A stretch of DNA of 64,000 bases, taken from the NCBI GenBank assembly GCA_002009475.1, contig AYTS01000126.1, positions 1 to 64,000 of the forward strand. Direction: 5' to 3'. Source of the DNA: Candidatus Brocadia carolinensis (lineage in GTDB: Bacteria; Planctomycetota; Brocadiia; Brocadiales; Brocadiaceae). The translations under genes and the position numbers were made by a program. This document shows positions 1 through 64,000 of this stretch, piece by piece; position 1 is the first letter of the stretch, and every line of letters begins with the position of its first letter. The notes beneath the pieces were generated by a model, which did not search any database, was not told where the DNA came from, and saw nothing but the letters and a program-made list of their open reading frames with translations.

Positions 1-153
1 GCGCCCACTGCTCTCTCGGCACATCGATATTGCCCAGCGTAAGAATCGTTTTCTGTCGTGGACCTTTCTTCGTCCTTATGGTCTCAACCAGGACCAGACA
101 GGAATATTTCTTATCACCTCTCTTTTTGTATGCATCTCTGATATACATACCAT
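1..153 (-). pseudogene. IS1634-like transposase, N-terminal fragment running off the window
   Basis: Reading the minus strand from 153 gives about 51 residues that include KYSCLVLVETIRTKKGPRQ and then LTLGNIDVPREQW. This is the usual start of IS1634-type (IS4 superfamily) DDE transposases, in which a MYIR-type N-terminus leads into a LVES-RT-GPRQ motif. The expected N-terminus (MYIRDAYK) lies in the neighbouring frame and would join if one A were removed from the A5 run near 124-130. The copy is therefore frameshifted as read, or it starts at an internal methionine. The catalytic part lies outside the window, so intactness cannot be judged. Confidence 0.6.
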
Positions 154-540
154 GATTATACCAGAGAAGACGAAAAATGTCAACACAATCCTCACTATTC
201 ATACACTACATCGCCGGCAAAAAATTCTCGACCCGTATTATTCAACCACTTACGACTTGCTCACTATGCAAAAGTACCGCTTCGGCTACACTTTTTGCGT
301 AAGTTCGGCTAAAATAAACTGGAGGGTATTATTGAAGGCTGATTTTCGCATGGCGAAAATCATTTGTAGGATTTCGGTATTATTTTAAAAGACTTCTTGG
401 TGAAAGCTCTTTAATTTGCCGTTAGCAATGGTAAATTTGCATAGACCCTGCAAATTGAGTCAGAGAGCTTGTCGGGGTCGTGACGAAGTAAATCTTGCTT
501 TTCCCACAAGATCCGTTTCTTGTGAAGGTCTTCAACCAGG
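154..540. other. Intergenic region with one perfect hairpin
   Basis: No convincing gene is present. The plus-strand open frame at 152-388 has no family resemblance and no ribosome site. The notable element is a perfect 9-bp inverted repeat with a three-base loop (GATTTTCGC, ATG, GCGAAAATC) at 341-361. It could form an RNA hairpin but has no clear T tract. Confidence 0.5.
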
Positions 541-2109
541 TCAGCTTTTTTTGACGTTGACGTTTAAATTGTAAACGCCTTCATCCATTAAAACTACTTC
601 GGCTCCTTCTTTCTGATATTTATCCAGGATATCTCTGCGAGGAATGTTATTATTTACAATCACATAATCCAACACACCTTCTCCAAGATATTTGGTAATG
701 GCGTTAATATGGTGTGAAACCTTGTACAGGTCAGTTTGGCCAGGCTGGGTAACAATGTTGCAAATATATATCTTGGTCGCCTTGCTGCTTCGGATGGCAT
801 CTCTGATACCTGGTACCAGTAAATTTGTGATAATACTGGTATACAGACTCCCAGGACCTATTACGACAATGTCGGCCTTTTGAATTTCTTCTATGGCTTC
901 TGGCGGAGAAGCCACATTGTCATCTTTTAGGAAGACGTCCTTAATTGGTGACTTGCCCACGGCACGCACGTTAAATTCCTCTTCTACATAGGTTCCATCT
1001 TCCAGTTCTGCGCAGATATGGGTATTTGCAAGCGTCGAAGGAAGCACTTTTCCCCGGATGTTTAATATCTTACTCGCTCTTTTAATGGCCTGTTCAAAAC
1101 TCCCTGTTATGTCCGTTAATGCCGTCATCAATAAATTCCCAAGACTCATTCCTTCCAGCGAACCTCTATCAAACCGGTATTGAAACAATTGGTATAATTC
1201 CTGTTCCTGTTCTTCTGTCTCTGAAAGCGCCACAAGGCAGTTTCTTGCATCGCCTGGTGGCAGAATCCCAAATTCCTCTCTCAGAATACCGGAGCTTCTT
1301 CCTGAGTCCGTAACGGTTACCACTGCGGTAAGATGCTTGCTGTAGGTCTTTGAACCATCAAGCATGATGGGCAGCCCGGTTCCGCCTCCAATGGCAACAA
1401 TCTTAAGCCTTTCAGGTGTCTTTCCCATATTGTGAAGCTGAAGAATGGTGGGAATCTGAAAAATGCGTTTGATCTTATAGTCGGGCATGTCACACTCATT
1501 CAGCGATGGTTCAGTTTTAAATCGTCCATGCAGCATCTGGATGGTAGTCATGCCAAGTGATTTGGCAATGCGCAATTCATCCCGCACCCTGTCACCCACC
1601 ATAACGGCTTCCGTCGGGCTAATATTGTGACTTCTGACAAGATTACTCATACAATCTTCCATGAGAAGTCCAATCTCCTGATCGTTGATTACAATCTCAT
1701 CAAAGAATGGTTTTAGTCCAAGGATTTGTAACTTTTTTTCCTGACGCTCATGAACACCAACGGTGAGCAGAAAAAGTTTATACCCTTTTTCCCTTAATTC
1801 TTTAAGGGTAGAGGTGACGTACGGAAATAGCTGTATCTCTGAGACTTCGCTACTGTTGTACGCCTTGTAGGCAATATTGACTAATGTATTATCCGCATGA
1901 TACTTTTTCACAATTTCGTTAAATACCAGATGGTACGCGCCATGTTTTTCCATCAGGTCCTTCTGCATTTGATAAACCTCTTCTTCGTCACATGGAAGCC
2001 CGGCTTCCACCATTGCCTTGGCAGCACGTCTCCTGGATGCTTCAATAAGTGAGCCGGTACAATCATACAATGTGTCGTCCAGATCAAAGATCACTGCCTT
2101 TATTTTCAT
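541..2109 (-). CDS. HAD-family phosphatase fused to a YvcK/CofD-like (UPF0052) domain
   Basis: This 522-residue protein joins two domains normally found apart. Residues 1 to about 225 form a HAD hydrolase: the nucleophile motif DLDDTLYD is at 9-16, the LLTVG motif is near 115 and the acidic motif MVGDRVRDE is near 171. From about residue 232 a YvcK/CofD-like domain begins with VAIGGGTGLP and continues with VVTVTDSGRSSG and LPPGDARN, the nucleotide-sugar binding signatures of the YvcK family. YvcK proteins influence cell-wall precursor flux and gluconeogenic growth in Gram-positive bacteria. The HAD part resembles pyrimidine 5'-nucleotidase-like enzymes, but its substrate is unknown. The gene stands alone on the minus strand. 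Both domains look intact. Confidence 0.85.
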   Translation of the reverse strand: MKIKAVIFDLDDTLYDCTGSLIEASRRRAAKAMVEAGLPCDEEEVYQMQKDLMEKHGAYHLVFNEIVKKYHADNTLVNIAYKAYNSSEVSEIQLFPYVTSTLKELREKGYKLFLLTVGVHERQEKKLQILGLKPFFDEIVINDQEIGLLMEDCMSNLVRSHNISPTEAVMVGDRVRDELRIAKSLGMTTIQMLHGRFKTEPSLNECDMPDYKIKRIFQIPTILQLHNMGKTPERLKIVAIGGGTGLPIMLDGSKTYSKHLTAVVTVTDSGRSSGILREEFGILPPGDARNCLVALSETEEQEQELYQLFQYRFDRGSLEGMSLGNLLMTALTDITGSFEQAIKRASKILNIRGKVLPSTLANTHICAELEDGTYVEEEFNVRAVGKSPIKDVFLKDDNVASPPEAIEEIQKADIVVIGPGSLYTSIITNLLVPGIRDAIRSSKATKIYICNIVTQPGQTDLYKVSHHINAITKYLGEGVLDYVIVNNNIPRRDILDKYQKEGAEVVLMDEGVYNLNVNVKKS

Positions 2110-2254
2110 AAGATAATACCCTCAATTGAATAACTATTTTCTCTTGCCCATTTAACTATTAGCGAAGCAAAATACCTGGTAGTGAAGAAATACACAACAG
2201 CCTTAGGTCATAACACTTTATCGAATATTTTTAATTAGCAAAAATAATACCGCG

Positions 2255-2939
2255 TCATTGTGTATATTCTTTTCTTACCTTATTTACCAACAAATGGGCT
2301 TGTCGCACCGGCTCTGGAATACGATATCCATTACAGGCCTTCAAAACGATTCGGATTGCAAGTGTCAGATTTATTTTGTGGCCAGGAGATACAAAGATAG
2401 GTTTTGTATTTATTTTCGTCCTAAGTACCGCTCCGACGACCTCATTCTTGTAACAAAGTTTTGAATATGCACCAACGACATTCCTAACACTCCGAAATTC
2501 GCCCACCAGCCGGCTTTTTGCACACCCAATCGCCCGCCTATCAAGAATGAGCCCCACATGCGAAGCCAACCCAAAATGGCGCGGGTGGGCAATTCCCTGA
2601 CCATCAAACAGGATAACATCAGGATCATTTTTCAGTTTTTTAAATGCCTTGAGTAATATGGGTGCTTCACGAAAAGAGAGGAGACCGGGAATGTACGGAA
2701 ATCTCTCCCTACCAAAAGCCGTAGATTCCTCAATCTTCTCTAATTGCTTGCCTAAGGTATATACTACGACACCGGCAAAAAAAAAGATCACCATGTTTGT
2801 CATAAGAAACATCTGCTCCCGCCACGGTACAGATTTTTCCTGTGACTCTTTTTAAAATGAGCCGTTCTCGCAACGCTTCCTGTAACTCGATGGCCTTTTT
2901 ATAGGTCAGACGCCAGGGGTGCAACTGGTTGAATTTCAT
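2255..2939 (-). CDS. nfi: Endonuclease V, split by one extra base in a T9 run as read
   Basis: Endonuclease V cuts DNA next to deoxyinosine produced by adenine deamination. The N-terminal part (2939 downward) carries the family motif VAGADVSYDK. The C-terminal part carries FREAP, LFDGQGIAHPRHFGLASH and a long conserved core. The two parts lie in different frames that meet at a run of nine T on the coding strand (A9 at 2777-2785). Removing one base gives HGDLFFAGVVVY and one 227-residue protein, the normal family length. Apart from this run there is no sign of decay, so a base-calling error is as likely as a real mutation. Confidence 0.82.
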
Positions 2940-3101
2940 TCCTTTTTCTGCATTCTATCGGTATGCCAATTTCAAGGACGGGAATATCCTGATATGGTTA
3001 AAACAGATTGACTGTGCGTTTTTCGTTAAAGAACACAGGAGTTCCTGGCGTTCTTCTGCCCTAGCCAAACTCTTGTCCCTTATGTCCTGTGCGCTCTGTT
3101 A

Positions 3102-3635
3102 CTATGGTGCCTCAAATTCTTCACTTTTCGGAAGGTCTTTAATATCCTTCAACCCGAAATATTCAAGGAATTTTTTCGTCGTGCCATAAAGTAAAGGATG
3201 CCCTAATGATTCGTCCCTTCCCACAACCTTAACCAGATCTTTTTCCATAAGCAATCTGATTATCTGACCTGACTGAACGCCGCGAATAGACTCCAGATTT
3301 GCGCGCAATATGGGTTGTTTATAAGCAATTATCGCAAGCGTCTCCAGGGCCGCTTGAGAGAGTTTCGTTTCCCCTGATTTTTTCCGTAACTTTGCTACCC
3401 ACTCATAATATTCAGGTTTGGTAAATAATTGATAGCCACCGGCAATTTCTTCAATCTGGAACGACCTGCCATGTATATCATAATCGTTCTTCAACTGTGT
3501 GATGGCTTCCTGAATCTGAGAGCTATCAGCCCCTTCGATAATGTCCGTGAGTTTACGAAGGGAGATGGGTTCTTCAGCAGCAAATATCAAGGATTCAACG
3601 ATAGGCTTAATTTCTTCAATTCTTTCCATAGTCAC
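3102..3635 (-). CDS. scpB: Segregation and condensation protein B (ScpB)
   Basis: ScpB is the winged-helix kleisin-associated subunit that works with SMC and ScpA in chromosome compaction and segregation. This 177-residue protein shows the family core: VESLIFAAEEP at the N-terminus, LSQAALETLAIIAYKQP in the middle and IRGVQSG followed by LLYGTTKKFLEYFGL near the end. Length is normal for the family. It lies 21 bases downstream of rnfG on the same strand, so it could be the last gene of that transcript. scpA is not in the window. Confidence 0.92.
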   Translation of the reverse strand: MTMERIEEIKPIVESLIFAAEEPISLRKLTDIIEGADSSQIQEAITQLKNDYDIHGRSFQIEEIAGGYQLFTKPEYYEWVAKLRKKSGETKLSQAALETLAIIAYKQPILRANLESIRGVQSGQIIRLLMEKDLVKVVGRDESLGHPLLYGTTKKFLEYFGLKDIKDLPKSEEFEAP

Positions 3636-3656
3636 AAAACCGTTGATCTTTAAGAC

Positions 3657-4388
3657 CTATTTAATTTCCCAGGCGGGAGATTGAACGATATTTTTTATTT
3701 TATGAATAGCGTCTTGCACAGCATTGACCGCGGCCTTTGTTGATATGGTAGCTCCGGTAATGGCCGTAATCTTTCCATCATCTTTTATCTTCGTCACAAT
3801 CAGCTGATGGTAAGTTTTCTCTTTAAATTGCTGCTGAAACCAGGGTTGTGTTTTTTTTCTCTTTTTTTCATTAATCCGTATTTTTTTTATTCTTTCAGGC
3901 TGTCTGAACATTGGCAATTGCCATCCTTCTTCGCTATCCCAATCGATGGTTGTCAGTTCTCTGCCAAATATCACGCTCCACAGGGTGGATGTACTTTCAA
4001 CCTCAGTCATTTTCGTGCCAAGCCCTGGAGTTTCATTCTGAGCAAGGATATTGACACCAATAATCTTTTCCAGGTGAGGGTCCATTCCAACCATGACCTT
4101 AATTCTACTTGAATATCCCTGAGCTTCTCCGCATGCTGCATAACCAATAAGTTGACCTGCCGCGTCCAGTCCTTTATAAACACGATCCTGATCGGCTACC
4201 TCTGACGAAGTTATTTCGCTGGGAGAACTTTCCAGCCCGGGCAATACCATATACAACGCCTCAGTACGCACGGCTAACTCCTTCCTTTTAATCGTATCTT
4301 TTGTAAGCAGGAAAGTTGATGATACGCCCACGGATGCCAAAAGGGAAACGATCATCAGAGTAATGGTATACTGTGCCTTCTTTTGCAT
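3657..4388 (-). CDS. rnfG: Electron transport complex subunit RnfG (FMN-binding)
   Basis: RnfG is a membrane-anchored flavoprotein of the Rnf complex, which couples ferredoxin:NAD+ electron transfer to ion transport. The start at 4388 (MQKKAQYTITLM) directly abuts the rnfD stop, so I prefer it to an upstream in-frame ATG. One N-terminal membrane helix is followed by a periplasmic FMN-binding domain. The motif ITGATIST near residue 213 contains the threonine expected to carry covalent FMN. An Arg/Lys-rich stretch (IKKIRINEKKRKK) interrupts the domain and contains two A8 runs that, unlike others in this window, stay in frame. Confidence 0.88.
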   Translation of the reverse strand: MQKKAQYTITLMIVSLLASVGVSSTFLLTKDTIKRKELAVRTEALYMVLPGLESSPSEITSSEVADQDRVYKGLDAAGQLIGYAACGEAQGYSSRIKVMVGMDPHLEKIIGVNILAQNETPGLGTKMTEVESTSTLWSVIFGRELTTIDWDSEEGWQLPMFRQPERIKKIRINEKKRKKTQPWFQQQFKEKTYHQLIVTKIKDDGKITAITGATISTKAAVNAVQDAIHKIKNIVQSPAWEIK

Positions 4389-4389
4389 A

Positions 4390-5421
4390 TTAACCTTTTT
4401 TTGCCCTGGCTCCATAGAGCTTCGGTTTTGTATACCGGTCAATAAGGGGTGTTGCCGTGTTCATAAGTAATATGGAATAACATACCCCTTCCGGATAACC
4501 GGAATAAAACCGAATTAGTGCCGTAAGAACGCCTGTACCAACTGCAAAGATGATAAGCCCTCGCTTTGTCAATGGAGACGTAACCATATCGGTGGCCATA
4601 AAGAATGCGCCCAGGAACAATCCCCCCGAAAAGATATGATAAAAGGGGTTATTGGCCCAGGGGGTTACCATCCGCGGAGGTAAAATAATGACCAAAACAA
4701 ACACGGTTCCAATATAGAAAGCAGGAACGTACCACTTGATGTAACGCTTATAAATCAGATAAACACCACCCAGCAATAAAGCAATCACCGAGGTCTCTCC
4801 TACACAACCGGGAACATTTCCCATAAATAATTGGGTAAGGTAATAGGTTTCAGCACCGGCCTCTTTTGCCAGCGGTGTTGCCCGAGTAACGGCATCCACC
4901 AGCTTGCCTTCAGGATCGACCCTGGTAATACTGTGGACGAGATTGCCAATGCCGTGCTGCAGGATACGCCAATCTGAATTGATTACGGCTGGATACGCCA
5001 CTTGCAGGAATGCCCGTGCGGCCAGAGCAGGATTCCAGATATTATTTCCCAAACCACCAAAAGAATGTTTTACTATGGCAATGGCAAAAAATGATCCAAC
5101 CACAGGAATATACCACGGCACACTCGGCGGCAACGTGTACGCCAGCAAGATACCCGTTACAACCGCGCTACCATCTTTTATGGTGCTCAGAACCGGTTGT
5201 TTCCGTAATAACAAAATGAATATCTCGGTAACGACAGACGCTATGCAACAGAGAAAAATAACAGAAAGGCAATAATATCCAAAGGTAAAAGCCCCTGCAA
5301 TCCCTGCCGGAATCAACGAAAGCACCACGGCCCACATAATACGTGGAATATTTTCCCCATCATAGATATGAGGGGAAGCGCTCATAATTAAATTGTGACG
5401 AATTTCAGTTTGGTTTGACAC
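4390..5421 (-). CDS. rnfD: Electron transport complex subunit RnfD
   Basis: RnfD is the polytopic membrane subunit of the Rnf complex with covalently bound flavin. The 343-residue protein has many hydrophobic helices. It shows the family motif SFGGLGNNIWNPALAARAF in the middle and DAVTRATPL, whose threonine fits the known flavin-attachment site. The C-terminal DMVTSPLTKRG and YPEGVCYSILLMN are also typical. It lies between rnfC and rnfG in the usual C-D-G order. The genes rnfE, rnfA and rnfB that normally follow are missing here. Confidence 0.92.
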   Translation of the reverse strand: MSNQTEIRHNLIMSASPHIYDGENIPRIMWAVVLSLIPAGIAGAFTFGYYCLSVIFLCCIASVVTEIFILLLRKQPVLSTIKDGSAVVTGILLAYTLPPSVPWYIPVVGSFFAIAIVKHSFGGLGNNIWNPALAARAFLQVAYPAVINSDWRILQHGIGNLVHSITRVDPEGKLVDAVTRATPLAKEAGAETYYLTQLFMGNVPGCVGETSVIALLLGGVYLIYKRYIKWYVPAFYIGTVFVLVIILPPRMVTPWANNPFYHIFSGGLFLGAFFMATDMVTSPLTKRGLIIFAVGTGVLTALIRFYSGYPEGVCYSILLMNTATPLIDRYTKPKLYGARAKKG

Positions 5422-5452
5422 AAAAGTTATTTATATCTGCGAGGATTCCTTG

Positions 5453-6793
5453 TTATCCTCTCGTCTTGCGTTTAGCAATCTCACTTTTTGCAAATTTGAT
5501 GAGATGCACAATCGGTCTTTTTGCCGGACACACATAACTGCAACAACCACACTCCTTACACTCCATAACGTTATTGTCTAGCGCCAGGTCAAAATCCTTC
5601 GCTTCACATACAATGCTTAACTCGCTGGGATTCAGCCCATAAGGACAGCTATCAACACAGCGCCCGCACCGGATACATGCGTGGGACTCCCCTCTTTGCG
5701 CATCGCGCAACACCAGAATACCGCCCGTTCCTTTAATAGTAACGGCGGTATCAATACTTCCTTGTGCGATACCCATCATAGGACCGCCAAAGATAATCTT
5801 ATTCACATCTGCAGTAAGTTTTGCCTCTTCCAATAATTGTCTCACCGGTGTCCCTAGTCGTACTAAGAAATTTTGCGGATTTTCCACACCATTTCCGGTA
5901 ACCGTGACGACCCTTTCAATCAATGGTCTTTTAAACCTTACCGCTTCATACACGGCAAAAGCCGTCCCCACGTTGACCACAATCACTCCAACCTCTAAAG
6001 GCAATTGTGTCGGTTTAAATTCCCGGTTTAACAGTGCCTTAATGAGTTGATGCTCTGCCCCTTGCGGATACTTCACCTCCATAAGGTCTACTTTTATAGC
6101 AGGGTCCTTTGATACAATATCCTTGAAAATGGCATAAACATCCCTTTTGTTTTCCTCAATGCCAATATGCGCTTTCTTACAGCCAATGCATCTCATCATT
6201 AGCTTCAAACCCTGTATTATCTCATGGGGTTTATCGAGCATAAGCCGGTAATCACAGGTGAGATATGGCTCACATTCTGCACCATTCATAACCACCGTGT
6301 CAATGATTTTATCTTTCGGCGGAGTGAGTTTAACATGCGTGGGGAAGGTAGCACCTCCCAGCCCCACAATACCAGCGGATTGAATGCAGTGCCTGATCTC
6401 TTCGGGAGAGAGATGATCGGCATCCGAAGCCACGTTCAGGCCTTCCACCCACACATCTTCCCCGGAATTCTCAACAATAACAGCAGGACTCTTTATGCCG
6501 GTGACAGGATGTGGCCATGGCGCAACGTCAATAACTTTACCGGAAACAGAAGCATGCACATTGGCTGAAACAAAGCCTTGCGCATCACCAACCAATTGCC
6601 CTTTTTTGACAACATCTCCTTTTTTGACAATTGGTTTGGCCGGGGCACCGATATGCTGGCCCATAAGCAAATAGACCGCCTTGGGAGATGGCGCGGTGAT
6701 CGTTTGCTTGCCCAGGGTAAGGATTTTTCCGTCATCTGCCGGATGAATGCCACCGAGAAAAGTTTTTAGTTGTGTTTTAACACGCGTAATCAT
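5453..6793 (-). CDS. rnfC: Electron transport complex subunit RnfC
   Basis: RnfC is the peripheral NADH/FMN and iron-sulfur subunit of the Rnf complex. The 446-residue protein begins with the typical region containing GGIHPADDGK and has a NADH/FMN-binding Rossmann part (VGLGGATFPTHVKL, MNGAECEPYLTCD). Near the C-terminus are two 4Fe-4S cysteine motifs, CIRCGRCVDSCP and CKECGCCSYVCP. Length is normal. It starts four bases after the stop of the upstream aminotransferase gene, so the two are probably co-transcribed. Confidence 0.95.
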   Translation of the reverse strand: MITRVKTQLKTFLGGIHPADDGKILTLGKQTITAPSPKAVYLLMGQHIGAPAKPIVKKGDVVKKGQLVGDAQGFVSANVHASVSGKVIDVAPWPHPVTGIKSPAVIVENSGEDVWVEGLNVASDADHLSPEEIRHCIQSAGIVGLGGATFPTHVKLTPPKDKIIDTVVMNGAECEPYLTCDYRLMLDKPHEIIQGLKLMMRCIGCKKAHIGIEENKRDVYAIFKDIVSKDPAIKVDLMEVKYPQGAEHQLIKALLNREFKPTQLPLEVGVIVVNVGTAFAVYEAVRFKRPLIERVVTVTGNGVENPQNFLVRLGTPVRQLLEEAKLTADVNKIIFGGPMMGIAQGSIDTAVTIKGTGGILVLRDAQRGESHACIRCGRCVDSCPYGLNPSELSIVCEAKDFDLALDNNVMECKECGCCSYVCPAKRPIVHLIKFAKSEIAKRKTRG

Positions 6794-6797
6794 GGGA

Positions 6798-7994
6798 TCA
6801 GGGCTTATCTCTCAGGGCACGATCAATCTGACGTACAGCTTGTTTGAGACGCAGTTCGTTTTCCACTATTGCCAGCCGCAAATACCCCTCGCCATTTTCT
6901 CCAAAGGCTGCTCCCGGGGCAACAGACACCTCGGCATCATTCATGAGTTTATAAGCAAAGTCCACCGACCCCATCGATCGCCATTTTTCAGGAATAGGCG
7001 CCCATACAAACATCGATGCCTTTGGCTTTTTGACATTCCAACCGATGCGGTTCAGACCGTCACACAGCACATCCCTTCTGCTCTGGTAAATCTGGGCCTG
7101 TTCCCGGGTATATTTATCACATTCCCTGAGTGCAATAATTGAGGCTATCTGCACAGGCTGAAAAATACCGTAATCATAATATCCCTTTACCTTCGCCAGG
7201 GTGCCTACAATCTCTTTGTTTCCAACGCAAAAGCCCAGCCTCCATCCGGCCATGTTAAAAGATTTGGACATGGTATTAAACTCCACCCCCACATCCTTTG
7301 CGCCTTTTATCTGTAAAAAGCTGGGCGGCTTATACCCGTCAAACGCAATTCCACAGTAGGCGAAATCATGGACAATAATAATGTTATGCTTCCTGGCAAA
7401 CGGTATAATCTCCTCAAAGAAACTCAGGTCAACCGTAATGGCAGTAGGATTGTGCGGAAAATTCAAGATGATAATCTTGGGCAGAGGATTCAGATTTTTC
7501 GTTACTGCGATAAGGTTTGGTAAAAACTTCTCGTCGTCTGTAAGCGGCACACTCACTACCGTACCGCCGGCAAGATTCACGGCATGAATGTGAATGGGAA
7601 AGGCGGGATTAGGAACTACAACAGTATCCCCGGTTTCCAGCAATCCTAAACAAAGGTGAGATATCCCTTCCTTCGAACCAATGGTGCAAACCACTTCCTC
7701 AGGATCAAGGGTTACCGCAAATTGCTTTTCATAATATTTCGCAACCTCACGCCTGAGGTTAAATATGCCGTTGGCTGAAACTGTGTATCTGTGGTTCCTC
7801 GGATCCTGTACCGCCTCACACAACTTTTGAATAACCGGCTGGGGTGTCGGGTCATTCGGATTCCCCATGCCAAGGTCAATTACATCAATATTATTTCTTC
7901 GTTTTTCATACTTCAGTGCGTTTAATCGCCCAAACAGGTACGGAGGTAATTGTTTTACCCTTTGAGCAACATTAATGACAAACTCTTCAGACAT
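6798..7994 (-). CDS. alaC: PLP-dependent aminotransferase, AlaC-like
   Basis: A class I/II aminotransferase of 398 residues. The closest family I recognise is AlaC (glutamate-pyruvate transaminase): KQLPPYLFGRLNALK at the start, DLGMGNPND near 40-48, a VHDFAY motif near 208-213 and the PLP lysine in SKSFNMAGWR (K244). The related diaminopimelate aminotransferases share much of this pattern, so the exact substrate is inferred. The gene is followed after four bases by rnfC, which suggests one operon. Confidence 0.82.
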   Translation of the reverse strand: MSEEFVINVAQRVKQLPPYLFGRLNALKYEKRRNNIDVIDLGMGNPNDPTPQPVIQKLCEAVQDPRNHRYTVSANGIFNLRREVAKYYEKQFAVTLDPEEVVCTIGSKEGISHLCLGLLETGDTVVVPNPAFPIHIHAVNLAGGTVVSVPLTDDEKFLPNLIAVTKNLNPLPKIIILNFPHNPTAITVDLSFFEEIIPFARKHNIIIVHDFAYCGIAFDGYKPPSFLQIKGAKDVGVEFNTMSKSFNMAGWRLGFCVGNKEIVGTLAKVKGYYDYGIFQPVQIASIIALRECDKYTREQAQIYQSRRDVLCDGLNRIGWNVKKPKASMFVWAPIPEKWRSMGSVDFAYKLMNDAEVSVAPGAAFGENGEGYLRLAIVENELRLKQAVRQIDRALRDKP

Positions 7995-8090
7995 AGTATC
8001 TTTTCTATTCTCTGTGAATAATTGATATCATTTGTAAAAGAACCTTTTGGGGACTATCAGGTTATTACATGGAAACAAACGATTGAAAAT

Positions 8091-9047
8091 TTAATCTTTC
8101 CCCAAATTCTTAACAATTGATGCGCTTTCTACCAGGCTAATCAGCCATGGACCTATTCTCTCTTTGTATTGCTGATTTCTGACGATCTTTTCCAATTCTC
8201 CTTTGACAGACTTGAAACTCTTCGTGCTCGGCGGCTTTCTGTCTGTAACTTTAATGATATGGTAGCCATATTCTGTTTTAATAATGCCACTGAGCTCACC
8301 GACCTTTAAATGCGCTACTTCTGCACCCATACTATCCTTCGGACTGAAAGGTTGCATCTTTCCCCCCCTGGCGGCAGAGGCGCGGTCGGCAGATTCATTT
8401 TTTGCAAGGGTGGCAAAATCGGCGCCTGCCTGCAACTTTTTGAGCGTGTCTTCAGCCTCGCGGCGGGTTCTGAATACGATCTGACTCGCTTCAATCTTTT
8501 CGCCGTACTGCTGATCGTATGCCTTTCGCAAATCTTCGTCTGTGATAGTAATGGTCTTTTCCATAAGCCGATCAGCGAGAAGCTCAATCTCTGCCTGTTT
8601 TTTCATCCTTTTAGACATTTTCTCTTCTAATTGCGTAAGACTGGTACCGGCCTTGACTAATTCTTTCTCGAGGTCTGCCCGGTCTTTTATCTGGTACGTG
8701 CGTAACAAACCATTAATTTCATTGTCGATAAGGGTTTTTAATTTCTTCTCCAACTCCTTGTCGGTAACCTTGATTCCCTCTTTTTCCGCCGCTTGACATA
8801 TCAGGGTTCTGCGAATAAGAACATCTAATGCGTCATCCCCATAAGTATCAATTAACAGGTTATAAAGCTCTTGTTTGGCAATCTTCTGACCATTTACCAC
8901 AGCCACAATGTTCGCATCCGTAATAACCTGTGGCTCGCTCTTCGGGGATTTAGCGGTATCAGGTGCTGCACCAATGTTTGTCTGGCTAAAAAACATACCC
9001 AGAGTAAGGATACAGAAAAAATGAGACACAATGTGAAGAATCTTCAT
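8091..9047 (-). CDS. Exported parvulin-type peptidyl-prolyl isomerase (SurA/PrsA-like)
   Basis: The protein (318 residues from the methionine at 9047) has an N-terminal signal peptide with a hydrophobic stretch and an AAPD-like cleavage region. Next comes a SurA-type chaperone domain (NIVAVVNGQKIAKQELYN, VLIRRTLICQAAEKEGI) and a parvulin domain from about residue 190 to 280 (ASQIVFRTRREAE, GYHIIKVTDRKPP). Such proteins assist folding in the periplasm. An upstream in-frame ATG at 9095 would add 16 residues before the signal peptide and is less likely. It stands between alaC and the CRISPR island. Confidence 0.85.
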   Translation of the reverse strand: MKILHIVSHFFCILTLGMFFSQTNIGAAPDTAKSPKSEPQVITDANIVAVVNGQKIAKQELYNLLIDTYGDDALDVLIRRTLICQAAEKEGIKVTDKELEKKLKTLIDNEINGLLRTYQIKDRADLEKELVKAGTSLTQLEEKMSKRMKKQAEIELLADRLMEKTITITDEDLRKAYDQQYGEKIEASQIVFRTRREAEDTLKKLQAGADFATLAKNESADRASAARGGKMQPFSPKDSMGAEVAHLKVGELSGIIKTEYGYHIIKVTDRKPPSTKSFKSVKGELEKIVRNQQYKERIGPWLISLVESASIVKNLGKD

Positions 9048-9357
9048 AAGAGTAAACATTTCATAAAAAGGGGGAATCGTCAATAAAAAATGCAAAAATT
9101 TGATGATGGATTATATCACAGTTAAAATTACAGTGTCAATGTTTTTGTAATAGCTCACCGGCAGAGACGAAAAGGGCATAAAGGAAAACTTTAAAATTGT
9201 ACAACAATATGAGAAGTTTGCGGGATTAGTATTTATCAGATAAACACAGACGGCTATTTTCCTATTGATTTTCTTTCCTGATTTACATACCATTACGGCG
9301 TTTGTTCTCTAAAAAATTCATTTCGATTGCAGTAAACCAACATCAAACAGGTTTTCT

Positions 9358-10389
9358 ATGCTCGAAACATTTCGGCTGGCAAAATTCAGATTCACCACCT
9401 GCGCCCAGGAAAAGATACGCTTCCCTGCCTATAAAGGTTCTGCTTTCCGCGGCGGTTTTGGATACGCCTTTAAGCGGGTCGTCTGTGTGATAAAAGGCAA
9501 GCCATGTGACGAATGCCTGTTGAAGCAGAAGTGTATCTACTCGTATATCTTCGAGACCCCACCGCCGGAAGACACCGAAATGCTCCGGCTCTATCCCAAA
9601 GTGCCTCATCCCTTTATCATTGAACCCCCTGCTACGGAGAAACAATCCTTTGAACCTGGTGAAGAATTTTCCTTTCATGTAGTCCTCATGGGTCAGGCCA
9701 TAGACTACCTGCCCTATTTTATTTATACCTTTACTGAGTTGGGGAAACAGGGGATCGGGCAGGGCAGAGGAAAATACGATTTGATACAGGTAGAGGGTAT
9801 AGATTTAGAAAATGAGGCCGTCCAGATCTACCATAATAAAACACAAACACTCACCAGCCATTATCCCATCATACAAGCCAGTCAAATAGGCATACATTCA
9901 TTCGAAACACCTACCGAAAGAACGCCACAGCTAAATCCCCGCAATCAAGCGGGGACAAAGGGGGGTGTAAGAAACACTTATCGGGGCAGTAACGATAATA
10001 ACAAAATAACCATATCACTATTAACCCCGCTGCGTCTCCGTTTTGACGGTCATATAACGGATAAGATTGAATTCCACATCCTCATCAGAAACCTCCTGCG
10101 CCGTATCTCCTCTTTATCCTATTTCCATTGTGGCAAAAAGCTGGATTTAGATTTTAAAGGGCTCATTGAAAAGGCCAGAACAGTCAACCTGATAAGATCA
10201 GATACGCGTTGGTTTGACTGGAAACGGTTTTCAACGAGGCAGGAGGAATGGATGTCGCTGGGCGGCGTCACCGGCACAATTTCATATGAAGACAATTTGG
10301 CTGAATTCATGCCCCTTCTGAAACTGGGTGAATACGTGCATGTGGGGAAGGGGACGTCGTTTGGATTGGGGAAGTATGAGATTGTATAA
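9358..10389 (+). CDS. cas6: CRISPR pre-crRNA endoribonuclease Cas6
   Basis: Cas6 cleaves pre-crRNA within the repeats. This 343-residue RAMP protein has the N-terminal pattern AYKGSAFRGGFGYAFKR and a four-cysteine segment (CVIKGKPCDECLLKQKC). Its C-terminus has FHCGKKLDLD, GGVTGTISY and the glycine-rich loop VGKGTSFGLGKYEIV typical of Cas6. Codons around 9934-9965 carry an inverted repeat (CCCCGC and GCGGGG) like an intergenic repeat, which adds an Asn/Gly-rich in-frame segment around residues 193-212. The gene opens the CRISPR island, about 2.4 kb upstream of cmr1. Confidence 0.85.
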   Translation: MLETFRLAKFRFTTCAQEKIRFPAYKGSAFRGGFGYAFKRVVCVIKGKPCDECLLKQKCIYSYIFETPPPEDTEMLRLYPKVPHPFIIEPPATEKQSFEPGEEFSFHVVLMGQAIDYLPYFIYTFTELGKQGIGQGRGKYDLIQVEGIDLENEAVQIYHNKTQTLTSHYPIIQASQIGIHSFETPTERTPQLNPRNQAGTKGGVRNTYRGSNDNNKITISLLTPLRLRFDGHITDKIEFHILIRNLLRRISSLSYFHCGKKLDLDFKGLIEKARTVNLIRSDTRWFDWKRFSTRQEEWMSLGGVTGTISYEDNLAEFMPLLKLGEYVHVGKGTSFGLGKYEIV

Positions 10390-10400
10390 TGGGTTTTCAC

Positions 10401-10427
10401 CACAAAGACACAGAGGACACTGAGGCA
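10401..10427. repeat. Solo CACAAAG/CACAGAG repeat end
   Basis: The sequence CCACAAAGACACAGAGG matches the terminal repeat that bounds the GxxExxY cassettes elsewhere in this window. Here it stands alone without a passenger gene, which suggests a remnant or a solo terminal repeat. Confidence 0.6.
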
Positions 10428-10463
10428 AAAGAAAGGAATAGAAAATTCAGGAAGGAAGGGTGG

Positions 10464-10487
10464 CATGGACAAACTTGTTTGTCCATG
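10464..10487. repeat. Perfect 11-bp palindromic hairpin
   Basis: CATGGACAAAC and its exact reverse complement are separated by two bases. The surrounding motif (GGTGGCA, CTTGTTT) recurs at 26713-26738 and partly at 26569-26593, so these are members of one small hairpin family. Confidence 0.75.
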
Positions 10488-10750
10488 TTTGATAGTTATA
10501 GTGCGTGCGGTTTGTATTTACCGCAGATGTTACGGGGATTAAGACCCATTGGAATGCCCGGAAGGTAGAAAGCATATAGTCAGGAGTGAAGATCCTGGAA
10601 GCGAAGGCACCAGAGAATCAACCCCAAAGGGGTGAAAGAAAAGGGAAGTGTATTTTTTCGTTAGATATGTCCGCATTATTCCGGATTGAAGCATGGAACT
10701 TGATCTGTGTATGCGTATATGATATCTATGTGTATAAGGAGGTGTATAGA

Positions 10751-10952
10751 ATGAGGACAAATATTGTATTACAGGAAGATCTCGTCAGTGAAGCGTTTAA
10801 GTATTCTAAGGCGAAGACAAAAAAAAGACCTGATCCATGAAGCCCTGAAAGAGTATGTTGAAAAGCATAAAAGGCGTGATATCAGAAAACTCCGAGGAAA
10901 GATACAATTTGAGCCGGACTACGATCACAAAGCCCTGAGAAGGGAGCGTTGA
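10751..10952 (+). CDS. vapB: VapB-type antitoxin, frameshifted in an A8 run as read
   Basis: The start is set by the ribosome site AAGGAGGTG. The frame MRTNIVLQEDLVSEAF and the later frame DLIHEALKEYVEKHKRRDIR join perfectly if one A is removed from the A8 run at 10819-10826. That gives a 66-residue VapB-like antitoxin (DUF2191 style: N-terminal ribbon-helix-helix, C-terminal toxin-binding tail). The stop overlaps the start region of the PIN toxin gene, as in most vapBC operons. As read, the antitoxin would be truncated while the toxin is intact, which argues for a sequencing error or slippage. Confidence 0.8.
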
Positions 10953-10954
10953 TA

Positions 10955-11350
10955 GTGGTTCTTGTAGACACATCGGTATGGATTCCCTTTTTAAGGGGAG
11001 AAGACATAAAAGGGGTAGATAAGTTCTTATCCATTTTAAATGCAGACATTCCTTTTGGTATAAACCCATTCATCTATCAGGAATTGCTGCAGGGAGCGAG
11101 AACTGAGCGTGAATTTAAAGATCTCAAAAAGTATTTAGACACGCAGAAGATTTATTTTTTAAAAGATCAGGTAGAATCATATGCCAATGCTGCACAGATA
11201 TACTATCGTTGCAGGAAGAAGGGGATTACCGTTAGCAGTACCATCGATTGTCTGATTGTTCAGACGGCTGTGGAGCACAACCTGATGCTTCTCCACGAAG
11301 ACAGTGATTTTGACCGAATTGCAAGGGTGGTCAAATTAAGGATGTTTTGA
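10955..11350 (+). CDS. vapC: VapC-type PIN-domain ribonuclease toxin
   Basis: A PIN-domain protein of about 131 residues: VLVDTSVWIPFLRG carries the first catalytic aspartate, INPFIYQELLQGA the glutamate, and STIDCLIVQTA plus LLHEDSDFDRIA the remaining acidic residues. VapC toxins cut specific RNAs, usually tRNAs. A GTG at 10955 or a TTG at 10949 could be the start; both overlap or abut the vapB stop. The acidic quartet appears complete. The pair sits between cas6 and the cmr genes. Confidence 0.87.
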   Translation: MVLVDTSVWIPFLRGEDIKGVDKFLSILNADIPFGINPFIYQELLQGARTEREFKDLKKYLDTQKIYFLKDQVESYANAAQIYYRCRKKGITVSSTIDCLIVQTAVEHNLMLLHEDSDFDRIARVVKLRMF

Positions 11351-11789
11351 TTGTTTTTTTCATTAAACGGACACGGACAACGGACAGGATTGACGATTTG
11401 TCCTGTGAACCCTGTCCGTAGTCCGTTTCTGTTTTCCGTGATTTCCCCCTCTAAAAACATGTCCTCATAAAGGTGAGGATCTGGGCGAGAGGGTGTGTGA
11501 TCCCCTCTAAAAAGAGGGGTGTAGGGGTGTGTGAATGGTCACGGAGTCCGGTCAAGAAAAGCGTAATGATTCACCACAAAGGCACAAAGAACACGAGGAA
11601 ATATTCAATACATAGGAATTTCAATAAAAATGGGTGGTACGGACTTCGTCGTGAGCGTTCAGTCGAGCGACAAACCACGTCCCTTTATATCTTAAACAGA
11701 AATGGTTTGTCCGTGTTTAATTCTTTACTATCGTTGTGTCTGGATGGCTAAGCTATTATCTGGAAATGGATAAATAATGGAGAAATGAT
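11351..11789. other. Intergenic region between vapC and the MNT gene
   Basis: It holds the 11365-11428 inverted repeat, another solo repeat of the CACAAAG type (CCACAAAGGCACAAAG, near 11573-11589) and low-complexity remnants. An open frame at 11473-11751 has repeat-derived codons and no family resemblance, so I do not call it. Confidence 0.5.
11365..11428. repeat. Inverted repeat downstream of vapC
   Basis: AAACGGAC pairs with GTCCGTTT, and inside it CGGACAGG pairs with CCTGTCCG. The arms are made of reiterated CGGACA units. It may act as a transcript end or simply be a mobile palindrome; no clear T tract follows. Confidence 0.6.
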
Positions 11790-12284
11790 ATGCAAAAAGA
11801 ATATCAAACCTTACTGAAAGATTTTATTCAGATTTTAAAAAAAAGATTTAAAGAAGACATCATTTCCGTAGTTCTCTTTGGTTCAGTAGCAAGGGGAAAT
11901 GCAAAAAAGGAAAGTGATATAGACCTGTGTCTCATTATAAAAAACCTGCCTAAAAGCCATTTTCAGAGGAACAGACTCCTTTCCAGTCCTTTGGCGGATT
12001 TAAGAGAGATGCACTCTTACAAAGAACTTCGAATGAAGGGTTATTTTCCTGATATATCTCCCATTCTTTACACCCCTGAAGAGATACAGGACACGAAGCC
12101 CATTTTTCTTGATATGGTTGAAGATGGAGAAATCCTTCTGGATAACGGTACATTTCGGGATAAGCGTAATGACATAAAGAAAAGGATGTCAAAGTTAAAT
12201 TCGAGAAAGGTAATGTGTGAAGACGGCACATGGTACTGGGAGTTAAAGCCTGGTATGAAGCTAGGGGAGGTATTTACCTTATGA
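11790..12284 (+). CDS. MNT-type nucleotidyltransferase (antitoxin or toxin-modifying partner)
   Basis: A 164-residue minimal nucleotidyltransferase. The motif VVLFGSVARGNAKKESDIDL holds the GS and DxD residues that bind Mg-NTP. Such proteins pair with HEPN ribonucleases; in studied MNT/HEPN modules the MNT enzyme AMPylates and silences the HEPN toxin. The stop overlaps the HEPN start (ATGA), which indicates translational coupling. It has a longer C-terminal tail than the two other MNT genes in the window. Confidence 0.85.
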   Translation: MQKEYQTLLKDFIQILKKRFKEDIISVVLFGSVARGNAKKESDIDLCLIIKNLPKSHFQRNRLLSSPLADLREMHSYKELRMKGYFPDISPILYTPEEIQDTKPIFLDMVEDGEILLDNGTFRDKRNDIKKRMSKLNSRKVMCEDGTWYWELKPGMKLGEVFTL

Positions 12285-12718
12285 GAAGCGACCGCATAGG
12301 CTATGCTTATATAAAAGACGCAAATACTATTTCTGAAGAAGCAAGAGAATCACTCAATAAGAGGCATTACCACAGAACGGTGAGAAAATGCCAGGAAGCG
12401 GTAGAATTGGCAATCAAGGGGCTACTAAGATTTGTAGGAATAGAATATCCAAAATCCCACAGGGTTGGCGCAATTTTATTGGAATCCAGTATAAGAGATG
12501 AAGTGACGGTGGATGTCCTGAAAAAAGTTGCAGAAATATCTGATGAACTTGCAAGAGAAAGGGAAACCGCCTTCTACGGCACAGAAGAAGGTACAGCAGA
12601 AGAACTCTTTACCGAGTCTGATGCCAGAGACGCGCTGGGAATGATGAGATATGTTTTCGATTTCGTCAACGAACTCTTAAAAAAATATACCTTGCTAAAA
12701 CCTGGGGATTATCTATAA
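12281..12718 (+). CDS. HEPN-domain protein, partner of the upstream MNT gene
   Basis: A 145-residue helical HEPN protein. The region HYHRTVRKCQEAVELAIKGL matches the conserved helix of HEPN domains, followed by IEYPKSHRVG, which corresponds to the common tHdL-like position. I chose the ATG at 12281 because it overlaps the MNT stop. HEPN proteins of this type are often RNases. This copy is uninterrupted, unlike the two HEPN genes after cmr6. Confidence 0.78.
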   Translation: MRSDRIGYAYIKDANTISEEARESLNKRHYHRTVRKCQEAVELAIKGLLRFVGIEYPKSHRVGAILLESSIRDEVTVDVLKKVAEISDELARERETAFYGTEEGTAEELFTESDARDALGMMRYVFDFVNELLKKYTLLKPGDYL

Positions 12719-12795
12719 AAATGAGAAGGAAAAGGGGACTATCAGACGGTAGTGTTTGCAGCGCTGTTGCATGATATTGGAAGGAGAGGTTAGAA

Positions 12796-13831
12796 ATGGC
12801 AAAAATAGATAAAATCTGTTTTGAAATAGAGACTGTAACCCCGATGTTTCTTGCAGGTGCCGATGGAAAAACAGCAGAGTTACGGACTGCTTCTTTAAAA
12901 GGACTTCTGCGTTATTGGTGGCGTGCGTTTCAAGCTGAAAGCGATTTAAGTAAACTGCGCGATAAAGAAGCTAAAATATTTGGGAGTATTGAACGTGGTG
13001 GAAGTTTTTCGATTCAGATGAAGCATGAGTCTTTTAAATCAACAAGAAACAAGCTTCCAAATCATCCCGTTCCAGTAGAAGGAAAGACTTTTACGATTAA
13101 TATTTTGGAATATTTAGCCTATGGAACGTATGAATATGAGAGAGGAAAAGGGAATGTTTTTGCCAGAGATTATATTCCACCAAATACAAAATTCAGCGTA
13201 ATACTAAACTTCTTTAATGAAAATTATAAAAAAGAGATTTTAAAGGCATTTTATGTGTTTAGTCTCTTTGGTGGCGTTGGTTCCAGAAATAGGAATGGTT
13301 TTGGATGTTTTGAAATATTGAACAAATCTGAAGTATTTGAGAATATCAAAAATGCTTTTTCTGTAGATGCCCCCTATAAAACCGACAACCTTGCAAAATT
13401 AATAAAAAAGGGTTGATACTCGGTCTTATTTTTCCTTTTCGGATCAAACTAAGTTTTTTAGGTCAAAAAATTCTTTTGATTCTTGGGATAAGGCATTAGC
13501 AAATATTGGCGTACTTTACAAACAAACCCGATCAAAGCTGGAAAAAAGACATTCCTTTGAAAAACGTCAATACATAGGATCTCCAATAGTAGAAAAAAAG
13601 AATACTCGCTCTTTTCTTGAAAGACATGCTAAGCCATATTTTATTAAAATACATAGGGAATCAGGAAAATACCAACCATATGTTTTGTATCTTCCTTCAA
13701 AGTATTGTGACGGATTAAATTCAGACAGAAATGATAAACCGATAAATCATTCTAACGTTGATAATGAGTTTAACAATGTCTGTACTGAATTTAATAAGTA
13801 TCTTGCCAGCGAAATGGAAGTAGTTTTATAA
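12796..13831 (+). CDS. cmr1: Type III-B effector subunit Cmr1, frameshifted at A6/G3 as read
   Basis: Cmr1 is a RAMP subunit at the 3' crRNA end of the Cmr complex. The N-terminal half has IETVTPMFLAGADGKTAELR and SLKGLLRYWWRAF, both hallmark Cmr1 motifs. FGGVGSRNRNGFG follows. The reading frame stops at 13416. The next frame continues with VDTRSYFSFSDQTKFF and ends at 13831 (VLYLPSK near the end). One surplus base at AAAAAAGGG (13404-13412) explains the break, and the repaired product has 344 residues. The ribosome site GGAGAGG precedes the start. Confidence 0.86.
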
Positions 13832-13852
13832 AAAGAGACAACGGAGGCTTTC

Positions 13853-16693
13853 ATGAATAGAGAAATACTTATCAAAAAAATCCAGGCGCTTCTCCATGAC
13901 CCGCCGGAAAAGGCTTTAATCCTTGGTAAAGTTAATCATGAGGAAATGGCATCAAATCTCATGAGGATTATTGAAGAAAGCGCTTCAATAACAAATGAAA
14001 CAAAAGATGCCGACCATATTGCCTCTGCATCCGACAGAATAAATTTCCCCAAGGATATCGAAGCAAAGGCCGATTTTTCAAAAGAACCCGTTATTGTTCA
14101 TCCTTTGTCCGGAAAAGAATTTAAGATTCCACCATCTGCAACATCGGCTATTACAGGCATTGATTATAAACGGGTAATGGACGCTGTTGAGGAAGCCATA
14201 AAGGAGATTGCCGCTAAATATGATTTAGAATCAGGATACCTCTCCCTATGGGCTGAGTTGTATGAAATCATTAGAGAAAAAGAATCCGGGAAATCAGCCC
14301 TTGGGCAATTATGGGAGCTTCTACCGGCAGATACGCGCATCCCCGACCACTCCATCTGGGAGCATAGAAGGGTTGCCTCCGCCATTGCAGGCGCTTTGCC
14401 GGAACCGTCTCTCTTATTGTTTTCCATCGGCCCGGTACAGGATTTTATTGCAACAGCACGGAAAACCCAGGATTTGTGGTCAGGGAGCTATATGCTTTCA
14501 TATATATCGTGGACGGCAATGAAGGCAATTTCAGAGGAAATGGGACCAGATTCGATCATCTTTCCAGACTTGATGGACCAACCCTTCTGCAACCTCTGGC
14601 TGATAGAAAGGGGATTGAAATTTATTGAAAAACCATACAGAGAACCCCTGTCTTCTCCTACTTTACCTAATCGGGCGCTTGCCATTCTTCCGAAAGATAA
14701 TGCCGAACAAATTGCCAGAAGGGCTGAAGACGCTGTAAGACGTGTTTTTGCTGAAATATGTTTAGCAGTAAAAGAAGAAATTGAAAATTCTTTAAGCGAA
14801 TTAAAAAACGACACCGTTTGGAAAGAAATCTGGAACAGGCAAACCGGAGATTTTTTGCAGGTTTACTGGTCAATACTGCCCATAGGCAAAAAAAGTGAAT
14901 ATAAGGGTTTTATTGATACATATAAAACATTTTTGGGAGACGATCATCTTAAATACTTTGAAAAACTTTTAAAAGAATACGAGACAAAAGGGTTCTGCCC
15001 TAACATTGGCACAGTATATGGGCAGTTGTACAAATTTCTTGAAAAAGCGCACGGGAGCAGAAAGACTATCAGGGACTTTTCGCAACAATCAGAGCCGCAT
15101 TACAAATGCACTATATGCGGGATGAGAGAACCTGTACATCCTGAACAGCATAATAATCAAAATTGTGAAGAGCATGGGGCGCTTGTAAGGTTTTGGAAAG
15201 AAAGGCTCAGAAGTGAATTCCAGGATATAAAACCTTCAGAAAGATTATGCGCCGTATGCTTAACCAAGAGATTTGCATGCAGGCATTATTTTAACAAGAA
15301 AAAGGGCTTTGGTATTAACACCTCATATCCTTCAACCAGCACCATGTCGACGGCGGCTTTTAAATTAAGGATTATTGAGAAAAGCGACTTGAATGACTTG
15401 CTTATAAAAGCCCATTCTTACACGCAAAGAATACATGCCCTTGTTGGAGATACGGCACAGGGTGAGGCGCTTCCAATGGTTTGGGGCGCATGCAGGGGCA
15501 AAAAATTGTGTGAAGCATTTGCAAAGTTAGAAGGAGATTGGTTATACGAGGAAAGTTTGGATGAAAAAGCGTTGTATAAAGAATACGGAAAGGGTAAGAG
15601 TGAAGAAGAATTCAAACAAATCTTCAAAGGGGTAAAAGATGCCTTTTATGAATTCAAGGAAGTATTGGAAGAAAAGGAGAGAGAATTAAAGGCAAACTTT
15701 GGCTCACCATCTAAATACTACGCCATTATCCAGATGGATGGCGACAATATGGGTAAATGGGTTTCGGGTGAAAACGCGCCAGAGATAGAAAAGATTCTTC
15801 ATCCGGCAATGCGAGAGCAGTTAAAGGATGATGCAAATTGGCGAGAATTATTGAATCAGAAACGCCCCCTTAACCCTTCTTTGCATATTGCAACTAGTAA
15901 GGCGTTGAGGGATTTCTCTTTAAAAATTGTAAGGGAGATTGTCGAAAGGGATCATCTTGGCAAGCTTATTTATGCGGGCGGGGATGACGTACTTGCATTT
16001 GTTTCATTAAAGGACCTGCCTGCCGTCATGAGGTGTTTGAGGGCGTATTTCTCCGGTAGCCTTGTCTATGATGAAGCTGGAGGTGTAAAGATAGACTTCC
16101 AGCATGGAAGCGGGTTTGTGCCGATTGACGAAAAAGGAAATCCGCTTAGTTTAAAGACAAGCAAAAACCCCAGTGGGTTTTTATATTCGATGGGTACAAG
16201 CGCCACTGCGAGCATGGGCGTTTCCATTGTCCATCATTCCTATGACCTGTCTAAGGCGCTTCAGGAGGCAAGGGATACAGAGAAAAAGGCAAAAGGTGCA
16301 TATGGCAGAAATGCCTTTTGCATATCTCTCGACAAACGGTCGGGGGGAGCTGAAACCTTTGGCGCAAAGTGGTACTATGAAAATGATGGATACTTTGAAG
16401 GTATTCCCGTATTAGAAAAATTAGTTGATGCATTTGATAAAGGCATATCGCCTAAATTTGCTTATGATTTTAAGGCAGAACTTTTTGGACTTCAGGCGCT
16501 TCCAGTGGATGAAGCAGTATACTGTGAGGTAAGACGATTGGCAATACGTCATAAAAACAAAGATTTTCAAAAAGAGAAAGTTGAAGAGATTTCAACTGAT
16601 TTGTTAAGACTTAAGAAAAATGGAATATCACTTGAAGAAATAAGCAGTTTGCTTAATATTGCTACCTTCCTTGCAAGGAGAGAAAATCAATGA
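13853..16693 (+). CDS. cmr2: Type III-B Cas10 (Cmr2), HD and GGDD domains
   Basis: The 946-residue large subunit. Near the N-terminus LLHDPPEKA (H15-D16), then HEE and DADHIASASDR, mark a probable HD nuclease domain. A zinc-binding segment (CTICGMREP, later CAVCLTKRFACRH) follows in the middle. The second Palm domain has YAGGDDVLAF with GGDD at 709-712, the catalytic site that makes cyclic oligoadenylate. DGDNMGKW precedes it in the first Palm. The GGDD site is intact, so second-messenger synthesis is predicted. It starts 21 bases after cmr1 and overlaps cmr3 by four bases. Confidence 0.95.
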   Translation: MNREILIKKIQALLHDPPEKALILGKVNHEEMASNLMRIIEESASITNETKDADHIASASDRINFPKDIEAKADFSKEPVIVHPLSGKEFKIPPSATSAITGIDYKRVMDAVEEAIKEIAAKYDLESGYLSLWAELYEIIREKESGKSALGQLWELLPADTRIPDHSIWEHRRVASAIAGALPEPSLLLFSIGPVQDFIATARKTQDLWSGSYMLSYISWTAMKAISEEMGPDSIIFPDLMDQPFCNLWLIERGLKFIEKPYREPLSSPTLPNRALAILPKDNAEQIARRAEDAVRRVFAEICLAVKEEIENSLSELKNDTVWKEIWNRQTGDFLQVYWSILPIGKKSEYKGFIDTYKTFLGDDHLKYFEKLLKEYETKGFCPNIGTVYGQLYKFLEKAHGSRKTIRDFSQQSEPHYKCTICGMREPVHPEQHNNQNCEEHGALVRFWKERLRSEFQDIKPSERLCAVCLTKRFACRHYFNKKKGFGINTSYPSTSTMSTAAFKLRIIEKSDLNDLLIKAHSYTQRIHALVGDTAQGEALPMVWGACRGKKLCEAFAKLEGDWLYEESLDEKALYKEYGKGKSEEEFKQIFKGVKDAFYEFKEVLEEKERELKANFGSPSKYYAIIQMDGDNMGKWVSGENAPEIEKILHPAMREQLKDDANWRELLNQKRPLNPSLHIATSKALRDFSLKIVREIVERDHLGKLIYAGGDDVLAFVSLKDLPAVMRCLRAYFSGSLVYDEAGGVKIDFQHGSGFVPIDEKGNPLSLKTSKNPSGFLYSMGTSATASMGVSIVHHSYDLSKALQEARDTEKKAKGAYGRNAFCISLDKRSGGAETFGAKWYYENDGYFEGIPVLEKLVDAFDKGISPKFAYDFKAELFGLQALPVDEAVYCEVRRLAIRHKNKDFQKEKVEEISTDLLRLKKNGISLEEISSLLNIATFLARRENQ

Positions 16694-17809
16694 AGATTTT
16701 TATCGAGCCAAACGACGTGTTAATGTTCAGAGATGGTAAACCGTTCTCCGGCGGCGATGATCATTATGCACGAGGCACCTTCCCGCCGTCTCCATCCACA
16801 TTTTATGGCGCTTTACGCTCAAAGATATTGAGCGAAAAGTATCCTCAATATGAAAGTTTTAAAGACGGGAATGTACCCGAAGGCGTCAAAAAGGAAATTG
16901 GAACCCCGTCTGAACAGGGAAGCCTTACCCTTCAACACTTCTCCCTTGCCAAAAGAGTAGATGGAGCTATTCATCCCATATTTCCCGTTCCAAAGGATGT
17001 GGTAAAAATAAAGGGAATGGATGAAAAAATCGTATTTATCTTAAAACCTGAAGAATCGCTTAACAATAAAATTAGCTGCAACTTCCCCTTTGCCTCTTTA
17101 GTTCCGCTGTGGTTAAAGACAGAAATCCCGATAGAGGAAGTAAACGGTTTTCTCTCTTTACAAGCAATGAGCGCTTATCTTTGCGGGAACGTTCCGGATG
17201 AAATTATGAAAAGCGACCGTCTCTACAAGAAAGATGAAAGGGTTGGCATTAAAAAGGACAGGACAAGAAAGGCTGCTGCGACAGGCGCCCTTTATAGTGT
17301 GGAATATTTCAGGTTCGCAAAAGAAATTGGATTTGCAGTTGAATTAGGTGGAGTAGAAAAATTTCCTCAGGAAGGATTGCTGCGGTTAGGAGGCGACCAC
17401 CGTTCGGCATTTTACCAGGAATCTTCATTTTCCTTGCCTGATAAGGGAAAAGTTAAAAACAAGATAAAAGACACTGGACAATTTAAAATTGTTTTCCTAA
17501 CACCTGCAATATTTGATAAAGGCTGGTTGCCTGACTGGATAGATACGGAAAGTGGTATTGGGACAGTAAATAATATTACCCTTAAGCTTATATCCGCTGC
17601 ACTTGACAAGCCAGTTCATATAGGGGGTTTTGACATTGTAAAGAAGACGCCAAAAGATATGAAAAAGGCGGTATCCGCGGGAAGCGTCTTTTTTTTTTCA
17701 ATTGAGAAAAGGCAGTATTGACGATGTATTTGACACCTTCTGGCTAAAATCAATCTCAGCGGAAAAACAAAACGAAGGTTTTGGAATTACCATTATTGGA
17801 GGATACTGA
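16690..17809 (+). CDS. cmr3: Type III-B subunit Cmr3, frameshifted in a T10 run as read
   Basis: Cmr3 is the RAMP subunit that binds the crRNA 5' tag next to Cas10. The N-terminus FIEPNDVLMFRDGKPF and GTFPPSPSTFYGALR are typical. As read it stops at 17721 after a run of ten T (17689-17698). Removing one T continues the frame into WLKSISAEKQNEGFGITII and a stop at 17807-17809, one base before the cmr4 ATG. The NEGFG ending is the expected Cmr3 C-terminus and gives 372 residues. This strongly supports a single surplus base. Confidence 0.9.
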
Positions 17810-17810
17810 T

Positions 17811-18775
17811 ATGTTCAAAGAAGCACGACTGATGTTTATCTATACTGAGACGTCCCTGCATGCAGGGAGCGGCACAAGTCTCGGCGTAATTGATCTGCCA
17901 ATTCAGAGGGAAAAATACACGGATTATCCGGTGCTTCAGGCATCCGGGATCAAAGGCGCTGTGAGAGACTGGTTTGAAACAAATAATAGCAGTGAAAAAC
18001 AAAAGATAGAACTGATTTTTGGACCGGATACGATTGGTGGAGGTGAGGCTTTTAGCGGTGCGGCTACGTTTACAGACGGCAGGCTTCTCCTGTTTCCGGT
18101 AAGGTCAATGAAGGGTGTGTTTGCCTATACAACGTCCTGCTTCGCCCTGAACAGATTAAGGCGCGATTTAACCATGTCTAAAGCAACAAATGTTAACTGG
18201 AATATTCCACAAGAGCCAAAAGATAATCAGGTTTGGGGAATCAAGGAAAGCGGTCTATGTGAGGATGGAAAGGTCTTGCTTGAGGAATATGCGTTTGATT
18301 TCCTTGGGAATAATAACGATGTAAAGACTATTGCAGCATGGTTATCTCAAAACGCCTTTCCCAATGGCCCCGAATATCAATTCTGGAAAGAAAAGGTTAA
18401 AACGGACTTACTTATCCTTCCTGAAGACGCCTTTAAGGATTTTGTAAAACTTTCTACTGAAGTTCAGGCAAGGATAAAAATAAACAACGAGACGAAAACA
18501 GCCGCTTCCGGGGCGCTTTTCTATGAAGAGACGTTGACCCCAGATACCCTTCTTTATTCAGTGGTGATGGCAAACGATCCATTCAAAGATGAAGGAAACA
18601 GGCCCAACGGTTTAAAAAATGCGAATGACGTAATGACCTTTATAAATAAACTTAACGGCAATCGGGCTCAATTTGGGGGAGATACGACCATTGGCAGGGG
18701 AATAGTGAATATCCAGTTTTTCAACGGAGGGAACACACAACAGAACAATAGTACTTCCAATAATGGAGGCAATAA

Positions 18776-18779
<4 letters not shown>
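17811..18779 (+). CDS. cmr4: Type III-B backbone subunit Cmr4 (target-RNA nuclease)
   Basis: Cmr4 forms the helical backbone and cleaves bound target RNA at 6-nt intervals. The start at 17811 (MFKEARLMFIYTETSLHAG) follows the repaired cmr3 stop by one base. The segment SLGVIDLPIQREKYTDYP includes the conserved aspartate (in GVIDLP) that is catalytic in characterised Cmr4. ASGIKGAVRDWFE is the usual RAMP motif, and the glycine-rich C-terminal GGDTTIGRGIV is present. The Asn/Gly-rich tail is unusual but harmless. It overlaps cmr5 by four bases. Confidence 0.93.
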
Positions 18780-20662
<1,883 letters not shown>

Positions 20663-20690
<28 letters not shown>

Positions 20691-20986
20691 TATATCAAAT
20701 AATTCAAGAATATATTACTGTTCTTAAAAAGCATCATATAAAAATCTGGCGGGTGTATCTCTACGGTTCTTATGCAAAAGGTACGTTTACAAGAGAAAGC
20801 GATATAGATTTGGCTGTTTTTCTGGAAAAAGACGATCTCGATGGTTTCGAGGATGACGCCCAATTAATGAAACTCAGGAGAAATGTTGACTTGAGGCTAG
20901 AACCGCATCCGTTTGCAAAGTCGGATTTTGATGAAACCAATCCCTATATTAAAGAGATACTAAAAACAGGGGAAAGGATTGTATAA
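20663..20986 (+). CDS. MNT-type nucleotidyltransferase
   Basis: A 107-residue minimal nucleotidyltransferase with VYLYGSYAKGTFTRESDIDL (GS and DxD motifs) and a conserved tail DLRLEPHPFAKSDF shared with the copy at 21449. Its start overlaps the end of the interrupted HEPN gene by 28 bases. The role is by analogy that of the antitoxin or modifying enzyme of an HEPN/MNT pair. Confidence 0.85.
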
Positions 20987-21083
20987 CTTAACCACAGAGG
21001 CTATGGAGAAGACAGAGAATATAATGCAGAATTCCAATAACGGACCTGTTCCCTTTTGGCCGGGCAGTGATGGAGACTTTGTA

Positions 21084-21476
21084 ATGAATATAAAAGAATA
21101 TATTGAATACTGGTTAAAGTCAGCATCTCATGATATGGAAGTTGCAGATACCCTCTTTCAAAGCCAGAAATATGACTGGTGTTTATTCGTCGGACATCTG
21201 GTTATTGAAAAAATCCTCAAGGCCTTTTATGTGCAAAATAAATAGGAAATCCCACCCAAAATCCATAATTTGGTTAGGCTTGCTGAGAACACAGGTCTTT
21301 CCTTTACCGATGAGCAATTAGCGTTACTTGCAGATATCAATGATTTCAATATAGAATCCAGATATCCGGATTTCAAATTTAGCTTTTATCAGATATGCAC
21401 AAGAGAATTCACCGAAAAACAATTTTCAACGATCAAGGAGTTACATCAATGGTTACTGTCTCAGATGAAATATTAG
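21084..21476 (+). pseudogene. HEPN-domain gene interrupted by an in-frame TAG
   Basis: From the ATG at 21084 the frame gives MNIKEYIEYWLKSASHDME and KYDWCLFVGHLVIEKILKAF, the textbook HEPN start. It then hits TAG at 21243-21245 and continues in the same frame with EIPPKIHNLVRLAENTGLSF, NDFNIESRYPDF and HQWLLSQMKY. Both halves are collinear and full length (130 codons) without any indel. A single nonsense change, perhaps from an AAG, GAG or CAG codon, would explain it. The MNT gene downstream overlaps its end and is intact. Confidence 0.8.
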
Positions 21477-21775
21477 AGAAGCTTAAAAGATTCCTTGGTA
21501 TGGTCTCTGCCAGCGGATTGCACGTAGAGAGGGCAATACTCTTTGGTTCTTATGCAAAAGGATCGGGAGGCACATGGAGTGATATTGACATTGCTTTAGT
21601 TTCAAAGGACTTTACGGGTATCGGGTTTTACGACAGGAAACGAGTTAATCCGTTTCTCATAAAGGTAGATTCAAGAATTGAACCGCATCCGTTCAGATCA
21701 GAAGACTTTACCGAAGAAAATCCCTTCGTCAAAGAAATATTGAAACAGGGAATTGAGATAACACGAGATATATAG
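21449..21775 (+). CDS. MNT-type nucleotidyltransferase
   Basis: A 108-residue protein from the ATG at 21449 (MVTVSDEILEKLKRFLG), which overlaps the upstream HEPN frame. AILFGSYAKGSGGTWSDIDI holds the GS and DxD motifs, and RIEPHPFRSEDF matches the copy at 20663. The two genes look like tandem duplicates of one HEPN/MNT unit that have since diverged. Confidence 0.85.
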   Translation: MVTVSDEILEKLKRFLGMVSASGLHVERAILFGSYAKGSGGTWSDIDIALVSKDFTGIGFYDRKRVNPFLIKVDSRIEPHPFRSEDFTEENPFVKEILKQGIEITRDI

Positions 21776-21785
21776 GGTTTAAACA

Positions 21786-22031
21786 ATGTCAGAGGTAACA
21801 ATAGACCTATCACTGTTTTTTACCAATACTGCCAAATTAGCTGAGCTTGACAGATATATTCAAAAAGCAAAATCATTGGCAGGAGACGGTAATGAAGTAA
21901 TATTGACGGGTGCCGCCCCCGTCTGGCTTTATCTTAAGATTGCCCACGCCTTGCATGGAAAGGCAAGAAAACTGATATACAACTCTCCCGTTACCGGAAA
22001 GATAGTAATATTTGATCACAGTCCTGACTAG
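21786..22031 (+). CDS. csx3: Csx3-like CRISPR-associated protein
   Basis: An 81-residue protein. The pattern VILTGAAPVWLYLKIAHAL followed by a basic strand and a GKIVIFDHS ending matches the Csx3 layout (WLY, then a final strand with a DH or SH motif). Csx3 proteins have been described as ring nucleases that degrade cyclic tetra-adenylate or as RNases. The gene lies ten bases after the MNT gene and upstream of the SAVED gene. Length is normal for stand-alone Csx3. The match is by pattern only. Confidence 0.68.
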   Translation: MSEVTIDLSLFFTNTAKLAELDRYIQKAKSLAGDGNEVILTGAAPVWLYLKIAHALHGKARKLIYNSPVTGKIVIFDHSPD

Positions 22032-22072
22032 CAATATTTTTCAATGAAATTGTATACTTCAAAAAGTACGAA

Positions 22073-22146
22073 GGGAGCATTCCCGATTTTTTGTATTAAC
22101 CCTGACAGGGTTGTTGAATCGGTTACAAAAAATCGGGGATGCGCCC
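22073..22146. repeat. Long inverted repeat upstream of the SAVED gene
   Basis: CCCGATTTTTTGTA at 22082-22095 is the exact reverse complement of 22124-22137. Imperfect outer arms (GGGAGCAT and ATGCGCCC) extend the stem. The loop holds a second palindrome, AACCCTGACAGGGTT. It could form a strong RNA hairpin between csx3 and the SAVED gene. Confidence 0.75.
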
Positions 22147-22151
22147 AGTAC

Positions 22152-22183
22152 TAACGTCACTCTTCCTGAAATAAATGACGTTA
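22152..22183. promoter_or_regulatory. Inverted repeat before the SAVED gene, possible operator or hairpin
   Basis: TAACGTCA and TGACGTTA are separated by 16 bases, 54 bases upstream of the SAVED start. The arrangement could bind a dimeric regulator or form a small stem. No matching regulator is identified. Confidence 0.4.
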
Positions 22184-22237
22184 TTGAAATATTTATTTTG
22201 AGGTATTATTAAAAAATTTTAATCTGGAGGGTCTAAA

Positions 22238-22777
22238 ATGTGGGATTTCATAGGAGATGTATCAAATATTATTCAAATAGTATCTATTTTTCCTTGGCTA
22301 GTTACTGCTTATCTGTTCTGGAATCGTGCTAAAAAATATAGAGAATTAATGAAAAAACAAGAAGGTACTACGTCTCAAAAACCTAAAGCATTAGCTATTG
22401 GACTTGTGGGTACTGGTGATATATCAAATCAGGTCAAACAGTTTTTGAATAATCAGAGTCTGCAAATGGAAATCGAACCATTTTATATAGAACCAGGAAC
22501 GGGAATAACAAAGGACAACATTCAAAAGTTATTGCGTGAAATCCTCGGGATTAAGACTAAACTTACCAGTGAAGGTGTAACCGAAATTCATCTTTTTCTG
22601 GCAGCTCCTGTTGCTTTTGGCGCAGCCATTGGCGCATTATTAGACAATTGGGTTCCGGTTAAGGTTTATCAGGCAGTAAAAACTGGTGGATATGAATTCT
22701 GGACAATATTACATAAAGGGTATATTCCTGGTGTTGATAGTTCTTTATTCAAAGAAGTTATGGACCCTGAACTCTAA
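22238..22777 (+). CDS. Membrane-anchored SAVED-domain protein (TM-SAVED), candidate cyclic-nucleotide effector
   Basis: A 179-residue protein. Residues 11-28 form one hydrophobic helix (IIQIVSIFPWLVTAYLFW), followed by a basic linker. From about residue 50 the sequence follows the SAVED pattern: ALAIGLVGTGDIS, then a central variable part, then EIHLFLAAPVAFGAAIG (116-132) and VKVYQAV (141-147). SAVED domains sense cyclic oligonucleotides in CBASS and in some type III CRISPR systems; membrane-linked versions (Cap14-like) are thought to damage membranes. No nuclease or protease domain is present. It lies between csx3 and a decayed csx3 copy. The family call rests on my pattern reading; a different Rossmann-like sensor remains possible. 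Confidence 0.66.
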   Translation: MWDFIGDVSNIIQIVSIFPWLVTAYLFWNRAKKYRELMKKQEGTTSQKPKALAIGLVGTGDISNQVKQFLNNQSLQMEIEPFYIEPGTGITKDNIQKLLREILGIKTKLTSEGVTEIHLFLAAPVAFGAAIGALLDNWVPVKVYQAVKTGGYEFWTILHKGYIPGVDSSLFKEVMDPEL

Positions 22778-22785
22778 ATATATCC

Positions 22786-22896
22786 ACGTGGCTTTAAAGT
22801 GCCGTTATCTGTGCGCTTCATGTCAAGGCAAAGAAATTGGCGTATCGGTCTCCGACAACCGGTAACGTTGTGATATTTGACCATGACCCGTTTTGA
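22786..22896 (+). pseudogene. Remnant of a second csx3 copy (3' end only)
   Basis: The frame reads WL, stop, then AVICALHVKAKKLAYRSP and GNVVIFDHDPF with a final TGA. It aligns residue by residue with the last 36 residues of the csx3 gene at 21786-22031 (WLYLKIAHALHGKARKLIY, GKIVIFDHSPD). The first part is gone and one codon is a stop. The TM-SAVED gene is thus bracketed by two csx3 3' ends. Confidence 0.72.
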
Positions 22897-22898
22897 GT

Positions 22899-23834
22899 AT
22901 GAGCAAATTAACTATCACACGCGACTCCCTATTTTCAACTTTTCAAATTGTTAAACAAAACCACGGCTGTGCCGGGGTGGATAGGGTTACCATTGAGCAC
23001 TATGAAAGCAATCTGGATATCAATCTCAAAATAATGCAGAGAGACCTTGCAGATCAAACTTATTTTCCCCTTCCGTTGCTAAAGATTTTGGTGGACAAGG
23101 GAAACGGAGAGGCAAGGGCGCTCTGTGTTCCGGCCGTCCGGGACAGGATTGTTCAAACTGCTGTATTACATCAGGTAGCGCCTGCACTTGAAAGAGAATT
23201 CGAAGACTGTAGTTTTGCCTATCGCAAAGGCCGTTCGGTAAAACACGCGGTTTTTCAGGTAAAAGAATATTACGAACAAGGCTATCAATGGGTGGTGGAT
23301 GCCGATATCGACGCCTTTTTTGACAGCGTGGATCATGCCCTGCTCCTGTCAAAAATGAAAAAATATGTCCCTGTCCCGGATATTCAAAGACTCATAGAAC
23401 TCTGGTTGAAGGCTGAAATCTGGGATGGAAAATCCTTAACCGTATTACAAAAAGGCATTCCTCAGGGTTCACCCATTTCACCCGTTTTGGCCAATTTGTT
23501 TCTCGATGAGCTTGATGAAGAGTTACTCAGGAAAGGATATAAGTATATCCGATATGCAGATGATTTTGTCATTCTTTGCAAAAGGTCTGAAGATGCAAGG
23601 CATGCGCTTCACGTATCAAAAGAAGTCCTCGAAAAGCTTCTTTTGAAGCTGGATGAAGAACAGATCCTCAGCTTTGAAGATGGGTTCAAATTTCTTGGCG
23701 TTACCTTCGTCCGGAGCATGATTATGGTACCGTTTGACCGCCCAAAGAAGGAGAAAAAAGTCCTGTTTTATCCAAAACCCCTGAATATAGAAAAATATCT
23801 TCTTGAAAGAGGAGGTAAAATCTATAATGGCTAA
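22899..23834 (+). CDS. Reverse transcriptase of the CRISPR-associated, group II intron-like type
   Basis: A 311-residue reverse transcriptase. The RT blocks are clear: FAYRKGRSVKHAV, DADIDAFFDSVDH with the first catalytic aspartates, GIPQGSPISPVLANLFLDEL, and YADD at 219-222, then KFLGVTF. No maturase or endonuclease domain follows, so it is not an intron ORF. It sits directly before cas1, as do RTs that acquire spacers from RNA in type III systems, but is a separate protein rather than an RT-Cas1 fusion. Its last codons overlap a copy of the cas1 start sequence (ATGGCTAA). Confidence 0.9.
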   Translation: MSKLTITRDSLFSTFQIVKQNHGCAGVDRVTIEHYESNLDINLKIMQRDLADQTYFPLPLLKILVDKGNGEARALCVPAVRDRIVQTAVLHQVAPALEREFEDCSFAYRKGRSVKHAVFQVKEYYEQGYQWVVDADIDAFFDSVDHALLLSKMKKYVPVPDIQRLIELWLKAEIWDGKSLTVLQKGIPQGSPISPVLANLFLDELDEELLRKGYKYIRYADDFVILCKRSEDARHALHVSKEVLEKLLLKLDEEQILSFEDGFKFLGVTFVRSMIMVPFDRPKKEKKVLFYPKPLNIEKYLLERGGKIYNG

Positions 23835-23838
23835 TCTT
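23827..23838 (+). repeat. Left copy of a 12-bp direct repeat, the ancestral cas1 start
   Basis: ATGGCTAATCTT is identical to the first 12 bases of cas1 at 24408-24419. The RT stop codon TAA lies inside it. Without the DNA between the copies, the RT stop and the cas1 start would overlap, as they often do in operons. Confidence 0.85.
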
Positions 23839-24407
23839 CGCCACAGAGGTCACAGAGGTCACAGAGGTTACAGAGAAAGACTATGGATTTGTTGACAGAA
23901 CAGATTATTTCAGCGGCAATAGAAGTTCATCGTATCCTGGGCCCGGGTTTACTGGAATCCATTTACGAAGAAGCGCTCTGTTATGAATTTTCACTAAGAG
24001 ACATTCCTTTTGAGAGACAGAAGGAACTCGATGTTGTTTATAAAGACAAAGTAGTTAAAGGACAGAGACTTGATTTGCTCGTGTTTGGAGAAGTAGTAGT
24101 TGAGATCAAATCTGTCCGCAAGTTAGAAGATATTTTTACGGCTCAAGTACTCTCATATCTTAAAAGTATGAAACTTAAACGGGGATTGTTAATAAATTTT
24201 GGAGAATGAAAACTTGTTGATGGAATTAAACGAATTTCGTTATAACTTTAAGTTATGCCACAGAGGGCACAGAAAACACAGAGTCATAAAGAAAATTGTG
24301 TTGTACAATCAACACTCTACGAATAAAACTACTGAATTAGAAACAAGTATTTCAACTATTGTCTATTCTCTGTGTGCTCTGTGCCCTCTGTGGCTGAATA
24401 GTTAACC
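23839..24407. mobile_element. Transposase-less GxxExxY cassette inserted at the cas1 start
   Basis: The 569-bp segment lies between two copies of ATGGCTAATCTT. Its left end (GCCACAGAGGTCACAGAG, 23840-23857) and its right end (24376-24393) are inverted repeats matching at 17 of 18 positions. It carries a GxxExxY gene. A second CACAGAGG arm near 24256 pairs with the right end, forming an inner hairpin. No transposase is encoded, so movement would need a helper in trans. The 12-bp direct repeat looks like a target duplication. Confidence 0.75.
23883..24209 (+). CDS. GxxExxY-family protein, cassette passenger with an early stop
   Basis: A 108-residue GxxExxY protein with IISAAIEVHRILGPGLLESI (the GLLESIYEE form of the name motif), FERQKELDVVYK and VVVEIKSVRKLEDI, which has the look of a PD-(D/E)xK-like fold. 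The function of the family is not established. The in-frame TGA at 24207-24209 is followed in the same frame by KLVDGIKRISL, which is the normal family C-terminus (compare VLKEGICRIAN in the copy at 45510). The gene therefore seems to have lost its last 14 or so codons by a nonsense change. Confidence 0.78.
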   Translation: MDLLTEQIISAAIEVHRILGPGLLESIYEEALCYEFSLRDIPFERQKELDVVYKDKVVKGQRLDLLVFGEVVVEIKSVRKLEDIFTAQVLSYLKSMKLKRGLLINFGE

Positions 24408-25406
24408 ATGGCTAATCTTTATCTGACAGAACAAAATTCCATCTTACGCAAGAGCGGAGACCGGCTCATTGTCCAGAAGGATGATGAAACCCTTCTGGAC
24501 GTGCAGTGCCACAAGATCGACGCCGTGCTTATCTTTGGGAACGTCCAGTTTACCACACAGGCCGTGCATGAACTCTTTGAGCATGGCATAGAAATGGCTA
24601 TTCTGACGAGGACGGGCAAACTCATTGGGCAGATAACATCTCCTGCAACGAAAAACATTACCCTGCGTCTCCAACAGTTCAAGAAATATTGGGATAATAC
24701 CTTTCGGTTAGCTTTCTCACGAGAACTCGTTTCCGGAAAGATTAAAAACGGTATTCAGGTAATACGGCATTTTTCTTACAACCACCCGGATATCTCCTTT
24801 GAAGCTGAGCTTATTGCCCTGAAAACGAGACTCAACGACGTAAGATCAGTAGCACGCATCGAACAGTTGTTTGGCCTTGAAGGAAGCGCCGCCAACGAGT
24901 ATTTTGACGCCTTTGGTAAAATGATCCTGAGCGAGTTTACCTTTCCGGGAAGAAAGAAACATCCATCCACCGATCCGGTGAATGCCCTCCTGTCGTTAAC
25001 GTACACCATGATCTTTAATGAAATATCATCACTCCTCGATGGATTGGGTTTCGACCCGTACCTTAGTTACTATCACAGCATTGACTATGGCAGGGCATCC
25101 CTTGCCTCTGACCTCATGGAAGAATTCCGGGCGCCCATCGGAGACCGACTTACCCTTACCCTTGTGAACAACCGGGTTTTCAGTAAGGATGACTTTTATT
25201 CCAACCCCAATGAGGGGGTATATCTCAGGCGTGAGGCATTGAAACGATATTTCGTGGAATACGAGGGCGTGCTCAATCGTGAATTTGTCCGGAAAGAAAC
25301 CGGGGAAAATACCACGTTCAGAAAGTGCTTCCGTTTACAGGCAGAAAGACTGGCATCGAGTATTCAAGACGACAATCCGTATATTCCATTTGAGTTGGAG
25401 ATATGA
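24408..25406 (+). CDS. cas1: CRISPR integrase Cas1 (first copy)
   Basis: Cas1 inserts new spacers with Cas2. The 332-residue protein starts MANLYLTEQNSILRK and contains VLIFGNVQFTTQAVHEL. The metal ligands are E158 in GLEGSAANEYF, H223 in YYHSIDYGRA and D235 in LASDLMEEF. Length and motifs are normal. It is separated from RT by the GxxExxY cassette, so the ancestral RT-cas1 coupling is broken and the gene now relies on sequence inside the cassette for translation initiation. It is followed after three bases by cas2. Confidence 0.96.
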   Translation: MANLYLTEQNSILRKSGDRLIVQKDDETLLDVQCHKIDAVLIFGNVQFTTQAVHELFEHGIEMAILTRTGKLIGQITSPATKNITLRLQQFKKYWDNTFRLAFSRELVSGKIKNGIQVIRHFSYNHPDISFEAELIALKTRLNDVRSVARIEQLFGLEGSAANEYFDAFGKMILSEFTFPGRKKHPSTDPVNALLSLTYTMIFNEISSLLDGLGFDPYLSYYHSIDYGRASLASDLMEEFRAPIGDRLTLTLVNNRVFSKDDFYSNPNEGVYLRREALKRYFVEYEGVLNREFVRKETGENTTFRKCFRLQAERLASSIQDDNPYIPFELEI

Positions 25407-25409
25407 TGC

Positions 25410-25685
25410 ATGCTGTACGTCGTTTCTTATGATATACCCGATACCGGAAGGAGGACTAAGCTGGCCAAAACACTTGAAGATTTCGGTGACAGGGTGCAAT
25501 ATAGCGTTTTTGAGTGTATCCTGGATAGCAACCTTTTGGACAAAATGATAGCCAGAATAAAGAGGATTGTCCTTGAAAAAGACGATAGTGTTCGGGTATA
25601 TACTATCTGTGCAGGTTGTGAAAGAGCGATCAAAATTATCGGCCAGGGTAAGGTGACCAAAAATGAGGATGTCTATATAGTTTAA
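25410..25685 (+). CDS. cas2: CRISPR Cas2
   Basis: A 91-residue Cas2. MLYVVSYDIPDTGRRTKLAK has the conserved first strand and aspartate (D8), and VQYSVFECILD matches the second motif. Cas2 bridges two Cas1 dimers during spacer integration. The start codon at 25410 is three bases after the cas1 stop; two other ATGs just upstream overlap and are in other frames. It directly precedes the array leader. Confidence 0.95.
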   Translation: MLYVVSYDIPDTGRRTKLAKTLEDFGDRVQYSVFECILDSNLLDKMIARIKRIVLEKDDSVRVYTICAGCERAIKIIGQGKVTKNEDVYIV

Positions 25686-25880
25686 CGGGTGAACGGATTT
25701 TGAAAACAGACTAAAAAAAGGGGGTGGTTACAGGAAAATCATAAAGAATATTTTATCAAATACTTATGATAATTTTTTGTGAAAAGCTATGGAAATTTGA
25801 ATGTGGAATGATTACAGATTAGGGAGGTTACAGAAAATGGCCTTGCAAGTGGTTGTAAAAGGATGGGTTACAAGGGGCAC
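25686..25880 (+). promoter_or_regulatory. CRISPR leader region
   Basis: A 195-bp AT-rich stretch between cas2 and the first repeat. Leaders normally carry the array promoter and the site for new spacer insertion. The decayed repeats lie at the far end of the array, which agrees with the leader being on this side. I see no certain promoter boxes. Confidence 0.6.
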
Positions 25881-26146
25881 CGTGTGAATCATTGACCTGA
25901 TGAATAAGGGATTAGAATTTATATACAGGGGAGAAAAACGGCTAGTGATAGCGCTGTCCGTGTGAATCATTGACCTGATGAATAAGGGATTAGAATGCTC
26001 TGTATACGATAATATATTATCTACACGACTATCGTGTGAATCATTGACCTGATGAATAAGGGATTAGAATTTATTTCAGCATTTTCTTTTTCTTGTATGC
26101 AATGGTCACGTGTGAATCATTGACCTGATGAATAAGGGATTAGAAT
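25881..26146 (+). CRISPR. CRISPR array, four intact repeats and three spacers
   Basis: Four identical repeats of 37-38 bases lie at 25881-25918, 25959-25996, 26033-26070 and 26109-26146. They begin CGTGTGAATCATTGACC and end AATAAGGGATTAGAAT. The three spacers are 40, 36 and 38 bases long and unrelated to each other. The repeat is only weakly palindromic (TCAT and ATGA). The array is very short for a system with complete Cmr and adaptation genes. It is followed by degenerate repeat copies embedded in AT-rich repeat DNA. Confidence 0.95.
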
Positions 26147-26343
26147 TTAATGAACAATGATGAATGAAGAATGATGAATGGAAAGGATGGTAAAAGATAC
26201 GCATTGATAATTGCGCATTGACAATTGATCATTGCTTTTCTGGCTTGATGAATAAGGGATTGGAAGTAATGAAGAATGAAGAATGAACAATGGTGAATGA
26301 AAAGACAGAAAGATGTTAATTGATAATTCTTCATTGATAATTG
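26147..26343. repeat. AT-rich repeat tract with a degenerate CRISPR repeat
   Basis: Directly after the last intact repeat comes DNA built from AATGAAGAATG and AATTGATAATTG units, which are partly inverted copies of each other. At 26241-26266 it holds CTTGATGAATAAGGGATTGG, the 3' half of the CRISPR repeat with few changes. The same arrangement recurs at 29862-30227. Open frames on the minus strand here are repeat-derived and not genes. Confidence 0.7.
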
Positions 26344-26491
26344 GTAACAATTTAGTTTTTTGAAAATCCCAATAATAACGATGTTTACCATACCGTGTAG
26401 GGGCGAAGCATTTGCTGTAATTGGCACTAACACGTCCATACCCAAGCGGGCAAATGCTTCGCCCCTACTTTTTCAAAAAACTAAATTGTTA
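26344..26491. mobile_element. MITE-like element with nested inverted repeats
   Basis: The ends are inverted copies of GTAACAATTTAGTTTTTTG (26344-26366 and 26468-26491). Inside, GTAGGGGCGAAGCATTTG near 26397-26415 pairs with its inverse (GCAAATGCTTCGCCCCTAC, 26450-26469). At 148 bp without a gene, this is the form of a miniature inverted-repeat element. A single end of the same type lies at 51742-51762 inside the cbiQ-like gene. Confidence 0.75.
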
Positions 26492-26786
26492 CGTAAATAG
26501 TTATTTACGAATTAGCAACTCAAAGCAACACTGAAAATACCGTTTGCCATTGAAATGCAATGATGAGACACTGACAAACAGAGTTTGTCAGTGCCACCCT
26601 CTTGTTTCAATTTATCTGTATACATCAGTGCCTTTGCTTCCGGGGAAAACACACAACCCCCCCCTTAAATCGTCCTTTGTTCATGGGGACTATAAAGACG
26701 GTTCCCAGGGTGGCACGGATACACTTGTTTATCCGTGCTTGGTAGGATTCAAAATAGGCACAACCAAAACCTGGAGAAAATAAACC
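26492..26786. other. Intergenic region upstream of the CARF nuclease gene
   Basis: It contains three hairpins: CGTAAATA/TATTTACG at 26492-26509, CACTGACAAAC/GTTTGTCAGTG at 26569-26593 and GCACGGATA/TATCCGTGC at 26713-26738. The last two belong to the same family as the palindrome at 10464-10487. No gene is supported. Confidence 0.6.
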
Positions 26787-27948
26787 ATGAAGAAAATCCT
26801 CATCTCTCTCGTCAGTGAACAAACCATCCCCAACATCCTCATTGCCGCCCATTATAAACCAGATGACTTTTGGTTTGTTTCGACAGAAAAGATGGAAAGG
26901 GAAAGAAAGGTTGAGTGCATAGTAAATACCCTGAAATTAAAAGGAATTTTATCACCTGCAAAAAGCGTCGAAAAGGTGATTGTTGACCAGGATTCTTTGA
27001 CCGATTGCGCGCAAAAGATAAAATCACTCATAGAAAAGATTGATAGCGAAGTGGAATATATTTTAAACATGACAGGCGGTAATAAAGTTATGGCAATTGC
27101 ATCCTACGAAGTATTTAAAACCAGTGGACAAAAAAATTATTATTGGTTATATACCACTCGGGAAAAATGAATTTATTCAGATATTTCCGGAAACAAAACC
27201 ATTAAAAACTTATGAAATCAAAGAACGTTTAAACCTTGAAGAGTACTTGAGCAGTTATGGTTTTGGTATTCAGAATAAAAATAGCTTAGAAAAGGTAAAG
27301 GCAAATGCCCTTACTCGCAGAGAATCTTCACAATGGATATTGGATAATTATGAGCAGGTAAAAGGAGTGTTGGGTTTTCTGTATAAAAATTTGAAAGATG
27401 CAAGAGACCAGAAAGGGTATCAACTATCAGCAGCCTTTGATAGAGATCCCGCAAATATTGAACTGGAAATATTAGAGAAACATGGTTTTGAAATAGAAGA
27501 CAGATTGATCAGCAGAGATATGAAAAAGGACGAAATAGTCTATTTAACCGGTGGTTGGTTTGAGGAATATGTGTTTAACGAGGTATATGTGCTCGTACAA
27601 CAAGGAATGTTGGATGATGCACGTATTGGAGTACACATTGAAAGTCACAGCCGCACTTCAAACGATTTGGATATTGCATTCATGAAGGATAATAGCTTCT
27701 ATCATATCGAATGTAAGACCCTGGGAAATGAAAATGAAGAAGAACAGTTCATAATCAGAGAGGAAATATATAAGAAAGGCGCAATATCCACCTTACTTGG
27801 TAAGGGAGAAAAACGGGCCATGATTTGTACTACCCAAAGTCAAATAAACGAATCCCTGACAAACAGGGCGCAAGCTTACGGCATTGAAATCCTCACCCTT
27901 GAGCAGGTAAGGAATTTAAAGAGCAGATTAAAGAAAAGATTTGGATAG
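26787..27948 (+). CDS. CARF-PD-(D/E)xK nuclease, Card1/Can2 type (DUF1887), frameshifted in an A7 run as read
   Basis: The N-terminal CARF domain starts MKKILISLVSEQTIPNILIA and contains ILNMTGGNKVMAIASYE, the ligand-binding loop pattern of DUF1887 proteins. The C-terminal nuclease has GGWFEEYVFNEV, SNDLDIAF and YHIECKTLGN (E, D and ExK catalytic residues). Card1 and Can2 cut DNA and RNA after binding cyclic tetra-adenylate. Two frames meet at A7 (27130-27136); with one A removed they read GQKIIIGYIPLGKNEF and give 386 residues, the usual size. It lies downstream of the array and is a probable effector of the Cas10 signal. Confidence 0.87.
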
Positions 27949-28087
27949 ATTATTGCGGGTTCAAGTTTGTAACGTGAATCGCCTATTTTATCGTGTTGAT
28001 TTCACCATCGTACTCACAGAGCGTTATTGCCACATAAATTCATAATTCATTTGCCACAGAGGGCGCAGAGAAAAACTATCTATTCGT

Positions 28088-28131
28088 TTGCAAAAATATC
28101 CTGCTGTCAATATAATATACACATTGTATAT
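28088..28131 (+). promoter_or_regulatory. Promoter with overlapping palindromic operator for the AbrB/Doc pair
   Basis: TTGCAA at 28088-28093 and TATAAT at 28111-28116 are 17 bases apart, a near-ideal sigma-70 type promoter. A perfect inverted repeat (ATATACA, CAT, TGTATAT) at 28115-28131 overlaps the -10 box and the expected start. This is the usual layout for self-repression of a toxin-antitoxin operon. Confidence 0.65.
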
Positions 28132-28165
28132 ACTCTAAAATCGATATAATTTCAGGGAGGCTGAT

Positions 28166-28393
28166 GTGATAAAAAAATTAATTTCTCACGGCAATAGCGC
28201 AGCGCTGATAATCGACAAACCAATTCTGGAGCTTTTAAAAGTAACCATAAATACGCCCCTGGAAATTGCAACGGATGGGAAAAATTTAATTATTTCACCC
28301 GTTAAAAATACAAAAAGAGATGCGAAATTTAAAACGGCGCTTGAAAAAATAAATCTCCGGCACGGTGAAACGCTTCAAAAACTATCAAAATAA
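28166..28393 (+). CDS. AbrB/MazE-like antitoxin
   Basis: A 75-residue protein starting at GTG behind GGGAGG. The pattern MIKKLISHGNSAALIIDKP and TPLEIATDGKNLIISPV is the swapped-hairpin AbrB/SpoVT fold used by many antitoxins. It stops directly at the start of the Doc gene with no space, so the two are translated together. It probably binds the toxin and the operator at 28115-28131. Confidence 0.82.
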   Translation: MIKKLISHGNSAALIIDKPILELLKVTINTPLEIATDGKNLIISPVKNTKRDAKFKTALEKINLRHGETLQKLSK

Positions 28394-28780
28394 GTGAAAG
28401 AGATTCTCTTTTTAACACTCGCAGAAATTATTGAAATACACAATGACCAAATAAGGCGATATGGAGGCGCTCACGGTGTAAGGGACATCAATCTCTTATG
28501 TTCCGCAGCAGCGATGCCAATGGCAACCTTTGACGGTAATTTTCTCCATAACGATGTTTACGAAATGGCTGCTGCTTATGCATTTCACCTCTGCCAGAAT
28601 CATCCTTTTATAGACGGTAATAAACGGACTGCCCTTGCATCGGCGCTTGTATTTCTTGAATTAAACGAAATCAGCATAACGGACACTCACGGCGCCTTAT
28701 ACGCTGCCGTGATGGATCTTTCATGCGGAAAGCTCGATAAAGCTGAAATTTCCAAAATTCTAAGAGGTCTAAATAGATAG
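28394..28780 (+). CDS. doc: Doc-type (Fic family) toxin
   Basis: A 128-residue death-on-curing protein. The catalytic motif HPFIDGNKR is complete at residues 70-78, and GAHGVRDINLL near the N-terminus is typical of Doc. Characterised Doc phosphorylates and inactivates EF-Tu. It starts at GTG right after the antitoxin stop. It lies between the CARF nuclease gene and the second cas1. Confidence 0.9.
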   Translation: MKEILFLTLAEIIEIHNDQIRRYGGAHGVRDINLLCSAAAMPMATFDGNFLHNDVYEMAAAYAFHLCQNHPFIDGNKRTALASALVFLELNEISITDTHGALYAAVMDLSCGKLDKAEISKILRGLNR

Positions 28781-28831
28781 GCGCTTTCCATCACTTTATT
28801 CGTGCCTTTTGCGCATTTGTGGTTGTCAACT

Positions 28832-29830
28832 ATGGCAACCATCTATCTCACAGAACAAGGCTCAAAACTGAGCAAGACGTCGAAACGGCTGATGATTGAA
28901 AAGGAAGGGCAGACACTTCTTGAAATCCCGGAATTCAAGGTTGAGCGCGTCCTGATCTTTGGCAACGTCCAGATCACGACGCAGGCCATGGCCTTCCTGC
29001 TGGATAACGGCATTGAGGTGAGCTTTCTTTCCCTGTACGGGAAATACCGTGGCAGGCTTTCGCCGGTGGAATCAAAAAATGCACAACTCCGCATCCGCCA
29101 GTACCAGAAACACCTTGATACTGAATTTAAGGTCTCGCTGGCAAAGGCTATCGTGCATGCAAAACTCCATAACGGACGCGAACTCCTCATGCGATATGCC
29201 CGGAATCATCCCGAGATTGATTTCTCCCAGGATAAGATACAGATGGAAGCATGTATCTCACAGATAGAGCATAAACAATCCGTTAATTCCGTTATGGGCG
29301 TGGAAGGCGCCGCCGCATCCGTTTATTTTGAAGCATTTGGTAAGATGCTGAGAAAGGAACTCAGGTTTGAGAAACGACAGAGGCGGCCACCCAAAGACCC
29401 CGTGAATGCCCTCCTGAGTTTAGGCTACACCCTTATCGGGAATGAGATGCATTCCATGATCTGCGCCGTTGGTTTCGACCCATATATCGGTTTTTTTCAT
29501 GGCATTGATTATGGAAGGCCGTCCCTCGCCCTGGATTTAATTGAGCCTTTCCGTCACGCCATTATTGACCGCTTTACCTTGTATCTGGTGAATAACCACA
29601 TACTGTCGGAGAAGGATTTTGAGGATACGGGCGAAGAAGGCGTCTTGCTCAATGACGATGCCCGCAAACGATACTTTGCCGAATATGAAAAATATATGAT
29701 AAAAGAGGGTGAAAGCAATTTGTCTGATGCAAAGAAGGGATTCAGGGATCTATTTAAGATACAGGCGCATAACCTGCATGATGCAATCATCGGGACATCG
29801 ACATTTCATCCCTATTCTATGAAAGACTAA
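28832..29830 (+). CDS. cas1: CRISPR integrase Cas1 (second copy)
   Basis: A second 332-residue Cas1 (MATIYLTEQGSKLSKTSK). E158 in GVEGAAASVYF, H223 in FFHGIDYGRPS and D235 in LALDLIEPF lie at exactly the same positions as in the first copy, so the active site is complete. The two proteins are clearly homologous but diverged, so this is not a recent duplication. No cas2 follows; a decayed repeat region does. I chose the ATG at 28832 because it matches the N-terminus of the other Cas1. Confidence 0.94.
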   Translation: MATIYLTEQGSKLSKTSKRLMIEKEGQTLLEIPEFKVERVLIFGNVQITTQAMAFLLDNGIEVSFLSLYGKYRGRLSPVESKNAQLRIRQYQKHLDTEFKVSLAKAIVHAKLHNGRELLMRYARNHPEIDFSQDKIQMEACISQIEHKQSVNSVMGVEGAAASVYFEAFGKMLRKELRFEKRQRRPPKDPVNALLSLGYTLIGNEMHSMICAVGFDPYIGFFHGIDYGRPSLALDLIEPFRHAIIDRFTLYLVNNHILSEKDFEDTGEEGVLLNDDARKRYFAEYEKYMIKEGESNLSDAKKGFRDLFKIQAHNLHDAIIGTSTFHPYSMKD

Positions 29831-30227
29831 AATGAACCACAAAGACACAGAGGGCACAAAAAAGTAATGAAGAATGAGGAATGAAGAATGATCAATGAAA
29901 TGGAGAAAAAATATATTGCTCATTACTCATTGTTAATTGAACATTGCCTTTCCGCTTGATGAATAAGGAACTGGAAGTAATGAAGAATGAGGAATGAAGA
30001 ATGATCAATGATCAATTAAATGAAAAACAATAAATTGATAATTGCTCATTGACAATTGATCATTGCTTTTCTGGCTTGATGAATAAGAGACTGAGATTTA
30101 ATGAACAATTAAGAATGATCAATGATGAATAAAAGAGGCGAAAAGATACGAATTGATAATTGTTCATTGTTAATTGATCATTAATAATTGAACATTGATA
30201 ATTGATAATTGTCCAAGGAGGGTTGTT
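29831..30227. repeat. AT-rich repeat tract with two degenerate CRISPR repeats
   Basis: Downstream of the second cas1 comes a CACAAAG-type repeat end (29835-29857) and then AATGAAGAATG and AATTGATAATTG units. Two sequences, CTTGATGAATAAGGAACTGG at 29955-29974 and CTTGATGAATAAGAGACTG at 30075-30093, match the 3' half of the CRISPR repeat at 25881. This looks like the wreck of a second array or a spread of repeat-carrying elements. Confidence 0.65.
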
Positions 30228-30584
30228 ATGGGAAACAAGGATATTGTGGATAGGACTTATAGTTTTGCGCTGAGAGTTATAAAGTTAGTTAGCTCTTTAC
30301 CTCATAACAAGGTATGTGAAGTAATTGGTGGTCAATTACTCAGATCCGGGACATCTGTAGGCGCAAATATGGAAGAGGCACAGGCAGCATATAGTAAGAA
30401 AGAGTTTTGTAATAAAATCGGGATTTCTCATAAAGAAGCGCGCGAATCTAACTATTGGTTGAGATTATTAAAAGATAGTGGACAAGTAAAAGCGGAACTT
30501 ATTAAAAACATTACTTCGGAATCAGAAGAGATTGTTAAGATTTTGTTCTCGATCGGAAAAAAATCAAAAATGACCGTAAAGTAA
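30228..30584 (+). CDS. Four-helix-bundle protein (23S rRNA IVS / TIGR02436 family)
   Basis: A 118-residue protein from the ATG at 30228 behind GGAGGG. FALRVIKLVSSLP, IGGQLLRSGTSVGANMEEA and KEARESNYWLRLL are the standard pattern of the four-helix-bundle family that was first found in intervening sequences of 23S rRNA. The function is unknown; it may bind RNA or DNA. It sits between AATTGATAATTG repeats on both sides. Three further members or fragments occur in this window. Confidence 0.88.
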   Translation: MGNKDIVDRTYSFALRVIKLVSSLPHNKVCEVIGGQLLRSGTSVGANMEEAQAAYSKKEFCNKIGISHKEARESNYWLRLLKDSGQVKAELIKNITSESEEIVKILFSIGKKSKMTVK

Positions 30585-30625
30585 TTGATAATTGATAATT
30601 GATAATTGATAATTGAACATTGTTT
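30585..30625. repeat. Tandem AATTGATAATTG repeat
   Basis: The 10-base unit ATTGATAATT is repeated about four times directly after the four-helix-bundle gene and ends GAACATTG. The same unit lies just upstream of the gene. Confidence 0.75.
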
Positions 30626-30743
30626 TTGGAATTATTCTTCCAAGCTTTCGATCTCGCTGTTTTTGAGATGGGTTCAAATGTTAAAATTTGACGACCATCG
30701 AGTGATGATGAGATGTATCCGTGGTTTGCTAACCTTGATTTTA

Positions 30744-30820
<77 letters not shown>

Positions 30821-31104
30821 ACCTGTTTAGTTTTCAGTGATCAATTTTCAGTTGTCATTTACCTTCCATTGAATCTTGATAGTTAATAGAAAATAACATG
30901 ATGCTTAAGTATTGTCAAGGCTTTTCAATCGAGATGCACATTTTCGAATTTTATCAATGAATTTATCGTGCATCTTTATGCCGACCATAAAGGCCGGTGA
31001 TACATTTTAGATTGATTCAGGATGAAATTTTGATAGAATTCAAACTCTTCTGAGGGTGTTCAGAAGGATTTAGCGTGTTATCAGGTATGTAAAAAGGAAT
31101 TTGA

Positions 31105-33606
31105 ATGGTAAAAAAGGAATATAATTTTGCTGACATTGAAGGGAAATGGCAGGGATTTTGGGAAGGGTGCGGACTGTTCCGCACCGATGAAGCCAGCAGG
31201 AAAGAGAAATTCTATTGTCTCGTTATGTTCCCGTATCCATCGGGTACCCTCCATGTCGGCCACGGCAGAAACTATATTATCGGCGACGTCGTTGCGCGTT
31301 ACAAGATGATGAAGGGTTACAACGTGCTTTCGGCCATCGGGTGGGATGCCTTTGGCCTTCCCGCGGAGAATGCCGCAATTAAAGGAGGTACTCATCCTTC
31401 CATCTGGACAAAGAATAATATTAAGGACATGAAACGGCAACTTCACCGCTGGGGGGTTGGATACGATTGGGAACGGGAGATCACTTCCTGCAATCCCGAT
31501 TACTATAAGTGGACTCAATGGATATTCCTGAAACTCTACGAAAATAACCTGGCTTATAAAAAGAAGGCCGCTGTGAATTGGTGTCCTTCCTGCGCTACCG
31601 TACTAGCCAACGAACAGGTTGTTGACGGGTGTTGCGAACGTTGTGATAGCCCGGTACGGCAGCGCGACCTTGAACAATGGTTCTTCCGTATCAGTCAATA
31701 TGCCCAGAGGCTGCTGGATGACATTTCTCTGTTAGAAGGCTGGCCTGAGCGGGTCAGGACGATGCAGGCAAACTGGATTGGTCGCAGTGAAGGGATTCGG
31801 ATCGATTTCAAATTAGAAGGTTTAGGCAAAAAGATACCTTGTTTTACCACGCGCCCCGATACGCTCTATGGGGTAACCTTTATCTCTTTAGCCCCGGAAC
31901 ACCCCCTGGTTCAGGAATTGATTTCGGGTACTCCACAGGAAAAGGCGGTGACGGATTTTGCAGAGAGGGCGCGCAACCAGGGGATGGTGGAACGCACCGC
32001 GGAAGGGACCGAGAAGGAGGGGGTATTTACTGGCAGGTACGTTGTTAATCCTGTCAATAATGACAAGGTTCCGGTTTGGGTAGCCAACTATGTGCTTATG
32101 GAATATGGGACGGGGGCTGTTATGGGTGTGCCCGCCCACGACCAGCGAGATTTCCTCTTTGCAAAGAAATATAATCTCCCCATTAAAATTGTTATTCAGC
32201 CAGAAGGCAACGAACTAAACGCCGACACGATGCAAGAGGCATACGTCGATGATGGCATACAGGTAAATTCAGGGAATTTCGATGGATTGCCGAATACCGA
32301 GGCGATAAATAAAATCACCATACATCTCGAATTCAAAGGGCTTGGCACAAAGACCGTAACCTACCGGCTGAGGGATTGGCTTATCTCCCGTCAGCGTTAC
32401 TGGGGAGCGCCCATACCCATCATCTATTGTGAGTCATGCGGTACGCTGCCGGTGCCTGAATCACAACTCCCTGTAATACTACCCGAAGCGGTGGAATTTA
32501 AACCACACGGCTTGAGTCCTCTGGCGGAGGTGGACTCCTTTATCAACACGGTTTGCCCGAAGTGTTCTGGTGTGGCGCGGCGTGAGATTGACACCATGGA
32601 TACATTCGTGGATTCAAGCTGGTATTTTTTGAGATATCTCTCACCGAAGGATAACAGTCATCCCTTTGTTGCAAAAAAAGTCAACACATGGCTACCGGTA
32701 GATCAGTATATTGGCGGGGTAGAACATGCCATCCTGCATCTCCTCTACTCACGTTTTATTACCAAGGTGCTTTGCGACCTGGGTCTTGTCAATTTCAAAG
32801 AACCCTTCCGGCATCTCTTTACCCAGGGTATGATTATCAAAGAAGGGGCCAAGATGTCCAAATCCAGGGGCAATGTAGTAAGTCCGGATTTCCTCATTGA
32901 TAAATACGGGGCAGATACCCAGCGTCTTTATATCCTTTTCATTGGACCACCCCAGAAGGATGCCGAGTGGAATGACCGTGGAGTGCTGGGCGCTTTCAGA
33001 TTTCTGGGCCGCTTGTGGCAGAAGGTTACTGATTACGAAGACGTCTATGCCAGGGTACAGCGGGTGGATATTGTCATGAATAAACTCTCCCCTGCGGCAA
33101 AGACCCTGTACCGGCAGATGAACCAGACGGTTAAGAAGATCACCGAAGATATGGAAACCTCCTGGCACTTCAATACGGCGATTGCCTCTGTGATGGAGTT
33201 ATTAAACAATGTTGATGCATTTAACGTAGTTATCCCCAACAATGCTGCGGAAGAGCTTGATTTTCATGTCTTCCGTCATACCATGGAAGCCCTCCTCTTG
33301 TTAATGGCTCCTTTCACCCCGCATATCTGTGAAGAGTTGTGGGAAGTTATGGGGCACAAGCCAAGTATCTTTCAGCAACCCTGGCCAGCGTATGACAAAG
33401 ATGCAATTCTGGAGGAGGTCATAGAGATTGTTGTACAGATCAACAGCAAGGTCAAAAGTCGTTTATCAGTGCCGGTTGATATGAGTGAAGATGAATTAAG
33501 AAGACGTGTATTAAGTGATGAACGCATTACCGGATTCTTGCAAGGCAAGCAGGTAATGAATACTATCATAGTGCCAGGAAAATTGGTGAATATTGTGGTC
33601 AAATGA
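31105..33606 (+). CDS. leuS: Leucyl-tRNA synthetase
   Basis: A class I synthetase of 833 residues that charges tRNA-Leu. The HIGH-type motif is in MFPYPSGTLHVGHGRNY near residue 50, the zinc-like cysteine region in WCPSCATVLANEQV, the editing domain around residues 230-430 (TTRPDTLYG) and KMSKSRGN near 589. The C-terminal anticodon-binding part ends normally. It stands alone on the plus strand just after tRNA-Ala. All parts look intact. Confidence 0.97.
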   Translation: MVKKEYNFADIEGKWQGFWEGCGLFRTDEASRKEKFYCLVMFPYPSGTLHVGHGRNYIIGDVVARYKMMKGYNVLSAIGWDAFGLPAENAAIKGGTHPSIWTKNNIKDMKRQLHRWGVGYDWEREITSCNPDYYKWTQWIFLKLYENNLAYKKKAAVNWCPSCATVLANEQVVDGCCERCDSPVRQRDLEQWFFRISQYAQRLLDDISLLEGWPERVRTMQANWIGRSEGIRIDFKLEGLGKKIPCFTTRPDTLYGVTFISLAPEHPLVQELISGTPQEKAVTDFAERARNQGMVERTAEGTEKEGVFTGRYVVNPVNNDKVPVWVANYVLMEYGTGAVMGVPAHDQRDFLFAKKYNLPIKIVIQPEGNELNADTMQEAYVDDGIQVNSGNFDGLPNTEAINKITIHLEFKGLGTKTVTYRLRDWLISRQRYWGAPIPIIYCESCGTLPVPESQLPVILPEAVEFKPHGLSPLAEVDSFINTVCPKCSGVARREIDTMDTFVDSSWYFLRYLSPKDNSHPFVAKKVNTWLPVDQYIGGVEHAILHLLYSRFITKVLCDLGLVNFKEPFRHLFTQGMIIKEGAKMSKSRGNVVSPDFLIDKYGADTQRLYILFIGPPQKDAEWNDRGVLGAFRFLGRLWQKVTDYEDVYARVQRVDIVMNKLSPAAKTLYRQMNQTVKKITEDMETSWHFNTAIASVMELLNNVDAFNVVIPNNAAEELDFHVFRHTMEALLLLMAPFTPHICEELWEVMGHKPSIFQQPWPAYDKDAILEEVIEIVVQINSKVKSRLSVPVDMSEDELRRRVLSDERITGFLQGKQVMNTIIVPGKLVNIVVK

Positions 33607-33738
33607 ATCGATTATTTTCTTGATACTTTGTAATTCTTGGGCGTATTTTCAAACACTGCCGTCTGTAGCAAACAAGATCGGACAATAGACACAGAATTTG
33701 AGGGCTGAAAGGCTGTTAGGATACAGCAGGGGGTGAAG

Positions 33739-34273
33739 CCCCATAAGCGCTAAGTTAAAATTATTGATTCATTTAACCGTGTAATGAATAACGAATATCG
33801 AACAAGGAGTTTAGAATTATGAAGTTTTCTTATCCTCCCTTTGTTTCGCAGTTTTTACGCGTGTTACAAAAATTGAACCAAGCTCATCATTCTCAAGAAT
33901 CAGGGGTTCAAGCTTTGACGCTGGCCTTATGAGATTGGCTTTTACCATCATCAATAACCATATCCTTGTTTCACGCAACTCCTTAAGGCAGACTTTCATC
34001 TTGTGGATAAAGTCAGAACGAGATTCTGCACTTTGAGCTTCACCATATTGGGAGCGGGTGACGTACCGCAACGAATAAGTTGCCCGGCAAGGTGATTTCC
34101 CGTTCTTGTTTTTGGCAAGGATTCCGTTGTACGAATAATTCTTACGGTAAAATCTACCAAGCGTTCTTCAAGATCAAATATTCTCTTATCCTTCGACATT
34201 CATTATTCCTTGTTCGATATTCGATATTGAACTCCAGGTAAAAAATATCAAAAACAACTTAGCGCTTATGGGG
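33739..34273. mobile_element. IVS-like cassette: four-helix-bundle gene in nested perfect inverted repeats
   Basis: Outer arms of 18 bases (CCCCATAAGCGCTAAGTT at 33739-33756 and its inverse at 34256-34273) match perfectly. Inner arms of 17 bases (CGAATATCGAACAAGGA at 33792-33808 and its inverse at 34207-34223) also match perfectly. The four-helix-bundle gene lies between them. The transcript would form a long stem with the gene in its loop, as in the intervening sequences of some 23S rRNAs. No transposase is present. Confidence 0.75.
33817..34199 (-). CDS. Four-helix-bundle protein, split by one missing base as read
   Basis: The first frame reads IRTTESLPKTRTGNHLAGQ and IRCGTSPAPN; the second continues YGEAQSAESRSDFIHKMK and ELRETRIWLLMM. 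They join if one T is added at about 34046 (AATATGG to AATTATGG), giving 127 residues. The pattern is that of the TIGR02436 four-helix-bundle family. Most breaks in this window are surplus bases, so the missing base here is an exception. Confidence 0.78.
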
Positions 34274-34434
34274 TGAAGCCCATACGTGTTACGTTGTTGA
34301 ATACAGAATATGTGAGAATAGAACAGATTGATACGAGGTTTCTTTGTTGGACTCAACCAGAACATTTCGTCTTGATGTGAGGTTAAAATGATACAATAAT
34401 TACTTTTGGCTTCAGTTTCCACAAGCTCCCGCCA

Positions 34435-34911
34435 TTATGTAACACGTTCATAGATCGATAACGTATAAGACAGGATATCTTCATGGTCTTCCGAGCTTAT
34501 CTTTTGGAATATTTTCGAGGGAACTTCAGGAAAAAACACATCACCCGCTATCTCTCTATGGATAACCGACAAATAAATCCTATCGGCTATCGAAAGGGCC
34601 TCCTTGTAGAGTTGCCCTCCACCACAAACAAACATTTCGTTTTCATCCTCAGGGCAGATTTTAATTGCAGACGGTAAGTCTCTTGCAATAATGCATCCAG
34701 GCGCCATATAGTTCACCTTGCTGGTAAGCACAATATTGGTCCTGCCGGGAAGAGCGTGGCCAATTGATTCATATGTTTTTCTACCCATGACCACGGTATG
34801 CCCCAAGGTTGTGCTTCTAAACCGACGCAATTCAGTTGGTATCTTCCAGGGCATACATCCCCGATTTCCGATGACACGATTTGATGCCATCGCAGCTATC
34901 AGCGATATCAC
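34435..34911 (-). CDS. folA: Dihydrofolate reductase
   Basis: A 158-residue DHFR that reduces dihydrofolate to tetrahydrofolate. ISLIAAMASNRVIGNRGCMP and MPWKIPTELRRF, then VVMGRKTYESIG and FVCGGGQLYKEAL, are the family signatures, including the NADPH-binding motif. The start is a GTG at 34911. No thymidylate synthase gene is adjacent. Confidence 0.95.
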   Translation of the reverse strand: MISLIAAMASNRVIGNRGCMPWKIPTELRRFRSTTLGHTVVMGRKTYESIGHALPGRTNIVLTSKVNYMAPGCIIARDLPSAIKICPEDENEMFVCGGGQLYKEALSIADRIYLSVIHREIAGDVFFPEVPSKIFQKISSEDHEDILSYTLSIYERVT

Positions 34912-35174
34912 GAGTCCCGGTCTTTTTTTTGTTGATTTCCATAATACCTAATCGTGATCAAAGAAAGTAAATCGTCATACAGAAAGAGATGCTTTATTTA
35001 ATCAATAACCATATACATTCCACGGATTTGATTGTCTGTAGTATAAAAGATTTAACCGGAAATTACCTGCTAAATCCGAGTATTATTTTCAGGTAAATAA
35101 TTTTTTTTTTTCTCCCGATAATGCAGGGTAACAAATTCAACTAAATGGCATAGAATGCAAAGAGATAAACAGTT

Positions 35175-35411
35175 ATGCAAAATCCAAACATCATGACAAT
35201 AAAACAAGTTTCTGAATATCTTAAGGTTAGTCCTCGTACGATTTATAAGTTGGTTAAAACGGGCGGAATTCCCACCTTTAAAATCATGAACATGTGGCGA
35301 TTTGAGCAATCCAAGATTGACCAGTGGATCAAGGAAAAAACGGAAAGTATTCATTGTAACCATAACGGTGCGGGAGGTAAAAAGCATGCCAAAAGTATTG
35401 ATAATAGATGA
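35175..35411 (+). CDS. Excisionase-family helix-turn-helix protein
   Basis: A 78-residue MerR/excisionase-like DNA-binding protein. MTIKQVSEYLKVSPRTIYKL is the helix-turn-helix and GGIPTFKIMNMWRFEQSKID is the following wing. Such proteins act as small regulators or excisionases; here it lies first in the chemotaxis cluster and overlaps the cheY start by 26 bases, so it may be translated with it. The start is the ATG at 35175. Confidence 0.82.
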   Translation: MQNPNIMTIKQVSEYLKVSPRTIYKLVKTGGIPTFKIMNMWRFEQSKIDQWIKEKTESIHCNHNGAGGKKHAKSIDNR

Positions 35412-35763
35412 TTCTGCAGTTATGCGCAAGATTATTCAACGGAACATTCTGCAGTCTGGTCTGCTGGTAGACGAGTTTGTCGAAGCAGGTGACGGAAGGG
35501 AAGGACTGGAAAAGGCAATATCCAATAATGTTGACTTAATCTTGTGCGATTGGAACATGCCAAACATGACTGGAATAGAATTTGTCAAGGCCCTCAGGGG
35601 TTCTGGACAAAAGAGCAATATTCCCATTGTGATGGTGACAACAGAAGGTGGCGAAACGAAGATTGAAGAGGCCAAAAGCAGTGGTGCAAACGGTTACCTG
35701 ACAAAACCGTTCACACCGGAGCAGTTAAAGTCAAAATTAGGAAATTTTTTACTCGTAAAATAA
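35386..35763 (+). CDS. cheY: CheY-type response regulator
   Basis: A single receiver domain of 125 residues. The acidic pair is in KVLIIDDSAVMRK, the phospho-acceptor aspartate in ILCDWNMPNMTG, the threonine in VMVTTEGGE and the lysine in LTKPFTPEQL. The ribosome site GGGAGGT supports the ATG at 35386. It would receive phosphate from CheA and control the flagellar switch or another motor. Confidence 0.92.
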   Translation: MPKVLIIDDSAVMRKIIQRNILQSGLLVDEFVEAGDGREGLEKAISNNVDLILCDWNMPNMTGIEFVKALRGSGQKSNIPIVMVTTEGGETKIEEAKSSGANGYLTKPFTPEQLKSKLGNFLLVK

Positions 35764-35833
35764 TGGCCGCATCATCTTTGTTCATACTTTAAATTTCCGA
35801 ATACTTCACTAGAGAAAAAGGAGAGAACGGAAC

Positions 35834-36361
35834 ATGACACTGGAAAGTAGGATAGAAACCGTCACGGTAGATATTGCCGAATCTACAAGGACATTGTTTG
35901 AAACAATGATTATGATGGATTTAAAGTATGACGCGGCATCATTGGTAGATGACACACAAATAAAAACGGATGTTATCGGTATTGTGAGCTTTACCGGCAA
36001 ATGTTGTGGTGTGATTGCTCTTTTTTGTTCAAAAAAATTTGCACTAAAGGTTGCATCAGCCATCCTGATGACAGAACTAAACGAATTTACGGGTGAAGTA
36101 AAAGATGCGATAGGCGAGATAGCGAACATGATCGCAGGAAACGTGAAGACAAAACTTACTGCGCAATATGGTGATATGCAACTCTCCATCCCAATCGTAA
36201 TTGCTGGGGAGGGACTTTCGATTACCGCCGGAACTAACCATCCAATAGGAGCAGAAAGCACACTTTCCTGGTTTAGCAGAGATACCTGGCTCATGACGCC
36301 TTTTATCTCCAATAATGAAAAATTTAACATCGGCTTGTTGATGAGAGAATCAAATAAATAA
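35834..36361 (+). CDS. cheX: CheX-like chemotaxis phosphatase
   Basis: A 175-residue protein with the CheC/CheX fold. The segment VKDAIGEIANMIAGNVKTK holds the conserved E and N residues that CheX uses to dephosphorylate CheY-P. A weak second motif follows. It lies between cheY and a CheX-like-REC fusion gene. The window has CheC and CheX but no CheZ, in line with bacteria outside the gammaproteobacteria. Confidence 0.8.
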   Translation: MTLESRIETVTVDIAESTRTLFETMIMMDLKYDAASLVDDTQIKTDVIGIVSFTGKCCGVIALFCSKKFALKVASAILMTELNEFTGEVKDAIGEIANMIAGNVKTKLTAQYGDMQLSIPIVIAGEGLSITAGTNHPIGAESTLSWFSRDTWLMTPFISNNEKFNIGLLMRESNK

Positions 36362-36383
36362 CTTTCATTCGATAACAACAAAA

Positions 36384-37391
36384 ATGGAAAACCCTATAAT
36401 CAAAAAACCACCTTCGTCCAAGCTGGAGGAGACTCTGGTAAGTACCTTTCCACGGATTTGCACCGATTGTGGCAAATTAACAAATAAACAGTTTTTACTG
36501 ACAAAGCCCGTGCTGCAGAGCACAACACTGAACGAATTTATTAAGAATACCAATACAAGCTACATACTGGCAAAATTAGCGATTGAAGAATTCTACGAAG
36601 GAGAACTGTATTTAATCTTCACCGTAAAAGAGGCTATTATAATAGGCAGTCTCCTGTTAACCCTTGAAGATGCCATAATAAAGGAAAATGCAGACAAGGG
36701 CATTTTTGAAGGTGATTGTACAGATGCATTCAAGGAATTTACGAATCAGGTCTGTGGTATGTTAGACAACGAGCTAAGACCGAAGTTACCCAAGTCTATT
36801 CACCTGAAATTAACAAGCACGGCTCTCATTAACAAAGCGAATGCAAACACGGTACTCAGTGAAGAAGCTTTGAATGAAGAACGCCTTATTCTAACGACAG
36901 CCATGCAAATTCAGGGTTTTGAAGATGGTAAATTCATATTAAGTATTTCCAGGCTGGTTGGTGAGGAGTTTTTTGATGAGGTCATCGAAGAGAATACCAA
37001 GAAGTTCAAAGGCACGATACTCGTTGTAGATGATTCAAAAACAGATTTACGAATTGTTCGAAAACTTTTGGGTAGTGAATATAAAGTATTGGTTACAGAC
37101 AATCCAAACAGTGCGCTCTCCAGGCTTCAGAAAGACCATGTCGATCTTGTTTTAATCGATGTTCATATGCCTGACGTTAACGGGATAATGCTGTGTGAAC
37201 GATTCAGAAGGAATGCCATGTCTCATTCAATACCGATTATCATATGCTCCTCATCTCCAACGCAGGAAACCGTGATACAAGCTGTTCGGGCAGGCGCAAA
37301 AGACTTTCTGGTTAAGCCATTCAGCAGACAAACATTAATTGAAAAGATTACTAAACACTTACTAAGCAGCAACGTACTCTTACCTTCTTAG
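36384..37391 (+). CDS. CheC/CheX-like domain fused to a receiver domain
   Basis: The 335-residue protein has a divergent N-terminal part (residues 30-205) with TDAFKEFTNQVCGMLDNEL, the CheX-type helix, and a C-terminal receiver domain from about residue 210. That domain has TILVVDDSKTDLRIVRKLL, the aspartate in LVLIDVHMPDVNG and FLVKPFSRQTL. A phosphatase-like module linked to its own receiver could sense or reset phosphorylation in the pathway. Two cysteines near the N-terminus (CTDCGKL) resemble a small metal site. Confidence 0.7.
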   Translation: MENPIIKKPPSSKLEETLVSTFPRICTDCGKLTNKQFLLTKPVLQSTTLNEFIKNTNTSYILAKLAIEEFYEGELYLIFTVKEAIIIGSLLLTLEDAIIKENADKGIFEGDCTDAFKEFTNQVCGMLDNELRPKLPKSIHLKLTSTALINKANANTVLSEEALNEERLILTTAMQIQGFEDGKFILSISRLVGEEFFDEVIEENTKKFKGTILVVDDSKTDLRIVRKLLGSEYKVLVTDNPNSALSRLQKDHVDLVLIDVHMPDVNGIMLCERFRRNAMSHSIPIIICSSSPTQETVIQAVRAGAKDFLVKPFSRQTLIEKITKHLLSSNVLLPS

Positions 37392-37541
37392 GTGATATTA
37401 CCTTAACCCAACGAACATACGAAAACCACAGATTTCACAGATAACGGAGATTTATTATATTTATAATCTGTTTTTGTTGTGGCTATGCCATACCGCGAAA
37501 TTTGAGTTTCTCTTAAAACATAATTGATGAGGTTGAAGAAT

Positions 37542-39333
37542 ATGGAAGATAACATGAACTTTATTGATGACGTAGAAATCGTTAAGGAATTTCTTGTCGA
37601 ATCTAACGATCATCTGGATGACGTTGAATCCAAGATATTAGAGTTGGAAAAGAATTCCAAAGATGTAGACCTTGTCAACGCCATATTCCGTCCTATTCAC
37701 AGCATAAAAGGCAGCGTTGGTTTTCTGGGTTTGAAAGATATTGGTAAGGTAAGCCACGAATTGGAAACTCTTCTGGACGAGGCGAGAAAGTTCAAAATAA
37801 AAATCACACCAGAAATTATCGAAGTACTGTATGAAGGTGTCGATATACTAAAAAAAACTGAGAGAAACTATAGCAAACAAGATAGATAACAGAAATACTT
37901 CAATTGGTGTGATTGATTATCAGCCATTTTTATTAAAGATAGCCGCCATCTTAAGGGATAGTCAAAATCCAGATCAGAAGGAAGATGCTAACGATACCTT
38001 TCAGAAAGAAAAACATCTTGGGGAAATATTGATTGAAAGCGGTGATATTAGCAAAGATCAATTGGAACAGGCATTAGAGGAGCAAGATCGCAAGAAAAAA
38101 CTTGGAGAAATATTGATCGAAAAGAGAATCACCACGGCGGAAAAAATTAACCATGCACTCAAGGTTCAATCGATAATCGGCAAACCATCTTCTGAAACAG
38201 TTAAGGTGGACACCCAAAAGTTGGACAACCTGGTTAATCTTGTAGGTGAACTGGTAATTGCCAACGCACTCATCAGCGAAACGTTAGGAAACGGCTCAAA
38301 TAAAAATCTCTCTCACCTTAACAAGATCGTCAAGGACATACAAGACCAGGTCATGTGCATGAGAATGGTACCCCTGAAACCAACATTCCAAAAAATGGTC
38401 AGACTTGTGCGTGATGTTTCCGCAAAGGTAGGTAAGAAGGTACGGCTGGAAATTTCCGGCGAGGACACTGAACTCGATAAGACGGTAATTGAAGAAATCG
38501 GTGATCCTCTGGTGCATATCATTAGAAACTCGATCGATCATGGAATTGAGCATCAAGAGGAACGAGTAGTCAAAGGAAAATCTATAGAAGGCATAGTAAG
38601 ATTAAATGCCTTCCATAAAGGCGGTAATATCATCATTGAAATCGAAGACGACGGAAAAGGGCTTTGTAAGGATACGCTATTGAAGAAGGCCGTTGAAAAA
38701 AGATTAATCAATGAAGGCGCATCACTCTCTGATCAACAAATCTACAACCTCATCTTCGCTGCTGGATTCTCTACGGCAGAAAAGGTAACCGACGTTTCAG
38801 GTCGCGGCGTCGGCATGGATGTTGTAAAAAAGAACGTAGAACGTTTGCGGGGGAAGGTTGAGCTTTCCACGGTTGAAGGAAAAGGTACAAAGTTTTCCAT
38901 CAAACTGCCACTTACCCTGGCAATTATTGATGGTATGATTGTGCAGGTTGGTACGGAAAAATACATCGTCCCCATGCTCTCTATTGAAGAATCCATCCGC
39001 CCAAAGCAAGAAGACGTTTCTACTATTCAGCAACGCGGAGAATTAATTAATGTGCGTGGCAATTTGCTACCTATGGTACGGCTCCATAATTTGTATAACG
39101 TTCAACCGAAAAGAATCAATCCATGGGAGGCTCTCATACTGATCGTTGAAGGTGAAGGACAGAGGTGTGGAATTCTCGTCGATGACCTCTTGGGTCAACA
39201 GCAAATAGTCATTAAAAGCCTGGGCGAACAGTTCCAAAATATCAGGGGCATTTCTGGCAGCGCTATACTGGGCGATGGACACGTTAGTCTTATCATAGAT
39301 GTGGGTGGAATTATGAGCATGGCATTGAATTAA
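37542..39333 (+). CDS. cheA: Chemotaxis histidine kinase CheA, frameshifted in an A8 run as read
   Basis: CheA phosphorylates CheY and CheB. Residues 1-110 form the HPt domain with the phospho-histidine in RPIHSIKGSVGFLGL. A tandem of LGEILIE modules follows. The dimer and kinase domains have KLDNLVNLVGELVIANALI, IIRNSIDHGIEHQ and GRGVGMDVVKKNVERL. A CheW-like domain is at the end. The first part stops at 37889 and the second continues from another frame; one A fewer at 37850-37857 joins them as DILKKLRETIANKIDN, giving 596 residues. There is no separate P2 domain. Confidence 0.9.
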
Positions 39334-39726
39334 TCGATATGGATAATTAGGAACAGGTGTCAGGTGTCAGGTGTCAGGTGTCAGAAAACAGGGAGCAGAG
39401 ATTCGATATCAGACAATATGCAAAGTTATTAGGATGTAGAGGTTTGGCTGGAACACGGAGAAGACAATGCCGAAAAGAATTTCTCCAACATCTGTCTATA
39501 ACCTATGGATCACTTTCAAAAGTTGAACGAATGATCAATGGTTTTAACAAATCTTTCTCAAAGAAAACCGATCCCAGACCACTGACACCAGATCCGACAC
39601 TCTAACGGCCGATAGTAGAAAAGTTATTCATTATACTGATATTCCGATTTACAAATTAAATCAGAATCAATGAAGGTTGTCTTATTCTATTAAATACGCA
39701 CGATTCAGCAAGGGGGAAAATAAGCC
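39334..39726. other. Intergenic region with heptamer tandem repeat
   Basis: At 39354-39384 the unit CAGGTGT occurs four times, followed by CAG. The rest is AT-rich. The open frame that starts here is repeat-derived; its middle (near 39424-39560) has no clear family match. A ribosome site AAGGGGGAAAA precedes the chemoreceptor gene. Confidence 0.6.
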
Positions 39727-41887
39727 ATGAAAATTAATTTGAGCACGAAGATTATTTCTTTATTTCTTATTGGTGGTTTAGTACCTTTGATTGCAGTTGG
39801 ACTATGTAGCTATTATAGCACCAGTAAGGCGCTGGAAAAACAGGCGTTTAACCAGTTGGTTTCTGTACGAAACATTAAACAAACCTTTATAGAAGAGTGG
39901 TTTTCAAAGAGGAAAAGCGATGCCATTACTCTTGCAAAGAATGAGATGGTCATTAATGCCGTAAAGGAATTTAAAAATGCATTTGACCAGATAGGAACAG
40001 AAAAGGCGCGAGAGTTATATATTACAAAAAACCCATTTCCGGCAGGTAAGAAATTGGGATATTTCGATGCTCGGGACGGCAGCAACTACAGCAAGTTACA
40101 CGCTCGTTTTCATCCTATCTTCAAGCAGTACCTTGAAGAATATGGATATTACGATATTTTTCTTATAGATGCTGAAACAGGAAATATTGTTTACACCGTT
40201 TTTAAAGAACTGGATTTCGGTACTAGTTTAGTTTCAGGACCTTATAACACAAGCAATATTGGCAGGCTATATAAAGAGGTTAATGCTGTAAATGCCGTCA
40301 ATGATCAGAGCAATGTGAAACTGGTTGATTTTGAACCGTATGCCCCTTCAAATGGAGACCCGGCTTCTTTTATTGCCAGCCCGATTTACGACGGTGGTCA
40401 AAAGGTAGGCATACTTATCTTTCAGATGCCTATTAATAAAATTGATGCCGTTATGCAAGAACGCTCAGGTATGGGTGAAACGGGAGAGACCTACCTGGTA
40501 GGATCAGATAAATTGATGCGTTCTAATTCAAGATTTTCAGAAAAACCAACAGTTTTAGTTAGCAAAGTTGATACAGAGGCGGTAAACGAGGCCATGGGCG
40601 GCAAAACTGACTGTAAGGTAATTACTGATTATCGTGGTATACCTGTTTTGAGTGCTTATGCACCATTTCATGTACACGGCATGAATTGGGGAATTATCGC
40701 CGAGGTAGACAAGGCAGAGGCATTCAAAGCAGTTGATGATTTACGGAAAAGGATGGTTATCATTGGAATTGTTTCGACATGTTTTGTTGCTGGACTTGGC
40801 ATCCTTGTTATTAAGATTACCAGCAAGATATCAGGCCTCTTTAGAACCATACTGGATGATCTAGCCGAGAGTTCTGCGCAGGTAGCATCCGCTTCAGAAC
40901 AGATATCCTCATCAAGTCAGAGTCTCGCTCAGGGGGCATCAGAGCAGGCCGCATCCATTGAGGAAACTTCATCGTCCATGGAAGAAATGTCTTCCATGAC
41001 AAAACAGAATGCAGAGAATGCTCATAAGGCATCCGAACTGGCAACATCTTGTTTCGAATCTGCACAAACAGGTGACGGATCCATCACGAAAGTGAACGAT
41101 TCAATGCAGGAAATCAATAAAAGCAGCAATAATATTGTAAATATTATTAAGGTTATTGACGGCATAGCCTTTCAGACGAACCTTTTGGCGCTTAACGCTG
41201 CCGTAGAGGCTGCAAGGGCAGGAGAACACGGAAAAGGCTTTGCGGTAGTTGCAGAAGAAGTACGGAATCTTGCACAAAGATGCGCCAGCGCAGCAAAGGA
41301 CATTACCCAATTGATTGAAGACAGCGCAAAAAAGGTTACCGCAGGTGCGAATCTTGCCAAACAATCAAGTGAAATCCTCAAAGAGATCGTCACAAAGGCA
41401 AAGAAGGTTACTGATCTTGTAAATGAGATCACGAGCGCATCAAATGAACAGGCAGATGGAATAGGTCAGATCACCAAAGCCATTACCCAGATGGACCAAG
41501 TTACGCAACAAAACGCTGCAAATGCTGAAGAAACAGCCTCATCCAGTGAGGAGCTTTCAGCACAAGCGGAAAGTTTGAAAGCGCTTGTGGAAAGAATTGT
41601 AAGAGAGGTTGGCACGGAAAAAGAAAAAAAAAGAAGGCTCGATGAAGAAGGAAGCACAATCATTAACAGAAGAGATGTTTATTCCTTCAATCAGAAGAAC
41701 CTTGTCAACTCGGGAAAATACAGACTATCGTGTTACAAGGGGAAGCAAGTACAAAGATAACAACAGATCTAAATGCGATATCCAGGACGAATCTTCGCAG
41801 GAAGAGAATGGCAAAAAACATACCGTATCGGCTGGCAAGTCCAATCGTATTATTCCCATGTTGGATGAGGAATTTAAGGATTTTTAA
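39727..41887 (+). CDS. Methyl-accepting chemotaxis protein with Cache-type sensor, frameshifted in an A9 run as read
   Basis: The protein has membrane helices near 8-30 and 342-362 with a Cache-type periplasmic sensor between them ([32 protein letters not shown]). The cytoplasmic signalling part has [20 protein letters not shown] and [15 protein letters not shown]. As read it ends at 41760, but dropping one A from the A9 run at 41624-41632 continues the frame to 41887 and a MLDEEFKDF terminus. The other chemoreceptor ends in DFKDF, which supports the repair (719 residues). No obvious HAMP domain is seen. Confidence 0.9.
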
Positions 41888-42076
41888 GTAAGTTATGAAT
41901 TTGCTGCCTTCGGCAGCAGCTTTAGGTTCCCCTCATTGTAAGACTACCGGACTATGAGTTGGAGGTGTTTTATAGCCGATTTACACACCCCTTTATTCTT
42001 TTTTGAGGGGAATTAGATAATTATAAAATTCCAAAATCTTAAATTATCCCGTTTAACTAAACGAAAGGAGAATCTT

Positions 42077-42589
42077 ATGCAAACAGTAATGGAAAAAGAG
42101 AATAAATCAGATTCAGGGGAGGCACGGTCGCATAAAGGAAAATACCTGACTTTTGTACTGTGTGGCGAGGAGTATGGCATAGAGATACTCAAGGTAAGGG
42201 AAATTATAGGAATTATGAATATAACACCTGTACCACAGACACCCAGTTATATGAAAGGGGTAATTAATCTCCGGGGAAAGGTGATCCCGGTAGTAGATCT
42301 GAGGTTAAAATTTGGATTTCAGGAAACTGATCATACAAAGGAAGCTTGTATTATCGTAGTGGAAGTCAAAGACAAGCTCACAGGAGTCCTTGTAGATACC
42401 GTTTCGGAAGTACTTGATGTTCGCAGTGAGGATTTAGAACCAGCACCTCATCTTGGAGAAGGCATTAATACCGAAATCTTTTTGGGCATGGCAAAGATAA
42501 AGAACAAGGTAAAGATCCTCCTTGACATTGATAAGATACTATGCACTGAAGAGATCAATATGTTTGAGAGTTTAACAAGTGTAAGCTAA
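42077..42589 (+). CDS. cheW: Chemotaxis coupling protein CheW
   Basis: A 170-residue CheW that links chemoreceptors to CheA. LTFVLCGEEYGIEILKVREI, MKGVINLRGKVIPVVDLR and VLVDTVSEVLDV are the family motifs. The ribosome site GAAAGGAG precedes the ATG. It lies between the two chemoreceptor genes. Confidence 0.95.
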   Translation: MQTVMEKENKSDSGEARSHKGKYLTFVLCGEEYGIEILKVREIIGIMNITPVPQTPSYMKGVINLRGKVIPVVDLRLKFGFQETDHTKEACIIVVEVKDKLTGVLVDTVSEVLDVRSEDLEPAPHLGEGINTEIFLGMAKIKNKVKILLDIDKILCTEEINMFESLTSVS

Positions 42590-42739
42590 TTTTGGATCCT
42601 TTCGTAAGAAATATGGGTAAATTTCCTGTAACTGTAAATGTTAAAAATCAAAATGTAAAATGACAAATCAAAATTCATAGATGAATTCAAAAGACGAATT
42701 TATCAAGATACCCTTGACGCAATTAATCTTATTGATGAG

Positions 42740-43024
42740 TTGTCAAAAGAGAAAACCACTGAGATCTTTGGTAATCAACTCCTTCGGAGTTCCACCAGTA
42801 TTGGAGCTAATATTGTAGAAGCCACTGCCGCAAGATCAAGAAAAGACTACACAAATTTCTTTAATCACGCACTTAAGTCAGCCAACGAGACCATATTTTG
42901 GTTGGGATTACTCAGAGATTCAGGCAAAGTCGATAAAAACAAGGCTAATAAACTTTTGAAAGAAACGACCGAGATTGCCAATATACTAGCTTCCAGTATC
43001 CTTACCTTAAAGGGGAAGAGATAA
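42740..43024 (+). CDS. Four-helix-bundle protein, unclear 5' end
   Basis: IFGNQLLRSSTSIGANIVEA and ALKSANETIFWLGLLRDSGK are the TIGR02436 pattern. The frame remains open upstream to 42659 with plausible residues (FIDEFKRRIYQDTL, AINLIDEL), but without an ATG. An ATG at 42660 would join if one base were added near 42666, so the start may be affected by an indel. The gene is flanked by short inverted repeats (AAAAATCAAAA at 42643-42653, TTTTGATTTTT at 43045-43055), like the other cassettes, and lies between cheW and a chemoreceptor gene. Confidence 0.75.
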   Translation: MSKEKTTEIFGNQLLRSSTSIGANIVEATAARSRKDYTNFFNHALKSANETIFWLGLLRDSGKVDKNKANKLLKETTEIANILASSILTLKGKR

Positions 43025-43118
43025 TTTTGCAGTTTGATAGGTACTTTTGATTTTTGATATTTATCGTTTTCAGATTCTGATTGTTCGTGCATTTTATAAA
43101 ATAAACGGGAGAAAAAAA

Positions 43119-44861
43119 ATGATTGGTAAAATGAATATGATGACAAGACTTATTGTTATAATCATCTCTGTCATTGTTGTCTCGACAAGCATCTTGACGT
43201 ATATCAATACAAAAAGACAAAAGACACAGATGTTGGCTGAGGTGCGTACCCAGGCGAGAATGGCAGCAGATCAACTCACCTCTACGAGAAAAGTAGTAGC
43301 AGAGAAACAAAAGGCAATTAATACCGACTCAAAAGGCAACTATGAATTCAAGGGCGTGATCCCTGCAATTGTGGGACGTGAGATTGCCGAACATTTCAGT
43401 CAAACGACCATTTTCAAGATGAAGCAGACGAGCATTAAATACAGAAACTCATCGAATAAGCCAGATGCTTGGGAGGTCCATCAGTTAGAAAGATTTGAGA
43501 GAGAGCCAGGCTTAGCTGATATATCAGAAATAACGAAATTAGAGAACGGCTCGGAGTTTTTTCGTTTGATGGTTCCCCTGAAGATCGAGGAGGCATGCTT
43601 GAAGTGCCATGGAGACCCTGCCACAAGTTCGACCGGGGATGGCAAAGACATCACGGGCAGACAAATGGAGAATTACAAACTGGGGGATATACGAGGTGCG
43701 ATAAGTGTAACTGCGCCAATGACAGCCGTAAATGCGGCGATTGCCTCTAATAGAAATTTCAGCGTCTTAGGCAATGGAATTTACGTGCTTCTGGTAGGCA
43801 CAATAGTCTTTTTCATTGCTCGAAATATTATCGCCTTACTGAAACGGTTGGTTTTTAACTTAAAAAATGGCGCTGAAGAAGTTTCCTCGGCAGCAAACCA
43901 AATATCGTCTTCCAGCCAATCTCTTGCTGACGGGGCATCACAGCAGGCATCTTCCATTGAAGAGACCTCTGCTTCGATTGAAGAAATGACCTCAATGACA
44001 ACGAAAAACGCAGATAATGCAAGAGAGGCCAATCAACTTGCAATCAAGACAAAAACATCTGCTGAAAGTGGAAATGATGCCCTTGATACCCTGCAGACAA
44101 CTATGCGTGACCTTAATTCTGGCAATGACAAAATCCTGTCGATAATCAAATCTATTGACGAAATAGCATTTCAGACGAACCTTTTGGCCCTCAATGCAGC
44201 GGTTGAGGCAGCAAGAGCAGGGGAGCATGGAAAAGGATTTGCCGTTGTTGCTGAGGAGGTGAGAAACCTTGCGCAAAGGTGTTCTGTGGCGTCTAAGGAA
44301 ACTGCGGACTTAATCAATTCGAGGGTAGTAAGCACCGAGAATGCTGCAAAGATAGCCGATAAATTTGCAACAAATCTTAAAGAAATAGTAACTGAGGCAA
44401 AGAAGGTAACGGACTTAGCCGGTGAAATTGCTGCGGCCTCACAAGAACAGTCAGATGGAATCGGCCAAATATCCAAGGCAGTTACGGTCGTGGATACGGT
44501 TACACAACAGAATGCTGCAAATGCAGAAGAGTTAGCTTCATCGAGTGAAGAATTATCTGCACAAGCAGAGAATTTAAAAGCTATCATCCATGAACTGGCT
44601 GAGGAAATTGGGAACAGTGATGATGATTTGAAGTCTCTTGAAAAATCGCAACTTCCTTCTTCTTCCGAAAAGAAATATCAATTTTTGAAGAAAGAACCTT
44701 CTGATAAAAAGAATAAACAAACGATCCAGGTCAAAAGAAATAGCAATTTTTCAAAGCAGACTGATAAAGCGAACGGAAATGGTTCTCAGAAAAGTGGGCG
44801 GGCTCTCATCAGAACACCAGAAGAATTACTTCCCCTCAGCAGTGATTTTAAGGATTTTTAG
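43119..44861 (+). CDS. Methyl-accepting chemotaxis protein with c-type heme motif in its sensor (DUF3365-like)
   Basis: A 580-residue receptor. Helices at about 9-28 and 217-238 bracket a periplasmic domain like DUF3365/Tll0287 proteins. It holds CLKCH at 160-164, the CxxCH site for covalent heme attachment. The cytoplasmic part has [20 protein letters not shown] and EGFAV-type methylation helices. The C-terminus ends [10 protein letters not shown]. Heme chemoreceptors can sense redox state, oxygen or nitric oxide. The ATG at 43119 is chosen because the first helix starts there. Confidence 0.87.
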
Positions 44862-44934
44862 TGTCTCTAATGTTTACTTCCCTGTGTTAGTTTCAAAGAT
44901 GTACAGATTTTTAATAACCACAAAAACAAGACAA

Positions 44935-44973
44935 CTCCATTTTCCTCTTTTGCAAGGAGGGGAAAATGGGGAG
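44935..44973. repeat. Hairpin between chemoreceptor gene and cheD
   Basis: CTCCATTTTCC pairs with GGAAAATGGGGAG across 15 bases. It may weakly terminate the upstream transcript, but no T tract follows. Confidence 0.45.
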
Positions 44974-45016
44974 ATTTAATGCTTGCTAATGATTAAGTCA
45001 AGAAAGGATTTTCCCG

Positions 45017-45497
45017 GTGAACAATACTCAATGTATGATTACGGTTGGTGTTGGAGATCTAAAAATTACACAAGCACCTCATGTATTAAAGACATTACTG
45101 GGATCATGCATTGGAGTTGTGTTACATGATCCCGTAAACAAGATTGGCGGACTTCTGCATATAATGCTGCCAAAAAAAAAATGGTACCGATTTGAAAATT
45201 ACCAAATATGCGAATACCGGGCTCCCCTATTTTATTTATCAGATGGTTACACATTCAGGCGCCTCCAGAGGCGCTCTTTATGCAAAGATTTTTGGCGGTG
45301 CAAAAATGTTTGAAACTCTTGGTCCGTTGAATATCGGGGAATCAAATGAATTAGAGGTAAGGCGAATATTGAAAGAAGAAAACATCCGGATTGTGGCGTC
45401 GAGAACTGGTGGTACAAAAGGATACAATATTTCGTTCGATACAAAAACTGGTGACGTGACATGCCGCATATTTGGTGAGACAATCGTAGTTTTCTAG
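45017..45497 (+). CDS. cheD: Chemoreceptor deamidase CheD, frameshifted in an A10 run as read
   Basis: CheD deamidates receptor glutamines and binds CheC. The first frame has VGVGDLKITQAP and TLLGSCIGVVLHDPVNKIGG, with the catalytic cysteine in GSC. The second has KYANTGLPYFIYQMV and GESNELEVRRILKEENIRI. They meet at A10 (45172-45181) and join as HIMLPKKNGTDLKITKYANT with one A removed, giving 159 residues, the normal length. The start is GTG. The CheC partner lies downstream behind a cassette. Confidence 0.88.
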
Positions 45498-45509
45498 AAA
45501 AATTCCATT

Positions 45510-45911
45510 ATGACAAACCACAAAGATACAAAGGACACAAAGAGAAGTGATGAATTGTCAAAAAGTATAATCGGTGCGGCGATTGAGGTGCATCGAAACT
45601 TAGGACCAGGTTTACTAGAATCTGCGTACGAGAAATGCCTTTGTTATGAATTAGCATCAAAAAGGATTTCTTTCGAAAGGCAGAAAAATTTACCAATTAC
45701 CTATAAAGATATTCATCTTGATTGCGGATATCGAATAGATATTTTAGTTGAAAAGTTAGTTATTATTGAATTGAAAACTGTTGAACATATTGAATCGATA
45801 CATGAGGCTCAACTTCTGACATATCTGAAACTTTCTGATTTATGGCTTGGACTTCTTATAAATTTTAATGTTCCGGTTTTAAAAGAAGGTATCTGCAGGA
45901 TTGCAAATTAA
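45510..45911 (+). CDS. GxxExxY-family protein (second cassette)
   Basis: A 133-residue GxxExxY protein: SIIGAAIEVHRNLGPGLLES, FERQKNLPITYKD and VIIELKTVEHIESIHEAQLL, with the full C-terminus VLKEGICRIAN. The first codons (NHKDTKDTKR) are translated repeat DNA: the gene starts inside the left inverted arm. The family has no established function. It sits between cheD and cheC, which normally work together. Confidence 0.85.
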   Translation: MTNHKDTKDTKRSDELSKSIIGAAIEVHRNLGPGLLESAYEKCLCYELASKRISFERQKNLPITYKDIHLDCGYRIDILVEKLVIIELKTVEHIESIHEAQLLTYLKLSDLWLGLLINFNVPVLKEGICRIAN

Positions 45912-45941
45912 TTTCTTTGTGCCCTTTGTGTCTTTGTGGTT
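45516..45941. mobile_element. Transposase-less GxxExxY cassette between cheD and cheC
   Basis: The left arm at 45516-45542 (AACCACAAAGATACAAAG and onward) matches the inverse of the right arm at 45915-45941 at 25 of 27 positions. The arms use CACAAAG units where the cas1 cassette uses CACAGAG units. No target duplication is evident. Confidence 0.75.
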
Positions 45942-45972
45942 ATGAAAGTGAGATAGAATGGAGAAATAAAAT

Positions 45973-46560
45973 ATGAATATTACTCAAGATCGTATGAAAA
46001 TAATTGAAATAATGGCAAGACTTAGTATCGACAGGGCTTCCAGAGCTCTCTCAAAGATACTCAGAACCGGTGCCATGATCACACTTTCTAAGGTGTACAT
46101 AACGGATTTAAGCGAAACTACTGAAAAAATGAATAATGATCTCCGGGAAATGACTGGCGTTATGGTTGATTTCAAAGGAAATATAGGTTTTAAACTTTTA
46201 TTCATGCTGCCAGTGAATGGTTCATTCATTCTCACTGATCTCTTTCTCAGACAACCTGCCGGAACGACAAAGGAATATAGCGAATTTACAGAAAGTGTAA
46301 TTCAGGAATTGGGAAACATTCTTGCAAGTCATATTAGCAATGCGATGGTCTCTGATTTTGACGCTACGTTAGTGCCTGAACCCCCACATGTGCATAGTGA
46401 CTATGCTGGAGTTATGTTTGCAAATCTAGTCATGGAGCAAGGCATGATGGATGACAAATTATTACTGATGGAGACAAAATTCGAAATTTGTAAAAACGAA
46501 CTAGAATGTTATCTTTTTTTTAGTGCCGGAGATGACGTCCTTTGTAAAGCTATTAGATAA
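45973..46560 (+). CDS. cheC: CheC-like chemotaxis phosphatase
   Basis: A 195-residue CheC-type protein. RLSIDRASRALSKILRTGAM and SVIQELGNILASHISNAM are the family helices, with the E and N residues of the second motif. The C-terminal segment is divergent. CheC dephosphorylates CheY-P and is bound by CheD. It follows the GxxExxY cassette and precedes cheY by 15 bases. Confidence 0.83.
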   Translation: MNITQDRMKIIEIMARLSIDRASRALSKILRTGAMITLSKVYITDLSETTEKMNNDLREMTGVMVDFKGNIGFKLLFMLPVNGSFILTDLFLRQPAGTTKEYSEFTESVIQELGNILASHISNAMVSDFDATLVPEPPHVHSDYAGVMFANLVMEQGMMDDKLLLMETKFEICKNELECYLFFSAGDDVLCKAIR

Positions 46561-46575
46561 TATAGGAGTTAAAGC

Positions 46576-46967
46576 ATGAAGAAAATATTAGTGGTTGACG
46601 ATGCCAAGGTCATACGATGGTAATCAAGAGGCTTTTGACACAGCATGGATATCTGATTGCGGGAGAGGCTGGAAATGGAAGGGAGGCCTTCGAAAAATAC
46701 AAAGAATTAAGACCAGACGCCGTAACGATGGATATTATCATGCCGGAGGTGGACGGCATTCAAGGATTAAAAGATATCCTTGCCTTTGATAAACAGGCGA
46801 AGGTAATTATGATTTCCGCCATAGATCAGCGTGACTCTTTAACAGATGCCATTCGAAACGGCGCTTCAGATTATGTGGTAAAACCATTTGAAGACGACCG
46901 CATGATATCGACTTTAAAAAATATTTTTGACGAGGATCAAAAAGATGCAGTAGGCAGTGGACCGTAG
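46576..46967 (+). CDS. CheY-type response regulator, split by one missing base as read
   Basis: The first codons read MKKILVVDDAKVIR and then stop. The rest (MVIKRLLTQHGYLIAGEAGN, VTMDIIMPEVDG, YVVKPFEDDRM) is in another frame. Adding one base at CGATGG (46615-46620) restores DDAKVIRMVIKRLL and a 130-residue receiver domain with all catalytic residues. The break differs from most others here because a base is missing, not surplus. Confidence 0.82.
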
Positions 46968-46979
46968 GTAAAATAATCA

Positions 46980-47087
46980 ATGGATACAACAAATGTCAAT
47001 AATTTTAATGATTTAATGGTTTACAAAAAGGCGTTGTGTCTGACCATGGAAATTTATCACCGTACTAAACATTGCTCTAGCCGCTGA
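46980..47087 (+). pseudogene. Fragment of a four-helix-bundle protein gene
   Basis: The 35 codons read MDTTNVNNFNDLMVYKKALC and TMEIYHRTKH before a stop. This is the start of the TIGR02436 family (FxDLxVxKKA, IYxxTK). The rest is absent; instead two hairpins follow (TTCAATC/GATTGAA at 47088-47106 and GGTTCAATCT/AGATTGAACC at 47176-47198). It is probably a decayed cassette. Confidence 0.6.
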
Positions 47088-47248
47088 TTCAATCGTCCTC
47101 GATTGAAACGAAACATTTAGCATGCTTTAGTCTCGCTGCACAAGTTCATAGTTTAGAGGATCGTTCAAATATATGGTTCAATCTGCAAGATTGAACCGGC
47201 CTTGAGAGTTACTAAAAAACTTAAGAAAAGGTTTTAATAAAAATATCT

Positions 47249-48083
47249 ATGGACATCGATATCAACGACAAAGAATTCGGTCTTTTTCAACGGTTAATCT
47301 ACAACGAAAGCGGGATAAATCTTACTCCTGCAAAAAAAAGAATTATTGAAATCTCGTTTAATGAAGCGTTTACGGGAAAGATCGCTGGATTCATTTAAAG
47401 AATATTATGAATACGTTACGAAAAAAGACACGACGGGTGAAGAACTCGTCAGTATGTTGGATTGTATCTCCACAAACCTAACAGAGTTTTTTAGAGAATC
47501 GGCACATTTTGATTTCTTGTCAGAAAAGGTACTTCCTGACTTATTTGCGAATAAAAGAAAAATTCGTGAGAAAAAGATCAGAATATGGTGTGCAGGATGT
47601 TCAACCGGTGAAGAGCCGTACAGTATTTCCATAATGTTGTCAGAATGTAGAGAACAGTTTTCCGGATGGGATACAAAAATATTAGCCACCGATTTGTCAA
47701 CCCGGGTATTAAAAAAAGCCACGCAAGGAATATACGAAAAAGAACGGTTAAGGGGTGTTCCTCTTCAAATGCTCAACACGTATTTTAAAAATGGAGAACA
47801 TACGCTCAAGAACTGTTATCAGATAAAAGATTCATTGAGAGATATGATAGTATTTAGAAGGCTTAATCTGACCGATGAAATCTTTCCCTTTAAAGGGCAA
47901 TTTGATTTTATATTTTGCAGAAATGTGATGATTTATTTTGATAAACAAACACAGTCTAAACTGGTATCAAAATTTTATAAACATCTTGCCCCTGATGGGT
48001 ATCTTTTTTTAGGCCATTCTGAAAGCCTTGCTGGCACTGAAACAAGATTCCGGTACGTACGCCCGACGATTTATCAGAAGTAA
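47249..48083 (+). CDS. cheR: Chemotaxis methyltransferase CheR, frameshifted in an A8 run as read
   Basis: CheR methylates receptor glutamates with S-adenosylmethionine. The N-terminus reads FGLFQRLIYNESGINLTPAK; after A8 (47332-47339) the other frame continues ELLKSRLMKRLRERSLDSF. One A fewer gives PAKKELLKSRL and a 277-residue protein. The SAM-binding motif CAGCSTGEEPYSISI and FDFIFCRNVMIYFD are intact. It precedes cheB. Confidence 0.88.
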
Positions 48084-48255
48084 CGCTCACGATCAAATTT
48101 TTGTAGGGCGGACTGTGCCCGCCATGTTTAATCTCCTGTCTGCAATGTGCAGGAGGCAACTCTGGTAGGATACATGACTTTGTGTCCTTTGTACCTTTGT
48201 GGTTCAAACACAAACATACGTTAAAAAACCAATATAGCGGAAAAGGAGCTTTAAC
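48084..48255. other. Gap between cheR and cheB with repeat remnants
   Basis: It contains a solo CTTTGTGTCCTTTGTACC-type end (48179-48206), an orphan right arm of the CACAAAG cassette type, and GTAGGGCGGACTGTGCCCGC, a common palindromic repeat. No gene is seen. Confidence 0.55.
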
Positions 48256-49350
48256 ATGGCAAAAAAAATAAAGGTTTTGATTGTAGATGATTCTGCCGTT
48301 GTAAGAAAAATATTATCCACCGGCTTGAGCAGAGAGCAAGGAATTGACGTTGTAGGAACGGCGGCTGATCCATTTATTGCCAGGGACAAAATCCTAAATT
48401 TAAGGCCTGATGTAATCACCCTGGATGTAGAAATGCCCAGGATGGACGGCATCTCCTTTCTACAGAGATTGATGACATACTATCCTTTACCGGTTATTAT
48501 GGTCAGTTCATTAACACAAGCAGGCTGCGAAACTACGCTAAAGGCTTTAGAAATGGGTGCACTAGATTTTGTCGCAAAACCATCCCTGGATGTATCTCAG
48601 ACACTGAATGGGATAGTAACCGAATTGGCAGAAAAGATAAAAGAATCGGCAAGCGTTAAAATCAAAAAGAAAGAATATGCTAAAAATACTGACAAGAAAG
48701 ATACAAATATCAGGGGTGCTCAGTCAAATCATGCACTCATTAACAGCACGCACAAGATCATTGCAATTGGGGCATCAACAGGAGGAACGGAGGCACTCAA
48801 AGAGGTATTGGTGCAGATGCCGCCTGATGCACCGGGAATATTGATCGTACAACACATGCCTCAGTTGTTCACAAAATCATTTGCTGACCGGTTGAATTCT
48901 CTTTGTTCTATCGAAGTCAGAGAGGCGAAGGACGGTGACAGCGTTATTCCTGGTCTGGCGTTGATTGCACCGGGAAATTATCACATGGAATTAAGAAGAA
49001 ATGGCGCCCGATATTACGTAACAACAAACCAGGCACCTCCGGTTCGTCGCCATAGACCATCTGTCGAGGTGTTATTTGAATCGACTGCCAAATACGCTGG
49101 CGCTAATGCCGTGGGTGTGATTATGACGGGCATGGGCAACGATGGTGCAAAAGGGCTATTGAAAATGAGAGATTCAGGCGCCAAAACAATAGCCCAGGAC
49201 GAAGATAGCTGCGTGGTATTTGGCATGCCCAAGGAAGCAATCAAATTGGGTGCAGTCGATGCAATCGTTCCACTAAATAAAATTACCCCTACCATTCTAA
49301 CATCTTTAGAAAAGAAAACATCACATACACTCCTCTGCCAAAAGAGTTGA
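48256..49350 (+). CDS. cheB: Chemotaxis methylesterase CheB
   Basis: A 364-residue CheB: a receiver domain (VLIVDDSAVVRKIL, ITLDVEMPRMDGISF, DFVAKPS) and the esterase domain. Serine is in IAIGASTGGTEALK, histidine in IVQHMPQLFTKSFA and aspartate in GMGNDGAKG. It removes methyl groups from receptors when phosphorylated. A ribosome site AAAAGGAG precedes it. It ends the chemotaxis cluster. Confidence 0.96.
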   Translation: MAKKIKVLIVDDSAVVRKILSTGLSREQGIDVVGTAADPFIARDKILNLRPDVITLDVEMPRMDGISFLQRLMTYYPLPVIMVSSLTQAGCETTLKALEMGALDFVAKPSLDVSQTLNGIVTELAEKIKESASVKIKKKEYAKNTDKKDTNIRGAQSNHALINSTHKIIAIGASTGGTEALKEVLVQMPPDAPGILIVQHMPQLFTKSFADRLNSLCSIEVREAKDGDSVIPGLALIAPGNYHMELRRNGARYYVTTNQAPPVRRHRPSVEVLFESTAKYAGANAVGVIMTGMGNDGAKGLLKMRDSGAKTIAQDEDSCVVFGMPKEAIKLGAVDAIVPLNKITPTILTSLEKKTSHTLLCQKS

Positions 49351-49423
49351 TGGTGTCTAATAAAATGGACATTTGTTATATCGTATAAATTTTACATAAC
49401 ATGAAACATTGTTAATTTGTACG

Positions 49424-50814
49424 CTAGCCCCTATCCGCAATTGTATATAAAAATTTTTTTACCAACTTGAGATCGGTTGAAAAATGTATGTGGCAATAAG
49501 AACCAAGTACACGATTAGCAATAAGACCATCTCGCTTTGGTGTATTATCACCATATTTAAAAACCTCATACGCATATGGTGTTTCTGTAGATGTGTGCAA
49601 AGATGACCAATGAAATTCATGGGCCTTGAATATATCTCCTTTGCTGCACAGAAGAGTATCCTGAATTGTTTTTACCGTCACGTAGCCTAATCCCTGCCGT
49701 TTATTTTCCATCTTTGTTGTACCCTTCAGTATCCTACACATCTCATGAGTATTATTTTTAAAATCGACCAATTGTTCGAGCAAATACATCATTCCGCCAC
49801 ATTCTCCGTAGATGGCTATACCATTCTTGTGTGCCTTTCGAATAGACTCCTTCATGGTGGTATTTGCTGCAAGCATGGAAGCATGTAATTCCGGGAAACC
49901 ACCTCCGATATACAGCCCATCAATGTCTGCCGGGAGGTATTTATCATACAGAGGGCTAAAATACGTTAACTCTACCCCGTATAATTCCAGAAGGTCAAGG
50001 TTGTCCTGATAATAAAAATTAAATGCCTCATCAGCGGCAACGGCAATCCTGAAATTAAATTGTTCATGGGTTTCGGTAAAAACGGTCTTTTTAAATGGGG
50101 AAAGATCATTCGTGGAAGATGCGATATTGACTAATTTGTCAATATCCACGGTAGCCGACAACAATTTCCCAATCTTTTGATATGTGGCCTTTGAAAGCTC
50201 CTGTTCTGCTGATGGTACCAGTCCGAGGTGTCGTTCCGGCAGTCCTATTTCCCCGTCCAGAGGGAGATATCCAAGTACGGGGACATTGCAATTGCTTTCG
50301 ATAGATTTTTTAAGAGCAGTATAGTGCCGCTCACTTCTAACTCTGTTCAGGATTACTCCCTCTATTTTCACCTCTCTGTCGAAATGCTTGTATCCCAGCA
50401 CAATTGCACCTGCGCTGCGAGATAGCCCCTTTGCGTCCATTACCAACACAACGGGGGCATTTAATACCTTGGCAAGATGCGCAGTACTCCCCAATTCTGT
50501 CCCATCCAAGCAGCCATCATACAATCCCATCACACCCTCGATTACTGCCATATTCGATCCTGAGAAGGCATGTTCAAACAATTCCAGACACACATCATGC
50601 TCATGAGCCATGTATCCAGATTTCGTGAAGGTCTTTCTGTAAGGGCGGTATGATGTGAAGGATCGATATAATCAGGACCAACCTTAAATCCCTGAATACG
50701 ATAACCTTGGTCTTTTAACGCAGACATCAAACCCAGAGTGATGGTTGTTTTCCCCACGCCGCTGTGTGTACCGGCAATCAATATTCGTGGAAAGGAAGAT
50801 GAAGGTTGTTTCAT
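49424..50814 (-). CDS. cbiA: Cobyrinate a,c-diamide synthase CbiA/CobB, split by a frameshift as read
   Basis: CbiA amidates cobyrinate in B12 synthesis. The N-terminal part has the P-loop [18 protein letters not shown] and [13 protein letters not shown]. The rest, in another frame, has [28 protein letters not shown] and the glutaminase motif [13 protein letters not shown]. The two meet near 50605. A lost base, or loss of one copy of a 4-base ATGG repeat, would explain it (expected LDTWMAHEHD). The repaired length is about 463 residues. The break is of the missing-base class. Confidence 0.85.
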
Positions 50815-50883
50815 TCTTTGCTGGTATAATAATCAGGATTTGTAATGTATTTTGTCGTGCAATGATCAGAATTCACGCGTATC

Positions 50884-51678
50884 TTACTGCTTTTGTACAT
50901 TTTGTTTCTTTGTCCTGCCACCTTCATCCTCAAGTGCACGGTCTAAGCAGCTTTGCCATTTGCTGCCGTAATGTTTTTCCAGCCAGCCTTCAATATGCCC
51001 ATGCCACAGATTATACGCTTGTTTTACACTTTCAATTTTTGGATGTACCCTGGATGTATACAAAGCACAATCCGATTTGGGCACATCTACAAGAAAGTAT
51101 TCTGCAGGTTTTTCACCCCATGCTGCACTAACCTTGACTACATTTTCACACAAGTTTAACGTCTTCCGTATCTCTTCCGTTGTAAATCCGGGGGCAATTT
51201 TATTTAACAGTTTACGATCATCCTTGATCGCATAATATAACCGGAAGTCATGTTTGTGTTTCAGCGTAATATAGTCCGCTGGTGCAAGGTATTCATTGTA
51301 GACACAAGGAGCAGGGACATCGTGCATAAAACTATCAGACTTATCAGGAAATTCATTACAGCTATATGGCCGACACCTCTTACCAAAGATACCGCATCGT
51401 AACAATACGTTGGCAGCAAAACCTGCAGGTGTGTCAGATTGCTTCAAATAAAATTCCAGACATTTGCAAGGGTTGTACACGATATCCTTTGTCTGAAGAC
51501 TTGTGTAAAGCAGCTTGATCCCATAGGACGCATTCCTTCGTTTGAGAAACAGCTTTGACATGCCTAAATGGGATTGATTCCGTGGGATGCTCATAAAACA
51601 GCATATCCCATCGGTACAAATATCGTTGACGAGACCAATGTTCTTACCACAACCAATGATTTCGGAACCTGTTTTCAC
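50884..51678 (-). CDS. Cysteine-cluster protein (YkgJ-like)
   Basis: A 264-residue protein with many cysteines in the first half: CTDGICCF, NPCKCLEF and RCGIFGKRCRPYSCNEFP. The spacing resembles the YkgJ family, thought to bind zinc or an iron-sulfur cluster. The function is unknown. It starts at a GTG that overlaps the stop of the cbiQ-like gene, so it is coupled to the cobalamin cluster. Confidence 0.6.
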   Translation of the reverse strand: MKTGSEIIGCGKNIGLVNDICTDGICCFMSIPRNQSHLGMSKLFLKRRNASYGIKLLYTSLQTKDIVYNPCKCLEFYLKQSDTPAGFAANVLLRCGIFGKRCRPYSCNEFPDKSDSFMHDVPAPCVYNEYLAPADYITLKHKHDFRLYYAIKDDRKLLNKIAPGFTTEEIRKTLNLCENVVKVSAAWGEKPAEYFLVDVPKSDCALYTSRVHPKIESVKQAYNLWHGHIEGWLEKHYGSKWQSCLDRALEDEGGRTKKQNVQKQ

Positions 51679-52337
51679 AACAACACTCTTTCTCTTTCAC
51701 ATGAGGCTATAATTGTCTGGCTGCTATTCAACCTTACATTGTTTAAAAAAACTAAATTGTTACAAGAATTCAAGGATGAAACAATTATAATCCATGCCAC
51801 ACATGGACATTTTTTTACTCTCATAAATTCTATCTTATAAACAAAACCAGAAACAATACAGAGTAACGAAGCGATTATACCTGCTATAAATAAAAAATCC
51901 AGTGATGAGATTCGAAAATCTTTAGCACTCCACATTTCTCCATGAAATATGCGAATGATTGCAGCATTATCTAAGATGAGTAAAAGAAAACTTAGACTCG
52001 TCTTGACGACAATGCTGAGAAATATCCATACACCCCCAGAGGTGATCTCCAATTTCCAACAACCTATTTTCATTGACCAGCAGACCAATCCTTCCTTTAT
52101 AAAGGGCATGATTATTGACATGAAAAGTATGAATGGAATCAAAATACGTATTCTTTTCAATATCTGCCTTGCTGTAATGCTTGAGAGGAATGCCATGCCC
52201 AGGATTAACAGGAAATACAGTTCAAAATCCTTAAAACGGGTAATGGGAGTCAGGATTATACAGACAATAATGGCGAGAAAGGAGATGATTTTTGACCGTG
52301 GATCAAGGTTTTCTAAGAAACCAGGCATTTTAAGCAT
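51675..52337 (-). CDS. cbiQ: EcfT/CbiQ-like transporter membrane subunit with aberrant C-terminus
   Basis: The first half has FLENLDPRSKIISFLAIIVC, several membrane helices and the general layout of the T subunit of cobalt or B12-related ECF transporters. The usual C-terminal helix with Ala-Arg-Gly motifs that touch the ATPases is absent. The frame ends in a sequence of hydrophobic and then irregular residues that includes one end of a MITE (51742-51762). The frame nevertheless closes neatly over the GTGA start of the next gene. It may be a hybrid or truncated gene. Confidence 0.6.
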   Translation of the reverse strand: MLKMPGFLENLDPRSKIISFLAIIVCIILTPITRFKDFELYFLLILGMAFLSSITARQILKRIRILIPFILFMSIIMPFIKEGLVCWSMKIGCWKLEITSGGVWIFLSIVVKTSLSFLLLILDNAAIIRIFHGEMWSAKDFRISSLDFLFIAGIIASLLCIVSGFVYKIEFMRVKKCPCVAWIIIVSSLNSCNNLVFLNNVRLNSSQTIIASCERERVLL

Positions 52338-53285
52338 AGCACAGCCCCAATTCCACAGATCAAAAACAACAGAGCAGTAACATACACGATCTTTACCGCG
52401 GTATCAATCGACTTTAAAGTCAGTTGATTTTGAGCATCGCCAAGGAATGGTTTATCAACAACTTCACCCTGGTACGTACTTGGTCCCCCTAACAGAACTC
52501 CTAACGCTCCAGCTATTGCAGCCTCAGGAATACCACTGTTGGGACTTTCGTGTTTACGGCCATCACGAAAAGCGATCCGTAAAGACCTGGTAAAACCACA
52601 TCCGCAGAGAAATGAAGCGACAGGAATCAATACCGCGCAAATTCTTGCTGGTACGTAATTAGCCACATCATCAAATCGCGCCGATGCCCAACCAAATCGT
52701 ATATATTTCTCGTTTTTATATCCCACCATAGAGTCCAGGGTGTTTGCCGCCCTATACGCCATTGCACCGGACGGGCCTCCGAGAAAGGAATACAATAGCG
52801 GAGACACAATCCCATCGACGCTACCCTCAGCAACGGTTTCCACGCATGCCCTTACTATTTGCTCTTCATTAAGATGTGCAGTGTCCCTTCCTACGATCTG
52901 CGACAAAATCGTTCGGGCTTTTATTAAGTCGTTTTCTTTGAGAGACGCCATAATCTTTTTTTGCTTCATCCGCCAGGCTTTTGATAGAAATGGTGAAATA
53001 GATGCAAACAGCACCAATTATTGTTTCACAAGGAAAATAGCATTGTTTTGCTATGGACATTACGGCAAAAATTGTCAGGTACGTTCCCAACACAACGATC
53101 GTGGTTAACATGATTCCACTCACACGCTCTGACAGAGAAAATTTTCGTAATATCAATTCCGTATGTTCAATAAACCTCCCTATGAGTCGAACCGGATGAT
53201 ATGACCATTGCGGATCACCAAGTGCAATGTCCGTAAAATAGGCGACGGCAATCTGAATAAGACCAACATGCACGGGATTGATCAT
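52313..53285 (-). CDS. cbiB: Adenosylcobinamide-phosphate synthase CbiB/CobD, frameshifted in an A7 run as read
   Basis: CbiB attaches aminopropanol phosphate during B12 synthesis and is a membrane protein. The N-terminus has GDPQWSYHPVRLIGRFI; the second frame has ETVAEGSVDGIVSPLLYSFL, AYRAANTLDSMVGYKNE and FDDVANYVPAR, all hallmarks. They meet at A7 on the coding strand (52956-52962); one A fewer gives KSLADEAKKIMASLKENDL and 323 residues. The 3' end overlaps cbiQ by about 25 bases. Confidence 0.9.
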
Positions 53286-53314
53286 GGTGAAGAAAGTAGT
53301 CCGGCACCTACAAA

Positions 53315-53417
53315 AAAGGAGTCAGGCGTCAGAATTCAGCGATCAGAATTGATTACCACAATAACACCTCCTGTGGCTTTCCATTCTGAATTCTGAACTC
53401 CTGCGACTGACTCCTTT
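53315..53417. repeat. Inverted repeat of GTCAG/GAATTC units
   Basis: AAAGGAGTCAG at the left pairs with CTGACTCCTTT at the right, and AGAATTCAG/CTGAATTCT pair within. It lies between cbiB and dnaK. Similar GTGTCAG units occur at 39354-39384. Confidence 0.65.
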
Positions 53418-53443
53418 AGAAACAGGACACAAAATTTAAACAC

Positions 53444-53567
53444 TATAGTAAAGCCTAAAAAAGTTGTCATTGCGAGGACGCTAGCCCGAAGCATCTCTAT
53501 CATTGGATGCTTCGCTGTTGCTCGCAATGACCAGCAACACGCCAACTTATTTAACACGTTTACTATA
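53444..53567. repeat. GTCATTGCGAG palindromic element
   Basis: TATAGTAAA at the left and TTTACTATA at the right form terminal inverted repeats. Inside, GTCATTGCGAG pairs with CTCGCAATGAC. The right part (AACTTATTTAA) recurs at 57302-57327, so this is a mobile repeat family. Confidence 0.7.
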
Positions 53568-53615
53568 ATTTAAAAAACGTATGATTCAGCGACAAGGTAC
53601 TATGAATTTAAAAAA

Positions 53616-55484
53616 CTACTCTTTCACTTCATAATCAGCATCGATTATTTCATCCTCTCCGCCTTCCCCCTTCCTTCCTTTTGTTTTCTTCCCTTCATCA
53701 CCCGGAGGCGGTGGTGGTGGCTGTTCTCCCTGCTTGGCAGATTCCTGATACACCTTTGCACTAATTTCGTGCAAGGCACTGGTTAACGCATCCATCTTTT
53801 GCTGTATGTCCTTCTCTTCTTCCGTTTTAATTGATTCCTTTAACTCCGTAATCGCTGACTCAATCTTCTGCTTTTGAGCGGCATCGATTTTCCCGGCGAC
53901 GTCTTTCAAGGTTTTTTCTGCACTGTAAACCAGATTGTCTGCCTTATTTTTAGTTTCAGCCTTTTCTTTTGACCGTTTGTCCTGATCTGCATATTCCTGT
54001 GACTGCTTGACCATACGGTCAATTTCATCCTTATTCAGTTTGGTTGAAGCCGTGATTGTAATCTTTTGCTCATTTCCTGTACCCAGGTCCTTTGCATGGA
54101 CATTAATAATACCATTGGCATCGATATCAAATGATACTTCAACCTGGGGGACACCCCGTGGTGCAGGTGGAATACCAGATAAATGAAATCTCCCCAGCGT
54201 TACATTATCTCTGGCCATTGACCTTTCACCCTGTAAAACGTGCACTTCTACACTTGTCTGATTGTCTTCTGCAGTGGTAAAGACCTGGCTTTTTTTTGTC
54301 GGGATGGTTGTGTTTCTTTCAATGAGATGAGTAAAGACCCCACCAAGGGTTTCTATACCAAGTGACAGTGGTGTCACATCAAGGAGTACCAGATCTTTGA
54401 CCTCTCCAGATAATACTCCTGCCTGGATTGCTGCGCCCATAGCCACGCATTCCATAGGATCAATACCCCGTTCGATTTTTTTCCCAACATAATCTTCCAC
54501 AAATTTCTGAACGATGGGCATCCTTGTTGGACCACCCACCAGGATAACTTTGTGAATGTCATTTGGCGTCAACTTGGCATCTTTTAATGCCTGTTCAATC
54601 GAACGACCGCATCGATTAACGATGGGAGAAACCAATTGTTCCAGCTTCGCCTTTGTTATCGCATGAGTAAAGTGTTTTGGTCCTGAGGCGTCTGCCGTAA
54701 GGAATGGGAGATTAATGTCAGTTGACAAGGTAGTAGAAAGCTCTATCTTCGCCTTTTCTCCTGCTTCCCGCAATCTCTGCATTGCCATTTTGTCGTTTTT
54801 AAGGTCAATGCCATGCTCCTTCTTAAATTCTGAAACCAAGTAATCGACAATAGTATTATCCATATCCGTGCCGCCCAATTGGGTATCACCGCTGGTAGAC
54901 ACAACTTCAAATACTCCCTGGCCAAAATCCATTATGGTACAATCCAAAGTGCCACCGCCCAAATCGAAAACCAGAATTTTCTGGGATTCTTCCACCTTGT
55001 CCAAACCATATGCTAATGATGCTGCTGTTGGTTCGTTAATAATCCGGACAACATCCAATCCAGCAATAGTGCCTGCATCCTTCGTGGCTTGCCTTTGGTT
55101 ATCATTGAAATATGCGGGAACCGTGATTACGGCCTTTTCAACCCGCTCACCGAGAAATGCTTCAGCATCTTGTTTTATCTTCTGCAGAATAAATGCTGAG
55201 ATTTGCTGAGGGGTAAAGGTTTTATCGCGGATAGTAACTTTATAATCGGTGCCCATTTTTCTTTTAATCGCATAAATAGTACCATCCGGATTACTAACAG
55301 CTTGTCTCCGTGCAGGCTCCCCAACAAGTTTTTCACCATCTTTGGTGAAGGCAACATATGAAGGAAACGCCTTTCCGCCAACCGTTGCACCTTCTGCACT
55401 GGGAATAATCGTGGGTTTGCCGCCTATCAAAACAGATGCGGCAGAATTACTTGTCCCTAAGTCTATACCAATAATCTTTGCCAT
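53616..55484 (-). CDS. dnaK: Chaperone DnaK (Hsp70)
   Basis: A 622-residue Hsp70. [54 protein letters not shown] and [11 protein letters not shown] are the ATPase motifs. The substrate domain follows, and the C-terminus ends [12 protein letters not shown] after a proline- and lysine-rich linker. It starts three bases after the grpE stop. No dnaJ or hrcA is adjacent, and I found no CIRCE operator upstream. Confidence 0.97.
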
Positions 55485-55487
55485 TTC

Positions 55488-56100
55488 TTAACCTCCTTTT
55501 TCCTCTTCTGGCTTTTCTGGATTCTGAATGTTTTCCGATATTTTTGATTTCTGAGATACAATCACTTTTGCAGCTCTTAACACTAAGGTATTTAACAGAT
55601 ACCCTTTTTGAATCTCTTCCACTACCGTATCTTCAGGCACCTCATCATTGACCTTTTGCATGACGACTTCATGCTTATAAACATCCAAAGGCAAACCAAC
55701 AGAAGGTATTGGCTCCAAGCCTTCTGTTTTCAAGATGCGTGAAAATTCCTTATAAATCATTTTAATCCCGTCAATAAAATCATTTGCTCTTGTATCCTTT
55801 GTTCCACAGGCTGCTTTGCCTAAACTTTCATAAATATCCAATAATTTCTTAATCAGCGATTCTGCAGCAGCACGCTCGATTGTTTGTCGCTCCTTTGCAG
55901 ACCATTTTTTATAATTCTCAAAATCTGCTGCCAGGCGTCGCATCGAGTCCTGAAGTTCGCTAATTCTTTTCTTATTAACCTCTAATTCCTGTTTTAGAGA
56001 TTGAATGATAACTTGTTGTTCTGCAAACAATACCTCGGAAGGCTGTACTATTTCAATTTTTTTCGGAAGGATTGGTATCCTTTTCTGTCTTATTTGACAT
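55488..56100 (-). CDS. grpE: Nucleotide exchange factor GrpE, frameshifted in an A7 run as read
   Basis: GrpE releases ADP from DnaK. The main frame has LAADFENYKKWSAKERQTIE and FSRILKTEGLEPIPSVGLPL, then a conserved C-terminal GYLLNTLVLRAAKV. The true start appears to be the ATG at 56100 (MSNKTEKDTNPSEK); an A7 run (56057-56063 as T on the plus strand) breaks the frame. With one A removed it reads SEKIEIVQPSEVLF and gives 203 residues. Otherwise translation could begin at an internal start near 56030. GrpE is usually essential, so a true null is unlikely. Confidence 0.88.
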
Positions 56101-56211
56101 GGCGTCTTACCCTAAATAATCTTCCCAAAATACAAATTTTGCAGAGCTATTTTACAAATCTGATTATAATATATAACTAAACTCTCTGTCAATGAATTGC
56201 TTCGGCATACG

Positions 56212-56910
56212 CTACATCCCGCCTTCCCGTATAATCTTTGCAAGAGTTGAAATCAGATGAGAGGGAATGTTAGTCCCGCGCAACCCTTTTATGGTTGCTT
56301 CAATGTCATAATGAACCCGTTTTATCTCAATACGGCCATCTTCCCATATTGCATACGATGCAGCAGGAATACCATCACGCGGCTGACCAACACTACCAGG
56401 GTTTACCACCGTAACACCCCGGATCATACGCACCATGGGAAAGTGGGTGTGGCCAAGGAAGACGAAGTCGGCAGAAACATCCTTTAATTCTGACTCCCAT
56501 TGTTCGTCAGAAACATCAGGCCTAAGATATTTATAAAGATCCCCGTCAGGAGACCCATGTGATAACAAAAATTTCTTGCCTTCTACCTCTAAAACCGTCA
56601 CTATGGGTAAATTACCCAAATAGTCTTTTTCCTCGTCATTTAAAACTACCATGGTAAACGCTTTTCCGGCGTCACTAAGTTCCCGATATTTCACGGAACA
56701 TCTGCAATCCGCATCTCTCCCAATAGCGTTGTCGTGATTTCCCCGAATCACTACGGTATTAGCAAAGCCTCTGATTCTTTCCATACAGAGCCTGGGATAG
56801 GGCCCGTAATTCACCAAATCACCAAGGCAAAAAACCATATCGGCACGTTCTGTCACCGCATCTAAAGCAGCCAGATTGCCATGAATGTCTGAAATAACAA
56901 GGATCTTCAC
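56212..56910 (-). CDS. Calcineurin-like metallophosphoesterase
   Basis: A 232-residue phosphoesterase of the YfcE/MJ0936 group. The metal motifs are complete: ISDIHGNLAAL, CLGDLVNYGP, VIRGNHDN, LSHGSPDG and LGHTHFPM. The physiological substrate is unknown; members hydrolyse phosphodiesters in vitro. It is a single gene with its own gap on either side. Confidence 0.88.
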   Translation of the reverse strand: MKILVISDIHGNLAALDAVTERADMVFCLGDLVNYGPYPRLCMERIRGFANTVVIRGNHDNAIGRDADCRCSVKYRELSDAGKAFTMVVLNDEEKDYLGNLPIVTVLEVEGKKFLLSHGSPDGDLYKYLRPDVSDEQWESELKDVSADFVFLGHTHFPMVRMIRGVTVVNPGSVGQPRDGIPAASYAIWEDGRIEIKRVHYDIEATIKGLRGTNIPSHLISTLAKIIREGGM

Positions 56911-57444
56911 ACAGGTGTCTTTCAGTGTGTAACATTAATAATATAGTAAAATGATGTATTATACTGTTATAATATCACGAATCAAGCGCTATCTGATACC
57001 ATTGAAAGCTAAACAAGATTATGGTATTGCTGTGTCAAAACTTCTTTTTTTTGTAAGGTTTTTCACAATCCTATTTACCCCTTATCAGGAGGTACAGATT
57101 GTTTATGAGAGAAAGATTGCTTCGCTCGCAATGACAACGCACCATATGTCATCAAAAGCATATCCTGTGTCATTGCGAGGGTCTTTTCCGAAGCAATCTC
57201 TCTATGACTGTCATTCCGAACAAAGCGAGGAATCTCATGGGTTTGCTTCGCTTGGGCTCGCAACTTCGGCTTCGCTGTCGCTCGCAATGACCAGTACCTG
57301 TTAACTTATTTAATACGTTCACTATGGATTAAGTCTTCGGCAACCTTCCCCCCTGTTTCCCTATGTTTACGGGGGAGACTATGGGGGGATGATTGAAATT
57401 CCGAAACCTTAAATTAGAGCTTCGACCTGGAGATCAAAATATTT
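56911..57444. other. Intergenic region filled with repeat elements
   Basis: It contains a GTCATTGCGAG/CTCGCAATGAC repeat cluster (about 57095-57327), with several copies in both directions, and a C/G-rich repeat (57336-57416) shared with 62553-62634. The small open frames there are repeat-derived. Confidence 0.65.
57336..57416. repeat. C/G-rich dispersed repeat, copy one
   Basis: TTCGGCAACCTTCCCCCC, GTTTACGGGGG and GAAATTCCGAAACCTTA follow each other in the same order and spacing as in the copy at 62553-62634. Confidence 0.7.
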
Positions 57445-58857
57445 ATGAAAATTGTTGAAAATCTTGTGACGTTTCGTTTACGGCTCAAAAATTCGCCGGG
57501 GACCTTAGGCAAGGTACTTACGGTCATCGGCAAGTCGGGTGGAAGTATGGGCAATATACAAATTATTCAGGCCGACAAGGATTTTAAAATCAGGGATCTG
57601 GCTGTTTATGTTAGCACGGACGAACAAGTCCAGGAAATCGTGGCCACTCTTTCAGCGCTTGGAAGGGACGTGGTTGAGGTTATTGCAGTTAAGGACAAGG
57701 TCTTTGAACTCCACGAAAAGGGAAAGATTTACTTAAGTAACCGCATCAGCATTACGACCTTTGAAGACCTCTCGCGGGTCTATACCCCTGGTGTAGCCAA
57801 AGTTTGCAGGGCGATTCAGACGCGTCCGGAACTGGCCAGAGAATATACGATTATCAGGAATACCGTCGCCGTCGTTACCGACGGCACAGCAATCCTGGGA
57901 TTAGGCGATATTGGTCCGGTTGCCGGAATGCCGGTTATGGAGGGAAAAGCCATGTTGTTCAAGGCATTCGGCAATATTGATGCATTTCCTATTCTCGTAA
58001 ATACGAAGGACACCGAGGAAATCATTAAAACGGTTGTTAACATCTCCCCCACCTTTGGTGGTATTAATCTCGAGGATATTTCAGCTCCCCGTTGCTTTGA
58101 GATCGAGAGACGGCTCAAGGAAGTTTTACCAATTCCTGTTTTCCATGATGACCAGCATGGCACAGCCGTTGTTTGTCTTGCCGGCCTCCTGAATGCCCTA
58201 AGAGTAGCTGGGAAAAAAATAGAAAACGTTTCTACGGTCATCAGTGGTGCAGGCGCGGCAGGAATATCGATCGCTCAGATGCTTATAGGTGCCGGAGCAA
58301 AGGGCATCGTGGTTTGTGATACCTCCGGTATCATTTACAAAGGAAGAGCGGCCAATATGAACACAGCAAAAGAGGCGCTTGCACAGATCACAAACCCAAA
58401 AAATGAAAAAGGCACAATTGCTGATGCGATGAGGGGTAAAGATGTTTTCATTGGTGTCTCCGGTCCAAATACTATTACCAGAGATATGGTAAAAACTATG
58501 CAAAAAGACTCTATCGTATTTGCTTTGGCAAATCCCAGCCCGGAGGTTGAACCAGATTTAATTGAGGATATCGCAAGGATAATTGCCACTGGCCGGTCAG
58601 ATTATCATAATCAAATCAATAATGTGCTTTGTTTTCCCGGTCTTTTTCGGGGGGCATTAGATAGCGGAGCAACAGCAATCACTGATACCATGAATATGGC
58701 AGCAGCTTACGCCATTGCACATGCTATTGAGGAAGAACACCTCTCCGAAGATTACATCATACCAAGTGTATTCAATGAAAAGGTGCATAAAGATGTGGCC
58801 AGGGCGGTAGCAGATGCTGCTGTTAAAAGTGGTGTGGCCACACGACACCTTCTTTAA
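57445..58857 (+). CDS. Malic enzyme with N-terminal ACT domain
   Basis: A 470-residue NAD(P)-dependent malic enzyme that converts malate to pyruvate and CO2. Residues 8-80 form an ACT regulatory domain (SPGTLGKVLTVIGKSGGSM). The catalytic part has RVYTPGVAKVCR, VMEGKAMLFKAFGNIDAFPI, VFHDDQHGTAVVCLAGLLN and VISGAGAAGISIAQML. Malic enzymes of this short prokaryotic type commonly lack the PTA domain. The ACT domain suggests amino-acid control. It stands alone. Confidence 0.93.
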   Translation: MKIVENLVTFRLRLKNSPGTLGKVLTVIGKSGGSMGNIQIIQADKDFKIRDLAVYVSTDEQVQEIVATLSALGRDVVEVIAVKDKVFELHEKGKIYLSNRISITTFEDLSRVYTPGVAKVCRAIQTRPELAREYTIIRNTVAVVTDGTAILGLGDIGPVAGMPVMEGKAMLFKAFGNIDAFPILVNTKDTEEIIKTVVNISPTFGGINLEDISAPRCFEIERRLKEVLPIPVFHDDQHGTAVVCLAGLLNALRVAGKKIENVSTVISGAGAAGISIAQMLIGAGAKGIVVCDTSGIIYKGRAANMNTAKEALAQITNPKNEKGTIADAMRGKDVFIGVSGPNTITRDMVKTMQKDSIVFALANPSPEVEPDLIEDIARIIATGRSDYHNQINNVLCFPGLFRGALDSGATAITDTMNMAAAYAIAHAIEEEHLSEDYIIPSVFNEKVHKDVARAVADAAVKSGVATRHLL

Positions 58858-58920
58858 CGAATGTCCGTAAAAGAAATCTTACCGGATAGATTCCCCTCCC
58901 ATATTAATATCTTTGGAAAA

Positions 58921-60096
58921 TCATACATTTCCCTTAGAGTCATTTTCATCAATAATTTCCGTGCGAGTGCCCCGCCACTCACGTCGGCCCAAAAGATAAT
59001 TTCTGGCGGAAGACAACGTCATCGCCAGATAAAAGATGCCTGCAACAGGCAGTGAAAACACCCTTCCGGTGTTCAGGTTAAAAAAGCGAATGATCGGGCG
59101 GTATGTGATTGCCATTGACAAAAGTGAGATGCCCGCAGGTACCATCATAACAGCCTTACCAGCCAAAGATGCACATATTCCTGCCACAGGCGACACAAAC
59201 AGCAGGATCAGTCCCAGTACCGTTCCAGCCAAAGCAAACCACGAATAGTTCAACTGAGCAAAGGCATTGCGCGCGACCATATTCCAAATCTCCCGAAGTC
59301 TGTGATAAGGACGAATGCTGATTGCTGATTTTGTCAATGAAAGGGAGATTGACATTCCTCGGCGTTTGATTCGGGTGGCGAGCGCAACGTCGTCTATCCA
59401 CGCATCACAGTAACTTGCTATTCCACCTATTTCAGCCAACGCCTTACGCGAAACAAGGATGCATCCACCGGCAGCCGCTGATGTACCAGACCGGCCGTCA
59501 TTTACCTTTGCGAATGGATAAAGAACGTGAAAAAAGTAAACAAAGGCAGGGATGAGTAATCGAGCCCAGAATCCGTGAATGTCTAAGAGCACCATCAGGG
59601 AAACCATTTCCCGTTGCTCAGCCAGGGCCTTTGCAACCAACCCTCGCCATAGATGTGGAAGATGGAAAATATCTGCGTCAGTAAACAACAACCATTCACC
59701 GGATGAAGCTCGGACTCCCTGTTCCAGAGCCCAGAGCTTACCGCTCCATCCGGGTGGAGGTGAGGTGCCGTCAAGGATTTGCACCATACGATTCGCCTGC
59801 GATGAAATTCTCCGTGCGCATTCCGCGGTACCGTCGCTTGATTTGTCATCTACCAGGATAACTTCAGACACGGGATAATCTTGCTGGAGCCACGACGGCA
59901 AGGTTGTCGGAAGTGATGCGCTTTCATTGCGCGCCGGTATTATAACAGACAAGGTCGGCCATGGAGGAATTATTGCAGGTAAATTGCTGGAAATATCCCA
60001 TCGTTCAGAAATGCGCCAGCGCGTGGGCATACACAGCAATGCAAACCAGACGATTGCAGAAGTAGCAATAACACAGAGAAAAATGAATTCACCCAT
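58921..60096 (-). CDS. hpnB: Hopene-associated glycosyltransferase, HpnB-like (family 2)
   Basis: A 391-residue membrane glycosyltransferase. LSVIIPARNESASLP, EVILVDDKSSDGTAE, PGWSGKLWALEQGV and LLFTDADIFHLP are the GT-A motifs. AAAGGCILVSRKALAEIGGI, IDDVALATRIKRRG and RPYHRLREIWNMVARNAFAQ match HpnB, a protein found near hopanoid genes in many bacteria. Several C-terminal membrane helices follow. No other hpn gene is in the window, so the hopanoid role is inferred. Confidence 0.82.
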   Translation of the reverse strand: MGEFIFLCVIATSAIVWFALLCMPTRWRISERWDISSNLPAIIPPWPTLSVIIPARNESASLPTTLPSWLQQDYPVSEVILVDDKSSDGTAECARRISSQANRMVQILDGTSPPPGWSGKLWALEQGVRASSGEWLLFTDADIFHLPHLWRGLVAKALAEQREMVSLMVLLDIHGFWARLLIPAFVYFFHVLYPFAKVNDGRSGTSAAAGGCILVSRKALAEIGGIASYCDAWIDDVALATRIKRRGMSISLSLTKSAISIRPYHRLREIWNMVARNAFAQLNYSWFALAGTVLGLILLFVSPVAGICASLAGKAVMMVPAGISLLSMAITYRPIIRFFNLNTGRVFSLPVAGIFYLAMTLSSARNYLLGRREWRGTRTEIIDENDSKGNV

Positions 60097-60114
60097 GACT
60101 GAGGAATAAAAAAT

Positions 60115-62331
60115 TTAAGGTGTTTCTAAGAGTTGTATGATTTTATTTATATCAAAGGTGGGCGCCTTGCAGGCATAGCTCTCGCAAATATAAGCCGTAG
60201 CTTTGTTGTCAATGGGTTTTTGTTCTCTTACGAATTGCGCAATTTGTTCAAGGGAACTGTCTTTTTGGGAATGGAGGAGCAATACCTTTCTCGGTAGAAA
60301 ATGCTTTCCAATCTCCATGAGTATCTGTTTTGTATCTTTCTGGTCAGGTTCACCTGCGATAACAATCTCTTTCGTCGGCCCCAGGGCAAAATCCAGAGAG
60401 CATAAAAATTGGGTATAGCCTGATGGATACTGGCGTATCGTTTCTCCAAAGGTTTCTATAAGTTGTTCCGCTATTTTTTCCAAATCCCGATTTCCCGTCA
60501 TCCGTCCCAGCCGTAATACATTAAGGAGGGCAACCGAATTGCCTGAAGGAGTTGCCCCGTCGTAGATTTCCTTTGTCTGTGCAATAAGTTGCTCATTCTT
60601 CCTGCCACTAAAGAAAAACCCTCCCCCTTTTTCATCCCAGAAATTTTCAATCATGTGCTTGTTAATCTCTAATGCTGTTTTCAGGTATTTTGTCTCAAAC
60701 GTGGTTTCATAAAGATCGATTAGACCCCAGACAAAATAGGCATAGTCATCCAGATACCCGGGAATTGCAGCGTGTCCCTGACGATGTCGTCTTAATAATG
60801 TTCCCTGGTTTTCGTAGAGGGTATTCAAAATAAAATCAGTTGCATGCACTGCCGCCTGTGCATATCTTGGCTCATTTAGTGCCCGTGCAGCTTTGGCAAA
60901 AGCAGCGATCATTAAACCATTCCACGAGGTAAGTATCTTGTCGTCTTTGTGGGGATGAATGCGTTTCTCCCGTACAGCAAAGAGTTTATCCCGTGCTGTG
61001 CGTAATAATTCCCTGAGTTTATCCGGATTGATGCCTTCCAGTTTGGCGAAGGCATCGAACGGCTTATCAACATGCAGGATGTTCTTTCCTTCGAAATTGC
61101 CTTCATCGGAGACGTCATAATAGTCACAGAAAATCTTGCCATCATTTTTACCTAAGATATTTACAATCTCATCAGGAGTCCATACATAAAACTTACCTTC
61201 GACCCCTTCGCTGTCAGCGTCTTCAGCGGAATAAAAACCGCCGTCAGGGGAAGTCATATCACGTAAAACATACTGAAAAATATCCTTTACGATATCGGCA
61301 TAATACGTTTTGCCTGTGGCCTGATATGCCTCGGTATAAGCAATAGCCGATAATGCCTGATCGTAAAGCATTTTTTCAAAATGAGGAACAAGCCAGTATT
61401 CATCAGTTGAATACCGATGGAATCCGCCTCCCAACTGGTCGTACATGCCACCCCGGCCCATTCGTTCCAGGGTTTTTTCTACCATCTCCAGCGCTGTGGG
61501 ATCATTGCCGCGTTTCCACCAACGAAGAAGAAAGGTATAGTTGTGCGGTGTGGGAAATTTGGGTGATGAGCCAAATCCTCCGTAAATGTAGTCGAAAGCC
61601 TCTCTTAATTGTTCGTAGGCGTGTTTCAGCGTTTCTTCGGTTAAACGTTCTCCCGGCGTCGTAGTTGCCATGGATTGTATAACCTTTGTCACCTGTTCAC
61701 TTGAGGTGAGCACACTTTCGGGATTTGTCTTCCACAAATTGGATATTTGTTTAAGAATAGCAATAAATCCGGGGTTTCCATATCGTTCTGTTTTAGGAAA
61801 ATAGGTGCCGGCAAAAAATGGTTTTCTTTCCCGGGTCATAAAAATATTGAGCGGCCAACCACCGTTGCCGGTCATGGCCTGGCAAACAGCCATATAAATA
61901 TGATCAATATCAGGCCTCTCTTCCCTGTCAACCTTAATCGACACGAAATTCTCATTCAATATTTTTGCGACCTCTTCATCCTCAAACGACTCTGATTCCA
62001 TGACGTGGCACCAATGACAGGTCGAGTAACCAATGGAAAGAAAGATAGGTTTGTTTTCCTTAATAGCTTTCTGAAATGCCTCTTCACCCCAGGGATACCA
62101 GTCAACGGGGTTATACGCATGCTGCAACAGGTATGGACTTTTTTCATGAATTAAGCGGTTCGGCTTTCCTTGGTGAGAAAGTTTTGCTTCCTGCTGCGGT
62201 GTTGACGGAATTTTGTTATTGTTTGCATCCATGGTGTTAAAGACACAACCTTTCATAAAAATTGCAAGAATGAAACTTCGGACAGGAAGAAAGTAAACGC
62301 TGCGGGTAAAAATTGACAGCAATTTGTCCAT
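60115..62331 (-). CDS. DUF255 protein with N-terminal thioredoxin-like domain (YyaL/SSP411 type)
   Basis: A 738-residue protein. After a hydrophobic N-terminus, [20 protein letters not shown] and [20 protein letters not shown] define the thioredoxin-like domain of the family; [15 protein letters not shown] follows. The rest resembles a six-hairpin glycosidase fold ([20 protein letters not shown]). The biochemical role is not settled. The start at 62331 gives a stretch ending in FMKGC, which could be a lipoprotein signal; a later ATG at 62232 would give a soluble form. Confidence 0.9.
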
Positions 62332-62483
62332 ACCGGATTAGTATAACAACTATAGAATTAGATTTTTCGCTCCGTTCAGGATGATATTTTTCGCATTGTT
62401 CTGTCATTCTGAGGGAGTGAAACGACCGAAGAATCTCAACTTTGAAATTCCAAAACCTTGAATTACCACTACAAGTAAACCAA

Positions 62484-62516
62484 AACTCTGACAGGGTTCA
62501 AAACCCTGTCAGAGTT
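62484..62516. repeat. Perfect 15-bp hairpin
   Basis: AACTCTGACAGGGTT, three bases, then its exact reverse complement. It resembles the small palindrome in the loop of the repeat at 22073-22146. Confidence 0.75.
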
Positions 62517-62552
62517 AACCTGGTTTGAAATTCCAAAACCTTTAATGAGGCA

Positions 62553-62634
62553 TTCGGCTACTTTCCCCCCTGTTTCTCCCCGTAAACGGGGGGGATTATG
62601 GGGGATGGTGATTGGAATTCCTATGCCTTTAAAT
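62553..62634. repeat. C/G-rich dispersed repeat, copy two
   Basis: Shares the order CTTTCCCCCCTGTTTC, GTAAACGGGGG and TTATGGGGGATG with the copy at 57336-57416. Confidence 0.7.
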
Positions 62635-62780
62635 GAACCGCTCTGCTCACATCAATCAAAAGCTACCGTTTCCTGTGTTTTTCCAGCGTTCTGGCACAGT
62701 ATAGACGAAATACCCTTTCAGGAGGGCAAGTGCATCAGATTAAGCTGATCTTGCATACTGCACCCGTATAGCCTGCCAGT

Positions 62781-63122
62781 TTACTTTCGGGTATTTTGTT
62801 TTTTCTGATTTTTTATAATATCTTCTGCCCAACTAAGCGCTGCAATAACGGTTGGAAATCCAATCGTGCTTGTGAGGAGAAGTATTGCATGATATATTGC
62901 TTCCGGCGTTACCCCGGCCTCAAGTGCCCGTCTTACATGGCTGTGGACAGCACCTTCAGAATGAACCGCCGCCGCTGCCGCTAGTTGAATCAGATGAGCA
63001 GTCTCTTCATCCAGGGGACCTTCCTGCTTGACAACCTTACCAAGCTCCTCGACTGCAGTAAAAAATTTTTCATGTCTCTTTTTTAGCTGGAGAAACTGAT
63101 TAGGCAATTTTCCCTTTGACAT
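62781..63122 (-). CDS. Carboxymuconolactone decarboxylase-family protein
   Basis: A 113-residue CMD-family protein with the helices DEETAHLIQLAAAAAVHSEG, AVHSHVRRALEAGVTPEAIY and GFPTVIAALSWAED. It lacks the CxxC pair of the peroxidase-type AhpD proteins, so it is not expected to be a peroxidase. The function is unknown; related small proteins occur next to redox genes. It is the last protein gene before the tRNAs. Confidence 0.83.
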   Translation of the reverse strand: MSKGKLPNQFLQLKKRHEKFFTAVEELGKVVKQEGPLDEETAHLIQLAAAAAVHSEGAVHSHVRRALEAGVTPEAIYHAILLLTSTIGFPTVIAALSWAEDIIKNQKKQNTRK

Positions 63123-63406
63123 AATTTATCTTCCTTTATAACAAATAATGTTGCTAATATGCAAAACCATCGAACATAAACGGATTATATCATGAGGCTC
63201 GTAAAAGTGCATGATAAATAATTACACCATTATGCCTGGTAAAAATATTATGTTATCCCGTGATATCATTTTATCCTTGAAGAGCAGGCGATCACGCAAC
63301 TCAAGTCTACCATGGTTTTTTTTTTCTTGCAAAGACGCATATTTATGTTATAAATAAAAATCTTATTTGCATAGGTTATTATTTTAGTGCATGTAATAGT
63401 AAATTT

Positions 63407-63483
<77 letters not shown>

Positions 63484-63511
63484 TATAGAATATTTCATGT
63501 AAACATGATGT

Positions 63512-63589
63512 GGTGGGCGTAGCTCAGTTGGATAGAGCATTAGACTGTGGCTCTAAGGGTCGCGGGTTCGAATCCCGTCGCTCACCCCA
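63512..63589 (+). tRNA. tRNA-His (anticodon GTG)
   Basis: Cloverleaf with acceptor GTGGGCG/CGCTCAC, anticodon stem TTAGA/TCTAA with loop CTGTGGC and T-loop TTCGAAT. The encoded extra G at -1 (63512) and the discriminator C before CCA are the identity marks of tRNA-His. It follows tRNA-Arg by 28 bases. Confidence 0.95.
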
Positions 63590-63906
63590 AATTACTCCTT
63601 GCAGGTCAAAGACCGCGCGTTTTTGACCTGCAAAAAAAACCACACCGAAAGTATTTCTCAAAAATTTCGTAATATGTTACAAGCATCAGGCGATTCATTT
63701 TGAGTCATGATATCTGCTTTTAATACCGACTTCAGAGACCACGACCTTACTGGTTAGCCGTTTCGTTTAAATCTGTGAGATGTTTGAATATTACGAAGAG
63801 GTCATTGCTTAATGAATTACAGAATTCACTTCCTGAAAGAAACGATGATTAACCTTACGTTGGGTTAAGGTGCGAAACCTACCACACACAGCGGAAGAAC
63901 AACGTT
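63590..63906. other. Intergenic region with hairpins
   Basis: GCAGGTCAAA and TTTGACCTGC form a strong hairpin just after tRNA-His, at about 63601-63633, followed by A rather than T. A second pair (TTCGTAATAT at 63666-63675 and its inverse at 63788-63797) encloses about 110 bases. I see no gene and cannot assign an RNA family. Confidence 0.5.
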
Positions 63907-64000
63907 TTATTCACCATTTTTTTCCTCTCTTTTTTTCTTTCGCGACTCATCGCCTACCACCAACTTTGAAAAGAATGTGATTGCCATGATAACGACAGCT
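63907..64000 (-). CDS. C-terminal end of a gene that runs off the window
   Basis: The minus strand is open from the window edge to a stop at 63907-63909 and ends MAITFFSKLVVGDE then SRKKKREEKNGE. The hydrophobic run followed by a charged tail would fit the end of a membrane protein. The family cannot be told from 30 residues, and the frame might be fortuitous. Confidence 0.3.
   Translation of the reverse strand, partial: AVVIMAITFFSKLVVGDESRKKKREEKNGE

Follow-up and report, generated by a model that had tools for sequence, protein, structure and literature searches.

Between leuS and a dihydrofolate-reductase-like gene of Candidatus Brocadia carolinensis lies a small minus-strand gene enclosed by two nested inverted repeats, which we analyzed within the 64,000 nucleotides of contig AYTS01000126.1 at positions 1 to 64,000 of the forward strand (the window). 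The outer arms, 33739-33756 (CCCCATAAGCGCTAAGTT) and its exact complement at 34256-34273, are perfect over 18 bp, and the inner arms have perfect cores of 17 bp (CGAATATCGAACAAGGA and its complement; see table). Letter-by-letter checks confirmed both pairs. Inverted repeats perfect over 17 bp or more within 700 bp never arose in 20 Markov-shuffled windows; the real window has these two and a small number besides. The enclosed gene matches TIGR02436/PF05635, the four-helix-bundle (4HB) family 23S_rRNA_IVP. The arms, the 4HB gene and the intergenic location thus stand as described in the original prediction, although the gene is frameshifted in the window copy; its two ORFs lie out of frame with each other because one T of the copy on contig C90 (L008), where the gene is whole, is absent.

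Features of the nested element and its flanks (window coordinates)
Feature	Position	Strand	Remarks
Dispersed intergenic repeat used as target	33628..33741	+	Insertion-free copies in relatives (L233-L236)
Left copy of 11-bp target-site duplication, GGGTGAAGCCC	33731..33741		Same as 34271-34281; other copies have other 11-mers
Left terminal inverted repeat of IS4-family cassette, CATAAGCGCTAAGTT	33742..33756	+	Homology of other copies ends here; ends shared with IS4 elements
Inner arm: degenerate 7-nt repeat array downstream of gene	33784..33823	+	Perfect 17-bp core 33792-33808
C-terminal part of 4HB gene, shifted frame	33817..34071	-	PF05635 E=4e-6; TIGR02436
N-terminal part of 4HB gene, ATG start	33996..34199	-	Frame lost near 34044-34049
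Inner arm: inverted 7-nt repeat array upstream of gene	34199..34228	-	Perfect core 34207-34223
Right terminal inverted repeat of IS4-family cassette	34256..34270	-	Pairs with 33742..33756
Right copy of target-site duplication, GGGTGAAGCCC	34271..34281		Pairs with 33731..33741

Inverted arms built from 7-nt repeats, like the inner pair here, accompany most of the full-length 4HB genes in this genome, and the heptamer changes from one locus to the next. Arms were scored as the best inverted match between the upstream and downstream flanks, using other ORFs of the same loci and mispaired flanks as controls. Across 74 4HB genes of the order the median score was 32, against 17 for other ORFs (Mann-Whitney p 6e-24) and 17 for mispaired flanks; 65 of the 74 exceeded the control 95th percentile, each with a locus-specific heptamer, and clear arms were missing at nine. 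The period in the 4HB flanks is exactly 7 (0.378 and 0.341 vs 0.264). Similarly, 11 of 12 plasmid-borne 4HB genes, from Cyanobacteriota, Bacillota, Bacteroidota, Chloroflexota and Spirochaetota, exceeded the mispaired-control 95th percentile (25.45), the twelfth, from Anabaena, falling just under it at 25.0. The original prediction expected similar arms around other 4HB genes. Arms of the inner, heptamer type are found at most of them, but no other 4HB gene of this genome has a pair like the outer 18-bp one. This argues against reading the 18-bp arms as the stem of a 4HB gene or of a 23S rRNA intervening sequence (IVS). As a separate observation, heptamer hairpins without an ORF that match the inner arms occur elsewhere in this genome (L027, L033 and L035, around 1450-1600), and are possible arm-only derivatives of the cassette.

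Heptamer arms of this kind may instead be ordinary intergenic simple-sequence repeats (STRR-like) among which 4HB genes merely lie, as arrays of heptamers are found dispersed in the genomes of cyanobacteria, Beggiatoaceae and Xanthomonas (PMC4679880; PMC4692102) and solo arrays are present in this genome. We consider this explanation unlikely, since the two arms of a locus match each other in inverted orientation on either side of the gene and change from one locus to another, as the gap between paired and mispaired medians reflects, and since the homology of copies in different contexts stops at the arms. The resemblance to STRR-type repeats of cyanobacteria and others is thus one of 7-nt tandem arrays between genes, with the difference that the heptamers here are paired as inverted arms around 4HB genes. 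In the open-access literature searched, we found no published link between 4HB genes and heptamers except in the rRNA IVS of Coxiella, where tandem heptamers lie directly upstream of the 4HB ORF (PMC4990558).

The inner cassette (about 33784-34228) also recurs in other contexts. Two copies in genome G012 and one in G002 share the window cassette at about 85-91% DNA identity, and in both G012 copies the homology starts and stops at the heptamer arrays, with IS4 ends absent. Cassette-length homology in different contexts was likewise found for other 4HB types in G027 (L285/L306/L307 and L304/L311) and G005 (L329/L341). Moreover, dN/dS of the 4HB genes was 0.02-0.17 in nine of ten comparisons (0.51 in the remaining pair), pointing to purifying selection and hence to a protein that does something. 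For an inner-type cassette without an IS4 shell, no exact presence/absence pair was obtained. Collectively, these data support IVS-type cassettes moving outside rRNA, on the strength of the inner arms and not of the outer ones, and it is in this form that the mobility advanced in the original prediction finds support.

Two further 4HB cassettes lie in the window. The one at 30246-30566 on the plus strand, with arms of (TTGATAA)n-type heptamers at about 30136-30211 and 30582-30615, adjoins tRNA-Ala upstream of leuS; in nine other members of the genus no 4HB cassette was found upstream of leuS, and the flank there is not alignable. The other occupies 42710-43012 on the plus strand (arms 42630-42653 and 43045-43068), and its orthologous site is occupied in both G005 and G009; the G009 occupant is a 4HB cassette distinct from this one, with heptamers of its own, (AAACCCT)n. 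Additionally, L001 and L315, as well as L337 and L341, are orthologous intergenic sites with flanks 84-91% identical and cassettes that are not alignable at the DNA level, as if cassettes had been exchanged at fixed sites.

With an IVP/S23p-type ORF (PF05635) between inverted inner arms, the cassette resembles the 23S rRNA IVSs of Leptospira and Coxiella that carry an S23p/IVP ORF. Unlike them, it lies outside any 23S rRNA gene and within an IS4 shell, and the heptamers of the 4HB cassettes surveyed here differ from locus to locus. The original prediction had also named the 23S rRNA genes of this genome and of relatives as places to look for the same element. In this genome it is not there: the single 23S gene found, which spans 3003 nt and aligns to the full 2925-position model, has no 4HB insert, and all 4HB matches fall elsewhere.

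The outer arms belong to a different kind of element. A DNA search of the genome returned four copies of a 529-bp unit (33742-34270 in the window) at about 98% identity, on contigs C126 (the window copy), C168, C90 and C113, the last truncated at one end; for full copies, matches end at CATAAGCGCTAAGTT...AACTTAGCGCTTATG, give or take target bases. The outer 18-bp arm consists of a 15-bp transposon end and three target bases, the target starting with GGG and finishing with CCC. An 11-bp target duplication flanks the window copy (GGGTGAAGCCC on both sides) and likewise the C168 copy (GGGATCAAGGG on both sides). The ends begin with CAT and these two duplications are GGG-N5-CCC-like, within the 10-12 bp range; the IS231 subgroup of IS4 is marked by CAT ends, a YREK motif and 10-12 bp duplications (PMC2266710). 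Clean target duplications were also sought for the C90 and G019 copies and none was found, their flanks being unmatched, so not every copy represents a clean insertion. A transposase is absent inside the cassette, where the 4HB gene is the sole gene. Judged by sequence comparison, the 18-bp arms are the terminal inverted repeats of a mobile insertion cassette of the IS4 family, IS231-like and non-autonomous.

Candidate partner elements share these ends. Searching the genome for the 15-bp end with two mismatches allowed located an IS4-type transposase fragment on C205, near the contig end, adjoining the end CATAAGCGTTAACTT; PF01609 and the IS4 family model both match its C-terminal part, which contains the YREK motif (IYRGRWQIELVFKRLK). 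No complete, autonomous IS4 element bearing such ends was found in the 209-contig draft. Genome G020, from the same family, has about 20 copies of a 1384-bp IS4 element with ends CATAAGCGCTAACTT and a YREK transposase, and perfect 11-bp duplications flank 16 of the 17 copies tabulated. The cassette end is identical to the G020 ends at 14 of 15 positions and to the C205 end at 13 of 15. A scan of public genomes recovered many pairs of the 15-bp end, chiefly in Desulfobacterales and Brocadiaceae, spanning 81 bp upward and mostly without a recognizable 4HB gene. Of 26 such pairs, drawn mostly from other genomes, 14 agree at no fewer than 9 of the 11 duplication positions, compared with 3 of 650 mispaired controls. 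Both arrangements occur under the same ends: MITE-like elements whose length leaves no room for an intact 4HB gene show the same 11-bp duplications, and a 602-bp element in Desulfatiglandales (L207), with an 11/11 duplication, carries a 4HB gene with heptamer arms whose protein is 55% identical to that of the C90 copy.

Sites without the outer element, whose absence from relatives would have counted against the original prediction, do exist. The window copy's left flank is a dispersed repeat of which insertion-free copies occur in four relatives. The region downstream of leuS does not align in relatives, and the search for an orthologous empty site therefore turned to the C168 copy. That copy sits in another dispersed repeat, of 92 bp, of which this genome has further, uninterrupted copies, the best of them aligning at 90% identity through the insertion point. 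The gene pair flanking it has an intergenic region without the element in relatives, measuring 206 bp in G002 against 704 bp at the C168 site.

The 4HB protein might be thought to act on the 18-bp ends as the mobility factor of the outer element, with the resemblance to IS4 a coincidence. In related cassettes the gene is indeed whole and evolves under purifying selection, and this genome's sole transposase adjoining such ends is fragmentary. Nevertheless, full IS4 elements have these ends, same-ended elements that could not accommodate an intact 4HB gene also carry the 11-bp duplications, and one frameshift is common to three copies at different sites, indicating that a broken gene travelled and that movement of the shell does not need its own intact 4HB protein. 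We therefore reject 4HB-driven mobility of the shell as very improbable, while noting that 4HB protein from other copies may help in trans. The least probable explanation is that both arm pairs form a single stem of a 23S IVS relocated between genes, in which the 18-bp arms mark the terminus of the element or the place where its RNA is processed. This explanation can draw on the protein family shared with IVS ORFs (PF05635) and on a predicted RNA of the whole unit that folds as one long hairpin (z = -6.7), but is rejected since the outer arms and their 11-bp target duplications recur in transposase-bearing IS4 elements and in MITE-like elements lacking a 4HB gene, since the remaining 4HB genes of this genome lack such arms, and since the one 23S gene found in it has no 4HB-bearing IVS. 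The IVS architecture of the original prediction accordingly fails for the outer arms, whose role as the end of an IVS is contradicted, and is retained for the inner ones.

Taken together, we favor, at a probability of roughly 85%, two nested mobile units: an IS4-family shell and, as its passenger, a heptamer-armed 4HB cassette akin to 23S rRNA IVSs. A full IS4 element with the same ends would supply the DDE transposase in trans; the enzyme would recognize CATAAGCGCTAAGTT, excise the shell and reinsert it with an 11-bp duplication of a GGG-N5-CCC-like target. The passenger, a 4HB gene with inverted heptamer arrays, would be a mobile unit in its own right, on a plan common with 23S rRNA IVSs. 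In its transcript the heptamer arms may pair as a stem with the ORF in the loop, and RNase III may cut this stem as it does in rRNA IVSs, in which case insertion between cotranscribed genes would be nearly neutral. The 4HB protein may act on the element's own RNA or DNA during spread. In the window copy, where the gene is dead, the cassette would spread as cargo of the IS4 shell. Opinion is about evenly balanced, in our assessment, on a broader reading, namely that heptamer-armed 4HB genes are one large, cross-phylum class of mobile cassette, of which rRNA IVSs are the members that landed in rRNA, with arrays made or renewed by transposition, perhaps helped by the 4HB protein.

MIC231 elements carry a passenger gene in place of the transposase, and the IS231A target is GGG-N5-CCC-like. 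The window cassette is similar to MIC231 and to the MITEs of the IS231/IS4 family in being non-autonomous, with CAT ends, 10-12 bp duplications, a GGG-N5-CCC-like target and a passenger instead of a transposase; it differs in its host group and in its passenger, an rRNA-IVS-type 4HB gene with its own repeat arms. Telling this known kind of transposon shell apart from the inner cassette matters for questions that date from about 1990, the mobility of IVSs and the role of the four-helix-bundle protein. Inverted heptamer arms flank the majority of the free-standing 4HB genes surveyed here across six phyla; they provide a defined element boundary and point to a widespread, little-described kind of mobile cassette.

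Seven of the plasmid 4HB cassettes (L344, L345, L347, L348, L349, L351 and L352) are placed between genes of defense or modification operons, the surrounding genes including cas1/cas2, DISARM drmD, type I restriction, DUF1156/Swt1-HEPN and N-6 methylase. Other small repeats are also present in the window: in a MITE- or REP-like nested hairpin at 26344-26492 the outer (AACAATTTAGTTTTTTGAAAA) and inner (GTAGGGGCGAAGCATTTGC) arms are both perfect, and at 24257-24394 an inverted repeat that is perfect over 17 bp or more (GCCACAGAGGGCACAGA) is possibly another small element.
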